Shown piece by piece: positions 1-64,000 of a DNA stretch of 64,000 bases. Made by a program: the position numbers and the translations under genes. Position 1 is the first letter of the stretch; the number at the start of each line of letters is the position of its first letter. The notes below the pieces were generated by a model. It made no database searches. It saw only the letters and a program-made list of their open reading frames with translations, and was not told the origin of the DNA. This DNA is from Globisporangium splendens (taxonomy: Eukaryota > Oomycota > Peronosporomycetes > Pythiales > Pythiaceae), in NCBI GenBank assembly GCA_006386115.1, contig VFIW01000143.1:1-64000 (forward strand). The letters run 5' to 3'.

Positions 1-41
1 CTTGACTTGGTCGTTGGAAGGACTACGAAAGTGCTACCAGG
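1..41 (-). other. Internal 5' end and primer-binding site of an off-window gypsy A element
   Basis: Read on the minus strand, this follows the end of the LTR at 42-650. It starts CCTGGTAGCACTTTCG, nearly the same sequence that follows the plus-strand LTR ending at 16063. A TGG two bases after the LTR is the usual form of a primer-binding site matching a tRNA 3' CCA end. The element therefore continues leftward out of the window, with gag expected first. I could not assign the tRNA. Confidence 0.6.
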
Positions 42-650
42 TGTAAGAGGCTATCCGAGACAGCCTCAAACACGGCACGCACGCTTGCGCTTGAGAGGAA
101 GACTTGAGGGGAACTTGGCAAAAATGCAACTGAATTGAAATGAGCTTATGGTTCCTGACACTACATGTAAAACACCACTAGGGCTCCTAGAGGTTTTATG
201 CATAAAACCTAAACATGCAGAAATAAAACCTATGAACCTGATGCATAAAAACTTGGGTACACTGAGGTTGAACCCAGGGGATCTTCGAGAAGCTTGAACT
301 TGAAGTACCGCGGGGATTCTCTGCGAAGTGATTGGCTACAGCCACTCACTTCAGACGGTAGAGACACGTCGGTCTCATCACCAGTGCAGTTTCCCCAAGT
401 AGGAACCATCATTCACGTGTCTAGAGTACTGTTGTGCGTAATCACGCCGAATCTCAATGATTGCGAGCGACCAACACTCAACTCAGACACAGATTGCTCT
501 GACGTCAGACGATGACGTCACTTGTGCATGTGGGGATCACTTTTATGTGTTTCACCCAATATCTTCGCACCCACAATGCACTTCCACAAGGCGGTGTGTG
601 ACACACACAAAGAGCCACCTTGCATGTAATGGCAGCCTTAGCCCATTACA
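42..650 (-). repeat. Gypsy family A LTR, copy 1 (minus orientation, 5' LTR)
   Basis: On the minus strand the repeat starts TGTAATGGGC and ends CTCTTACA. It matches the LTR at 15457-16063 along its whole length. It carries two TGACGTCA palindromes (500-507 and 513-520) and an Inr-type CTCATTTC (137-144, minus). Its outer end at 650/651 abuts the RT catalytic region of a plus-strand gypsy pol, so it marks an insertion into that element. Because the far LTR is outside the window, the target duplication cannot be checked. Confidence 0.85.
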
Positions 651-3600
651 CTTTGACGATATATTCGTTCATAGTAATACCACAGGTGAAAAGTCTGACG
701 TTGATGCTCATCTTGACCATCTCCGTCAAGTCTTTCAGGTCATGCGAGAGAACAAGCTCTACGCTAACCTGAAGAAGTGCATATTCTTTGCACCAGAGAT
801 CCCCGTTCTCGGCTGCTTTGTGGGAAAGCATGGCGTTCGAGTCGATCCGGAGAAGGTCAAAGCTATTGACGATTGGCCTGTGCCTCAGAACGTCAAACAG
901 CTACGCCAATGGTTGGTTCTGGCCAACTACTTGCACAAGTACACGCGCAATTATGCAGCGTTGGTGCAACCCCTCGCACAGCTCTTGAAGAAAGACGTTG
1001 AGTGGAAGTGGTCGAGAGACCATCAAACGGCGTTCGAAGAAGTCAAGAGGAGTCTTCGAGAAGCTCCTGTGTTGGCTCTGCCAAACCACGACAAGCCGTT
1101 CCACGTCGTCTGCGATGCGAGCGACTATGCCATCGGTTGCGCATTGATGCAGCACGATGATGAGGGTCATGAGCGAGTTGTGTCGTATCAGTCGCGACAA
1201 CTCCGACCCGCAGAACGGAACTACCCAGTCCACGACAAGGGACTTCTGGCGATGAAGTATTCTTTGGTCAAGTTCCGTGTGTATCTGCTTGGCGAGGAGC
1301 GCTTTGCGATCTACACAGATCATGCGTCGCTGCGTACAGCGGTAAAGACTCCTCACTTGTCGCAAAGAATGGCGAGATGGTTCTCCTTCTTTGCAGAGTA
1401 CAACTTTGTTGTACACTACAAGCCAGGCAAGACGAACATCTTAGCCGATGCGCTGTCAAGACGTCCGGATTACGATCCGAAGACCAAGAGTGAAGGCACG
1501 GACGGAGCGTGCCGACTCTGTGAAGATGTTCAAGCGATCGCGGTGCGAGCTGTGACTACAGTGCGAGAAGAGATCGTCGAAGGGTACAAGTCTGACGAAA
1601 CATGTCAGGACTTGTTGAAGTATTTCAAGGACCCTTCGGACAAAGCACTGCAAGGTCTTCCGTCGCGCACAAGGTCGCGAGTTCACCGCTTCCGAGTACA
1701 CAATGGATTGTTGTACTATGCGGTTGAACAAGGGGATACAGCAAGGGTTGTTGTTCCCAACGACGAAGGTCTGCGTCATCGACTCTTGTATGAGTACCAT
1801 GACAATCCTTCGGGTGGCCATCTCGGACGTGAGAAAACGTTTCTCAGTCTTTCCCGGGATTACTACTGGCCACACATGTACAAGTGGGTTCGCAAGTATG
1901 TGCGTACTTGCGAAGTGTGCCAAAGAGTTAAGCCATCCGGCTCTACTCGGGCTCCACTTCGTTCATTACCTGTCCCATCGGACAGTTGGAAGTCTGTGAG
2001 TATGGATTTCATATTCGGACTTCCTCGAGACAAACACGGACGCAATGGCATCCTTGTGTTTGTGGACCGATTCAGCAAGATGGTCCATCTTGCGCCTGTT
2101 TCGGACAAGATCTCAGCCGAAATGACGGCCAAGGTCTTTGTAGACGTGGTGTTCCGTCTGCATGGCCTGCCCGTTGAGATCGTGTCTGACCGTGACACTC
2201 GGTTTACGTCCAAGTTTTGGCGTGCACTGTTCGGACTTCTGGACACCAAGTTGTCCATGTCAACAGCGGCACACCCTGAAACGGATGGTCAAACAGAGCG
2301 AGTGAATCGCGTCCTCGAAGACGTGTTGCGCAGCTACGCAACGTCTTTCAAAGAGTGGAGTGAGTTTCTCCCTCTTGCCGAGTTTGCGTTGAACAACTCC
2401 ACGCATGTCTCGACAGGTCACTCTCCCTTTTATGTGAACTATGGCATTCATCCTCGAGTGCCTGCTTCCATAATGGGTGAGGTCTCTACCTTAAGTGGGG
2501 GAGGGACTCCGGCTCATGATAACAAGCCGAAGTCGTCTTATGACCTGAATGCTGCTTCCGAGTTGAAAGCCAATTTTGACTCGATGAAACCCCTCGACGA
2601 CCTAACAAGTCGTGAAGAGCAGCAAGTCGATGACTTTATTGTGAGGAGACAAGCCGTTGTGAGGTTTGTTCGAGACGCAATAGCGAAGGCTCAGGATCTG
2701 CAAAAGGAACAAGCAGACAAGAGCGGAAGGAAGAACAAGCAAGTTTATAAGATCAATGATCTTGTATTGCTTAGCACGGCGAACCTGCCTGAACATGCAG
2801 TGTCCAACTTGGGAAGCTCCAAGCTTCTGCCAAGGTTCGTCGGACCGTTCAAGGTAGTGAAATGCAATGGGGATGCCTACACGCTAGACATACCTACACG
2901 CATGCGTCTACACCCAACATTTTATGTGGGTAGACTAAAGCCTTACCTTCCAAGTGGATCTGCGGATCCTACGAGATCTTCCGCAAACGATCGAGCTGAT
3001 CGTGAAGCTTCTCCACTTGATTGCGAAGAGCAAACAGCTCATCGCTCTGGAGATTCTTCTCGGCGTACAAGAGTTGCAGGACGTCGAAGGATTGGTCCTT
3101 CACCGACTCCAGCGCTTGAAGACGAGAATGGTACTCACCACGAAGTACCTCAAAAGCCGAACCTGCCTCTTCCACAGAGCGCAAAAGGCGATCGTGAGCC
3201 AACTCACGAGACTTCTCGTTCTTCTGGAGTCGGACAAGTTCGTCCTGAACCTGTTGGAACCGTTCCTCGAAACGGGACTCCAAAGCCGAACACTGGGCAC
3301 AACCTTCTGTCGGGACATCGATCTTCGACTCATGATCGGCGACAAGGTTCTCGAGACTCTCGCAGCGTTCCTCAAGTGTCGAACAACGCTGCTGCAAAGC
3401 CTCGATTTGCCCACGGTGAGCACTCTTCCACTTCCAGAGTCGCTCAATCGTTTTCTCGTTCAGCCCCACCCCCGTTGTTAGACTCTCAGGGAGAGCATCG
3501 CTGGGTGGTTGAGTCGATTGTTGATCACGAGGATCGACCGACTCATCGTCGAGGAAAGAAGCAGTTGAACCATCAACGCTTCTACAGAGTTCGGTGGCGT

Positions 3601-3693
3601 GGATATCCACCGAGCTCGGACACGTGGGAACCACGGCAGACGATGGAGTCTGATGTTCCCGACGTGGTCCGCAGCTACGAGAACCGCTTGTAG
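651..3693 (+). pseudogene. Gypsy A1 pol fragment: RT (C-terminal half), RNase H, integrase, chromodomain
   Basis: The reading frame is open from the LTR junction to the stop at 3691-3693, but its real start is lost. It begins at the RT motif FDDIFVHS; the Tyr of the usual YFDD is removed by the junction. RNase H follows (VVCDASDYAIGCALMQ, later YTDHASLRTAV), then the integrase HHCC finger (HLGREKTF, CEVCQRVKPS). The DDE core shows MDFIFGLP, VSDRDTRF and HPETDGQTERVNR. A GPY/F module (LPRFVGPFKVV), a disordered linker and a chromodomain (FYRVRWRGYPPSSDTWEP) close the protein. The chromodomain normally steers integration to marked chromatin. The last 725 bases overlap an antisense ORF. Confidence 0.88.
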
Positions 3694-4033
3694 CGTCGCC
3701 AGGGGCGACACTACGACGACCAGAGCTGGGATTCGCTCTGTCGTCATCGGGAGTTCTTCTTTGGGCACGAGCATTGCCACGACGAAGAAGACGCTCCATC
3801 TTGTTCTCGTTCTCAAGACGAACAAACGTTCGCCATGAGTCTCTCTGGGCTGCGATGGGTTGGTTCGGATCACGGTTGTTGATCCGACGCCAACTGAAGA
3901 ACCGCTCCTTGTAGAACTCGAGATCCCCCTTCTTCTTCAGAATGGAGGAAATATCGAAGAGTTCTGGAGCTGTCTGCTGTCGCTTGGACAACGGACGTTC
4001 TTCACGGTTCACTTGGTCACTTGGTCGCTTCAT
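2969..4033 (-). CDS. Antisense coiled-coil ORF of gypsy A1
   Basis: This 354-residue ORF runs against pol. It starts at an ATG (4033) between the pol stop and the 3' LTR and stops just after the GPY/F codons of pol. The N-terminus is basic (MKRPSDQVNREERP); a Ser-rich middle follows. The C-terminal ~160 residues have heptad-like Leu/Glu/Arg spacing typical of a coiled coil (KTIERLWKWKSAHR onward). The gypsy A2 copy encodes a clearly homologous protein at the same place and relative frame. An Inr plus FPR core promoter lies directly before the ATG. I recognise no known family. The function is unknown; a structural or DNA-associated role is only a guess from the coiled coil and basic head. Confidence 0.65.
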   Translation of the reverse strand: MKRPSDQVNREERPLSKRQQTAPELFDISSILKKKGDLEFYKERFFSWRRINNRDPNQPIAAQRDSWRTFVRLENENKMERLLRRGNARAQRRTPDDDRANPSSGRRSVAPGDATSGSRSCGPRREHQTPSSAVVPTCPSSVDIHATELCRSVDGSTASFLDDESVDPRDQQSTQPPSDALPESLTTGVGLNEKTIERLWKWKSAHRGQIEALQQRCSTLEERCESLENLVADHESKIDVPTEGCAQCSALESRFEERFQQVQDELVRLQKNEKSRELAHDRLLRSVEEAGSAFEVLRGEYHSRLQALESVKDQSFDVLQLLYAEKNLQSDELFALRNQVEKLHDQLDRLRKIS

Positions 4034-4051
4034 TGCCAATTGGAAAGTGAA
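4034..4051 (-). promoter_or_regulatory. Oomycete Inr-FPR core promoter of the antisense ORF (A1)
   Basis: On the minus strand the bases read TTCACTTT (Inr consensus YTCANTYY, exact) followed by CAATTGGCA (FPR consensus CAWTTTNYY, 7 of 9). The ATG follows at once, giving a predicted leader of about 15 bases. The same arrangement recurs in gypsy A2 at 22206-22223. Confidence 0.55.
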
Positions 4052-4109
4052 CTGCTCCGAAAGGTCTGCAAAAGTACGCAAGGTACTTGTGACTTTAAGG
4101 AGGGGATGA

Positions 4110-4760
4110 TGTAATTGGCTATACCTAGCCATTACATGAAGGTGGATCTGTTCCCAGATTTAGTGTGCCACACACCACCTTCAGTGTGCATTGTGGAGAG
4201 ACAAACAACAAAGGGATTACGGTACGATAATCCCCACATGCACATGTGACGTCATCCCATGACGTCACGAGCGCTCTCTGTGCTGATCAGTGCAGAATGT
4301 TGTTCACATGTATTAATCAGTACAGAGTGATGACATCCATGTACTAATCAAGTACTGAGTGATGGTTCCTACTTGGGAAACTGCACAGGTGATGAGACCG
4401 ACGTGTCTCTGCCACCTAAAGTGAGTGGCGCGAGCCAATCACTTTGCAGGGAATTTTCCACGGGACTTCAAGTTCAAGCTTCTCGAAGATCCCGTAGGTT
4501 CAACCTCAGTGTACCCAAGGTTTTATATATCAGATTCATAGGTTTTATTGTGCATGTTTATGTTTTAGTTATAAAACGTGTAGGATCCCTTGGGGTTCAT
4601 TCGTAAGTAGCGACAGGAACCATAAGCATTTCAATTCAGTTGCAAATATTCTCTCAAGCCCTCAAGTCGTTCTTCTCTCCCTCCAAGTCGGGATTGCTTC
4701 CTCGTCGCACAAGCGTGTGTGCCGTGTTTTGGGGACTGTTGTGAACAGCGCCCCATTACA
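4110..4760 (+). repeat. Gypsy family A LTR, copy 2 (3' LTR of A1)
   Basis: It starts TGTAATTGGC and ends CCCCATTACA. The first ~350 bases (U3) differ strongly from the other A LTRs. From about 4463 onward it is almost identical to the LTR at 22282-22921. Two perfect TGACGTCA palindromes (4247-4254, 4260-4267) match bZIP/CRE sites. The Inr-type CTCATTTC of copies 1 and 3 is reduced here to GCATTTC. Confidence 0.88.
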
Positions 4761-6725
4761 GGAACACACCACGAAGACGCATCGACTTGAGCTCAGCACG
4801 GATCGCGTTACGCCAATGCACTTGTTCGGCACCACTCACAGCTTCTTGGAACAAAGTCGGCTCGGACAAGTCGCAAACTTGGACCATGCTGGCACTTGCA
4901 CGCCACCACTCGACAGGCGAGATACGTCGGCGAGTCGATCGACGAGTTGTACCGTCCTCATCGCTTTCATCAGCTTCAGTGGTTGATTCGTCGGTGTTGC
5001 TTGGGATTTCAGCAGACTGCGAAGCTCCAGCATGGCGCTTGCCAGTGTACTTGAACGCCGACAGCGGACGAGTGCCTTCGATCTCGATGTCTTCAAGTCG
5101 GTTCAGGATGTCGGTCATACCATCCGCCGAGTCGTTCAGCAAAGTTCCGCCAATAACGGCTTCATCGAAGTTGACATCGCGACTGACCACCACCTTGTTC
5201 CCCTCGATGTCATACACGCGATAAGCCTTGGACGGCTCTTCGTAGCCCATGAACAGACCAGGTCGAGACTTGGGATCCCACTTCAAACGCTTCTCTTTCG
5301 GAGTCAAGACATACGCCAAACACCCGAAAACACGCATGTGCTTCACACTTGGCTTGGACTTGTTGACCATTTCGAATGGTGTTTTTGTGTCGGACTTGGG
5401 AGAAGGAAGACGATTCTTGATGTAAATCGCGGTCATTGCAGCTTCGGCCCAAAACGACTTGTCCAAACGCGCGTGGTGCAGCATGCTGCGGCCGATCGTT
5501 ACAATGCTTCGAATTGCTCGCTCAGCGGTGCCGTTAGTTTGGTGCGCATACGGCACAGTCACTTGTTGCTGGATGCCGCGATCAGCGTAGAATTGCTTGA
5601 TCGAGTTGGTTGTGAACTCCTTGGCACCATCGTGTCGGACAAACTTCACGCCCTTGTTGAACTGGTTGCCGACTTGAACGATGAGTTTCTTCAACATGCT
5701 TCACTGTCGGACTTGTTCGGCAGGCAAAATCCCTTCATCGACCCACTGGCCTCATCGACGATCAAAAGCAAATACTTGCTGCCGCCGATGCTCTCAACTT
5801 CCATCGGACCACAAATGTCCAAGTGGATCAGCTCAAACACCCCAAACGTGCGCTTTTCCACATTCGACTTGAATGGTTTTTGAACCATTTTCCCTTGTTG
5901 ACAGCCACGACAGGTCGCCAAGTCTTGAGTGTTGGATGGAAAATTGGCATCCTTCACCATGGCTTTGTCGACTAGTTGGCGCAACACTTGGACCGATGCA
6001 TGACCCATTCGCTCGTGAAGAGTCGACGCGGACTTGGCACGCACAGCTGTCATCGCAGACTTGGTCATTGCATTTGGTGGCACCCGAAGCCAGTACAGGC
6101 CATCGATAAAGTCAGCGGTTGCGACCACCTTGCTTGAAGTCTTGTTCAGCACGTTCATACTTGGACCGTCGAACACGACTTGGAACTTGTTCGACTTGTT
6201 GATCTGGGGGATCGACAACAAATTCTTCCCCACACTTGGCACGTACAACACATTGACCACCTTCAGATCACGCACTTCGCCGTTTGGCAGAGCGATTCGC
6301 TCGTTCACAGTACCAACGCCAAGGATCTTGGTCTTGTTGCCGTTCGCGACGACCAAATCACCATGGTCGCGCTCGTCCAAAACAGCAAACTTGGACTTGT
6401 CATTGCAGATGTGATGCGTCGCGCCGCTGTCGATCGCCCACATTCCTCGCATATTTTCTTTCGTGGACGTGACACCACACTCCATCGACACAGCAAACGC
6501 AAGCGGGGCTTCATCATCGTCGTAGTCGCGCTCGACGTAGTTTACACGCTTGCGGCCATTGCCACCCATGCGACTTGGCCTGCGTCCAGCTTGCTTGTTC
6601 TTGGTCCAGCACCGGTCAGCCGTGTGGCCAACCTTGCCGCAGAACGAGCAGACGCGAGGCTCATTCTCGGCATTGAACGCCTTCGCATGGTCTTCAGTCT
6701 TCACGGTTTTCTTCTCGCCCGAACG
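4761..6725 (-). pseudogene. Copia copy 1 pol fragment: zinc knuckle, protease, integrase, start of RT
   Basis: The frame opens with KRSGEKKTVK, which joins directly to gag if the inserted LTR is removed. Then come a CCHC knuckle (CSFCGKVGHTADRC), the aspartyl protease motif WAIDSGATHHIC, the GAG-pre-integrase finger, and the integrase core (LIHLDICGPME, HQTNGTAERAIRSI). A one-base deletion near 5698, relative to the copy at 22922-24887, breaks the frame in the integrase core. The frame ends a few residues into RT (HWRNAIRAELKSMRLRG), where the gypsy A LTR begins. A dense patch of substitutions at about 5460-5562 stands out from an otherwise nearly identical duplicate. Confidence 0.85.
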
Positions 6726-6730
6726 CTTCA

Positions 6731-7278
6731 TGTAACGGGGTCACACGCTAAGTTGCACCGCAGCAACTTAGCTCAATCTATTGGCATTGGACTTAGTCCG
6801 CATGCAACTAAAGTTTCCGTACCTAGCTACGAGAAACACCAAAGCAGCCGAACCATCAGGTTCACCGCACTTACTCGAACCACAAAGGTAGCCAAGCTAC
6901 TCTGATTAGAGGTCGGTCACAGACACGACTCTCATAGGCTAAAACTATATGCTTTTAGACCAATTGAATAACACGGCAATCCAGAGCCATTCACTTATGC
7001 TCACATTGAAATGAGCGGAAGTTCACTATGCTAGATAGTGAACTAAAGATAACTCAGGGTGTCCTGCAGAGGGCAACCCCCAACCAATAAACAGTTCCAT
7101 TTTTACCTCTGACTAAGCCTTTAGTTATTGACGGTTACTCTATAGAGATCTATAGGTAACTGATCGTTGCACTGCAGGAAGCAGGCAACAGCTCTTGGAA
7201 CAGAGTCCTTGAGAGAAGTCGTGCACACGCTTCCTCACACACGTACCGTGCTGCGTAACTCGGAAGTGTCCGGTTACA
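6731..7278 (+). repeat. Solo gypsy B LTR in copia copy 1
   Basis: The LTR starts TGTAACGGGG and ends CCGGTTACA. It is flanked on both sides by CTTCA (6726-6730 and 7279-7283), a 5-base target-site duplication, with copia gag sequence continuing in frame on either side. It matches the 3' LTR of the gypsy B element at 13709-14255. No internal gypsy sequence remains here, so it looks like an LTR-LTR recombination product. Confidence 0.9.
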
Positions 7279-7283
7279 CTTCA

Positions 7284-7854
7284 CATGCTCGTTGTTGAGC
7301 ACCTTGATCACATCTTGGGTCTTCAAGTCGGCGTTGCTCATTTCGATATGAAGAACCACGCTCTCGTAGCTCTTCGGCAAACTTCGAAGCAAGCAAATCG
7401 CGACGTCTTCGTCCTCCATCTTCGCACCGATACTCACAAGCTTGGCGTGGATGTTGAGGACCTCATTGCAGTGGTGCAATAGGTTGTCGCTTTCCTTCAT
7501 CTCAATGCTGAACAACCAACGCTTGAGATAGATGTGGCCGGCCTTCTGGGAATCTTGGTAGAGAACCTTCAGACGACACCACGCCACCCACGCTTCTTCG
7601 CAATCATCCACGACATGATGATACTCGGCGTCGATGTGCAGCAGCAGCAAACCAAACGCAACATTGTTCGTGCGAACGTATTCGTCCTTGATGCGCGCAT
7701 CGGTGAAGGCCGGAGTATCTTGGCGGTTGACGACGTCCCACACAGACTTGGTGAGGAACACGCCACGCATGTAGCGTGCCCACGTCGCGAAGTTGTCGCC
7801 GTTGAACTTGTCGATGATCGTCTTGTCGGTCATGGTGCTTGTACTTGGGCTCAT
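7284..7854 (-). pseudogene. Copia copy 1 gag, N-terminal part
   Basis: Starts at the ATG (7854) that lies inside the primer-binding site. It encodes a UBN2-type copia gag: [17 protein letters not shown] near residue 10, then [14 protein letters not shown] and the LNNEHVK end. The frame runs on into the inserted LTR and stops at 7150, adding about 40 foreign residues. Without the insertion it would continue into KRSGEKK and the zinc knuckle. Gag normally forms the particle that packages the RNA. Confidence 0.85.
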
Positions 7855-7858
7855 AACC
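7847..7858 (-). other. Primer-binding site matching the initiator tRNA-Met anticodon arm (copia copy 1)
   Basis: On the minus strand the sequence just after the LTR is GGTTATGAGCCC, the complement of GGGCTCATAACC, the anticodon stem-loop of initiator tRNA-Met. Drosophila copia and yeast Ty5 prime from such a half tRNA. The gag ATG is part of the site. Identical sites occur in copies 2 (14829-14840) and 3 (26009-26020). Confidence 0.65.
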
Positions 7859-8245
7859 TGTTAAAGGTCAAGAGCGCGGAGGAAGAAGGATGAAACGGAG
7901 TGAGCTTGAGATGGCAAATTGGAAAGTAAGATTGTTTAAGGTTGGTCTCCTACCCGCGCGACACTGAGCGTGTCCACTCGGTGTTGGACACAAACGGAGG
8001 CTCCTGTGAGCCACAAGATCCTGAGATGTACGGAGAGGATCTAACCAATCAAAATGCACTATCCTACGTTGTCACTCTAAAGATTCCCCAACATTCAATG
8101 ATTATGCTACGAGACATGAACAATGCTTACGCTGTATGAGAAAATCGAATGTTTACGCTTGGCGTAAACAAGTGTCCCATACGGGAACGTTCCACGAAAG
8201 AGACGTGCGGTTGGCATCGTTCGTACCAGAAACGCGGTGCATCTC
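7859..8245 (-). repeat. Copia LTR, copy 1 (5' LTR)
   Basis: On the minus strand it runs from TGAGATGCACC to CCTTTAACA. It matches 14841-15220 throughout and 26021-26163 in part. The boundary at 8245 is an estimate, because the next four bases (ATAG on the plus strand) are also shared by copy 2. It contains an Inr-FPR promoter (7913-7930), which would give a short R-U5 of about 70 bases. Confidence 0.8.
7913..7930 (-). promoter_or_regulatory. Inr-FPR core promoter in the copia LTR
   Basis: Minus strand: CTTACTTT (Inr consensus, one mismatch) followed by CAATTTGCC (FPR consensus CAWTTTNYY, exact). It is probably the start site of the genomic copia RNA. Confidence 0.5.
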
Positions 8246-8250
8246 AATAG

Positions 8251-11200
8251 TGCGCAAGTGTGCGGCTCCAGAGCATCTGAGCCAGCCCCTGCAAGTGACA
8301 GCGACAGTACAGGCGTACACGCGTCAGCCAGCTCGTACCACCCTGTCAGTGCAGTACTGGAGCTCAGAACCGCGAGGTCGCGTGTTCGCATCAACCGACG
8401 AGGGCGACGCAAGTTGTCAGCTCGCAAGAGAGACAGTGCATTGGCATCTGTTGCTGAGGAAACGGCCGCCTCGCACACGATTGCCCCATCTCTCGACGCA
8501 GCTGCAGCTTCGCTGCTCGCCTTTGACAGGATCTCGGATCCGTCGATAGATCGCGCTCACGTTGACGTGGCGCTCAGACGCGCAAAGCGCAGTCCGGAAG
8601 CAAACGCATCAGACGAAGTGTTCTTCGCTGAATTTGCGGCGCTCCATGGGCTGCCGAGTACCTTTGAGGCGATCGTATCCCTCGAAGAAATGAGCTTCGA
8701 GCTCTTTCTTACGGAGCTAGAGCGTGATCAGATCCGCGAGATCGTCGTTCCTACCGCGTTTACGCGTAGCGAACTGTGCACCTCGTCCACTGCGGATGAG
8801 AGTGTTTTGGAGTCAGACAAACAGAGGCGGTTTGCTGCTCAGGACTGGGACGCCGTGAAAGGCAGTCCATACTTTGACTTGTTGTGGGAGTTCAAAGATG
8901 TGTTCCCCGACAAAGTGCCAAGTGCCCTGCCCGTTGACCGTGGCGTACGGCACGAGATCGATCTCGAGCCCGGGAGCAAATATTGCGTGACCAGACAATG
9001 GCCGCTGCCCCGCGAGCAGGTTGAGGCTATCGACGAGTTCTTCGCGAAACGAGCCCTCGCCGGTCATGTGAGAGAAAGCAAGTCTCCACATAGCTCACCC
9101 ACGTTTTGTGTGCGGAAAGCGACTGGTGGCTGGCGCATTGTTCACGCTTTCAACAAGCTGAACGCCGCCACCATTCCAGCACAAACACCGATCCCAAGAA
9201 AGGATGTCTTGATCGACTCCATGGGCGGCTCAACTGTGTTCTCAGCATTGGATCTGATGGATGGGTTCTATCAGATCCTCATGCGAGAGAGTGACGTTCC
9301 CTTGACGGCAGTAAGCACACCCAGCGGAATGCTGTGGGAGTGGCTCGTTATGCCGCAAGGTCTGAAGAATGCACCAGCGACGTTCAATCGTCTGGTAACG
9401 CATCTTCTGCGTCCTCATCGTGCGTACGCACCGAGCTACTTCGATGACATCTTCGTGCGCAGTCGTGCCGAAGGAGATCTCAGCGCCGTTGACGTGCACA
9501 AGAGACATTTGCGCTCAGTGTTGCAGTGCTTACGAGACAACAGTCTGTATTGCAACCTGAAGAAGTGCATCTTTGGCGCCTCAGAGATTCCGATCCTGGG
9601 CTGCTATGTTGGCAAAGCTGGAGTCCGCGCGGACCCAGAGAAGATCAAGGCGATCGCCGACTGGCCGATCCCAAAGAACGTCAAGGATTTGCGCAAGTGG
9701 CTTGGCTTGGCAAACTATTTGCACAAGTACAGCCACAACTATGCGGCGAGAGTCCGTCCGCTCACGCATCTCTTGAAAAAGGATGTCGAATGGGACTGGA
9801 CCAGCGATGTCATGAATGCATTCATTGACGTGAAGGAGTCGCTTGTTCGCGCTCCTGTCCTGGCGTTGCCGGACCACACGAAAGCTTTCAGTGTCGTGTG
9901 CGATGCCAGCGATTTTGCAATCGGCTGTGCGCTGATGCAGAAGGATGATGACGGCCATGAGCGCGTCGTATCATACCAAAGCAGACTGCTTAAAGCAGCT
10001 GAAAAGAATTATCCTGTGCACGACAAGGAGCTGCTTGCGATCAAGTACGCTCTCTTGAAGTTCAGGGTCCACCTTTTGGGTGCGACACCGTTTGTTGTGT
10101 ACACGGATCACGCGTCCTTGCGGACCGCGATTAATTCTCCCCATCTGTCGCAGCGAATGGCGCGATGGCTTGCATTCTTCTCCGAGTTCAACTTTCGGGT
10201 CGAATACAAGCCGGAAAAGGAAAATGTTCTGGCGGACGCGCTTTCGCGCCGTCCAGATTACGAGTCGAGCGTTGACAACAGCGCCGACGCTCTGTGTTCG
10301 GAGCGCGCTCCTGATCTCATGCATCTGAGCATCAGTCGAGTGCAAACAAAGCTCAAGGACAATATTCAGTCGCTTTATCCAAAGGACGATGAATGTCGCT
10401 TGTTGATTGCTTACTTTGACGGCTCGTCCAAAGAGTCATTGCCTGCCAAACTCGAGCCAAAGCTTGCTCGGTTTAGTTACCACGACGGGTTGTTGTGGCA
10501 TCGACTGTCCAACTTCGATTACCCGCGTGTGTATGTACCGCATGACCAGGATCTGAAACTTTCGATCCTTCATGAGTTTCACGATGCGCCAGCGAGTGGG
10601 CATCTGGGGCGTGAAAAGACCTTCTTGCAAGTGTCCAATGTGTTTTGGTGGCCACACCAGTACAAATGGGTGGCCAATTATGTACGTTCATGCGAACAGT
10701 GCCAGCGCGTGAAGCCTGCGGGCAAGAACAAAGCGCCGCTGCATCCGCTGCCGATTCCGCAAGATTGCTGGAAGTCGGTCAGCATGGATTTCGTCTTCGG
10801 TTTCCCAGAAGACAAGACGCGCAACACAGGCGTCGTCGTGTTCGTCGACCGACTGAGCAAAATGGTGCACGTTGCACCCGTGCGCAAGCACGTCACTGCC
10901 CAAGAGACGGCGTGCCTATTTTTAGAGCACGTGTTCCGCTATCACGGCTTGCCCGAGTCTATTGTATCAGACCGGGACCCGCGTTTCACCGCTGCCTTTT
11001 GGCGCGAACTCTTTCGCCTGCTCGGCACAGATCTGGCGATGTCCACTGCCGATCATGCCGAGACAGACGGGTAACCGAGCGCGTGAACCGCGTCGTCGAG
11101 GATATTCTTCGCAGCATCGCTGTCGATCATCCCCGCGACTGGAGCCGCTGGCTGCCGTACGCTGAGTTTGCTATAAATAGCAGCGAGCACGCCTCTACGG

Positions 11201-12594
11201 CCGTGACTCCGTTCTATTTTAACTCGCTGCGGCACCCGCGCGTACCCGCCACTCTGTTTGAGGGCGTCGAATATTCTGCGGTGGGAGGGCAACTCGCTGC
11301 GTTCGATGCGAGTGCGCGACCTCCGTCACCAGACGTGGCGTTAACCGCTCACGTGGACGCGCGCGATGCGCCGCCTGTGCGGTCGCACTTCGAATCTGTC
11401 ACGGTCTTACCGGACGGCACGCGTTCCACATTTGGAGAGAAAAACACGGTACAGAGTTACGGTACTCGTGTCCCTATAGATGGGTCTCCCACGGTACTGA
11501 GTTACGGTACTCGTGCTAAAAATAGCCAGTCTCAGACAGAATCAGGCGACTGCTCGTGCGAGCGTCAGCCACGAAAGGGAGGGCGCGAGGTGACACACAC
11601 CGGCGCAGAAATAGATCTCTCTGCAGCACGCGCTGCGAGAGCAACGAAAAAGCAAGACAAAGCCGTCGCGGCAGCGCGCCAATTTGTCGATGAGCGCGCA
11701 GCATTGTTGCGTCGCGTACGCGACCAACTAGCTGCTGCGCAAGACAAGCAGAAGCTCTACGCCGATAAATCGGGTAGAAAGAACAAACAAACTTTTTGTG
11801 TGGGTGATAAAGTGCTATTGAGCATTAAAAACCTACCAAACGATGCAGTCACAACGCTCCCCAGCGGGAGTAAGTTGTTGCCACGATTCATCGGGCCGTA
11901 CACTGTTGTGGAGAAGATTGGAGACTTGAATTACAAGCTCGGTCTCCCAACGCGAATGGCAACGCACCCCGTGTTCTACGTGGGTTTGCTGAAACGCTAC
12001 CATGACGCTACTGCGGATTCTTATCCCAGTGCAGGAGCACGTCGGTCTCATCAGGGGGCTCAGACGCCGCCCATCGAGACACGAGCGCGTTGTGCCTCTC
12101 CCAAAGCGTCTTCACTCGCGGAGCGTACCTCGCTTGGAAGTGCTTCCCGCGGACATGGTACTCCTCCAGCATCTGACGAGCTTCCTTCAGCTCCGTCTCA
12201 AGCGCTGTCACCCTCTGCTTTAACAGCGAGGTTTCGTCCAGATATTGCTGGCGAAGGGTACGGACGTCTTGCTGTAGCGCCCCCAAAGACGATGCGTTCG
12301 CGTGAACCATCTGAACCATCGCATCTGGTGCAACCACCGATGCTGAAGCGCGGTAGGGCGCCACCGGTCCCGCTGATTGATAAGCAGGGACAGCGCCACT
12401 ACCGTGTCGAGCGCCTGCTGCGTGTGCAGCGGCGCAAGGGGAACACCCACTACCTTGTGAAGTGGCGTGGATACGATTTGTCGCAGAGCACATGGGAGCC
12501 TGTTGAGCGTCTCGTCGAGGACGTTCCCGACATGGTCGCCGCTTTTGAGCGTGCGTTGATGGCGAGTGAGACTCGTCCATCTGTCGCTTGTTAA
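8251..12594 (+). pseudogene. Gypsy B pol: linker, RT, RNase H, integrase, GPY/F, chromodomain (one frameshift)
   Basis: Open from the copia junction to a stop at about 11072-11074, then continuing in another frame to 12594. RT shows WPLPREQVEAIDEFF, FCVRKATGGWRIVHAFNKLN and YFDDIFVRS. RNase H (VVCDASDFAIGCALMQ), the HHCC finger and the integrase core (MDFVFGFPEDKT, VSDRDPRF) follow. The break falls inside HAETDGQTERVNR, where a one-base loss also creates TAA, so the DDE glutamate lies downstream of the stop. The second frame carries the GPY/F module (LLPRFIGPYTVV) and a chromodomain (THYLVKWRGYDLSQSTWEP). Its last 587 bases overlap the antisense ORF. Confidence 0.87.
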
Positions 12595-13543
12595 TACCGA
12601 GACTCGTGCGAGCACGGTCATCACTCTTTGTTGCTTCGCGGTACTTTTGTACGCGCTGCACAGCAAATTGCATGCGCTGGCTACGTTGTGCCCCAGGATC
12701 GGTGGCCAATGTACGCGCAGCCCCAAAGCGTTTCACACCGGTTCTTGATGCCAAGAACGCGGTTTTATAATGATCCTCGGTCTCACCTTCGTAAAGGATA
12801 ACCGGGATCGGGTGCACGCGCAGTGCCCCATCACGTCCTCGCAGATCGGCTTCGCGCCATCGTGCGAACTCGGAATCATACCTCTCGAGTGGAACCCGCG
12901 CCCGTGCAAGTAAATTTGCCGGGGTTTTCGCTGTCGGCCATTCCTTTGGCGGCGGCATAACGGGAAGCGAAAAATGGACGGAACCTTTTGGTGGTGGTTC
13001 CAGTCCGGTCTCATTGTTGGTAATGATGACCTCCCCCTTCTCCCTTTCATTGACAGTCTTTGCGACGTCATTCTCTTCCTCCGTCCGATAAATCGAGACG
13101 TCTGCCGAGGGATTTCGTTCCAACTCGTGCAGTTCGGGGCTACCGCTCCCGTAACGCAGCTCCTCATACTCGACCCACTCGTCGATGGAGTCGCGTCTCA
13201 TGCTGATGCCTTCCTCTTCCTCCCCTTCCTCGGGTGAGTACTCTTGGTAGTCGACTGCCGTGTCGTCATCGGCGTCGCTTGCCCTGCTCATCGGCTTGAT
13301 GGCAGGGAGATCGCCAAACTGCAGCTCACTGACACCATCAGGAGCAGTCTTCGATTGAGCCGACTCGTCGTCGCTCATGCTCACGTCTTCCGTGGCAGAC
13401 GTGACCGCAGCGGCAGCGCGTTGTTTTGCGCTTGCCGCCTCGCGTTTCTCAGCGCCGAGCTTCTGCAGTCTTTGAACGAGTCCTTCTGCAGGACCGCTCG
13501 CGCTTCGGGCGATCTTTTCGCGCACCGATTTGTTCGTCGCCAT
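12008..13543 (-). CDS. Antisense ORF of gypsy B (511 residues)
   Basis: First ATG at 13543 (MATNKSVREKIARSASG). An open frame without ATG extends further up to 13663. About 950 bases lie between the pol stop and the LTR, where the sense strand has no comparable ORF; the rest overlaps the chromodomain region. Features are an acidic stretch (SPEEGEEEEG), a WREADLRGRDGALRV block, a basic segment, then a coiled-coil-like C-terminus (LRQQYLDETSLLKQRVTALE). The stop lies just after the GPY/F codons, as in the two family A elements, and the relative frame is the same. I find no recognisable domain and no obvious sequence match to the family A proteins outside the coiled coil. The function is unknown. 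Confidence 0.65.
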   Translation of the reverse strand: MATNKSVREKIARSASGPAEGLVQRLQKLGAEKREAASAKQRAAAAVTSATEDVSMSDDESAQSKTAPDGVSELQFGDLPAIKPMSRASDADDDTAVDYQEYSPEEGEEEEGISMRRDSIDEWVEYEELRYGSGSPELHELERNPSADVSIYRTEEENDVAKTVNEREKGEVIITNNETGLEPPPKGSVHFSLPVMPPPKEWPTAKTPANLLARARVPLERYDSEFARWREADLRGRDGALRVHPIPVILYEGETEDHYKTAFLASRTGVKRFGAARTLATDPGAQRSQRMQFAVQRVQKYREATKSDDRARTSLGINKRQMDESHSPSTHAQKRRPCRERPRRDAQQAPMCSATNRIHATSQGSGCSPCAAAHAAGARHGSGAVPAYQSAGPVAPYRASASVVAPDAMVQMVHANASSLGALQQDVRTLRQQYLDETSLLKQRVTALETELKEARQMLEEYHVRGKHFQARYAPRVKTLWERHNALVSRWAASEPPDETDVLLHWDKNPQ

Positions 13544-13708
13544 CACGTGTGCGTTCACACTTGCGATGTTGCGATGCTTTTCGGAGAGATTTGCACGCGT
13601 GTTCGCAGTGCCTCTCCCGAAGAATACTGACCACGACTTCGTGCGTCGTAGCGTGGCCACCACTCTTTCGAAACCACTCCCGTGTTTCGCACTTTAGGTG
13701 GGGGGTGG

Positions 13709-14255
13709 TGTAACGGGGTCACACGCTAAGTTGCACCGCAGTAACTTAGCTCAATCTGTTGGCATTGGACTAAGTCCGCATGCAACTAAAGTTTCCGTAC
13801 TTAGCTACGAGAAACACCAAAGCAGCCGATCCATTAGGTTCGCCGCACTTACTCGAACCACAAAGGTAGCCAAGCTACTCTGATTAGAGGCCGGTCACAG
13901 ACATGACTCTCATAGGCTAAAACTATATGCTTTTAGACCAATTGAATAACACGGCAATTCAGAGCCATTCACTTATGTCCACATTGAAATAAGCGGAAGT
14001 TCACTATGCTAGATAGTGAACTAAAGATAACTCAGGGTATCCTGCAAAGGGCAACCCCAACAAATAAACAGTTCCATTTTTACCTCTGACTAAGTCTTTA
14101 GTTATTGACGGTTACTCTATAGAGATCTATAGGTAACCGATCGTTGCACTGCAGGGAGCAGGCAACAGCTCTTGGAACAGAGTCCTTGAGAGAAGTCGTG
14201 CACACGCTTCCTCACACACGTACCGTGCTGCGTAACTCGGAAGTGTCCGGTTACA
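13709..14255 (+). repeat. Gypsy B LTR (3' LTR of the full insertion)
   Basis: TGTAACGGGG to CCGGTTACA, preceded by a G-rich purine tract and followed by the target duplication CTTCA (14256-14260). It differs from the solo copies at 6731 and 24893 by scattered substitutions only. Confidence 0.9.
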
Positions 14256-14260
14256 CTTCA

Positions 14261-14836
14261 CATGCTCGTTGTTGAGCACCTTGATCACATCTTGGGTCTT
14301 CAAGTCGGCGTTGCTCATTTCGATATGAAGAACCACGTTCTCGTAGCTCTTCGGCAAACTTCGAAGCAAGCAAATCGCGACGTCTTCGTCCTCCATCTTC
14401 GCACCGATACTCACAAGCTTGGCGTGGATGTTGAGGACCTCATTGCAGTGGTGCAATAGGTTGTCGCCTTCCTTCATCTCAATGCTGAACAACTGACGCT
14501 TGAGATAGATGCGGCCGGCCTTCTGGGAATCTTGGTAGAGAACCTTCAGACGGCACCATGCCACCCACGCTTCTTCACAATCATCCACGACATGATGATA
14601 CTCGGCGTCGATGTGCAGCAGCAGCAAACCAAACACAACATTGTTCGTGCGAACATACTCGTCCTTGATGCGCGCATCGGTGAAGACCGGAGTATCTTGG
14701 CGGTTGACGACGTCCACACAGACTTGGTGAGGAACACGCCACGCATGTAGCGTGCCTACGTGGCGAAGTTGTCGCCGTTGAACTTGTCGATGATGGTCTT
14801 GGTCTTGCTGGACATGTTGCTTGCAGTTGGGCTCAT
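14261..14836 (-). pseudogene. Copia copy 2 gag fragment
   Basis: Same UBN2-type gag as copy 1, but broken. The ATWARYMRG tryptophan codon is TAG, and one base is missing in the CCC run near 14713, so only the later part (from [15 protein letters not shown]) stays open. It ends at the inserted gypsy B LTR. Confidence 0.8.
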
Positions 14837-14840
14837 AACC

Positions 14841-15220
14841 TGTTAAAGGTCAAGAGTGCAGAGGAAGGATGATTCGAACTTGAGATGGCAAATTGGAAAG
14901 TAAGATTGTTTAAGGTTGGTCTCCTACCCGTGCGACACTGAGCGTGTCCACTCGGTGTTGGACACAAACGGAGGCTCCTGTGAGCCACAAGATCCTGAGA
15001 TGTACGGAGAGGATCTAACCAATCAAAATGCACTATCCTACGCTGTCACCCTAAAGATTCCCCAACATTCAATGATTATGCTACGAGACATGAACAATGC
15101 TTACGCTCTATGAGAAATTCCAGTGTTTACGCTTGGCGTAAACAAGTGTCCCATACGGGAACGTTCCACGAAAGAGACGTGCGGTTGGCATCGTTCGTAC
15201 CAGAAACGCGGTGCATCTCA
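14841..15220 (-). repeat. Copia LTR, copy 2
   Basis: TGAGATGCACC to CCTTTAACA on the minus strand, matching 7859-8245 with small indels. On its outer side lies a purine-rich tract (minus strand CCTTGAGGGAGGC), as expected before a 3' LTR. Confidence 0.8.
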
Positions 15221-15236
15221 ATAGCCTCCCTCAAGG

Positions 15237-15456
15237 TTAACAACCTTGGATGTCGAGATCTTCCGTGAGTTCTTGGTGTCTCGGACCGGACAATCCCCTG
15301 GTCAGCAAATCGGCCAACATCATCGAAGTGCTGCAATACTCGACTTCGACTTCACCGGATTTCACTGCATCGCGGATGTGATGGTACTTGATGTCAATGT
15401 GCTTGGCCCGACCATGATTGACTGGGTTCTTCGTCATCTTGATGCACGACTGAATG
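15237..15456 (-). pseudogene. Copia RNase H C-terminal fragment
   Basis: The minus-strand frame contains NPVNHGRAKHIDIKYHHIRD and MLADLLTRGLSG, the conserved end of copia-type RNase H, and stops at 15237. Its upstream end is cut by the gypsy A LTR at 15457. The roughly 1.5 kb of RT and RNase H that should link it to the integrase fragments is nowhere in the window. Confidence 0.82.
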
Positions 15457-16063
15457 TGTAATGGGCTAAGGCTGCCATTACATGCAAGGTGGGTCTTTGT
15501 GTGTGTCACACACCACCTTGTGGAAGTGCATTGTGGGTGCGAAGACATTGGGTGAAACACATAAAAGTGATCCCCACATGCACAGGTGACGTCATCGTCT
15601 GACGTCAGAGCAATCCGTGTCTGAGTTGAGTGTTGGTCGCTCGCAATCATTGAGATTCGGCGTGATCACGCACAACAGTACTCTAGACATGTGAATGATG
15701 GTGCCTACTTGGGGAAACAACACTGATGAGAGCGACGTGTCTCTACCGTCTGAAGTGAGTGGCAGAGCCAATCACTTCGCAGAGAATTTTCCGCGGTACT
15801 TCAAGTTCAAGTTTCTCGAAGATCCCGTAGGTTCAACCTCAGTGTACCCAAGGTTTTATATATCAGGTTCATAGGTTTATTTCTGCATGTTTGGGTTTTA
15901 TGCATAAAACCTCTAGGAATCCCTAGTGGTGTTTTACATGTAGTGTCAGGAACCATAAGCTCATTTCAATTCAGTTGCATTTTTGCCAAGTTCCTCTCAA
16001 GTCTTCCTCTTCAAGCGCAAGCGTGCGTGCCGTGTTTGAGGCTGTCTCGGATAGCCTCTTACA
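15457..16063 (+). repeat. Gypsy family A LTR, copy 3 (5' LTR of A2)
   Basis: TGTAATGGGC to CTCTTACA. Two TGACGTCA sites (15587-15594, 15600-15607) and an exact Inr (CTCATTTC, 15960-15967) would place the RNA start near 15963 and leave a U5 of about 100 bases. It matches copy 1 throughout. Confidence 0.87.
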
Positions 16064-16080
16064 CCTGGTAGCACTTCGTA
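16064..16080 (+). other. Primer-binding site of gypsy A2
   Basis: CCTGGTAGCACTTCGTA follows the LTR directly; TGGTAGCACTTCG would pair with a tRNA ending CGAAGTGCTACCA. The tRNA identity is not assigned. Confidence 0.5.
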
Positions 16081-16099
16081 GTCCTTCCAACGACCAAGT

Positions 16100-17214
16100 C
16101 AATAGTCTGCTAGGCCGTTGCGTAGCGTGCGCGGACATTCCAAGACCCCTGTCCGATTGTGAGAAACAATGGAAGGGATTGAGACGCCGATGGGGCTCGA
16201 TGCCTGGAGAGACCGTGGAGCTGACGAATGAGCACTTCCCTCATTTGTCGAGCCACGAGTGGGCAGCCCTCGAGCGTATGCGAGCGGTCATCGGTGAGGC
16301 GGCTGTGATCAGCTTGCTGAGATCAGCGTCCCGGATGAGCAGAGGAACGCGGCTACGAGCTTCATGCATCACGAGATCATGAACTCTCATCGACAGCCCG
16401 CAACTCCTGTCACGACGATGAGAGTGGCACCTCTGAAGCTCGATGTATCTCCGTACCGGTCGGAGCGACGCAACCTCTAGCGAGCTGGTTCGTTGTAGTG
16501 ATGCAGCGATCCCGGCAAGACACTACGGGACCCAATGCATCATTTGATTGCGATGTCAAACCTTGCGGTCGGGCGAATAGTTGCTGTATGGAGGTATTGG
16601 CGATCCACATTGCTTGCTACGACCTGGACGACTTCAAGCGAAGAGCTGAAGAAGGGCTTTTTGAGCCTCCGCAGAGCGAATTATTTCGGCTCGCGCTGAG
16701 TTTCTTAAGCTTCGTCATGTCGAATACGACCTACACGCGTAACCTCAAACGAGCACGATACCTCGTGTCAAGTATCGTGAATGCCCCCCAGCCGGAGAAT
16801 GTCTCACCGCAAGTTGTGACTTCATGGCAGGCTCAATGATGTCCATTCGGAACCAGCTGTTTTCCGCGAGTATCCGAAGACGCTGGATGAAGCCATCGAG
16901 CGAGCGATGCAAGAAGAATTCAGCATCAAGCAAGCCAAGTTCAACGGTTTCGGCCCTCGTCCTGTTCGACAACACGCAGTCACACACGACGGTCCAGAAC
17001 CGATGGACATCTCGTATGCCGATGCGACTACAAGCAGATACCCACGCAATGACGGGAAGTGTTTCCGTTGTGGCAAGCCCGGTCACATCGCGAGAAATTG
17101 CAAGGTGTCCTTGCCAAGCCAGCAAGCGACACACGGTTCGCAATCGAATCGACCAGGCAGAGGCCGGCGATTCGAGCGTTCCCAACAGCCAAAAAACGGG
17201 AACGACCAGTAGGA
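16100..17214 (+). pseudogene. Gypsy A2 gag remnant with CCHC zinc knuckle
   Basis: Several short frames together form a decayed gag. The clearest part (16907-17212) holds PEPMDISYADAT and the knuckle CFRCGKPGHIARNC, followed by a Gln/Arg-rich tail. Earlier pieces at 16130-16380 and 16498-16836 are open in different frames. The knuckle would bind genomic RNA. Confidence 0.7.
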
Positions 17215-20095
17215 GCGGGGCTCCCTACTGGGCGAACGAAGAGTTCTGTGAATGTCGTGGAAGCGCAGAACTCTTGCCCCGGTGTGCGCAACGCACATGA
17301 AGTTTCCGCGAACAGAGTGTAGCGTGTCGAGCAATAGCCCACCTTGGATAGTCCACAAGTTTAAGTTAGATTGTTTATTCAGAACCTCTACGGGCTCTTG
17401 TGACGACTGGTGCGGTCGAACAGATTTTGGTCCGGCAACACAGTGGCTAGAAGCAGGTTTGGACCTGCCTCATCTCGAACAAGGCAATGACCGTTCGCTT
17501 GTCTAATGGATCGAAAGTGAACGATGCCTACGCGCGTTGTTGCGTATGGGCAATCGAATGTGAATGATTTCCGAATGTGAAACGAGTTTTTTAGCCTCGA
17601 CCTCGATGACAAGTTCGATCTGATTCTGGGAATGCCTTGGTTGAGAAGGTACCAACCGAGCATTGACTGGAAGAAGAAGAAGATCAGCGTCGACAAGCAA
17701 GTCGACGAAGACCTCAGCTGCCAGGCAGCAAGAGAGGTGATTTGGGCATATACATCTGTTGAAGATGTGTCTAATGAGAGTCAGGCGTGCGATGGCCCCT
17801 CACGCTCAAATGACAAGCCCGTGAAGACCACTGGAGGTGGAGTAGTCAGGCGCCAGAAAAAGACTACTCCTGTAGCCAAGAGCGATGAAGAGTTCCGCTC
17901 TGGCAGGGTTAAAGAAGACAAGAAGACCGACGAAGAAGAACGAAGATCTGCAAGCGTCCCTGATCAAGACACAAGAAAGGCAGAAGATGAAGTGAAGAGA
18001 CAAGAACAAGCCACTTCAAGCGAATATGTGAACGTCGCAGTCTACAATGAAGAAGGTGACAGCCAGATAGTGCGTTACGTACAAGTGGAAAATCCTCCAA
18101 GTCTGCTCACGAATTGATTTCCTTGACGTTGATGAGCAAACGACGCTTAAGCGTAGCCTGGCGAAAGGCTAAATTTCGGGCAAATTTGTGCGATCGTAGT
18201 CGATAGTTGCCGACCGTGTCATCACATGCGGAAGTGCTTAGATGAAAGACACGAATGAGAAGGCTTGATGAGCAGATCGTGGGACGACCTCTAAAGACAA
18301 ACTCCCTTTATGTACTTTTCATGCATATTCGGACTATTTCCATACAAGGTTCCTGACGAATTGACGCAGGCAGAGGCATTCGTCACGAGATAGATGTACT
18401 TCCGGAACGAAGTACTGTATCACGAGGCAATGGCCGCTACGAAGACAAGTCAGATGCGATCGCGAGTTCCGTCGCGCAGCGGCCCGAAGCTGCCATGTGC
18501 GGGAGAGCACGTCTCCGCCTGTAGTCCCCACCTCTGTGTGAGAAGGCCACAGCGGTTGGCGCATATTTTCACGCATTCAACACATTGATGATGCGACCAG
18601 TACCTTCTCATACACCCAATTTCCCTAAGGATATGATCCTTGATGGAATGGTTGGCAGCATCTGTCGGTAAGCGCGCTCGGGGGGGGGGGGGGGGGATCT
18701 GAAAGAACGGTTGATCAATTCGAATGCGCGAGAGCGATGTACCATTTACAGTCCGTTTAGCACCCCTAGTGTTATGACTGTGGGCAGTGTATGGTTATGC
18801 CACAATGTCTGAAGAACGCGCCATCAACTTTCAACGAATGGTCACGAATGTACTCGTCCATTGAGAGAGTTTGCACCGCTACTTGCGACATATCGTTCAC
18901 GGCAATGCCTCGGAAGGGAAGAAAATTTCGATGTCATCTTGACTCTTCGTCCAAGTCTTTTCAAGTTATGCGTGTATAACAAGACTTACCGCTAACTATG
19001 AAGAAATCCTCTTCATTCGCCCCCGCTATTCCCCTGTACTCGGTTGGCTTTGTTGTCAAGAATTGTCGTTCGGCCAGATCCTGAGAAGGTCACGTCTCGA
19101 CGATGGACCTGTCCTCAGACGCAACAGCCTACGTCGTGGCTGGGTTTGGCCAACTATTTGCACAATACACGCGCAACTATCACGTTTATTGCAACCCCTC
19201 CGAGTCTTTTTAAGAAAGATAAAGGATTGGGAATGGTCCAGAGGAACATCAGGCAGCGTTTGCCGACGTAAAGAAGAGTTTAGAAAGCTCCTTTCCTAGC
19301 TCTCGCAGACCCATGATAATCCGTTCAGTGGTAGTCTGCGATGCGAGCGACTAGCCATCGGGTGTTCCTGATGCAACACATCTGAGGGCAAAGAAAAGAG
19401 TTTGTCGTATCAGTCACGACAACTCAGGCCGCAGAACGGAAACTATCCGGTCCATGACAATGAACTAAGTGCCCATGCATAGCATTGCAAAGTTTCCGGT
19501 CCTAGTTGCTTGGTGACAAGCATTTCGCTATTTAAACTGATCAACGCCTCACTGCGGACCCTGTAAAGACGCCTCACCTATCGCGAAAGAAATGGCAACA
19601 TGGTTTCCTCTTCGCTGAGTACAACTTTGTGTACTTATACGCCCGGCAAGTCAACTTCTTGCCGATTCACTGTCACGACTCCGGATTATGATCCGAAACC
19701 ACGATGACGAGCACGAACGGAGCGTTGTCCGACTCTGGTTAAGACTCAACGCGATTGCTCACGTTGACCCAAGCACGTCCAAGAAGAGATTCACTTGCGG
19801 GATACAAGCAAGACGAAGGCACGTCAAGAACTGATCGAATTATTCAAGAATCCCTCGAGAGTCACTCCCAAACCTCCACCAAGAGCAGATCGCGTGTTTC
19901 ACCTTTACAGCATGCACAGTGGGTCTGCTGTACTATACGTGTTGACAGAAAGGGGATTCCGCGAGGATCGTTGTCCCCAACGACGAAGGTCTGCGTCATC
20001 GACTCTTGTACGAGTATCATGACGGTCCTTCGAGTGGCCATCTCGGACGTGAGAAAACGTTTCTCAACTTGTCTCGAGATTACTACTGACCTCAC
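17215..20095 (+). pseudogene. Gypsy A2 protease, RT and RNase H remnants
   Basis: The protease tail is seen at 17590-17690 (LDLDDKFDLILGMPWLRRY), followed by a charged linker open to 18117. From 18300 to about 19900 RT and RNase H are recognisable only as broken pieces: VMPQCLKNAPSTFNE near 18791, then scattered matches to A1 with many indels and stops. A run of about 17 G at 18680-18696 interrupts RT. From about 19940 similarity to A1 becomes high again, with only a TGG-to-TGA change (YYWPHMYKW) near 20090. Confidence 0.75.
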
Positions 20096-21880
20096 ATGTA
20101 CAAGTGGGTTCGCAAGTATGTGCGTACTTGCGAAGTGTGCCAAAGAGTTAAGCCATCCGGCTCTACTCGGGCTCCACTTCGTTCATTACCTGTCCCTCAG
20201 GACAGTTGGAAGTCTGTGAGTATGGATTTCATATTTGGACTTCCAAGAGACAAACACGGCAGGAATGGCATCCTGGTGTTTGTGGACCGATTTAGTAAGA
20301 TGGTGCATCTTACTCCGGTCTCGGATAAGATCTCGGCAGAGATGACTGCGAAAGTCTTTGTAGACGTGGTGTTCCGTCTACATGGTCTGCCCTCGGAGAT
20401 CGTATCAGACCGTGACACTCGGTTTACGTCTAGGTTCTGGCGAACTCTGCTTGGCATTTTGGATACAAAACTATCCATGTCAACAGCAGCACACCCAGAG
20501 ACAGACGGTCAAACTGAACGAGTGAATCGTGTCCTTGAAGACGTGTTGCGCAGTTATGCGACGTCTTTCGGAGAGTGGAGTGAGTTTCTCCCTCTCGCAG
20601 AGTTTGCGTTGAACAACTCCACGCATGTCTCGACAAGTCATACCCCGTTCTATGTGAACTACGGACTCCATCCGAGAGTGCCAGCGTCACTAGTGGGAGA
20701 GGTTTCTACCTTAAGTGGGGGAGAGACTATGGCTAAGGAGCCACAGTCGGATCTGAATGCTGTCACAGAGTTAAAAGCGAATTTTGACTCGATGAAACCT
20801 CTAGACGACATGACAAGTCGTGAGGAACAGCAAGTCGACGCCTTTATTGTGAGGAGACAAGCCGTTGTGAGGTTTGTTCGAGACGCAATTGCAAAGGCTC
20901 AGGATCTGCAAAAGGAACAAGCAGATAGGAGTGGAAGGAAGAACAAGCAAGTATATAAGATCAATGATCTTGTATTACTTAGCACGGCTAATCTACCTGA
21001 ACACGCAGTGTCTAACTTGGGGAGTTCGAAACTTCTGCCAAGATATATTGGACCGTTCAGGGTAGTTAAATGCAATGGGGATGCCTACACACTAGACATT
21101 CCTAAACGCATGCGACTACACCCTACGTTCTACGTAGGTAGACTAAAGCCTTACCTTCCAAGTGGGTCAGCGAACCCTATAGAGCCTTTGCCAGACGATC
21201 AAGTCGATCCTGAAGTCGCTCCACCAGCTCGCGAAGAGTCTGTAACTCATCGCCATGGAGCTTCTTCTCGGCATAAAGGCGCTGAAGCACATCAAAGGAC
21301 TCGTCCTTTATTGTCTCCAACGCGAGAAGGCGACCGTGATACTCCTTCCGAAGTGTCTCAAGAGAAACCCCTGCTTCTTCCACAGAGCGCAGTAGACGTT
21401 CGTGATACGCATCGCGAGCTTTCTCAGCCTTCTGGAGTCGTTCAAGCTCGGCTTGAATCTTCTCGAACCTCTGTTCGAAACGTGACTCCATTGCCGAACG
21501 CTGGGCAAGACCATCGAAGAGCAAGTCGATCTTCGACTCCTGCTCCTTCAACCGGTCTTCGAGTACCGCGTTGCGAACTTCAAGAGCCTCGATCTGAGCA
21601 CGGTGAGCACTCTTCCACTTCCAGAGTCGCTCAATCGTTTTCGCGTTCAGCCCCACCTCCTCTGATCGATCATCAGGGAGAGTGTCGTTGGATCGTTGAG
21701 TCGATAGTCGATCACGAGGATCGATCGACTCGTCGTCGAGGAGAGAAGTCGTTGAACCGTCAACGCTTCTACAGAGTACGGTGGCTTGGCTATCCGCCGG
21801 ACTCGGACACGTGGGAACCTCGAGAGACTCTTCAGTCTGATGTTCCCGACGTGGTTCACAGCTACGAGCAGAGCTTGTAG
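20096..21880 (+). CDS. Gypsy A2 integrase-chromodomain half of pol
   Basis: An intact 594-codon frame that starts just after the TGA in the HHCC region. It encodes CEVCQRVKPSG, the DDE core (MDFIFGLPRDKHGR, VSDRDTRFTSR, HPETDGQTERVNR), the GPY/F module (LLPRYIGPFRVV), a linker and a chromodomain (FYRVRWLGYPPDSDTWEP). The ATG at the start is probably internal to the original polyprotein. Its intactness contrasts with the ruined 5' half. The last 704 bases overlap the antisense ORF. Confidence 0.75.
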   Translation: MYKWVRKYVRTCEVCQRVKPSGSTRAPLRSLPVPQDSWKSVSMDFIFGLPRDKHGRNGILVFVDRFSKMVHLTPVSDKISAEMTAKVFVDVVFRLHGLPSEIVSDRDTRFTSRFWRTLLGILDTKLSMSTAAHPETDGQTERVNRVLEDVLRSYATSFGEWSEFLPLAEFALNNSTHVSTSHTPFYVNYGLHPRVPASLVGEVSTLSGGETMAKEPQSDLNAVTELKANFDSMKPLDDMTSREEQQVDAFIVRRQAVVRFVRDAIAKAQDLQKEQADRSGRKNKQVYKINDLVLLSTANLPEHAVSNLGSSKLLPRYIGPFRVVKCNGDAYTLDIPKRMRLHPTFYVGRLKPYLPSGSANPIEPLPDDQVDPEVAPPAREESVTHRHGASSRHKGAEAHQRTRPLLSPTREGDRDTPSEVSQEKPLLLPQSAVDVRDTHRELSQPSGVVQARLESSRTSVRNVTPLPNAGQDHRRASRSSTPAPSTGLRVPRCELQEPRSEHGEHSSTSRVAQSFSRSAPPPLIDHQGECRWIVESIVDHEDRSTRRRGEKSLNRQRFYRVRWLGYPPDSDTWEPRETLQSDVPDVVHSYEQSL

Positions 21881-22205
21881 TGCTCTTGCGAGCACTAGAA
21901 CGACGAGAGCCAAGCTCTTTATGGTCGTTCTCGAGCGTGCCTCCTAGGTTCCCTAGCAAACGCTCGACAAGATTCTCGTTCTCGAGTCGGACAAACGTCT
22001 TCCACGACTCGAGCTTCGCTGTGCTGGACTGGCCTGGATCGTCGCTGCCGGACATCTTGCGCCAAAGGAAGAACAACTCCTTGTAGAACCGACGTCCTCC
22101 ACGCTTCTTGCGAATAGCGGAGATGTCGTACAAGCCGGGAGTCGTCCGCTGCCGCTTCGGCTCGGGCCGTTCTTCGCGCTTCACTTGGTCGCTTGATCGC
22201 TTCAT
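21177..22205 (-). CDS. Antisense coiled-coil ORF of gypsy A2
   Basis: 342 residues from the ATG at 22205 (MKRSSDQVKREERPEPKRQ) to a stop just after the GPY/F codons of pol. It is homologous along its length to the A1 ORF: the basic head, FVRLENEN, SCEPRREHQT, CRSVDGST, KTIERLWKWKSAHR and LLRSVEEAG are all shared. By eye the two proteins match better than the sense-strand linkers encoded by the same DNA. The last ~150 residues look like a coiled coil. A longer open frame extends upstream into the LTR, but the shared ATG and promoter favour this start. Confidence 0.68.
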   Translation of the reverse strand: MKRSSDQVKREERPEPKRQRTTPGLYDISAIRKKRGGRRFYKELFFLWRKMSGSDDPGQSSTAKLESWKTFVRLENENLVERLLGNLGGTLENDHKELGSRRSSARKSTTSSARSCEPRREHQTEESLEVPTCPSPADSQATVLCRSVDGSTTSLLDDESIDPRDRLSTQRSNDTLPDDRSEEVGLNAKTIERLWKWKSAHRAQIEALEVRNAVLEDRLKEQESKIDLLFDGLAQRSAMESRFEQRFEKIQAELERLQKAEKARDAYHERLLRSVEEAGVSLETLRKEYHGRLLALETIKDESFDVLQRLYAEKKLHGDELQTLRELVERLQDRLDRLAKAL

Positions 22206-22223
22206 GGTCAATTGGAAAGTGAG
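22206..22223 (-). promoter_or_regulatory. Inr-FPR core promoter of the antisense ORF (A2)
   Basis: Minus strand CTCACTTT (Inr, exact) then CAATTGACC (FPR, 8 of 9), directly before the ATG. Two TGACGTCA palindromes lie about 200 bases upstream in the LTR (22412-22432) and could serve either strand. Confidence 0.55.
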
Positions 22224-22281
22224 AGCGGGTGCCTCTTCCGAGAGAAGTAAAGTCCGTGATGGAACTTTAAGGGAGGGATGA

Positions 22282-22921
22282 TGTAATGGGCTAAGGCTGC
22301 CATTACATGCAAGGTGGCTCTTTGTGTGTGTCACACACCGCCTTGTGGAAGTGCATTGTGGGTGCGAAGATATTGGGTGAAACACATAAAAGTGATCCCC
22401 ACATGCACTTGTGACGTCATCGTCTGACGTCAGAGCAATCCGTGTCTGAGTTGAGTGTTGGTCGCTCGCAATCATTGAGATTCGGCGTGATTACGCACAA
22501 CAGTACTCTAGACATGTGAATGATGGTGTCTACTTGGGGAAACAACACTGGTGATGAGAGCGACGTGTCTCTACCGTCTGAAGTGAGTGGCAGAGCCAAT
22601 CACTTCGCAGAGAATTTTCCGCGGTACTTCAAGTTCAAGCTTCTCGAAGATCCCGTAGGTTCAACCTCAGTGTACCCAAGGTTTTATATATCAGATTCAT
22701 AGGTTTTATTGTGCATGTTTATGTTTTAGTTATAAAACGTGTAGGATCCCTTGGGGTTCATTCGTAAGTAGCGACAGGAACCATAAGCATTTCAATTCAG
22801 TTGCAAATATTCTCTCAAGCCCTCAAGTCGTTCTTCTCTCCCTCCAAGTCGGGATTGCTTCCTCGTCGCACAAGCGTGTGTGCCGTGTTTTGGGGACTGT
22901 TGTGAACAGCGCCCCATTACA
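22282..22921 (+). repeat. Gypsy family A LTR, copy 4 (3' LTR of A2, mosaic)
   Basis: The U3 part follows copy 3 almost exactly. From the block at about 22625 onward the sequence follows copy 2, including GCGCCCCATTACA at the end. It joins copia RT sequence at the same base as copy 2. Confidence 0.87.
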
Positions 22922-24887
22922 GGAACACACCACGAAGACGCATCGACTTGAGCTCAGCACGGATCGCGTTACGCCAATGCACTTGTTCGGCACCACTCAC
23001 AGCTTCTTGGAACAAAGTCGGCTCGGACAAGTCGCGAACTTGGACCATGCTGGCACTTGCACGCCACCACTCGACAGGCGAGATACGTTGGCGAGTCGAT
23101 CGACGAGTTGTACCGTCCTCATCGCTTTCATCAGCTTCAGTGGTTGATTCGTCGGTGTTGCTTGGGATTTCAGCAGACTGCGAAGCTCCAGCATGGCGCT
23201 TGCCAGTGTACTTGAACGCCGACAGCGGACGAGTGCCTTCGATCTCGATGTCTTCAAGTCGGTTCAGGATGTCGGTCATACCATCCGCCGAGTCGTTCAG
23301 CAAAGTTCCGCCAATAACGGCTTCATCGAAGTTGACATCGCGACTGACCACCACCTTGTTCCCCTCGATGTCATACACGCGATAAGCCTTGGACGGCTCT
23401 TCGTAGCCCATGAACAGACCAGGTCGAGACTTGGGATCCCACTTCAAACGCTTCTCTTTCGGAGTCAAGACATACGCCAAACACCCGAAAACACGCATGT
23501 GCTTCACACTTGGCTTGGACTTGTTGACCATTTCGAATGGTGTTTTCGTGTCGGACTTGGGAGAAGGAAGACGATTCTTGATGTAAATCGCGGTCATTGC
23601 AGCTTCGGTCCAAAACGACTTGTCCAAACGCGCGTGATGCAGCATGCTGCGACCCATTGTCACGATGCTTCGAATCGCGCGTTCAGCAGTACCATTCGTC
23701 TGGTGAGCATACGGCACAGTCACTTGTTGTTGGATGCCGCGATCAGCGTAGAATTGCTTGATCGAGTTGGTTGTGAACTCCTTGGCACCATCGTGTCGGA
23801 CAAACTTCACGCTCTTGTTGAACTGGTTGCCGACTTGAACGATGAATTTCTTCAACATGTCTTCACTGTCGGACTTGTTCGGCAGGCAAAATCCCTTCAT
23901 CGACCCACTGGCCTCATCGACGATCAAAAGCAAATACTTGCTGCCGCCGATGCTCTCAACTTCCATCGGACCACAAATGTCCAAGTGGATCAGCTCAAAC
24001 ACCCCAAACGTGCGCTTTTCCACATTCGACTTGAATGGTTTTTGAACCATTTTCCCTTGTTGACAGCCACGACAGGTCGCCAAGTCTCGAGTGTTGGATG
24101 GAAAATTGGCATCCTTCACCATGGCTTTGTCGACTAGTTGGCGCAACACTTGGACCGATGCATGACCCATTCGCTCGTGAAGAGTCGACGCGGACTTGGC
24201 ACGCACAGCTGTCATCGCAGACTTGGTCATTGCATTTGGTGGCACCCGAAGCCAGTACAGGCCATCGATAAAGTCAGCGGTTGCGACCACCTTGCTTGAA
24301 GTCTTGTTCAGCACGTTCATACTTGGACCGTCGAACACGACTTGGAACTTGTTCGACTTGTTGATCTGGGGGATCGACAACAAATTCTTCCCCACACTTG
24401 GCACGTACAACACATTGACCACCTTCAGATCACGCACTTCGCCGTTTGGCAGAGCGATTCGCTCGTTCACAGTACCAACGCCAAGGATCTTGGTCTTGTT
24501 GCCGTTCGCGACGACCAAATCACCATGGTCGCGCTCGTCCAAAACAGCAAACTTGGACTTGTCATTGCAGATGTGATGCGTCGCGCCGCTGTCGATCGCC
24601 CACATTCCTCGCATATTTTCTTTCGTGGACGTGACACCACACTCCATCGACACAGCAAACGCAAGCGGGGCTTCATCATCGTCGTAGTCGCGCTCGACGT
24701 AGTTTACACGCTTGCGGCCATTGCCACCCATGCGACTTGGCCTGCGTCCAGCTTGCTTGTTCTTGGTCCAGCACCGGTCAGCCGTGTGGCCAACCTTGCC
24801 GCAGAACGAGCAGACGCGAGGCTCATTCTCGGCATTGAACGCCTTCGCATGGTCTTCAGTCTTCACGGTTTTCTTCTCGCCCGAACG
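22922..24887 (-). pseudogene. Copia copy 3 pol fragment (frame intact to RT start)
   Basis: One uninterrupted frame of about 655 residues with the CCHC knuckle (CSFCGKVGHTADRC), protease (WAIDSGATHHIC), integrase finger and DDE core (HLDICGPMEV, HQTNGTAERAIRSI) and the copia-specific C-terminal region (RPGLFMGYEEPSKAYRVYD). It ends in RT after SMRLRG at the gypsy A LTR. The frameshift of copy 1 is absent, so this copy decayed less before truncation. Confidence 0.85.
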
Positions 24888-24892
24888 CTTCA

Positions 24893-25440
24893 TGTAACGG
24901 GGTCACACGCTAAGTTGCACCGCAGCAACTTAGCTCAATCTATTGGCATTGGACTTAGTCCGCATGCAACTAAAGTTTCCGTACCTAGCTACGAGAAACA
25001 CCAAAGCAGCCGAACCATCAGGTTCACCGCACTTACTCGAACCACAAAGGTAGCCAAGCTACTCTGATTAGAGGTCGGTCACAGACACGACTCTCATAGG
25101 ATAAAACTATATGCTTTTAGACCAATTGAATAACACGGCAATTCAGAGCCATTCACTTATGTCCACATTGAAATAAGCGGAAGTTCACTATGCTAGATAG
25201 TGAACTAAAGATAACTCAGGGTGTCCTGCAAAGGGCAACCCCCAACAAATAAACAGTTCCATTTTTACCTCTGACTAAGCCTTTAGTTATTGACGGTTAC
25301 TCTATAGAGATCTATAGGTAACCGATCGTTGCACTGCAGGGAGCAGGCAACAGCTCTTGGAACAGAGTCCTTGAGAGAAGTCGTGCACACGCTTCCTCAC
25401 ACACGTACCGTGCTGCGTAACTCGGAAGTGTCCGGTTACA
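24893..25440 (+). repeat. Solo gypsy B LTR in copia copy 3
   Basis: TGTAACGGGG to CCGGTTACA, flanked by CTTCA at 24888-24892 and 25441-25445. Same site and same duplication as in copy 1. Confidence 0.9.
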
Positions 25441-25445
25441 CTTCA

Positions 25446-26016
25446 CATGCTCGTTGTTGAGCACCTTGATCACATCTTGGGTCTTCAAGTCGGCGTTGCT
25501 CATTTCGATATGAAGAACCACGTTCTCGTAGCTCTTCGGCAAACTTCGAAGCAAGCAAATCGCGACGTCTTCGTCCTCCATCTTCGCACCGATACTCACA
25601 AGCTTGGCGTGGATGTTGAGGACCTCATTGCAGTGGTGCAATAGGTTGTCGCCTTCCTTCATCTCAATGCTGAACAACCAACGCTTGAGATAGATGTGGC
25701 CGGCCTTCTGGGAATCTTGGTAGAGAACCTTCAGACGACACCACGCCACCCACGCTTCTTCGCAATCATCCACGACATGATGATACTCGGCGTCGATGTG
25801 CAGCAGCAGCAAACCAAACGCAACATTGTTCGTGCGAACGTATTCGTCCTTGATGCGCGCATCGGTGAAGGCCGGAGTATCTTGGCGGTTGACGACGTCC
25901 CACACAGACTTGGTGAGGAACACGCCACGCATGTAGCGTGCCCATGTGGCGAAGTTGTCGCCGTTGAACTTGTCGATGATCGTCTTGTCGGTCATGGTGC
26001 TTGTACTTGGGCTCAT
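25446..26016 (-). pseudogene. Copia copy 3 gag, N-terminal part
   Basis: UBN2-type gag starting at the ATG in the primer-binding site (26016), with [17 protein letters not shown] and [14 protein letters not shown], cut by the solo LTR. The frame runs on into the LTR to 25312. Confidence 0.85.
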
Positions 26017-26020
26017 AACC

Positions 26021-26163
26021 TGTTAAAGGTCAAGAGCGCGGAGGAAGAAGGATGAACCGGAGTGATCTTGAGATGGCAAATTGGAAAGTAAGATTGTTTA
26101 AGGTTTGTCTCCTACCCGTGCGACACTGAGCGTGTCCACTCGGTGTTGGACACAAACCGAGGC
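26021..26163 (-). repeat. Partial copia LTR, copy 3
   Basis: Matches 7859 to about 8003 of copy 1, including the Inr-FPR motif. Similarity stops near 26163, where the repeat at 26164-26408 starts. Confidence 0.75.
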
Positions 26164-26408
26164 GACGTTCACTAGTGCAAGTGAGGCTGACAAAGCACAG
26201 CCAAAATGTACAACAACGAACACCGCCATTTACAAAATGGCAAACGAAGAAACTACAAATGCCAGAAAAACTAGAAAATTACGATAAACCCGGACGCAAG
26301 TGTGAGAATGCTTGTGTTACGGGAGGATATGATAGCTGAGAACCCACCAATTCTCTTCCCCGGGGAATCTTAAACTCTAAGTTCAATAGATTCTTTATCA
26401 TCATCATC
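26164..26408 (-). repeat. Dispersed repeat R, copy 1
   Basis: The reverse complement of 58019-58267, nearly identical over about 245 bases. Its inner end (TCATCATCATCA) abuts the truncated kinase coding sequence exactly. I see no ORF and no obvious terminal repeat inside it. Confidence 0.8.
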
Positions 26409-28027
26409 AGCCTCATGGCCGTCAAGGAGATCTTGATTGCGGAGGAGAATGACTCGGACATTGCGACTGCTACCAAAGAAGTGGACCTGCTGCGGTCTCT
26501 ATGCGACGAAAACATCGTCAAGTACCTCGGGAGCTGCGTGGATAATGAGGCAAAGAAGCTCTTTGTCTTCACGGTACGCTGATCATTTGGCCAGTGACTT
26601 GGGCTTGAGGAATCTCGTTGTTGATGACTTATTTGCTATTTCAGGAATGGGTTCCGGGTGGAAACCTCGAGCAGAATCGTAAAAAGTTTGGTGGTAATGA
26701 GACGATCGTGAAGCGCTTTACGGCTCAGATCCTGCGCGGCGTGGCGTACTTGCACTCCAAGAACATTGTGCACCACGACATCAAAGTATGTAACATTCGG
26801 TTCGTTTTGGTTTGTCGAAGCATCGCTTCAAGCCATCATACCAACGGCTTCTTATATTTTTCTTTTATTGTGCAGCCGTCGAATATCCTCGTGGATCAGC
26901 ACGGCGTCGTGAAACTCGCGGGTTTCGGCGCATCGCGCTTGATCAGCTCCAGTACGTGCGTCAACAACGAGTCCATGCGTGGCACGCCAAACTACATGGC
27001 GCCTGAGGTTATCAAACAGACGAGCCGAAGCAGGAAATCCGACATCTGGAGCGTCGGTTGCAGTGTGCTTCGCTTGCTCACGGGCCAACCATTCTGGGGC
27101 GACATGAAGTTTGACTCGCAGATCTCGCTGCTGTACTACGTCGCGAACCTCGAGACGATGCCGCCATTGCCTGGTGAACTCTCAGATGAGGCGCGGTCGT
27201 TTATCGCTGCGTGTCTGAAAATCGATCCGATGCTTCGCCCTAGTACCCTGGAGCTCCTGCAGCACCCATTCGTAAAACGAACGGATCTGAAAGCACCGAG
27301 ACCCGTTCGCACGAGTAGCAACAATAATGGCTCCGCTCGTATGCATACCGCTCCTGTCGACAATTTGAATCGAAGCAAGTTAGTTGTCGAGAGTCAGCTT
27401 CCAGCAGTGACGAAACGAGCGACGAACTCGGCGCCACCTCCATCAACACACCTGCCGCGAATTCGCAGTGGAGCAGCAGCACCGAAGCTGTCCTTTGTGG
27501 CGCCTGCTATTCTCTCGAATGCATTTGATCTTCCAGTATGCTTTTCATGATTGTGCTTCTCTCTCTAGAGCCATTTTCCAAGATCCAGGAGATAAAACCT
27601 TGTGCTTTCGTATGAATTGCAGGGCGAGGTGGACGAAGGCGAGACGTCGATTCCAAACTTCTCGACGACTGTGTTTCCCTTGCAGCCTGGAGACACGGCC
27701 GCTCCGATGGGAGGGATTTCTCAGAAGCGGCAGACTCCCTACCTCGTCGCGAAACAAACCTCGATCGTCAACGCTACGAGCGCAGCCGAGTACACGTTCT
27801 CCGAGTTTGAAAATGGTTCATCGGCTGCTGCTCCTACTGCGGTGAGCGCAGTGCAAGCGAGAGAGAGCCCGTCGACATGGGAAGAGCAGCCGATTCTCAC
27901 CGACGCCGCGCGAGCCGAGAGAGAGTAGCGCATAGCACAACTCGCAGCGGAAAAACGCCGGAAGGAGGACCGTGAGCGGTGATATCAAGAGGAGCTGGCC
28001 GAATTTCGACACCAAATGGGCCATTAG
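26409..28027 (+). pseudogene. STE11/MEKK-like protein kinase pseudogene
   Basis: Three introns can be read (26574-26644, 26786-26875, about 27538-27622). The exons encode a Ser/Thr kinase domain from the ATP-binding Lys (LMAVKEI) onward; the Gly-rich loop is gone, replaced by repeat R. The catalytic loop is HHDIKPSNIL (HRD changed to HHD), the magnesium motif DFG is GFG (KLAGFGAS), while GTPNYMAPEVI and WSVGCSVLRLLTG are intact. A Ser/Pro-rich tail follows. In the tail TAG (27926-27928) and TGA (27980-27982) interrupt one continuous frame that ends at 28025-28027; both sites fit tryptophan codons. The lost DFG Asp, the missing N-lobe and two nonsense codons argue for a pseudogene. The MAPKKK-type assignment rests on the GTPNYMAPEV and E-W-V-P-G-G-N-L motifs. 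Confidence 0.75.
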
Positions 28028-28119
28028 CAGGTACGCAATGGCATCTTTCACCATTTGTTTCTTCTATGGGACACTGACGAGGCTGCATGCATTCACTTCA
28101 AGCGTTTCTTGATTTGTAT

Positions 28120-30087
28120 TTAACTATTTGCCCCACTTTCGTTGCTATGTTGGTTCGTGTCATGCTGCTGTTCCTTAGTTGGGTGCTGGTGGTTGCTGCT
28201 TGGCTCAACCATCGAAGACGTGTGGTTCGGTGGGCCGAACACGACGCCACCGATGAAACTCAGCGCCTCGGAGATCACAAAGTACAGCAACAGCCACTGA
28301 ACGCGGATAAACACAGCCAAGATACAAAAGAGCGCAGCATACACTGTCCAGACGTCCAGCAGCGCCGTCTTGTGCCACGGCGATGTGAGGTCAAGCGTCT
28401 CGAGGTGGCGGAATCCCATTCGAAGCCCGGCGTCAATGACCTCGATGGCACGGTCGGTGCCGCCGGCGCGCTCCAGTAGCCGCCCGACGCGCGCTGCCGC
28501 TTTCGCATACGACGCATTCGAGAGCAGCTCTTTGACTGCACGATGCACTTCGTTTGGGCTCAGCACATTCTTGTCGATGGCGAGACCCGCGCCAGAGTCC
28601 ACGACCCGCGCCGCGATGTCAGGTTGGTCCACGAGGAACGGAATGCAAAGCAGTGGCTTCTCGTAGACAAGTGCCTCCTGCGCCGACACCATGCCGCAGT
28701 GCGAGATCACGAGCTTCACTGCTGGGTGCGATAGAATGTCGAGGTTCGAGACTCCACTAGGAGACTTAACTTTTAGCATGGGCGGCAAATCGTTCGGCAA
28801 AATGTTGCGTTGATCTGTTGGTAGCACCCACAGAACTTTCACTGGTGGCTCGTCGGCGCGCACGATGAGTCCGTCGATCAGCGCCTGCGCCTGCCAGGAA
28901 TCAATGTACGCGAGCGTGCCCAAGTTCAGGTACACGACGCCGCCGCCACCCACAGCCGAAGCTGGCAGCGGCGCGTCCAACCAGCTCTGCAAGGACGACC
29001 CTGCGAGGTGGTTTCGCGCATTTCGACTCGCATTTCGGTCGCGCACTGGGAGAATCGGACCCACGGCGTCAATGAGCGGCGACAGTGGCTGCGGATGCTC
29101 GAGTCCAAACGCGGTGTTGAGAATCACGCGCGCGCCTTTGAACACGTCGTGCTGCGAGCGGTAGGGCTTGAGGTCGAGCTCCCAGCGCATCTTGTTGAGC
29201 TGCATGAATGGCGGCGTGAGCGCGACCGACAGCAGCCGCGGGAACAGGATGTTCATGCACCGGTTCCAGAGCGACATATGGATGCTGTAGCCCGTGCCCC
29301 ACGCCGGGATGTAGCTCGGCGCGCCGCCGAGGTCGAACATGATGGACGGAGAGTTGATGATGTACGGCAGCTGGAGCTTGTGCACGAGGTCCTGGGCACC
29401 GATGGTCGCGATGTCCATGACCACGAGATCCGGTGGGCTCTGGTTCAATTGCGGCAGCAGCGTGTCGAACATCGGACGCGCTGCGGCCACGTAAATGTCG
29501 TTGAACATGGTCAGGATGCCGCGGAAGTTGGACGAGTCGCGCGTCATGACCTTGAGTTTGCTACGCAGATCCTCGGCCGAGATCGGGAATGGGCCCGCCG
29601 AGAGGAAGGGCACGCTGTAGCTGTGCGCCCAGTCCTTGCCGGACTCGTGCGTCGCGAACGACACCCGGTAGCCGCGCTGGTGCATCTCGCTCGCGATGCG
29701 CAGCAGCGGCAGCGCGTGGCTCTTGATCGCGATCGACACGAACACGACGTGCTTCTGCTTGGCGTCCGCGTGGGTCACGATCTGGCACTTTGGAGGCGGT
29801 GGAGTCATGACGGCGTCATTGGTGCTGGTAGTCGAAGCCTCTTCCGTGGCCACACATACTGACGCGTCTTCTGCTACGGCTTCTGGCGCTTCTCGGGCGT
29901 CTGGGGATGTCGTTTCTGCGTATACAACGCTGACGACAGAGAGAAAAACGACCAGGACGATGAGCCATGCGCCTGCAGAACGCGGTTTGAGCGCATTGCG
30001 ACGCTTTAAACGCGGCGCCACGCGCGACAAACTGCTGGTCATGTGCGCCATGTTGCTGTTCTGAAGAGTCAATCGGGGAGATCGCAT
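28120..30087 (-). CDS. UDP-glycosyltransferase (GT1 family), membrane-anchored
   Basis: A single-exon gene of 655 residues. The N-terminal membrane segment or signal anchor (AWLIVLVVFLSVVSVVYA, about 41-58) precedes the acceptor-binding half (HVVFVSIAIKSHALPLLRIA). The C-terminal half carries the sugar-donor signature: YLNLGTLAYIDSW, KVLWVLPTDQRN, LDILSHPAVKLVISHCG, then LCIPFLVDQPDIAARVV with the Asp-Gln pair. A second hydrophobic stretch near 580-620 and a polar tail follow. The family moves a sugar from a UDP donor to small lipophilic acceptors, often at the ER with the active site in the lumen; the acceptor cannot be named. Upstream on its strand, TCATTGCAGTTTGG resembles an Inr-FPR start. 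Confidence 0.85.
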   Translation of the reverse strand: MRSPRLTLQNSNMAHMTSSLSRVAPRLKRRNALKPRSAGAWLIVLVVFLSVVSVVYAETTSPDAREAPEAVAEDASVCVATEEASTTSTNDAVMTPPPPKCQIVTHADAKQKHVVFVSIAIKSHALPLLRIASEMHQRGYRVSFATHESGKDWAHSYSVPFLSAGPFPISAEDLRSKLKVMTRDSSNFRGILTMFNDIYVAAARPMFDTLLPQLNQSPPDLVVMDIATIGAQDLVHKLQLPYIINSPSIMFDLGGAPSYIPAWGTGYSIHMSLWNRCMNILFPRLLSVALTPPFMQLNKMRWELDLKPYRSQHDVFKGARVILNTAFGLEHPQPLSPLIDAVGPILPVRDRNASRNARNHLAGSSLQSWLDAPLPASAVGGGGVVYLNLGTLAYIDSWQAQALIDGLIVRADEPPVKVLWVLPTDQRNILPNDLPPMLKVKSPSGVSNLDILSHPAVKLVISHCGMVSAQEALVYEKPLLCIPFLVDQPDIAARVVDSGAGLAIDKNVLSPNEVHRAVKELLSNASYAKAAARVGRLLERAGGTDRAIEVIDAGLRMGFRHLETLDLTSPWHKTALLDVWTVYAALFCILAVFIRVQWLLLYFVISEALSFIGGVVFGPPNHTSSMVEPSSNHQHPTKEQQHDTNQHSNESGANS

Positions 30088-30213
30088 CGATACTGAAAGT
30101 ACCGGTTACAAACGGTATACCGGCACTTTTGAAAAGTACTATCTTGATACCGGTATTTCACACCAAACTGCAATGACGGACACGAAGAGACACACACGAG
30201 GGCGTTACTCGGA

Positions 30214-31081
30214 ATGATGAAGCTGAAGCGAAGAGCTCCCTCATTTGGGTTTTCGCCGAAGCAGAGCGTGTGTGCGCGTAACCAACGACTCATGTCCCCA
30301 GCTGCAAGTGCAGCACCAAAGCAGGAGACCATGGTGGTGGTACGAGGCATGGTGGGTGGTGGATCTGGAAGGCCATGTCCCAGATCCCATTTCCTTGGGG
30401 CCATGCGTCAACCCGGTTGCGCGCGATTCTGGCTTCATCAAGTATGTAGAAACGGATCCGACGGCTACTGCGTCGTTTTCATTCAAAACGTCTCAGGTGA
30501 GGCACATCCATATCTTTGCATCAACATGCAGTTCTTCTTACGTCTATACATTTGTAGCAAGATGCTGAAAAAGCCATCCAAGCCCAGACTCCGTCGGCTC
30601 CAAAGGAGGAAGCAAGTGCATCCTCATCGGTTCCTGCAGCTCCACCCGCATCGTCACTGCCGCTTCCCGTGCCTTTCGCGGTTGCACCTTCGTTAGGCAT
30701 CATGCCGTCTCCACCTGTCGCCATGTTCGCTGGAGCTGCCACCGCAGTCCACTTGCCACCACCGCCAGCGCCCGTTGCACCACCAGCCATGGAAAACCAA
30801 AAGTAGCAATCGTGGAAGCTGCCGAGCATTTGACGCCTCCACCACCGCAGCAGACGCCGACCGTGACGAGTGAAGTCAGCAAGGCTCTTCCACCCCTTTT
30901 GAGCTCTGACAGCATGCCTGCCAAAGAAGGGTACGTCCGAAAATGCTTTTCGTTTCTCTTTTTTTCACAGCGAGAGTCAAAACTGATACCTAGGTCTGTT
31001 TGTAGTGAACCAACCGTGGATAATGCCGCCGACATGCTCGAAGCGCTGCTGAACCTGGGGCCATCGACGTCTGCATCCTAG
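30214..31081 (+). CDS. Unrecognised Pro/Ala-rich protein, interrupted frame
   Basis: Coding potential is spread over two frames. A first segment encodes a tryptophan-rich piece (PWWWYEAWWVVDLEGHVPD) and ends at an intron (about 30500-30562). The next segment is a Pro/Ala-rich stretch (PVPFAVAPSLGIMPSPPVA) up to MENQK, where a one-base loss in an A run (near 30805) shifts the frame. The second frame gives VEAAEHLTPPPPQQ and MPAKEG. A second intron (about 30930-31006) leads to EPTVDNAADMLEALLNL and a stop at 31079-31081. The start is uncertain; the ATG at 30214 is in another frame from the Trp-rich segment. No family recognised. Confidence 0.4.
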
Positions 31082-31352
31082 TCGCTTGAACTCCAGCGCG
31101 GCGTCTCTCTTCAAGTAGGGACTTGCATCTGCTCAGCATACACAGCTTATCACAACTAAATGCATGAACATCAAATAAATCACTTTTCTGCTCCATTGCG
31201 TGTCATAATCAAAAAGTGTACCCATGTCCTGTAACCCAGGTACAGTACCTGTGCCATGCCACACATTTGCAACCAGAGGCCACTAATAAAGCGTAACCCA
31301 ATCAGACACCCAGGTTCCATGAGCATAATCAAAGCAACAGAAGAAGACGAGC
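31082..31352. other. Intergenic spacer
   Basis: Separates the Pro/Ala-rich gene from the DHHC gene; nothing recognised. Confidence 0.5.
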
Positions 31353-32535
31353 ATGGCGGTCGTGGGTGGCGGCGTTGGCGCGCCGGGGGTCCGCGAGAAG
31401 CGCGCGGCGCAGCGCAAGTGGTCGGCGCGCGCATGGTGGGTCTCTCTGCACGCGTACGACTACGCAGCACTGGCGTACAGCGGCGCGCTGAGTCCTGAGG
31501 CGCTCTCGATGCCGTGGTTCGTCGTCGCAGTCGTCGTCGCCGTCGCGAATCTGAGCAGCTATGTTATTCTGCAGTTGTCGGTACCTGGGTACGTGACGCA
31601 GGCTGAGCAGCGTCACGGTGACCTGGAAGAAGGACGAGATACTACGGCAGCGACAGTCGTTGAGCAGAGCACAGACTCGGACGCGCTCGTGGCCAAGGAG
31701 AGCGAGAGAGACCAGGATGGCCACGGCATCATGAGGCGCGCGAGCGACGCGTCGGGACTACGCTTCTGCGAGTTTTGCCTCGTGACTCAGCCATTGCGAG
31801 CGAAGCACTGGTACCTATGCTGCGTCGTTTTAATTTGACTCAATGCTTGGACTTGGGATTGACTGCCAGTGATCTCTGTTTGATATGATGCTGCAGCAAG
31901 GATTGCGGACAGTGCGTTCGGCAGTATGACCACCAGTACGTTTGTGCCTATGATTTATGCCAAGTGTGAAGCAATTCTAGGTACTTATATACTCTCGCTG
32001 ATGTGTCTGTAGCTGTGACTGCGCGGGGACGTGTGTTGGGGAGAAGAATCGCCGCAAGTTTGTCGCGTACTTATTTATTCAGTCCATTGAGGGTCTGGTG
32101 ATAATCGGCGTCGCGGCCGATGCGTTCACGCTGCAGTCGAGCGTCGACGAGTGGTTCCAAGTCAACTGGCCGTACATCATCGTCTGGTTCACGACATTTT
32201 GCGCACTGTTGATCGCGATTCCGCTGTTCCTCTACCAGGCATATCTCATCTCCACAAACCAGGTACGCTGGACAGACAAGGCTCCACTCGTGGTCTTACA
32301 ATATGTCTCACATATCCGTCCGTTCCTGTTTGTTTGCTAGACTTCCTGGGAGCATGCACGCCATTCAGTGATCACGTACCTTCGTGACTTGCCAGACGAA
32401 GCCAAATCCCCATTTGATCGTGGCGTTTTCACGAATTGGCGGATCTTTTTCTGTGGTGGTAATGCCAACAAGTGGGTCTACAGCTCTGCGCCAGCGCCAG
32501 CCGCATCATCACCGAATGACACGTCCATCATGTAG
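31353..32535 (+). CDS. DHHC-type palmitoyltransferase
   Basis: Four exons (31353-31810, 31897-31935, 32013-32262, 32341-32535) join to 313 residues in frame. The cysteine-rich domain is split by two introns: RFCEFCLVTQPLRAKHC, KDCGQCVRQYDHHC, then DCAGTCVGEKNRRKF. The DHHC cysteine carries the palmitoyl group in the enzyme intermediate before transfer to protein cysteines. Hydrophobic segments precede it (MPWFVVAVVVAVANLSSYVI) and follow it (WPYIIVWFTTFCALLIAIPL), and a TSWE near the end fits the TTxE motif. The sequence after DHHC is DCAGTC instead of the usual PWxxNC. Expected in Golgi, ER or plasma membrane. Confidence 0.87.
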
Positions 32536-33170
32536 GTACTGATCTAGGATTGTAACGACAATGCTACTGATCTGATTTGTACACACTGGCACAAACGGAG
32601 CCTTAATCGCAGGGCACTCACCATGCAAGCGGCCAACCGTCCTAGTTGAAGACAGAGCCACATGGAGTCGAGCAGACAAGAAGAAAATGCCACCTTCTCT
32701 CACACCGCTCCATATGGAGCTCATGTTTTACTTCTGCCTTTAAACCCAACACCAAGAAATATCAAGTGCAATGAAATCGAGTTGCTACTGCAGCGATTCA
32801 CCAGATCGTTCATGAGATAAGTTGCTCAGCTGCATTGCCCTTCTCCAGCTCGGACCAGATGCAATAAGTGGTTTTCTTTCGCACTCATGCTTTCTTCTGA
32901 CTTCGCATTGAGGTTAGTTAGGACTTGTTTGTACTGAGTTCAATTAATAAATTCTGCAAGATCACAAAAAGATCACCCATTCAGCTATGTGCGCCAAATC
33001 GAAATTGTGCAGTATTAATATGAATGAATGAGTGACGATCCGTTTAATTTTGACATTGCCGACATCTTCTCGATGAAGATTATTTCGACGCTTTCGACAT
33101 CCACTGCAGCATGTTACTCTGACACGTAACCCTTCCTACCGCATTCCCAACAGCTCCTCCCCATTTGCCC
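32536..33170. other. Intergenic region
   Basis: AT-richer spacer between the DHHC gene and ALG5. No ORF with coding character. A pyrimidine-rich stretch with CCATTTGCCC lies just before the ALG5 ATG and resembles an FPR motif. Confidence 0.5.
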
Positions 33171-34438
33171 ATGACGATGGAGGTGCAGCTTGTGCAGGTG
33201 GCGGCGCTGCTGGTGCTGGCGCCGCTGGGCGCGGGCGTGCTGCTGCTGCTGCGCTGGGTGCGTGAGCCCATCGTGGAGGCGCGGCGCCTGGCCAAGGAGG
33301 TGGACCCCGCGCAGGAGAACGCGTTCGAGGACCCGAACGACTCCAACGCGGCCACGCGCATGTACGAGCAGCGTCTTGTGAGCTTCTGTCGATATGATGA
33401 TAGTCACACTTGCTTTCTCTATATATGTGTATGTGTGTGTATATGTAGGCACGCGTTTGGCTCCCTGGGCGATGAGACCGCGACGCGGTCGCTGTCGGTG
33501 ATCCTGCCGGCGTTCAACGAGCAGGATCGGATCCTCGTCACGATCCACGACACCATAGCGTATCTGGAAGAGCGGAAAGCCGCCGACCCGTATGTGTTTC
33601 TTGTCTCTACGCGCTTACCATGGACTCTATGATGTTGGCTAATGACGAATGGAACGCTATGCTGCAGGACGTTCACGTACGAGGTGATCGTCGTGGACGA
33701 TTGCAGTCAGGACAAGACGGTGGACGTGGTCTTGGACCAGGTGAAGAAGCACACGGTGGAGCGCATCCAGCTGCTGCGGCTGCAGAAGAACCATGGCAAG
33801 GGAGGCGCCGTGCGCAAGGGCGTGCTGCGCGCGCGTGGCGCCAAGATCCTGTTCGCGGACGCCGACAACGCGACCGAGATCCGCGAGTACGCCAAGCTCG
33901 AGCGCGAGATGCTCAAGGAGCACGAGAAGAGCGACACGCGCGGCGTGGTCGTGTGCGGCAGTCGCGCGCACCTCGAGGAAGAAGCGATCGCCAAGCGCAA
34001 CCCGATCCGCAACCTGCTCATGCACGGCTTCCACATGATCGTGTCCACGCTGTGCGTCAAGAACGTGCGCGACACGCAGTGCGGGTTCAAACTGTTTGAC
34101 CGCACGGCTGCGCGCATCGTGTTTGCGCCCATGCACATCGAGCGCTGGGCGTTTGACGTTGAGCTGCTGTACATCGCGGCCGCGCAGAAGCTGAACGTCA
34201 AGGTATGCGTTATCCTTCTCATGTGGACGCCTTGTATCTTGAGTTTGTCCTTAATCGCCTTGCCTGGTGGACTTTGTAGGAAGTCGCGGTGCAATGGCGC
34301 GAGATCCCAGGCTCGAAGCTCAGCGTGGTCTCGGCCACGATCACCATGCTGCGTGAGATCATCCTGATCGCCTTCTGCTACACGTTCGGCGTCTGGCGAC
34401 TCGACGACGGCGGCTTTCGGCTCGCGAAGAAGCAGTAG
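33171..34438 (+). CDS. ALG5: Dolichyl-phosphate beta-glucosyltransferase
   Basis: Exons 33171-33589, 33668-34202 and 34280-34438 give 370 residues. An N-terminal membrane anchor (VAALLVLAPLGAGVLLLL) is followed by a GT2 domain: LSVILPAFNEQDR, YEVIVVDDCSQDKT, NHGKGGAVRKGVL, the metal-binding FADADNATE, then CGSRAHLEEEAIAKR, DTQCGFKLFDR and ERWAFDVELLYIA. The enzyme makes dolichyl-phosphate glucose on the ER face for N-glycan precursor glucosylation. A canonical-looking intron (33378-33448, GTGAGC to TAG) is 71 bases long and would break the frame, whereas reading through it stays open and adds 24 residues. Either it is retained or the sequence has a one-base difference. Confidence 0.87.
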
Positions 34439-34508
34439 CAGTAAGCGCGGCAAGGCACAGGAGTTCTACTGCATATCCGGCCTCCAGTGCAAGGCCACTC
34501 ACTGCTTG

Positions 34509-36694
34509 TCAAGCACAGAATAGATGGAGTGTGCAAAATCTATTCAACTCCCCTAGCGTGGAAATTGGGAGAAGATTGCTGGTCGATCCTGACCTAAATA
34601 AGAACTCGAATAGCTGAGCCTCACACACAAAACCCGACAAACAGAACACTCGCCTGCGCTTCGATATCCACGTGTTCACCAGGTTTGGCTTGCCGTGCTG
34701 CGGGACTTTGGGTGAGTGCGACGTGAAGTCACTCGAGCTCTTCCTCTTGACGTACTTGGGCTCCCTATTTCGCTCCTCGTGATGATGATCGTTGTCTCGC
34801 GGTCGTTTCTTCAAAGGAGGCGCGCGATTGTCGTTCGTGGTCATCATGCAGTCCAACTTGGTGTGCTGTTCGGGTGAAGCTTTCGGCTGCGGTCGTTACA
34901 GCCCAAAGCTTCGCATGCGGTCGTATTGAGAATGCTGTTGTTGCTTTGGACTCTTTTTCTCGTGCTTTTGCTTTTCCAAACTGAATCTCCTGTACTGACC
35001 AGGCAATGGTGATGACGATGCCACTTCCTTCCTGGCACTCTTCAGCCACTTACCCATTACCGCATAGCTTCCTTTCATCTCTGCTTGATGCTTGCTCCGG
35101 AACTTCTCGCGCTCTTGACTCCACTTGTTGTTCGTGCTGGCAATACTGCGTGGCATCGTGTCTTCATCTTTCTTCTTGGGCTCTGTGGTTCCTTCGAGAA
35201 ATTTCTTCTGCTCTCTCTCCAGCGTCAGATACTCGTTCAATGTTGTCTCACGCGAACTCTTCTTCTCCTCTATTCTATCCATGAAATGGAACAGACTCGA
35301 CTTCTGATGTGGCTTCGTCTTGTGCTGTTCCTTTGGCTTCTCTGCAAAGTATTTGCTGCTTCGATCGCTGGGGCTGCTGCTCTCGTGCTTCCGTCGCTTC
35401 TCTGGGGTTCCATGCGAATGATGATGAGGCTGTGCTTTGAGGGGACTATGATGATGGGTTCCTCGTGCTGGCGACAGCAAACGCGATTTCTTGTGCTTGA
35501 GAGCCCCAGGACTGCTGGCTTCCTGACGATGTCGCTTCTCCTCCTTCCTCGACCCGCTGCCGTACTCTGTTTTCCGACTCAGCGTGTCTAAACTAGCACG
35601 CTTACATGAGAATTTTTCACGCTCGCGACTTGTTTTCGCCAACGAAGCGCTCGTCTTCTTTTTGTCAGCGTTGCTGTTACCACCCTTCACGGACGCCGTA
35701 GTCTCCTGTCTGAAGAACGAAAGCTGCTGTTGCTGGAAGCACGAGCCACTACTGCCACCACTGCTTTCGAGCGCCTTGTGCTTTTTCTTCTTCTTCTCCT
35801 TCTTCCGCTTCGGTGACTTGTGCTTTTTCTCCTTCCCTTCGTTCTCGTCCGCATCGTCGTCCTCCGTTTGCTTCGAGTCACGATTGCTCTTCTTGGAAGC
35901 GAACTGCGTCTTCGCAGCCTGGATCGCGCTCGCAATACTCTGTGATTTGATGTAAACACACAAAATATGAGAAACCAGATGCACTTCCTTCATGGATTGT
36001 TCCTCATCCGTACATGCTTAAGTCCAGCGTTCAGTCGATCAGCGCGTGTTGCGCCTTTCACTTCACCAGTCACCAGCTTGAACGTTCGGATTTTCCGCCA
36101 CTTTGCATCTGCAAAATCAAAACGCACACACCACGACAGCATACGGCAAATACTCGCAGAAGTGTCATGGAGCAATGATGCGGCAACATCGTGTCTTTAC
36201 CAGCAGCGTCAATCTCGTCGTCGTGGCGATCGAGCTTGCGGCGGATCATCAGCGTCATTGGCAGCCTATTGCAGAAGTACACAGTATGCACAGCACGTCA
36301 TTGTCGCAAACGGCATCCACATATCAGTACGACCACGCGCACTGCATTGCGATAGATGCACATTGGCTTACAGCTCCTGACTCTCGAGCCGAAGCGGGTA
36401 CTCGGGCTCGTCCTTGAGCACCTTGAGCACCTTGGCGACACGGTGGCCGCGCGGGTCTCCATTCACGAACGCCTATGGCACATTGTTAAACAGCAGTATA
36501 GCATATAGTGAGTGGGATGTCATGTCTGTCAATGTTGCACTTGCATTCGGACGTCGTCCATCGTGCGTCCCATATATACGCAATTATAGAGAGAGAGATA
36601 GCGACCAGCAGCACGCACGCACCATGGAGAAGTACTCGATGGTGTCGCCCGGATAGAGCGTCTCGGCGCTCAGCTCCTGCGCCGAGAGCCCCAT
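34509..36694 (-). CDS. Lysine-rich nuclear-type protein, five exons, with an in-frame TAA
   Basis: Exons on the minus strand: 36694-36623, 36472-36372, 36265-36201, 36108-36014 and 35939-34896. They join in phase to 458 residues. The first ~110 residues form a compact domain (MGLSAQELSAETLYPGDTI, GHRVAKVLKVLKDEP, KWRKIRTFKLVTGEVKG). The rest is low complexity, with Lys/Arg/Ser/His-rich tracts (KKHKSPKRKKEKKKKKHK) typical of nuclear or nucleolar proteins. After the stop at 34896 the same frame stays open for another 128 codons of the same basic character (RAPPLKKRPRDND) to 34509. The TAA may be a nonsense change of CAA or a read-through site. No family recognised. Confidence 0.65.
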
Positions 36695-36986
36695 GCTGCG
36701 CGGTGCTCACTGCCGCACTCACGCACTGCGCCAATGACCAAGAGTGCGGAATTGGCGCCGTATTTTGGTGTTGGTCGGACTTAGTCGGATAAACAAACAG
36801 GTTCGGGTTTTCATTTTGTCCAACTGTTCAACCCATGGAGATCCAACCCGGACCAACATGCGGGTCGAGTGTTTCCAACCCACATAGAAAATGGGTCAAT
36901 CTGTAAACCCGTATGGGTTTCTAGACCCACCTGTTGCCTCTCTTCCTGTGTCTGACACACTTTGCCGTGCGAATAAAGCTGCCAAA
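36695..36986. other. Divergent promoter region
   Basis: Lies between the minus-strand lysine-rich gene and the plus-strand phosphatase. No distinct motif seen beyond GCCAAA before the phosphatase ATG. Confidence 0.4.
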
Positions 36987-37793
36987 ATGGCAGCACCACC
37001 TTCGACCGTGGCGCATGCGCCTTCTGTGCTCGTGGTGTTCGACTACGACTGGTCGCTCGTGAACGAGAACTCGGACACGTTCGTCTTCCAGCAGCTGCAC
37101 CCGGCGCTGCTCGACAACCTCACGGAGCGCTACCGGCTGCTGCAGCCGCCGTCGTGGACCAAGCTCATGGACAAGCTGCTGCTCGACCTGGCGCGCCAGC
37201 AGCCGCACGTGAGCGCCGCGGTCATCAAAGACACACTCGCGCGCATCCCCGTGCTCGACAAGATGTTGGACGCCGTGCGCCTCGCGGTCGAGATCCACGG
37301 TGCTGTGCTCAAGATCGTGAGCGACGCCAACACCGTGTACATCGACGCCATGGTGGCGCACCACGGGCTCGAGCGCCACGTGAGCGAGATCTTCACGAAC
37401 CCGGGCTTCTTCGACGACGCAGACGCCAGACGGCTGCGCGTGCAGCCGTACCACGCACTGCATCTGGACCCGCACGGGTGCACGAACTGCCCCGCCAACA
37501 TGTGCAAGGGCCAGATCCTGGACAAGATCCTGAGCGAGCGGCGCTTCTCGCATGTGCTGTACGTTGGCGATGGCGCGGGCGACTTCTGTCCGTCGACGCG
37601 GCTCTCGCCAAACGATGTGGTGTTCGCGCGCGCGAATGACGTCGACGGCAAGTCCTACGGACTGCTCAAGAAGCTGCACGCGAACCAGGACAAAGTGGCC
37701 GCCAAGGTCGTCCCGTGGAGCTCGGGCGAGGACATCTACAACCACTTTGACGTGTTCTTCCGAGGGCTCAAAGCGGCTCAGCCTCAAGCCTAG
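36987..37793 (+). CDS. PHOSPHO1/2-type HAD phosphatase
   Basis: A single exon, 268 residues. It has HAD motif I FDYDWSLVNENSD near residue 16 (nucleophile and acid Asp as DxD), IVSDANTVYI around 110 (motif II region), a Cys-rich HGCTNCPANMCKG, and motif IV YVGDGAGDFCP. This pattern matches eukaryotic PHOSPHO-like enzymes, which cleave phosphocholine and phosphoethanolamine or pyridoxal phosphate. The ATG at 36987 (GCCAAAATGG) is preferred over an upstream frame opening at 36891. Cytosolic; the substrate cannot be settled from sequence. Confidence 0.85.
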   Translation: MAAPPSTVAHAPSVLVVFDYDWSLVNENSDTFVFQQLHPALLDNLTERYRLLQPPSWTKLMDKLLLDLARQQPHVSAAVIKDTLARIPVLDKMLDAVRLAVEIHGAVLKIVSDANTVYIDAMVAHHGLERHVSEIFTNPGFFDDADARRLRVQPYHALHLDPHGCTNCPANMCKGQILDKILSERRFSHVLYVGDGAGDFCPSTRLSPNDVVFARANDVDGKSYGLLKKLHANQDKVAAKVVPWSSGEDIYNHFDVFFRGLKAAQPQA

Positions 37794-37906
37794 GTACGCG
37801 TGCTCATTTTGACGCTTACAAGCCTAGTTATCACGGAAAGAACAGCGTGCAACCACATCATCTTGCCATTATTCATACTGCTTACGTGCTGTTTACCTGA
37901 GTTTGC

Positions 37907-40736
37907 TTACTGCTTCAAGGAAGCAGCAAATTCCTCAAACCAGGACAGACTCTCTGGGTTGCGCAGCGCGCTCTTGTTGGTCACCGCGTGGCCGTCGATG
38001 ATCTTCTTGACCGTGAGCTCCACCTTCTTGCCGCTCACGGTGTACGGGATCTCGGGACACGCAGCGATAAGCCCAGGCATGTGGCGAGGCGACGCCTGCT
38101 CTCGGATCTGCTTGCAGACCTTCTTCTGGAACTCGGGGCTGCACTCGTGGCCCTCGGCCATGACCACGAACAGCACGATGCGCACGTCTGGCGTGCCGTC
38201 GTTCAGCGTGTAGTTCTGTCCAATGACGACGGAATCCGCGATCTCGTCCATGGCTTCCATGATCTTGTAGATGTCCGCGGTACCGATGCGGACGCCGCCG
38301 GGCTTCAGTGTGGCGTCGGAGCGGCCGTAGATGACAACGCCTCCGTTCTTGGTCACCTCCGCAAAATCGCCATGTCGCCAGATGTTGGGGAACGTGTCAA
38401 AGTCTACTCATAGCCAAGACAAGATACAGTGTTAAGCATGGCAAAGCAGCATTGCGGTTCAAAAGACGACGTGGATACTTACATGCGCCAAAGTACTTGG
38501 AGCCGTTCTCATCGTTCCAGAACTTGAGTGGCATTGAGGGGAACGGCTTGCCGCAGATCAGCTCGCCCTGCTCTTGGAGAACCTCTTTGCCGTCGTCGTT
38601 GTAAATGTGCACGTCGAGCCCAAGACCACGAATCTGCAGTTCGCCATCGTACACTACAGGGCGAAACGCGAAGCAGACACATGCATATAGAATGAGTATA
38701 CGCATGAAATGTGTGCATAGCTGCAATGCGTTGACACTGTCCTACCTGGCAAGTTGGTGCAGCCCAGTGCGAAGCACCCATTCAAGTCTGTCCCGCCACT
38801 GATCGATGCAAATTGAACGTCGCTCTTGATTTCCTCATACACAAACTACGCATCAAGCACAGACACACCTCTCCAGTTAAAGAGAGCATTCTCTACTACA
38901 TCTCAAACCAATAACATACCTTGAAGATATTTGTACTCGCTGGCGAGCCCGTGGACGCAATGAGCCGCAACTTGGACAGGTCGAACTCCTTCCCAGGCAG
39001 GCAGCCAGCGTCCATCACAGCCGCCAAGTACCGCGCACTCGTTCCGAACACCGTCACGCCAACATTCTGCGCGTACTCCCACAGCGCGCCTGGTGATGGG
39101 TACAGCGGGTTCCCGTCAAAGATGACAACCGTCGCACCGGTGCCCAAGACGCTCACGAGCCAGTTCCACATCATCCAGCTAGTAAACAATAAAACTGTTA
39201 ACGCCAACCATTTCTGGCGTCCTGATTCAGTCCTCTAGCAAGTGCACTCACCCCGTGGTCGTGTAGTAAAACACCTTGTCCTCGCGCGAGATGTTCAAGT
39301 GGATCATGTGCTCCTTCATGTGGTTCAAGAGCACGCCCGGGCCCTGGATCAGGCACTTCGGCAGCCCCGTCGTGCCACTGCTGTACATGACGTACACTGG
39401 ATGGTCGAACGGCAGTTGCGCAAAGCTGATGCTCTCCGTGGGGGAACCAGTCGTTTCGCTGAGGAACTGGTCGTAGTAGACCGCGTTCTTAATTTTCGAG
39501 AGGTCGAGATCCTGGGTCTGCTGGATCGTGAAGCGGAACACCACCACTTTCTCCACCGACGGCAGCTTGCTGATGATCTCCTTGAGCTGTGGCATCGTGT
39601 CCACGCGGTTGCCCTTGTAAAAGTACCCGTCGGTCGCAAACACCACCTTTGGCGTAATCTAATAGAAGTGTTGACACAAGAGCATCGTTGGCAATAAGGA
39701 TCGGCATGCAGCAAAACAGCCTCAATAGAGTTAAATACCTGCGCAAAACGATCGAGAACACCTTGAGAGCCGAAATCTGGCGAGCAGCTCGACCAAATGG
39801 CGCCGAGACTCGTCGCCGCAAGCATCGCGATGATCGTCTCGGGGATGTTGGGCGTGTACGCGACGATGCGGTCTCCCGGCACGACGCCGAGTTCCGTCAG
39901 ACGCGCAGAGAGCTGTGCGACACGCGAGTAGAGCTGCTTGTACGTGATCACGGTCTCCTGGTTGCTCGTCTCGGCCTTGAAGACGATCGCCGGGTGGTCG
40001 TCGCGGAAGCGCAGCAGGTTTTCCGCAAAGTTGAGGCGCGCGCCGGGGAAAAACTTGGCTCCCGGCATCTTCGTGACGTCATCCACCACTTTCTCGTACG
40101 GCTGGGACGAAATGACGCCCGTGTACTTCCAGCACTGCAACCATAGTGCAAGACCATTAGACAACATGACTCAAGCGCACACTAATAGATGATGCGCTTC
40201 ACACAAATCAAGATAAAGCGCAGAAGAGCGTACCGCATCCCAGAACTCTTCCAAGTGTTCCACTGACCACGTCCACAGCTCATCCGGCGTCGACAGAGAC
40301 ACCCTACGACAAGCACGACCATCAAAACCACCATCACTTTAGTCCGTCTGACTCAAACAATCACTTGCGCGTTTTGTTCGCAAGACGATAGCGTCTCAAC
40401 ACATTGCACCACCACCACATTCACCACATACACATACGTACTTGTAGTTTTCGTTGACAAATTTGGTGAAGCGCATCCAGTGCGACGTGTCCAAGATCGC
40501 CTGCGTTGGCTTCCACACTGTCAACATACACACGCCACAGTACATCAATCCCTCGCATCCTTTTCCCCATTGTGAGCAACAGATAAGCAAACGCGCACTA
40601 CACATCATCACATACGCAGCTTGCGGTCGTTGTCGCTGAGCTGCTTCTTGATCGCGCCCGTGGGACTCAGCGGGGACTTCGTCTTGTCCACAGGCAGCGC
40701 GTCGCTCTTGCGCTTCACAGGCGAAGGTGGCGTCAT
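37907..40736 (-). CDS. AACS: Acetoacetyl-CoA synthetase
   Basis: Nine exons on the minus strand (40736-40616, 40517-40442, 40303-40234, 40134-39739, 39658-39252, 39178-38920, 38845-38746, 38653-38483, 38406-37907) join in phase to 699 residues. Key motifs are an N-terminal ACAS-type region (TPDELWTWSVEHLEEFWDA, PGARLNFAENLL), the AMP-binding loop MYSSGTTGLPK, GWMMWNWLV, ISGGTDLNG, YGRSDATLKPGGVRIG, and the C-terminal catalytic lysine region PYTVSGKKVELTVKK. The enzyme activates acetoacetate to acetoacetyl-CoA in the cytosol for sterol or lipid synthesis. The length is close to animal enzymes. The intron at 38407-38482 has two possible acceptors a few bases apart. Confidence 0.9.
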
Positions 40737-41081
40737 GGAAGCAGGTGGCGGAGCTCTTGGTGCTTGTGCGGAAGATGTGAAATGGCGGATTGCTTAGTCC
40801 GGCAGCCAAAAGAAGACATCGTACTTAAATGGATTTCTACAGTTGTTAGGTGTGGTGTACAGTGGATATCGTATAGAAGAGCAGTTGGGACGTTGAAGTT
40901 GAGGAGCCGACGCTGACGCGTCGATGAAACAACGGCGGTGACGTCATGGGCATCATCAAGGAGGTTCTGGCTCTTTTATGTATTGTTTTGCTGCTTCGTC
41001 TACCGACCAAACACGACGTTGGACGACCACATATTACTGCAGATTTTCAGCAGATTCCAGAAATGTGCACAAAACTAATAT
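40737..41081. other. Spacer between AACS and the TIR gene cluster
   Basis: No gene recognised. It contains the AACS promoter (minus strand) and the 3' flank of TIR gene 1. Confidence 0.5.
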
Positions 41082-44000
41082 TTAGACTTGTCCGTACTGA
41101 TGTCCTGGTGAGTGCGACACCATGTAAAAGGACGACGTCGAAGTCGACGCTGAAGCGATGTCTACAATGTGATTTGAAACCTGCGAAGAAGAAACGAAAG
41201 AGGAGCTGTAGTTGTTCCTCATCGGCACACACTGCCGCACGCGTGTGAGTAGACTCGTGAAACTCGCAGTGAAACCCAACTCCGGTGTGAAATGGAACAG
41301 CTCGCCACGCGACAACGTGTAGTGCTTGTCCAGTCCGATCTCCATGTCGTTGAGCATGATCGGCAGGATGGGTTTGCCCTTGTCTTCAGCGAACGCCAAC
41401 TGGTCCTTCAACGTCTCACTCGACATGGTCTTGCTCGAGATCACGACAACGAACGCCGAGCATCTCGCAATCGCCTCTTTCGCGGCGTAGATGCGATCCG
41501 CCATGTCGTCGTACGATTGTGCGCCGTCCAACACACAGTCGATCCCATTCTCCGTGAGTCGGTCGTAGATTCGTTGCGTAAAGCTCGCATGCTTTTCGCC
41601 ATGTGATATGAACACGAAATTGTTCTCGAGGCTCGCCACGTCCCATTCCACACTCGTGAGATTATTAACCATGCTCAGTTGAGCTCGGTCCAGTGGTCCT
41701 CGCCGTCGCTGCCCTCCTCGTCTCGCCACATTCTCCTTGCGCTGCTTCTCGATCTCATCGCGGACCCCATCGAGCAACAGACGGAACTGGGACGCATACC
41801 GATCCTCATCGTACGTGTACCTGATGTTCCGCAGATCCGACTGAGTCACACTCGTGATCGCAGGCTCGAACGGCACCATCTGACGCGTGTACAGGTACAC
41901 TTGGAGGTCCTCCGTGACGGCAACGTGCTCCGTCGAGATCGCCATGATGGGCGTCCCCGTCTCTTTCGCGTACGCCAGCTCCTTCAGACACCACTCCGAT
42001 CGCGTGTAGTCTTCCGTGAGGATGCACACGACCATGGCGGCGTTCTTGATGCCGCGCGCGATCTCTTCGCGCCACACGGAGCCACCGCCGATGCCGCTCG
42101 GATCCACTGTACGAAATAAAACGAAACACGCATCGAGTAAAGAGACCACGGTTAGAAGACATGCTCACACATCGCCGTAACGAAAAGATGCTGGCAAAAA
42201 AGACAAAAAGACAAAAAGACAAAAGACAAAAGACAAAAGACAAAAGACAAAAGACAAAAGACAAAAGACAAAACCACGTACTCAGATCCAGCCACGTCGT
42301 GACATTCGCCCGTTCCAGACTCTCGCGAAGCTTCAGCGCAAACTCACTGTGCGAGTGCGTGTAGCTGATCATCACGTCGCGGTTCCCAGCAGCGCGCTTG
42401 ATCTCGAACTGCAGCGTCGTGGACGTCGTGCAGTCCACTGGACGGTACCCGTCGTGGTTGGTTCGCATCACGTCGCCTCCGGCAGCGAGTATCGCCAGTG
42501 CCGTGTTCTGGAGCTCGTCCTTCATCGCTAGGTGCAGTCCCGTATCTCCGTTCGGGAGCTGCTCGTTGATGTCGGCGCCATGTTGCACCAGACAGTCGAA
42601 CAGCGACTCGGACGCGTCCTTCGCCTTTGCCGCACACAACAGCGGGGTCATGTCTGCATCGTCACGAAGGTGTGGATCTGCTCCTTTCTCCAACAGCACC
42701 TTGACCACGTCCACGCGGTTCATACGTGCTGCCCAATGCAACGGCGACCTTCCTTGGCTGTCCTGGAAGTTCGGATCCGCACAAGCTTCAAGCAGTATCT
42801 CGACAGCATCGACAGCGCCGTTGATAGCTGCCCAGTGGAGCGGCGTTCGGCGGTACAGACCGCAGTAGCCGTGCTCTCCCAGACAGTTCGGGTCGGCGCC
42901 TTTACGCAGCAGTTTGCGTACAGCCGACACATCATTCGCAGCTGCAGCTTCGTGGAGAGGCGTGAGAGCGACGTCGCCACCCCACTTTTCGATCTCACGA
43001 GCCACGGGGATATTGCCGCGCAGGTATGCAAGTTGCAGCACGGTCAGCGTGTTCATGCGTCCGGGATCTGGGATCTCGAGGTGGTTTGCGCCGGCTTCGA
43101 GCAGCATCGTCACGATCTCGGAGCTTTCAGCAACGAAGAGTGGTGGGATGCGTTCGGACCAGTACGACGACTTGGACTTGGCATTTGGGTCTGCACCGTG
43201 GTCGAGAAGCCATCTCACGGCGTTGATTTGTCCACTCGCGACGGCGCAATGGAGTGGAGTCACGAGCGTTGTCCGGAAGATGGACGTATCTGTTTGTTCA
43301 GCGAACGCCACAGGCTTGGAGATCACATATTTCGCAATGTACCAAAACAAGTTGCCCGTGCTGAATCGTACGCGTGACACTTTGTCGAAGGCGTTCACTT
43401 GGAAGCCAGCGCGAACGAGCAGGTCCATAGCGTGCACGTTGCCGTGTTGAGCTGCAACATGCAGTGGATTCTTCACGGACGAGCCAAACAAACCGCACCA
43501 GATCGACGCATTTCGGTAAACCTCCTCAGCAAAGTCGTCGCCAAGGCGAATCTGAGCATACGTGAGCACGTTCTCCATCGCACGGAGGTTGCCGAGTTCT
43601 GTTTCCTTGTACAGCTGCTTGCGGATATCGTCTGTGATACGTCTGCGCTCCGACTTGCACCGAGTTCGCTTCTGTGTGATCCGCGATCGCACGTTTCCTG
43701 TTTGGTCCTTTTCTTTGAATGCGCCTAGTTGCATTTTCACGTGCTCGCGGAACCGCGCAAAATATGTGATCTCGAGAATGGTCCCCAGAAACGCGAGCGC
43801 CCCGCCAAATCCGTACAGGTGCACTCGAAATAGTGGACAGTTGAAGTTGTCGCCCTGTAGGAAAACGTACAGAAAGTAGTAAAACACGAGGATGTCAAAG
43901 GTTAGGATCCCGGCACAGATGAGCTCGCACATCTGCAAGTACAGCGTCCGGGTAACTTTGGCATTCATCACATCCTCCTGGCGCTTGAACGGCTCAAACA

Positions 44001-44577
44001 GACGCAATCCAGTCGCGGGCAATCCGATCAGGATCACGAACGGTAGCATGTGGTACACGAGGACCGCGTAGACGACGATGGTGCTGCAGCTTCCACAGGA
44101 GACGTCGCTCCCCTCGGGGCATTCCTCGCTTCCGAACGCGATCGAGTGCGAGACGTCGCGCACGTACAGTCCGCCGTCCTGGATCGGGATCGCATTGATG
44201 TAAAACGAACACAGCGCACAAAAGTCGAGGAACGTGATGCAGTACATCGTGATGCGCAGGCGCCGCGCAAAGTACGAGTTGTGCGTGTGCGCCTTGCCGA
44301 GAAACCAGCGCGAGAGTGGAGGACGTCGGTCGTTGCCATGCTGGCGGACGCTCTCACCGTCGTGTGGCCGCTTCTGGCCTCGGAAGAGCGCGATCCGCTG
44401 CTTCTGTCGGCGCAGCGCGTCCCGGAACCTGTGCTGTGCGCTCTGCTCGTCAGTACCGTCGCTGTCGTCGGCATCTCGTGGGAGCTCGCGCCAGGCGCCG
44501 TGGCTCGCGCCAGGCGTCATGTTGTCGACCGCCTCCAGTTGCGATGCCATCGCCTCCTCGGCGAGATTCTCCCTCAT
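41082..44577 (-). CDS. TM-ankyrin-TIR-TIR protein, gene 1
   Basis: Two exons (44577-42282 and 42106-41082) give 1106 residues. The N-terminus is variable and polar; then about four transmembrane segments (residues ~120-300) with a short Cys loop (CPEGSDVSCGSC) between the first two. Ankyrin repeats follow (TPLHCAVASGQINAVRWLL, TPLHWAAINGAVDAVEILL and others). TIR1 is split by the intron: RDVMISYTHSH, then the BB-loop-like GIGGGSVWREEIARGI and YTRSEWCLKELAYA (Glu about 808). TIR2 shows NFVFISHGEKHASF and SSETLKDQLAFA. Known TIR domains signal by assembly or cleave NAD. A ligand or pathway cannot be given. Its intron has an expanded AAAAGAC repeat. Head-to-head with gene 2. Confidence 0.82.
42107..42281 (-). 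repeat. TIR gene 1 intron with heptanucleotide microsatellite
   Basis: The intron is 175 bases, against 125-126 in genes 2-4. The extra length is a tract at about 42196-42273 (plus strand) of some ten units of A(4-6)GAC, seven of them exactly AAAAGAC. Gene 2 has two units, genes 3 and 4 three. Confidence 0.85.
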
Positions 44578-45529
44578 GAGCAGCGCAGTTGGACGCGCCG
44601 ATTGCGAAATGGAGCGCTCTCATGTCGGCATCTTTGCGATTCAAGCGACGCGAGTTTACGCGCTTGCGCCAGTGATGTTTGTGGAGCGTATGCATTTTTG
44701 GCGCGTATGCACAAACTAATTTTTATATAGATCCGTTTTTATTTTGGTGGTGGTTGCCGATTGGTGGATATTCGCAAAAGAAAGATGTGATTGGCTGACG
44801 GTTTATTTAGGAATGACGATCGTCACAGATGTTCAGTTTACCGCACATTCAGTGTATTTGGTTGGTGCAAAATATAAATATTTCCAGCTTCTGATTGGCT
44901 AAAATGGGTAGTTCGGAGACATGGAAGCTGATTGGCTGTTCCTTTTTCATTCTCTTTGTCATAAACGATCGGATTACAGACATTGCCTTGAAGCAAGAGT
45001 CTGAGTGCATCGAGCTGTGGAGCAAGCGGCGGGTCTTCGGTACGAGCTAGTTTGAGGACAAACCTTGCATATCTTTTGAGTGTGGCAGTGGAGCGCTGGA
45101 AAATCGTTTCAGTGCCGGGACTGGGCTGTCGGTTGTTTCACGTTGTTGCAGTGGGTCCCCAAGAGGTGGGAAATGGTGCAGCGCAGTAGGCGCCATAGAA
45201 GCAATATGCCGTCGTTGAGGTGTTGGTGCTCCAGCCGAACTGGAGGGACACGATTTGCATCCATGTCGGAACTCGTTCACCTATATTGCAGCAATTTTAT
45301 CATATTCAGCCAATGAAAAGATCCTTACTTCTTTTTATGCACCAATCCCAGTGCTCGCTCTCCAGCCGTCAACATTTGCTGTGCTCCAAAAGCGTAAACA
45401 CTGTTGCAACTTTGTGTTAAGTACACTAATCAAACAGAACACTATCGAGTGTGGTGCCGCATGTTGAGCTAGCCGAAAAGCCACGGTGCTCATTTTGTGT
45501 CACAACGCAGTCAGTGCCGCAGAGTAGCA
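44578..45529. promoter_or_regulatory. Shared divergent promoter of TIR genes 1 and 2, with CCAAT motifs
   Basis: A 952-base head-to-head region. ATTGGCT (reverse complement AGCCAAT) occurs three times, at 44790, 44894 and 44931, and a further ATTGG at about 44759. These are CCAAT-box type motifs of the NF-Y kind. An exact Inr (CTCATTTT, 45489-45496) lies 34 bases before the gene 2 ATG. On the other side CTCCATTTCGCAATC precedes gene 1. No other gene seen inside. Confidence 0.5.
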
Positions 45530-48500
45530 ATGGCGCCGCCGGACGCGCGCTACGAGGCGATGAACACGACGCCCGCGCGCAATGGGCACGACATCCGCCA
45601 GCAAACGTCCATGGCCGCTGGTGGCGCTGACCCCAGCAGCAGACACAGCAGCTTCGCCCTGGCCGCAGACACGCCGACTACGCCGCTCAAAGCGCTTCCG
45701 ACGCCACAGAAGCGCCATCGGGGCGAGCCTCGCGCGCTGCCAGCGCACTTTATCGGCAGCACGTATGCCAGCAACTCGTACTTTGCGAAGCGGTTGAGCG
45801 CAGCGATGTGCTGCGTCGCACTCCTGGACCTCGGCGGCGTGCTCGTGTACATGGGTGGCCTCATCGCGACCCAAGACACCGGTTGCACCAGTGGAGACCA
45901 ACACACGTGCGCGACCTGCGACTCAAACGTCGTGTTCGCATCACTGGTGTACCAAATGCTGCCGTGCGTTGTCCTCGTCGGTCTCCCCGCAACGGGAATC
46001 CGCGCCTGCGCACCCTTCAAGTACCAGGAGCAGCGCCACGGCGAGAACAAGAGGACAAAGTTGATGGTCACGCGCACGTCGTTCTTCCAATTCTGCGAAA
46101 TCGTGAGCTCCATTCTCCTGGTGGTCAGTAACCTTGTCATTTTCTTTGTCGCCTACAGTTTGGCGAATGGATACTTTTTTCGCTGCAATCTCGGCGTCCA
46201 ACTATACGTATTTGGGGCGATCGTGGCGTTAGTCGGCGTGATAATCGAGATCACGTACTTCGCGCGATTCCGCGAGCATATGAAAATGCAACTCGGTGCG
46301 TTCCGAGAACAAGATCAAGCTGGGAACAAGAGCGCACAAGCCCCACCTAAACGAAGTCTGTGCAAGTCCGAACTCACGCGCACCGTCAACCACATCCGCA
46401 AGCAACTCTACAACGAAACGGAACTCGGCAACCTCCGCGCTATTGAAAACGTGCTCAAGTATGCCAAGATTCGACTTGGCGACGACTTTGCAGATGACAT
46501 GTACCCAATGCCGTCGATAAGTTGCGGTTTCTTTGGCAGTTCCGCCAAGAATCCACTACACATCGCAGCACAATTCGGCAATATCTATGTGATGGACCTC
46601 CTCATCCGTTCAGGATTCCGCGTCAACAGCTACGACAAATCACTTCGTGCACGGTTCACCACAGGTGACTTGTTTTGGCGTTTTGCGCAGTATGTGATCT
46701 CCAAGCCCGTGATCGTGCCCGACAAATCGACCTCCATCTTCCGGACAACGCTCGTGACTCCACTCCATTGCGCCGTCGCGAGTGGACAAATCAACGCCGT
46801 GAGATGGCTTCTCGACCACGGTGCAGACCCAAATGCCAAGTCCAAGTCGTCGTACTGGTCCGAACGCATCCCACCACTCTTCGTTGCTGAAAGCTCCGAG
46901 ATCGTGACGATGCTGCTCGAAGCCGGCGCAAACCACCTCGAGATCCCAGATCCCGGACGCATGAACACGCTGACCGTGCTGCAACTTGCATACCTGCGCG
47001 GCAATATCCCCGTGGCTCGTGAGATCGAAAAGTGGGGTGGCGACGTCGCTCTCACGCCTCTCCACGAAGCTGCAGCTGCGAATGATGTGTCGGCTGTACG
47101 CAAACTGCTGCGTAAAGGCGCCGACCCGAACTGTCTGGGAGAGCACGGCTACTGCGGTCTGTACCGCCGAACGCCGCTCCACTGGGCAGCTATCAACGGC
47201 GCTGTCGATGCTGTCGAGATACTGCTTGAAGCTTGTGCGGATCCGAACTTCCAGGACAGCCAAGGAAGGTCGCCGTTGCATTGGGCAGCACGTATGAACC
47301 GCGTGGACGTGGTCAAGGTGCTGTTGGAGAAAGGAGCAGATCCACACCTTCGTGACGATGCAGACATGACCCCGCTGTTGTGTGCGGCAAAGGCGAAGGA
47401 CGCGTCCGAGTCGCTGTTCGACTGTCTGGTGCAACATGGCGCCGACATCAACGAGCAGCTCCCGAACGGAGATACGGGGCTGCACCTAGCGATGAAGGAC
47501 GAGCTCCAGAACACGGCACTGGCGATACTCGCTGCCGGAGGCGACGTGATGCGAACCAACCACGACGGGTACCGTCCAGTGGACTGCACGACGTCCACGA
47601 CGCTGCAGTTCGAGATTAAGCGCGCTGCTGGGAACCGCGACGTGATGATCAGCTACACGCACTCGCACAGTGAGTTTGTGCTGAAGCTTCGCGAGAGTCT
47701 GGAACGGGCGAATGTCACGACGTGGCTGGATCTGAGTACGTGGTTTTGCCTTTTGTCTTTTTGTCTTTTTTGCCAGCATCTTTTCGTTACGGTGATGTGT
47801 GAGCATGTCTTCTAACCGTGGTCTCTTTACTCGATGCGTGTTTCGTTTTTATTTCGTACAGTGGATCCGAGCGGCATCGGCGGTGGCTCCGTGTGGCGCG
47901 AAGAGATCGCGCGCGGCATCAAGAACGCCGCCATGGTCGTGTGCATCCTCACGGAAGACTACACGCGATCGGAGTGGTGTCTGAAGGAGCTGGCGTACGC
48001 GAAAGAGACGGGGACGCCCATCATGGCGATCTCGACGGAGCACGTTGCCGTCATGGAGGACCTCCAAGTGTACCTGTACACGCGTCAGATGGTGCCGTTC
48101 GAGCCTGCGATCACGAGTGTGACTCAGTCGGATCTGCGGAACATCAGGTACACGTACGATGAGGATCGGTATGCGTCCCAGTTCCGTCTGTTGCTCGATG
48201 GGGTCCGCGATGAGATCGAGAAGCAGCGCAAAGAGAATGTGGCGAGACGAGGAGGGCAGCGACGGCGAGGACCACTGGACCGAGCTCAACTGAGCATGGT
48301 TAATAATCTCACGAGTGTGGAATGGGACGTGGCGAGCCTCGAGAACAATTTCGTGTTCATATCACATGGCGAAAAGCATGCGAGCTTTACGCAACGAATC
48401 TACGACCGACTCACGGAGAATGGGATCGACTGTGTGTTGGACGGCGCACAATCGTACGACGACATGGCGGATCGCATCTACGCCGCGAAAGAGGCGATTG

Positions 48501-48865
48501 CGAGATGCTCGGCGTTCGTTGTCGTGATCTCGAGCAAGACCATGTCGAGTGAGACGTTGAAGGACCAGTTGGCGTTCGCTGAAGACAAGGGCAAACCCAT
48601 CTTGCCGATCATGCTCAACGACATGGAGATCGGACTGGACAAGCACTACACGTTGTCGCGTGGCGAGCTGTTCCATTTCACACCGGAGTTGGGTTTCACT
48701 GCGAGTTTCACTAATTTTCTTGTGAATGTGCAGCAGCATGTGTCCATGATGAGCAACGGTAGTGCCTCGATCGCTTTTAGGCATTCTGGTCTGGTGCGTC
48801 TAAAATCCTCTGCTTCCTATGCGCAGTCGATGTATTCACAATGTAATGTTTCGGATCCCAGATAA
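45530..48865 (+). CDS. TM-ankyrin-TIR-TIR protein, gene 2
   Basis: Exons 45530-47735 and 47862-48865 encode 1069 residues. The start is the first ATG (MAPPDARYEAMNTTP), a form shared with genes 3 and 4 (DARYEA). Transmembrane segments fall at roughly 88-110, 133-156, 182-208 and 222-245, with the Cys loop CTSGDQHTCATC between the first two. A conserved membrane-exit motif ITYFARFREHMKMQLGAF leads to ankyrin repeats (about 335-680). TIR1 carries WCLKEL with Glu 778; TIR2 carries KDQL with Gln 971. The tail after TIR2 is short and Ser-rich. From the fourth TM segment to the end of TIR1 it is nearly identical to genes 3 and 4. Confidence 0.85.
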
Positions 48866-49683
48866 GAGTTTTAACTTGGGAAGAAAACCATTCGAAATCC
48901 AATATTGTTTCTCTGGTCTAGCTCCGGTCTGGTTGGTATTTTCGTTCTACAGCACTTAGCACTTGTATTTGTTTTGGATGAGGTCCTTCATCAAAAGCAA
49001 TTGCAGGAAGAAGAAAGCTCGAGTTTATGCTTTCTACACCTATTTTGCGAACCCCAGACTTTTTAGCCATGACATACCCGTCAGGGGACCTCTTTGTGCT
49101 TTTATTGCTTGCACAAATCCGCATGGTCAAGCTCATGCGAAAGCACTGGCTCCAATCAATCAGCGAAGCTTTGACACGTGTCGAGACACTCTGCTCAACC
49201 GCATCTATCACTGCATGCACGTAAACACTTGCCACAAAAAAAACACAGATGTTGATGCCTTCGAGATGGTAAACAGCCAGCTGCCATCCCACAGTTTGCG
49301 CTCCCTTTAGTCAACACTTGATATCCAATAGCCTTACACAATTTATACCGTTTTCAGGTCGTTCGACTGATCTGCGATGCTGCCAATAAATCGACTTTGT
49401 TCCGAAATCTTATCTATCTACCAGAATCGTTAGCAGTGGAGCTGACTACAGCGAGTGGAAACACGAACGTCCATCACTCTTGAAGTTCATGCTGGTGACT
49501 CGGAACGCTAGCCAGCAATCGCGAGATTGACCTACTCTACCTGTTTAAGTTAATCTCTCTAGCAGCGATGTGGAGACCCTTGTGTGTGACATGTTGACTT
49601 AAGCGACAAGAAACAGAGCTTCGCATCAGAACCCACACTCCGAGCACTGTACGCGTGAGGTGAGACCAGTGTGCAAGAGGACA
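48866..49683. other. Intergenic region between TIR genes 2 and 3
   Basis: No coding signal with conserved features. It holds the 3' flank of gene 2 and the promoter of gene 3; no CCAAT cluster like that upstream of gene 2 was seen. Confidence 0.45.
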
Positions 49684-52469
49684 ATGGAGTGGGCATCTCC
49701 GCAGGACGCGCGCTACGAGGCGATGAACGCGACGCCGCCGCCGCACACGCGCGACGATAGACTCAGCGGATGCGACAGCCACGTGTCACTGCCCGCCACC
49801 ACACCCACGGCTTTCAACGACGACAGCATCAGCAGACGCAGCAGCCTCACTCACGCGAAACTCACGCCGAGATCGCACCTCAAAGCGCTTGCATTTCAGC
49901 CGCGACAGAAGCGCCACCAGGGTGAACCGCGCGCACTGCCGGCACATTGTCTCGGCAGCGCGTATGCCAGCAACTCGTACTTTGCGAACCGATTGTGCAT
50001 TGTGATGTGCTGCGTTGCGCTCCTGGACCTAGGCGGCATGCTCCTGTTCTGGTCGCTGTTCGCCGCCGACGTCGAAGTCCCGGTCGATCTCCAAGACGCG
50101 GGATGCGCCAGTGGAAACTTCGAGAGCTGCATGATCTGCAGATCAAACATCCTATACGCGGCGTTGGTGTTCCACTTGCTACCGTTCGTCGTCCTTATCG
50201 GTCTCCCAGGCACGGGAATCCGCGCCTGCGCACCCTTCAAGTACCAGGAACAGTGCCAAGATGGGAGCGAGAGAACAAACTTGAAGATCAAGCGCACATT
50301 TTTCTTCCAGTTCTGCGAGGTTGTGAGCTCCGGCGTCTTCATCATCAACAGCCTCGTGGCATTCTTTGTTATCTTCAGTTTATTCAATCAATACTACTTT
50401 CAGTGCAAACTCCTCCGCGTCCAACTATACCTACTTGGAGCGGCTGTGGCGTTTTTCGGCACGATAATCGAGCTCACGTACTTTGCGCGATTCCGCGAAC
50501 ACGTGAAGATGCAGCTGGGTGCGTTCAAGGAAGAAGATCAAACGGGGAGCGTGCGGTCACAGATTTCACTACAACGAAGACTATGGATGTCAGAACGCAC
50601 ACGCGTCATCGACGACGTTCGCCAGCAACTCTACAACGAAACGGAACTCGGCAACCTCCGCGCTATTGAAAACGTGCTCAAGTATGCCAAGATTCGACTT
50701 GGCGACGACTTTGCAGATGACATGTACCCAATGCCGTCGATAAGTTGCGGTTTCTTTGGCAGTTCCGCCAAGAATCCACTACACATCGCAGCACAATTCG
50801 GCAATATCTATGTGATGGACCTCCTCATCCGTTCAGGATTCCGCGTCAACAGCTACGACAAATTACTTCGTGCACGGTTCACCACAGGTGATTTGTTTTG
50901 GCGTTTTGCGCAGTATGTGATCTCCAAGCCCGTGATCGTGCCCGACAAATCGACCTCCATCTTCCGGACAACGCTCGTGACTCCACTCCATTGCGCCGTC
51001 GCGAGTGGACAAATCAACGCCGTGAGATGGCTTCTCGACCACGGTGCAGACCCGAATGCCAAGTCCAAGTCGTCGTACTGGTCCGAACGCATCCCACCAC
51101 TCTTCGTTGCTGAAAGCTCCGAGATCGTGACGATGCTGCTCGAAGCTGGCGCAAACCACCTCGAGATCCCAGATCCCGGACGCATGAACACGCTGACCGT
51201 GCTGCAACTTGCATACCTGCGCGGCAATATCCCCGTGGCTCGTGAGATCGAAAAGTGGGGTGGCGACGTCGCGCTTACGCCTCTCCACGAAGCTGCAGCT
51301 GCGAATGATGTGTCGGCTGTACGCAAACTGCTGCGTGAAGGCGCCGATCCGAACTGTCTTGGAGAACACGGGTACTGCGGTCTGTACCGCCGAACGCCGC
51401 TCCACTGGGCTGCTATCAACGGCGCTGTCGATGCTGTCGAGATACTGCTTGAAGCTTGTGCGGATTCGAACTTCCAGGACAGCCAGGGAAGGTCGCCGTT
51501 GCATTGGGCAGCACGTATGAACCGCGTGGACGTGGTCAAGGTGCTGTTGGAGAAAGGAGCAGATCCACACCTTCGTGACGATGCAGACATGACCCCGCTG
51601 TTGTGTGCGGCAAAGGCGAAGGACGCGTCCGAGTCGCTGTTCGACTGTCTGGCGCAACATGGCGCCGACATCAACGAGCAGCTCCCGAACGGAGATACGG
51701 GACTGCACCTAGCGATGAAGGACGAGCTCCAGAACACGGCACTGGCGATACTCGCTGCCGGAGGCGACGTGATGCGAACCAACCACGACGGGTACCGTCC
51801 AGTGGACTGCACGACGTCCACGACGCTGCAGTTCGAGATTAAGCGCGCTGCTGGGAACCGCGACGTGATGATCAGCTACACGCACTCGCACAGTGAGTTT
51901 GTGCTGAAGCTTCGCGAGAGTCTGGAACGGGCGAATGTCACGACGTGGCTGGATCTGAGTACGTGGTTTTGTCTTTTGTCTTTTTGTCTTTTTTGCCAGC
52001 ATCTTTTCGTTACGGCGATGTGTGAGCATGTCTTCTAACCGTGGTCTCTTTACTCGATGCGTGTTTCGTTTTATTTCGTACAGTGGATCCGAGCGGCATC
52101 GGCGGTGGCTCCGTGTGGCGCGAAGAGATCGCGCGCGGCATCAAGAACGCCGCCATGGTCGTGTGCATCCTCACGGAAGACTACACGCGATCGGAGTGGT
52201 GTCTGAAGGAGCTGGCGTACGCGAAAGAGACGGGGACGCCCATCATGGCGATCTCGACGGAGCACGTTGCCGTCACGGAGGACCTCCAAGTGTACCTGTA
52301 CACGCGTCAGATGGTGCCGTTCGAGCCTGCGATCACGAGTGTGATTCAGTCGGATCCGTGGAACATCAGGTACACGTACGATGAGGATCGGTATGCGTCC
52401 CAGTTCCGTCTGTTGCTTGATGGCGTCCGTGATGAGATCGAGAGGCAGCGTGAGGAGATGTGGCGATGA
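49684..52469 (+). CDS. TM-ankyrin-TIR protein, gene 3 (ends after TIR1)
   Basis: Exons 49684-51958 and 52084-52469 encode 886 residues. The architecture equals genes 2 and 4 through TIR1 (WCLKEL, Glu 801). The TM1-TM2 loop is CASGNFESCMIC. The frame then stops at 52467-52469 (MWR stop) in the linker after TIR1, where the paralogues continue into TIR2. The TIR2 coding sequence survives immediately downstream in a frame shifted by one base. The protein would therefore be a one-TIR version, if expressed. Ankyrin and TIR1 sequence is almost the same as in genes 2 and 4, with a few changes (KLLREGADPN, EACADSNFQD). Confidence 0.75.
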
Positions 52470-52472
52470 GAG

Positions 52473-53085
52473 GACAGCGACGGCGAGACAACTGAATCGA
52501 TCTCAGTCAAGTATAGCCGACGACACGATTACCGTGGACTGGGACCTGGAGACCCTCGGGGACGACTTCGTGTTCATCACACATGACGAGAAACACCCGA
52601 GCTTTGCTCAGCGGATCTACGACCGATTCACGGAGAGAGGGATCGACTGCGTGTTGGATGGTGCGCAATCGTACGAGGACATGGCCGATCGTATCTACGC
52701 TGCGAAAGAGGCGATTGCGAGATGCTCGGCGTTCGTTGTCGTTCTCTCGAGCAAGACCGTGTCAAGTGAGACGTTGAAGGACCAGTTGGCGTTCGCTGAA
52801 GACAAGGGCAAACCCATCTTGCCGATCATGCTCAACGACATGGAGATCGGACTGGACAAGCACTACACGTTGTCGCGTGGCGAGCTGTTCCATTTCACAC
52901 CGGAGTTGGGTTTCACTGCGAGTTTCACTAATTTGCTTGTGAGTGTGCAGCAGCATGTGTCCATGATGAGCAACGGTAGTGCCTCGTTTGCGTACCCTCA
53001 ACATTCCGGTCGATCGTTGCTGAAAACATCCTCTTCCTTTTCGCTATCCGTCGATCCCAATGTGAGTGTCTTGGGTATTGTTTGA
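52473..53085 (+). pseudogene. Detached TIR2 of gene 3
   Basis: An open frame from the frameshift region to 53085 encodes DDFVFITHDEKHPSFAQRIY, CVLDGAQSYEDMADRIY, SSETLKDQLAFAEDKG and the Ser-rich end, the TIR2 of the family. It has no start codon of its own in a good position; any expression would need an indel correction, splicing or frameshifting. Confidence 0.75.
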
Positions 53086-54116
53086 TGTCTTACCTTCGGC
53101 TCTAGCAGTCACACCTAGTCGAGAACAACGCATTTTGCGGATGATGTGCCTAATTTAGTTCTGTAGATGAGAAGGACTAAATTCCAGCCCGAATTTAATG
53201 TATGAAACTATGAATGAACCGATCAGTTTTGCCAGATTCTTCGTCGTTGTTGATCGCTGCCAGGTATGATCAACTAACTGGACAAGGTATCGCATTTTGT
53301 ACCATTAGAGTGCGTTGGACACTCTTGCAAATGCGTCGAGATGGTGCCTTTCAAGCCCATGCTATTAAAAGTATTGCTCGTCTCATTGTATCCCCCACCT
53401 TGCAACGCGTCCACGTGTGGTGGACATCCGATGGACCATCATTGTTGTCCATCTTCAAAACATCTGTTTACTGGCTCTGTTGATGCCTTTCCCTGACTCT
53501 GAAAAAAAGAGAGACGCTTCGCCAGCTGTTTTGTCTCTCTGCCAATCAGAAGTCTTGCTCGCCATCGTAATCTTCGATTCAGCAAAACTGTGGCAAACAT
53601 CCTTACATAATTGGTACCCTTCTCAAAACGATATTTGAATGTAAAACGAGTTAGAAGGGTAAAGCTGCAGCAAGATGCACATGCAGGGCAGGAACAACAC
53701 CTGGCGCTCCTGGGGAGCGAGTATGCCCAACAGCCTCGAAATCACGCGTTTCCCTATTGCCGGAGGCGTCGGTGAAGACCTCCTTGGACAATGGCAAGTC
53801 TCACGTGCTTTCCGACACACTCACTCACTCGCTTTATATGCAAAAACCTGCAAGTTTTCATATCTTGTGCTGCTCTGTTGATGTCCAACCCCCACGGTTT
53901 ATAGACATCACATGAGTGATTGTAGGTACACTTAGAAGTCGGTGCGCACCTGTCAATCTCCAACTTTCGCAGCATCCCGTTTAGGTATATCCGGCAGCAT
54001 GCAGGACGAAACCAACTCCTGGCTACCTTGATTTAAATGACACATCACGGAGCTTGCCAGAATCCACCACTATTATTAATATACGCCCCGTTTCTTGTCA
54101 TTCTTGCAAGCCGAAG
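53086..54116. other. Intergenic region between TIR genes 3 and 4
   Basis: About 1 kb without recognisable genes. TCATTCT at 54098-54104, followed by GCAAGCC, resembles an Inr 13 bases before the gene 4 ATG. Confidence 0.45.
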
Positions 54117-57100
54117 ATGAACCGCGAAAGCTGGGCACCTCCGCAGGACGCGCGCTACGAGGCGAACGCGACGCCGCCGACGCACGCACGTGATGCGTTC
54201 AATGGGCACGAGGCTCACCAGCCAGCGGCAATGGACGGAGCCGCTGGCAGCGAGGAGAACGGCAGCAGACACAACAGCTTCGCCCTGGCGAGAAGCACGC
54301 CGCGGCGGCCACCGCTCCGAGCGCTTCAGACCCAACGGAAGGGCCATCAAGGCGAACCACGCGCGCTGCCGACGCACTTTCTCGGCAGCACGTACGCCAA
54401 CAACTCGTACTTTGCGAAGCGACTGAGCACGGTGATGTGGTGGCTCGCGCTCGTGGACTTCGGCGGCGTGCTCTTGTTCTGGTTGCTGTTCATCAACGAC
54501 CTCCAAAACTCGACCCAAGAAACGGAATGCGTTAAAGACAGTGACGAGATCTGCGCGATCTGCAGCACGCTCATCCTGTATTCGGCGATAGTGTACCACA
54601 TGCTTCCGTGCGTCGTGCTCATTGGTCTCCCCGCCACAGGAATTCGCGCGTGTGCACCCTTCAAGTACCAGGAACGGCGCCAAGAAGAGGGTAACTTGAA
54701 GGTCACGCGCACGTTTTTCCTCAAGTGCTGTGAGGTCGCGAGCTCCGGCATCTTGTTTGTCACCATCGCTGTGATTTTGTTCCTCTGGTACGGTTTAACG
54801 CAAGGACTCTTATTTGCGTGTGAACTTCATCGCATCAAGCTGTATTCGCTTGTGGCCACTCTGGCTTTTGTCGGCGTGATAGTCGAGATCACGTACTTCG
54901 CGCGATTCCGCGAGCACGTGAAGATGCAACTCGGTGCGTTCCGAGAACAAGATCAAGCTGGGAACAAGAGCGCACAAGCCCCACCTAAACGAAGTCTGTG
55001 CAAGTCCGAACTCACGCGCACCGTCAACCACATCCGCAAGCAACTCTACAATGAAACGGAACTCGGTAACCTCCGCGCTATTGAAAACGTGCTCAAGTAT
55101 GCCAAGATTCGACTTGGCGACGACTTTGCAGATGACATGTACCCAATGCCGTCGATAAGTTGCGGTTTCTTTGGCAGTTCCGCCAAGAATCCACTACACA
55201 TCGCAGCACAATTCGGCAATATCTATGTGATGGACCTCCTCATCCGTTCAGGATTCCGCGTCAACAGCTACGACAAATTACTTCGTGCACGGTTCACCAC
55301 AGGTGATTTGTTTTGGCGTTTTGCGCAGTATGTGATCTCCAAGCCCGTGATCGTGCCCGACAAATCGACCTCCATCTTCCGGACAACGCTCGTGACTCCA
55401 CTCCATTGCGCCGTCGCGAGTGGACAAATCAACGCCGTGAGATGGCTTCTCGACCACGGTGCAGACCCAAATGCCAAGTCCAAGTCGTCGTACTGGTCCG
55501 AACGCATCCCACCACTCTTCGTTGCTGAAAGCTCCGAGATCGTGACGATGCTGCTCGAAGCCGGCGCAAACCACCTCGAGATCCCAGATCCCGGACGCAT
55601 GAACACGCTGACCGTGCTGCAACTTGCATACCTGCGCGGCAATATCCCCGTGGCTCGTGAGATCGAAAAGTGGGGTGGCGACGTCGCTCTCACGCCTCTC
55701 CACGAAGCTGCAGCTGCGAATGATGTGTCGGCTGTACGCAAACTGCTGCGTAAAGGCGCCGACCCGAACTGTCTGGGAGAGCACGGCTACTGCGGTCTGT
55801 ACCGCCGAACGCCGCTCCACTGGGCAGCTATCAACGGCGCTGTCGATGCTGTCGAGATACTGCTTGAAGCTTGTGCGGATCCGAACTTCCAGGACAGCCA
55901 AGGAAGGTCGCCGTTGCATTGGGCAGCACGTATGAACCGCGTGGACGTGGTCAAGGTGCTGTTGGAGAAAGGAGCAGATCCACACCTTCGTGACGATGCA
56001 GACATGACCCCGCTGTTGTGTGCGGCAAAGGCGAAGGACGCGTCCGAGTCGCTGTTCGACTGTCTGGTGCAACATGGCGCCGACATCAACGAGCAGCTCC
56101 CGAACGGAGATACGGGGCTGCACCTAGCGATGAAGGACGAGCTCCAGAACACGGCACTGGCGATACTCGCTGCCGGAGGCGACGTGATGCGAACCAACCA
56201 CGACGGGTACCGTCCAGTGGACTGCACGACGTCCACGACGCTGCAGTTCGAGATTAAGCGCGCTGCTGGGAACCGCGACGTGATGATCAGCTACACGCAC
56301 TCGCACAGTGAGTTTGTGCTGAAGCTTCGCGAGAGTCTGGAACGGGCGAATGTCACGACGTGGCTGGATCTGAGTACGTGGTTTTGTCTTTTGTCTTTTT
56401 GTCTTTTTTGCCAGCATCTTTTCGTTACGGCGATGTGTGAGCATGTCTTCTAACCGTGGTCTCTTTACTCGATGCGTGTTTCGTTTTATTTCGTACAGTG
56501 GATCCGAGCGGCATCGGCGGTGGCTCCGTGTGGCGCGAAGAGATCGCGCGCGGCATCAAGAACGCCGCCATGGTCGTGTGCATCCTCACGGAAGACTACA
56601 CGCGATCGGAGTGGTGTCTGAAGGAGCTGGCGTACGCGAAAGAGACGGGGACGCCCATCATGGCGATCTCGACGGAGCACGTTGCCGTCACGGAGGACCT
56701 CCAAGTGTACCTGTACACGCGTCAGATGGTGCCGTTCGAGCCTGCGATCACGAGTGTGATTCAGTCGGATCCCCTAGATATCCGATACACGTACAATGAA
56801 GATCGGTATGTGTCCCAGTTCCGCCTCTTGCTTGATGGCGTCCGTGATGAAATCGAGAAGCAGCGCACAAAGCATGTGGCGATGAGAGGCCACAGACGGC
56901 ACCTGAATCGATCTCACTCGAGTACAACTTACGATGTTATAGGCGTCGGCTGGGATGTGGCGAGCCTTGAAGACAACTTCGTGTTCATCACGCATAACGA
57001 GAAACACCCGAGCTTTGCGCAACGAATTTATGACAGACTCACGGAGAATGGGATCGACTGCGTATTGGATGGTGCGCAATCGTACGAGGACATGGCGGAT

Positions 57101-57505
57101 CGCATCTACGCCGCGAAAGAGGCGATTGCGAGATGCTCGACATTCATCGTCGTTCTCTCGAGCAAGACCGTGTCGAGTGAGACGTTGAAGGACCAACTGG
57201 CGTTCGCTGAAGACAAGGGAAAACCCATCCTGCCGATCATGCTCAACGACATGGAGATCGGACTGGACAAGCACTACACGTTGTCGCGTGGCGAGCTGTT
57301 CCATTTCACACCGGAATTGGGTTTCACTGCGAGTTTCACTAATTTGCTTGTGAGTGTGCAGCAGCATGTGTCCATGATGAGCAACGGTAGTGCCTCGTTT
57401 GCGTACCCTCAACATTCCGGTCGATCGTTGCTGAAAACTTCATCTTTCTACTCGGTGTCATTGTCAATTAAAGGGTCTCAAACAATTGATGAGAACCAGC
57501 GGTGA
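54117..57505 (+). CDS. TM-ankyrin-TIR-TIR protein, gene 4
   Basis: Exons 54117-56373 and 56499-57505 encode 1087 residues, the cleanest copy. Transmembrane segments fall at about 103-125, 150-172, 198-222 and 235-257, with the loop CVKDSDEICAIC. Ankyrin repeats span about 350-690 (NPLHIAAQFGNIYVMDLL, TPLHEAAAANDVSAVRKLL, SPLHWAARMNRVDVVKVLL). TIR1 is at about 719-870 with BB-loop GIGGGSVW and Glu 795 in WCLKEL. TIR2 is at about 911-1035 with Gln 985 in KDQL. The N-terminus and cytosolic tail are unlike the paralogues, while the core is the same. By analogy the TM region would sense or anchor and the TIRs signal; this is inference. Confidence 0.85.
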
Positions 57506-57722
57506 ACAGATATCATATTTTTGGGGCATAGCATGTTCGACAACAGTCACTCTTCAGTACTAGCCGTGATTTGTTCAAGTGGATTTATTTGGCCAACAAA
57601 CTCCATTTAAATATATCATCATGTGTTGGACTAGTGTCATCTCACATCATCGAGGGACTCTACAAGCGTGTACCAGCAACTCTAGTGGGCGTTCTGTGTG
57701 ACGTGGCCCTCAGTCGTACATC
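57506..57722. other. 3' flank of TIR gene 4
   Basis: AT-rich, nothing recognised. Confidence 0.4.
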
Positions 57723-58014
57723 ATGAAGAAAGCGGACATTTCAACGGTGGATGAATTTTTTGAAGAGCTAGAGAGAATTTGTCCCAGCTGAAGTCCAGGT
57801 GCGACTGCGTGATCAATTGCGAACCTTGAATCAGAAGAGTTGCCAAGGATTGTCGAACTATGTCACATATAACGGGATTGCCCGTTGCACGGCGTACACG
57901 TGCGTTGAGGAAGCGCAGGTGAGAGGAAGGGCACAGCGTTACCGCTGTGTCCAAAAAGAAGGAAGGGAGCTTTGCGCGATAACGTGCAAAAAGAGAAGTG
58001 AATTGATATCTTAA
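57723..58014 (+). pseudogene. Degenerate Cys-containing ORF next to repeat R
   Basis: The ATG at 57723 opens MKKADISTVDEFFEELERI, then a one-base shift near 57780 leads to VPAEVQVRLRDQLRTLN and a Cys/His-like segment (IARCTAYTCVEEAQ, QRYRCVQKEGRELCAITC) ending at 58012-58014. The spaced cysteines suggest a small zinc-binding domain, as in transposon-borne FLYWCH or WRKY-like fingers, but this is not certain. It sits directly against repeat R, so both may belong to one DNA transposon family. Confidence 0.4.
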
Positions 58015-58018
58015 GGTT

Positions 58019-58267
58019 TGATGATGATGATAAAGAATCTATTGAACTTAGAGTTTAAGATTCCCGGGGAAGAGAAATGGTGGGTTCTCAGCTATCATAT
58101 CCTGCCGTAACACAAGCATTCTCACACTTGCGTCCAGGTTTTTCGTCATTTTCTAGTTTTTCTGGCATTTGTAGTTTCTTCGTGTGCCATTTTGTAAATG
58201 GCTTTGTTCGTTGTTGTATACGTTTTGGCTGTGCTTTGTCAGCCTCACTTGCACTGGTGAACGTCGC
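58019..58267 (+). repeat. Dispersed repeat R, copy 2
   Basis: Inverted relative to 26164-26408 and about 32 kb away. Shared from TGATGATGATGATAAAGAATC's first bases to GTGAACGTCGC. Flanks differ on both sides. Confidence 0.8.
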
Positions 58268-58721
58268 GCTTCGATGCTTCGATCACGTCTCGAGTCACAG
58301 AGCCGGTAGGCTCTGTTACGGGGGTTTTGTGCTGCGCGGTGTGGTGGCCGCAAACAGCGGGTAATAGTGCGGCGTCCTGGTGAGCGTCGCAGTTGTGCTT
58401 CGTGGCGGATTGACCGCGACATAGGGTCCGCAGTCGTGCTCATAGTGATCGTGCATTCCATTCCTCACCACCCCAGGGCCTCCAAGAAGGAGGAATTCTC
58501 TCCCTGGGATGGGCCGGTCCAAACTGGACCACTGAGGCTGGAACTGGACCGCTTGAGCTCTACTGGGAAAAATGGAGAATGACCAGAGAACTTCTGTTGA
58601 ACTAAGATAGTACCACCTCATGCGGTATGAAGCAGCACAATATGTCAGTGTTTACTGATACTTTACTCATGCTGACAGGAAAATGCATGCACATTTGTGC
58701 TGTGAGGAAAAGCAACAACCA
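58268..58721. other. Spacer with no recognised gene
   Basis: A GC-richer block with two short direct repeats around AACTGGACC (near 58514 and 58544). No coding signal supported. Confidence 0.4.
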
Positions 58722-58893
58722 GCGGGGAAATGATCAAGTTCTTATGTCCCAAGTCGCAGCTCTACTCGACAATGATATCGGTGCCACACCGTCAAAACTA
58801 AGAAACACCTCACTCTCAGCAGTGTTAATGAGACTCAGGGATTCTTAAACTGTATGTGGATCACAAGTTAAATAGAATTACCTTCTCTCTCTC
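58722..58893 (+). mobile_element. 5'-truncated LINE 3' end
   Basis: Encodes NDQVLMSQVAALLDNDIG and LSAVLMRLRDS, the C-terminus of the LINE on the minus strand at 61103. It continues through the same 3' tail (AATTACCTTCTCTCTCTC). Strong 5' truncation is the usual outcome of target-primed reverse transcription. Confidence 0.8.
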
Positions 58894-59981
58894 GAAAAAG
58901 CAATAACCAAACTGGACGGTGTCTTTGTTTCAGATTTTCCAGATAGACTCGGAATCAATCTGAATAAGTCAAAATGGAAAGGGAATTGATCAAACGTTAA
59001 CGCAAAAGCAGCACGCTTCCCTCCTTCGCCTCTGGGTAAACTCTACAGTACTGCAATTTACCATCAAGATGCACACCATTGGTGTGGAAGGAATATTCTC
59101 AATGACAGCGATCAACATAAATGACTTGACCTTGCTGTGCATAAACTTAGTTCATTTTCAAACATGTTTCGTGTACGCCCGCGCCAAATGATGCCATATA
59201 TAATATACGTCGCAAAGTGCCAAGTCGATCGAACAAGCTTTGCTTACTCAGTTTAGGTTGTGTCACCTATAAAGCGTAATTCGCGTGAAATCGACGCAGA
59301 GAAGCTGCAGGGGGCGTGACCAATCAGTGCCACTGACTCATTCTATTTGAAATCTGTGTAGAGGTGAGTGCAGGCAATTTTGTGTCGCCAATTTTTCTGT
59401 TCACATTAAACAGTCGCACTAAAATTCAGTATTGGCATGAGACTCATTTTACATGCAGACTAACTGCGGTGATCAGTGTGCCAGACCTGGGCACTGCCTA
59501 TCAAGTAAAATAGTATAATGGTTGACTGGATGCATCATTCAAGCGCCACATTTGAAACCAATTGCGCAGTGGGAGAGACAATTGGAAATAATTGCTACGG
59601 ATCTCATCGCAAAACTCGAAAATGCATTCCATGCCACGGCGGATCATTTGGCCAACCTTTCGGCGAGCACGTTGCCCACTATTAATGACACGCTCAACCG
59701 TAGTGGTGGCACTAGTGGTGCTCAAAATCGACTAATGAAGGTGTTTAAATGACAAGATTTTGTGCCCGGCGTAGACGAGCAACAGGAAGAACTGTGGGCG
59801 AAGCAAGCGTGTGTTTTTGTATGTCAGTCAGGGCGTCCGTTTTTAGCGGGGTACCGATTGTGGAGCCTTTAGCGGCGCAGTAATGTACGTGTCTTAGTGG
59901 AATTGAATGGAGAGCTCCTTCGTTCAAGCAGCTGATATTTTGTCGTGGCAGCAAATGTGATGTGCGTTTATCGGGTAGCCA
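58894..59981. other. AT-rich region with a weak ORF
   Basis: The only candidate is 59522-59752 (+), encoding PIAQWERQLEIIATDLIAK, about 76 residues with helical character and no known relative. Otherwise nothing supported. Confidence 0.35.
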
Positions 59982-60509
59982 TCACATAATTATGTTTCCC
60001 TGTAGTGCATGTTTAGCAAAGGTATCATATGCATACTCTTCCTCCCGACAGCGTCTGATGCTGATGCGCACGTACTCAGGTTCAAATGAGGCCGGCTGCT
60101 GGCAGCTATGATGGAAAAATCTTTCGAGAACAGGTGCATCTCCATAAACCAATGCTGTCTGGTGGCGGGGGAGGGTAAAGATAACCTTACTTGTTAGGAA
60201 GTTAAGTTGGACTTTCTTCTCTGCCAGAATGGCACGGTCTAAGATTGGTAATCCGAGATCCTGAGCTTGCCGGTTGAGACGACCTTTGATGCGTGCAAGG
60301 GCTTGGAGGAGTTTGGATCGTTGTCGATCGTGTAGTTGAGAGCCTAGCGGATGTAGAGGAGGACAACGCAGTTCACACTGAGGTGTTAAGACGACGACAA
60401 TGGTGGGTCTTTGAGTTGGTGTTTGCGGTTTGTGTGTGTATGTGTGTGTTTGTGAACGAGAAGATGATACTTCTGATAATATTCCATGTCAGGATCGCTC
60501 TGCAGGTGT
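59982..60509 (-). pseudogene. ATG-less open frame, protein-like remnant
   Basis: On the minus strand a frame is open for about 175 codons from 60509 to a TGA at 59982-59984, without a usable ATG near its start. It encodes QRPTIVVVLTPQCELRCPP, RSKLLQALARIKGRLNRQ and EYVRISIRRCREEEYAYD, which read like real protein rather than noise. Short frames upstream on the same strand (61049-60619) may be earlier pieces of the same decayed gene or element. No family recognised. Confidence 0.4.
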
Positions 60510-61046
60510 TGAACCGATGTTTCCTGGTGGAGCCACACACCGTCTTAGTTCTATCACCTTTTGCTCTATTTGCAGGGTTGAGGCCGTAAAATAAACTAAT
60601 CCGGGAAAAGCAAGGGTCTCAGTGTATCTGGCTGCAGTGCAAGCGGTGAGTCATCGAAACGAGCTTGCTGGAGGGCAAACCTTGTGTATCGCTGAAGTAA
60701 TTCCAGTCGAACTGGCAGATCAAGCGTGTACAGAACTCGGGGCAGGGTGCATCAGGCGTGTCCATGCGACGTGATGCTTGGACCATGTCGAGGCTGTGAT
60801 GGGACAGTCGAAGAACAGTCAACAGTAGAGCATCCAAATAGCAACAGCGGTGTGGCCCAGAGTCGAAATGTCAGAAAAGTACCTCATTGGCAGGATTCTC
60901 CACCACATCCGGAAAACGACTTCACAATGTCGTGGTAAGACATAGATCCGCAATTCCTTTAGTTGCTCTGCAAGAAGCGTGACTAACTCGGGGGTCGAGA
61001 CTAATGAACGTCGAAGTGGATGTTGACATAGCTTGGGTCTAGTCGG

Positions 61047-64000
61047 CAAGATGGAGAGAGAGAGAGAAGGTAATTCTATTTAACTTATGGTCTACATACA
61101 GTTTAAGAATTCCTGAGTCTCATTAACACTGCTGACAGGGAGGTGTTTCTTAGTTTTGACGGTGTGGCACCGATATCATTGTCGAGTAGAGCTGCGACTT
61201 GGGACATAAGAACTTGATCATTTCCCCGCGATTCGTCGGTGAGTATCTTCGTACTCTTGGAGTTCATTGCCATGTTGGCGAGAAGATCGGCCATCTTGTT
61301 TTGTTCTCGTTTTGTGTGATTCCAGGAGGTCCACGCAAAGTTGGCGATGATTCGATTTACCCGAACTGCTAGAGGCTGCAACTCAGTCTGGCGTCTTGAG
61401 GAGAACCCGTTCTGGGCTGCGATAATCATTTGGCTGTCTCCGAAGACTTCCAACTTGACTTCATAGTGCTGTAGGCAGTGTGCACTGTATGCCAGGCCAT
61501 CTTTCAGCGCGCTGTATTCGCACCAATTGTCCGTGACTTCTGGTCCCATGTACGCATAGCCGCATGCTTTGAGTTCCCATCGATTGCTGCGTTCGTTCAG
61601 GAGGATGAGTGCCCATCCGCTGTCTCCTGGACCTGGGTTGCCGCATGCACTTCCATCGAAATACAAACGCGCCGTCGTCCATTCTTCCAGTTGGCGCGAC
61701 AAGTCTTGTCTCTCCAGTACGCTGAGCAGTTGGCTCAGGTAGATAGCATTGATCTTTTCTCCTTTGAGCATTCTCATCCGATGAGCCACAGCCCGCACCT
61801 GCATCACGCACGCTGTCCACACTCGCTGGGTACTGTCTTCGATAGTGAGATGTTGCCGTTCATGCACTATTTCCACTCTCGTTCTCCACAGCAATACTGG
61901 GATGCTTGATGTGACGATAAACCAGAGTTTCTGTAGTGCTGTCGAGTGTTCCGGAGTAATGAACCCAAAGTGCTTTTCCAATTCCCGGAGCAAAGATCGT
62001 TGGCCGGCGGGGCTGTGCGGCTCGCAACATGCGGTAAGAAGAGATTGAGTGCTTGCTCCGTCAATGTTCGGCCCATCCGTCTCCCGAGGAAGGCTGTCCA
62101 CACGGCTTGTGCTCGCTTGCAACTCCAGACTATGTGTGAGATAGTTTCTTTTGTCTCCCCACATCCGGCATTGCTTGGGCACGCCGAAGACTCGATCCTT
62201 CCCGGATGGAACAGGTTGAGCTGCATCGTAGAAATCCGGTATGTCGTCCACATCTGATACGGCGTAAGACATCCTCGTTGTTTCCACAGATCTGCTGGTA
62301 GTCGATACTGCACATGGCTGTACCACTGGTCAGTTTTCGCGACTTCGTTGAGCTTGTCTATGAGTCCTCCGAGACCTTGATACAACTTGCTGTGCAGCCT
62401 TCGTGTTCGTGCTCGGTCAGTTGTCTTCTGGATACTGTTTGGGGGAGTACGTTCATGCACCAGCCACGGACAGTGAGTCGTGAGCGGGTGCGGTTTGAAA
62501 GTCCACCCTACAGTTTTTATTTCTTCTTCGATCATTGCCACGTCATGTTGACAGATAGTATCCCCAGCCCAGTCGGTCACTGTCCAGAGAACTCCGTTTG
62601 CTTGCCGTTGCATCTGGATGTAGTCCGTGTGGCTCCCCTCCGATACTGGCACCGCGATGATGGTTCCCATGCCATTACTGATCCACTTGTACTCTCGTTT
62701 TGTGTGTTTCCTGCTCCACGGCTCCTGGTGACTGTTCAACTGGTTGCCTGCATCGATTCCTATCTCCGGTGAGCATAGAATGATGCTGGTTACGAGTTTT
62801 CGCAAGGTGGTCATTCGTTTGAACGTGAGAGTCGCCGTCATGGTTGGTAGCCGCACGGAGAACACTCGCTCTTCTTCCCGTCTCACGTTGAGGCTGGCCA
62901 AATTGCATTCCTTCAGGAAAGGAACCGTTTTGACTGTATACTGCTCGCCTTGACTGTCGATTACCCAGGGGTTGTCGTTCCACTGAAAGGATGGCCAGAA
63001 GGCTCGAGTCTCTTCCGATAGTTGATGAATCGTCTGCTCAGGTTTTCTCCCAAAGTACACACCTACACGTCCGTCTGATCTCCCTCGAGGTCTAGGGTCG
63101 GTAGTAAGGATTCCATTTGCTGCTTCAGATCGTCTTTCCACGCGGGATTGCGTCTCTCTGCCGCCACCAAGTCTTCACAGAGATACTCCCACCCGAGTCG
63201 GTGAATATTGTTCGTCTGGTACAGCCTTGTCTGTGCGTTCTGGCTTCGCTCCTTTGGTGAAATCGCGCAACATCCCCGGTTTTGACTTTTGTCCCGATGA
63301 ACCTGTTCATGCCAATTTTCTGTGTACTTGTCTCGCGGTCGCTGCAGCCACCGAGTTGTCCGCCGCATCGCTTGTCGCTTTATTGCAAGAGGTACTGAAT
63401 AGAGACCTATGCCTCCTTCCTTGACCGGCAAGTAGAGCAGGGAAGGACTCACCTTGTGCCTCGTGCCGTCTGTGCCAAGTGTCGATTTCCACAAAAATTG
63501 CTTTTGTAGATTCACTAGCTGGTCCACAACTTTCGCTGGGGGCTTGATGTAGCCGGCAGTGAACAGAATCGACGGCAGCAAGACCGAATTCAGTAGAAGC
63601 ACTCTCCCCACCACACTGTTGGAGACTTTGGCCGCGATGATCAATCTGGTTCGGAGCTTTTGCAGGCGGTCCTCCCAATTAGCTTGCGTGATGTTCCCGG
63701 TACCTATTTGGATGCCAAGGTACCTCACCGTCTCTCCATGCTTCAGGACCGGAATGCCGCATCTTTGTTCCTGGACTACTGCTGTGTTGAGACAGATGTA
63801 GCTGCTTTTCGTTGGTTGCACGTGCAGACCTGATTGCTGACCGAACTCGGACAGCAGCTGCATCAGTCGAGGCAGCTGTTTCCCTTGTTTCAAAAAGACG
63901 GCGGGTCGTCGACGAAGGTCGAAATGAGATGGGATTCTGCTCCGGATCTGGTCACACGAATTCCTTCCAGATGGGGGTCTTGTTGAACTGCCAGTGCGAG
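61047..64000 (-). mobile_element. Degenerate LINE (non-LTR retrotransposon), runs off the right edge
   Basis: In minus-strand order: RT C-terminal half from the window edge, a connecting region with a CCHC-type zf-RVT finger, RNase H, a stop at 61103 and a pyrimidine-rich 3' tail ending near 61047. Several frameshifts break it. The order RT, zinc finger, RNase H is that of I/Tad1-like LINE groups. Confidence 0.82.
61103..64000 (-). pseudogene. LINE ORF2 remnant: RT, zinc finger, RNase H
   Basis: RT shows the catalytic FVDD (63905-63916), then a one-base deletion shifts the frame. Next comes VFLKQGKQLPRLMQLLSEFG, the thumb region (RYLGIQIGTG, LLNSVLLPSILFTAGY), open to 63063. A second frame (63141-61867) carries the finger CPSNAGCGETKETISHIVWSC. 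A third (62326-61103) carries RNase H: LYFDGSACGNPGPGDSG, VTDNWCEYSALKDGL, VFGDSQMII and MADLLANMA. At least three frame changes mean no functional polyprotein. The 5' part, ORF1 and endonuclease lie outside the window. Confidence 0.82.

What the first reader, a model, noticed from the sequence alone, without database searches (positions are those of the whole stretch)
41082..57505. Cluster of four membrane-ankyrin-TIR genes, three still with two TIR domains, in an oomycete
Genes 1, 2 and 4 encode about four TM segments, a Cys-bearing loop, an ankyrin array and two consecutive TIR domains in one chain; gene 3 ends after its first TIR. Ankyrin and TIR modules are both known in immune and cell-death proteins. 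I do not know of a characterised oomycete receptor with this order. A local family with one inverted member resembles receptor clusters in other kingdoms. The signalling role is inference.
Basis: partly seen in the sequence, partly recalled or inferred. Interest (0 to 1): 0.92.

Follow-up and report, generated by a model that had tools for sequence, protein, structure and literature searches.

The report
Water-mould membrane receptors with paired TIRs
A crop-infecting water mould carries a gene cluster, with relatives across oomycetes, for proteins predicted to sit in a membrane that join one TIR domain keeping the residue with which known TIR enzymes cut NAD+ to a second TIR that has lost it, and that would likely work as alarm receptors resembling those of plant and animal immunity.

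Summary
Confirmed, and larger than reported. The window is from Globisporangium splendens. Genes 1, 2 and 4 each encode four predicted TM helices, an ankyrin array and two TIR domains; one intron lies inside TIR1, and intronless paralogs read straight through. Gene 3 changes frame between its TIRs; its TIR2 is still open downstream. A fifth copy lies just past the window; at least 17 family copies (about 14 loci after setting aside probable haplotigs) are in the assembly. Relatives occur in 15 named oomycete genera, labelled 'TRP Ca2+ channel', 'ankyrin-like' or 'TIR domain-containing'; the TRP label is not supported. One review mentions uncharacterised oomycete ankyrin-TIR proteins; my searches found no description of the 4TM or tandem-TIR layout. 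New here: (1) TIR1 keeps the catalytic-position Glu in 167 of 167 rows with a residue, TIR2 has Gln in 164 of 169 and Glu in none; (2) TIR2 is still under purifying selection; (3) the ankyrin-TIR core is homogenised between paralogs (dS near 0) while the membrane part has diverged, with amino-acid change concentrated in two predicted outside loops. Best reading: a membrane sensor with an active TIR and a built-in pseudo-TIR. Enzyme activity, ligand and immune role are untested.

The parts
41082..44577 (-). TAT1: exon 1 44577-42282, exon 2 42106-41082; 4TM-ANK-TIR1-TIR2, 1106 aa; head to head with TAT2
45530..48865 (+). TAT2: exon 1 45530-47735, exon 2 47862-48865; 1069 aa
   Evidence: identical to deposited P0076
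49684..52469 (+). TAT3: exon 1 49684-51958, exon 2 52084-52469; frame ends after TIR1 (886 aa)
52564..52914 (+). TIR2 of TAT3, open in another frame (ORF 52345-53085); Gln codon at 52783
   Evidence: TIR_2 44.2 bits
54117..57505 (+). TAT4: exon 1 54117-56373, exon 2 56499-57505; 1087 aa
   Evidence: identical to deposited P0063
45779..46279 (+). TAT2 four-helix membrane domain (residues 84-250); C130 and C219 in or beside the predicted outside loops
46388..47635 (+). TAT2 ankyrin array (residues 287-702 as spanned by matches to solved ankyrins)
47624..48235 (+). TAT2 TIR1 (residues 699-860, split by the intron 47736-47861); catalytic-position Glu778 at 47987-47989
48347..48697 (+). TAT2 TIR2 (residues 898-1014); Gln971 at 48566-48568
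46730..48629 (+). tract of TAT2 that is 97-100% identical per 100 bp to inverted TAT1, flanked by diverged sequence

Best explanation
These genes encode proteins with four predicted membrane helices, an ankyrin array and two TIR domains, the first keeping the catalytic-position glutamate and the second carrying glutamine there, and they likely act as membrane receptors in which TIR1 would cleave NAD+ under the control of TIR2, a predicted pseudoenzyme. Shown: the domain order, the conserved Glu/Gln split, purifying selection on TIR2, the near-identical core shared by paralogs whose membrane parts have diverged, and the excess of amino-acid differences in the two predicted outside loops. Inferred: a ligand or membrane disturbance acts on the two outside loops (perhaps tied by a C130-C219 disulfide); the four-helix part clusters; the ankyrin array brings TIR1 and TIR2 of neighbouring chains together so that TIR1 completes a composite NADase site against TIR2; the product (ADPR or cADPR type) or NAD+ loss triggers calcium signalling or cell death. 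Gene conversion would keep one shared output engine while the sensor ends diversify.
For: TIR1 Glu in 167 of 167 rows with a residue (9 gaps), TIR2 Gln in 164 of 169 (7 gaps) and Glu in none, 176 rows (the earlier 125-row alignment agrees: E 121, 4 gaps; Q 120, S 1, A 1, 3 gaps). Profile alignment sets the two positions opposite each other. TIR1's best solved relatives are the CRISPR-associated TIR Cat1 and the NAD+ hydrolase AbTIR, aligned through this motif. Mutating the catalytic Glu of SARM1 abolishes its NADase (PMC8635717, passage). TIR2 dN/dS 0.12 for TAT2-TAT4 and 0.08 for C44a-C44b. TAT1-TAT2 dS 1.66 in the TM domain against 0.009, 0, 0.022 and 0.014 in ankyrin, TIR1, linker and TIR2. 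Loops pN 0.39-0.49 against 0.18-0.20 elsewhere in the TM domain. Four-helix model.
Against: No activity, ligand, localisation or expression data. TIR2 Gln is a loss by sequence only; 5 of 169 rows have Thr, Ser or Leu instead. The divergent C145 copy has a barely recognisable TIR2 (28 bits; no Pfam match) with a Glu near the spot by eye. The BB-loop region of TIR1 is poorly modelled (740-743 pLDDT under 50) and pTM is 0.56, so TIR1-TIR2 contact is untested. The 4TM part has no recognised family. The deposited assembly is a hybrid of Illumina and PacBio reads (PMC7163027), so small paralog differences may be lost.
Confidence: 0.55

Rival explanations
1. A sensor for development or chemotaxis (for example in zoospores) rather than an immune-type receptor, with the same TIR1/TIR2 biochemistry.
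For: Conserved across oomycetes of very different lifestyles, as expected of a housekeeping sensor; no immune assay exists.
Against: Local expansion, fast outside loops and core homogenisation look more like a recognition family; the C191 copies could still be housekeeping.
Confidence: 0.25
2. Both TIRs are non-enzymatic scaffolds, as in MyD88-type signalling, and the Glu of TIR1 is structural.
For: Not all TIRs are NADases even where fold and self-association are kept (PMC9153377, passage).
Against: Ser, Trp, Cys and Glu of the TIR1 motif are kept in 166-168 rows each, as in enzymatic TIRs; a pure scaffold would not explain loss in one TIR only.
Confidence: 0.15
3. A TRP-type calcium channel, as many deposited names say.
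For: Names such as 'Transient receptor potential ca2 channel'; ankyrin repeats plus TM helices.
Against: Four TM helices, not six; no ion-channel Pfam domain among the matches; the TRP model matches one ankyrin repeat at 29.5 bits against a cut-off of 498.75; TRPA, TRPC, TRPM and TRPN homologs were undetectable in oomycete genomes (PMC4820453, passage).
Confidence: 0.05
4. The core identity between paralogs is an artefact of the hybrid assembly rather than gene conversion.
For: MaSuRCA hybrid assembly (PMC7163027); haplotig contigs C44 and C193 are present.
Against: Copies keep their own intron lengths (125-175 bp), three linker-TIR2 types and a mosaic TIR2 in C44c, which merging would have erased.
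Confidence: 0.1

Closest known systems
Uncharacterised oomycete ankyrin-TIR proteins noted by Lapin et al. 2022 (PMC9153377, passages)
   Same: Oomycete proteins joining ankyrin repeats to TIR; very likely this family
   Different: The passages give no membrane domain, tandem TIR, Glu/Gln split, clustering or gene conversion
Mollusc Toll-2 receptors with tandem TIRs (PMC4929906, abstract)
   Same: Membrane receptors with two C-terminal TIRs; intragenic recombination reported
   Different: Toll receptors of animals; here four TM helices, ankyrins and no LRR match
SARM1 and plant TIR-NLRs (PMC8635717 and PMC9153377, passages)
   Same: Catalytic Glu of TIR NADases at the TIR1 motif
   Different: One TIR each; SARM1 has ARM and SAM, TNLs have NB-ARC and LRR, none matched here
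Dictyostelium TirE (PMC13142454, passage)
   Same: Two diverged tandem TIRs in a protist protein
   Different: RCC1 repeats, not ankyrins
Bacterial Cat1 and AbTIR
   Same: Best sequence matches of TIR1 among solved structures (E 6.9e-7 and 3.1e-4)
   Different: Bacterial; other partners; no ankyrins or 4TM part known to me (recalled)

Membership tests
TIR NADase (TIR1) | TIR fold with catalytic Glu | tested here: met
   TIR_2 two stretches; Glu 167 of 167 rows with a residue; aligned with Cat1 and AbTIR
TIR NADase (TIR1) | cleaves NAD+ on self-association | not testable with these tools
   needs an assay
TIR NADase (TIR2) | catalytic Glu | tested here: not met
   Gln 164, Thr 3, Ser 1, Leu 1 of 169 rows with a residue; Glu 0
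Oomycete ankyrin-TIR proteins of Lapin et al. 2022 | ankyrin repeats plus TIR in an oomycete protein | tested here: met
   organism
TRP channel | six-TM ion-transport domain | tested here: not met
   four TM peaks and helices; no such Pfam match; TIGR00870 29.5 bits on one ankyrin repeat, cut-off 498.75
Toll-like receptor | LRR ectodomain and single TM | tested here: not met
   no LRR family in the Pfam tables; four TM helices
NLR (TNL or NACHT type) | NB-ARC or NACHT NTPase | tested here: not met
   none in the Pfam tables for TAT2, C191a and C191b
RxLR effector (one deposited label, P0023) | signal peptide and RxLR motif | not tested
   only the label was seen

The most novel reading that the evidence does not exclude
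Oomycetes have their own class of membrane immune receptor: a four-helix, disulfide-tied sensor whose outside loops diversify, coupled through ankyrins to a TIR NADase that carries its own dead TIR partner in the same chain as regulator, with gene conversion keeping one shared output engine for many sensors.
Probability: 0.33. Interest if true: 0.9.

Novelty: new variant of a known kind. Interest (0 to 1): 0.72.

Why it matters
Oomycetes include major pathogens of crops and fish, yet my searches found no characterised innate-immune receptor of their own. A conserved Glu/Gln TIR pair makes it directly testable whether a TIR enzyme can be governed by a pseudo-TIR in the same chain. It would also give oomycetes a TIR route to ADPR-type messengers, where a review found no CD38 homologs in P. 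infestans or S. diclina (PMC4820453, passage). And it corrects a repeated 'TRP channel' label.

Tried and rejected
TRP channel label: rejected. Family or solved structure for the 4TM part: no PDB match up to E 10 with an 11-row profile; only scattered matches below the curated cut-offs in Pfam, none shared by more than 2 of the 11 members. A structure of that part alone could not be made, so 'no known fold' is not claimed. In the structural second look at the whole model the 50 shown rows are matches of the ankyrin part, a few reaching into TIR1; no TIR entry is among them, which shows nothing. CD38-type cyclase search of the genome: no match, but its control rang nowhere, so uninformative. 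PADLOC and NCBIfam hits are generic ankyrin and TIR matches. The loop test was made after seeing the per-region table. The heading printed says 10000 shuffles; 2000 were run. Three papers looked at in passages gave nothing on this family: PMC12223298, PMC5322657, PMC10732462.

Full report
What it is. The window is contig C52 of a 53.3-Mb, 195-contig assembly. Deposited proteins on contigs of the same lengths are named Globisporangium splendens, and two are identical to my models of genes 2 and 4. The genome paper reports 53.3 Mb and 195 scaffolds over 10 kb, from an isolate infecting black pepper (PMC7163027, whole text).

Gene anatomy. The four genes have one intron each (125-175 bp, GTACGT...TACAG) inside TIR1. 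Removing it gives WLDLMDPSGIGGG, which three intronless paralogs on contig C191 encode without a break. Pfam gives ankyrin repeats and two TIR_2 stretches. The AlphaFold model of TAT2 (72-row alignment, mean pLDDT 80.3, pTM 0.56) has four long helices between residues 84 and 255, an ankyrin part and two alpha/beta domains; the ankyrin part matches solved ankyrins over 287-702. Family-mean hydropathy over 161 rows has four main peaks (1.81, 1.83, 2.39, 1.84) with positive inner flanks, plus small bumps at 151, 950 and 956. The crude per-protein count is less clean: 4 segments in 61 of 115, 3 in 40, 5 in 7, 2 in 6, 0 in 1. C130 (111 of 113 rows) and C219 (113 of 113) lie in or beside the two predicted outside loops; a disulfide between them is inference.

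Gene 3. Its frame stops after TIR1 at 52469, but TIR2 is open downstream in another frame (ORF 52345-53085; TIR_2 44.2 bits). The deposited model P0087 agrees with mine for 880 residues and then skips about 67 bp through a second predicted GT-AG intron into TIR2. A recent frameshift, an assembly error and a real intron cannot be told apart here.

Family size. TIR profiles find further copies, counts being lower bounds: a fifth C52 gene at 70712-74183, three on C44, three on C193, four on C191, one on C170 and one on C145; with the window's four this makes 17. C44 and C193 match each other at 98.6, 99.0 and 94.6% over 7.7-8.4 kb and are probably haplotigs, leaving about 14. Named relatives come from 15 oomycete genera: Globisporangium, Pythium, Phytophthora, Nothophytophthora, Plasmopara, Peronospora, Hyaloperonospora, Bremia, Peronosclerospora, Albugo, Achlya, Saprolegnia, Aphanomyces, Thraustotheca and Lagenidium.

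Enzyme and pseudoenzyme in one chain. I aligned all 171 proteins listed with five further proteins of this genome (176 rows). At the catalytic position TIR1 has Glu in 167 rows and a gap in 9. TIR2 has Gln in 164, Thr in 3, Ser in 1, Leu in 1, a gap in 7 and Glu in none. 158 rows have both Glu and Gln. Rows are related, some are truncated models, and the first search favoured proteins with both TIRs. The Cys beside the TIR1 Glu, which matters for another activity of plant TIRs (PMC9153377, passage), is kept in 168 of 168 rows with a residue; TIR2 has Val, Leu, Ile, Thr or Phe there. Profile-profile alignment of TIR1 with TIR2 (probability 97.6%) sets the Glu and Gln positions opposite each other, without a gap nearby. 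TIR1's best solved relatives are Cat1 and AbTIR, aligned through this motif; one TIR2 sequence found none. Among the 43 shorter proteins, a motif scan saw the TIR1 motif with Glu and the TIR2 motif with Gln together in 14, and all 22 TIR2-type motifs found had Gln. The divergent C170 copy reads Glu then Gln (by eye, sequence). The C145 copy goes against the rule: its TIR2 is barely recognisable (28 bits) and by eye has a Glu near the spot. TIR2 is not decaying: dN/dS 0.12 (TAT2-TAT4) and 0.08 (C44a-C44b).

Constant engine, variable sensor. Between head-to-head TAT1 and TAT2, dS is 1.66 in the TM domain and 1.18 in the C-tail, but 0.009, 0, 0.022 and 0.014 in ankyrin (411-700), TIR1, linker and TIR2. 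Identity per 100 bp jumps from 68 to 97% at 46730, stays at 97-100% to 48629, then falls to 89 and 58%. Such homogenisation between inverted copies points to gene conversion. A run test on fourfold sites beats all 2000 shuffles in 18 of 21 gene pairs; the exceptions are C52e-C44c (134 shuffles reach it; these two are alike over most of their length), C44a-C44b (3) and C44a-C44c (1). The test assumes an even silent rate; the core can diverge in principle, since C191a is 66% identical there. C44c's linker-TIR2 is a mosaic: 2 differences from TAT2 against 74 from TAT4 at residues 831-935, then 12 against 1 at 936-1005. In TAT2, TAT3 and TAT4 the two outside loops have pN 0.39-0.49 against 0.18-0.20 elsewhere in the TM domain (permutation p 0.0002-0.0006); pS loop/other is 0.39/0.39, 0.49/0.40 and 0.26/0.39. 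Loop dN/dS per pair runs from 0.63 to 2.49, so positive selection is suggested, not shown.

Mechanism. From here on inference. TIR NADase sites form between neighbouring TIRs (PMC9153377, passages). I propose that clustering of the 4TM part brings TIR1 against TIR2, which would not turn over NAD+ itself and so would serve as partner surface or brake. The product could feed calcium signalling; a review found no CD38 homologs in P. infestans or S. diclina (PMC4820453, passage), while my own CD38 search was uninformative.

What is in print. Searches led to one relevant sentence: that some oomycetes share uncharacterised ankyrin repeat-TIR proteins (PMC9153377). Tandem TIRs are known in mollusc Tolls (PMC4929906, abstract) and Dictyostelium TirE (PMC13142454, passage). 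Most subscription literature is not in the library. The deposited 'TRP' names are not supported: the TRP model matches one ankyrin repeat at 29.5 bits against a cut-off of 498.75.

Verdict. A real, widely conserved protein design that my searches found described nowhere beyond one sentence, filed as a new variant of TIR-containing proteins. Its immune role is the most interesting untested step.

Noticed in passing
L046 (G000:C130:188000-195999, - strand): A different TIR gene in the same genome: TIR_2 (45.6 bits), a weak second TIR, an NPHP3_N/NACHT-type NTPase (61.1 bits) and an ankyrin exon in neighbouring ORFs, resembling an NLR-like TIR-NACHT-ankyrin protein.
   Followed up: partly
P0023 (Hyaloperonospora arabidopsidis): A member of this membrane TIR family is deposited as 'RxLR effector candidate protein', probably a mislabel.
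   Followed up: no
42198-42273: The intron of TAT1 holds a 7-bp tandem repeat (10.6 copies); the fifth gene C52e has an intron of the same length, 175 bp.
   Followed up: no
61054-64000: Inverted repeat of C52 at about 82.8-85.7 kb (99.2% over 2949 bp).
   Followed up: no
L010:6630-8537: Long ORF beside the fifth gene that looks retroelement-like (zinc knuckle by eye).
   Followed up: no
37907-40170: ORFs on the - strand next to the cluster read like an acetoacetyl-CoA synthetase or similar acyl-CoA ligase (by eye).
   Followed up: no
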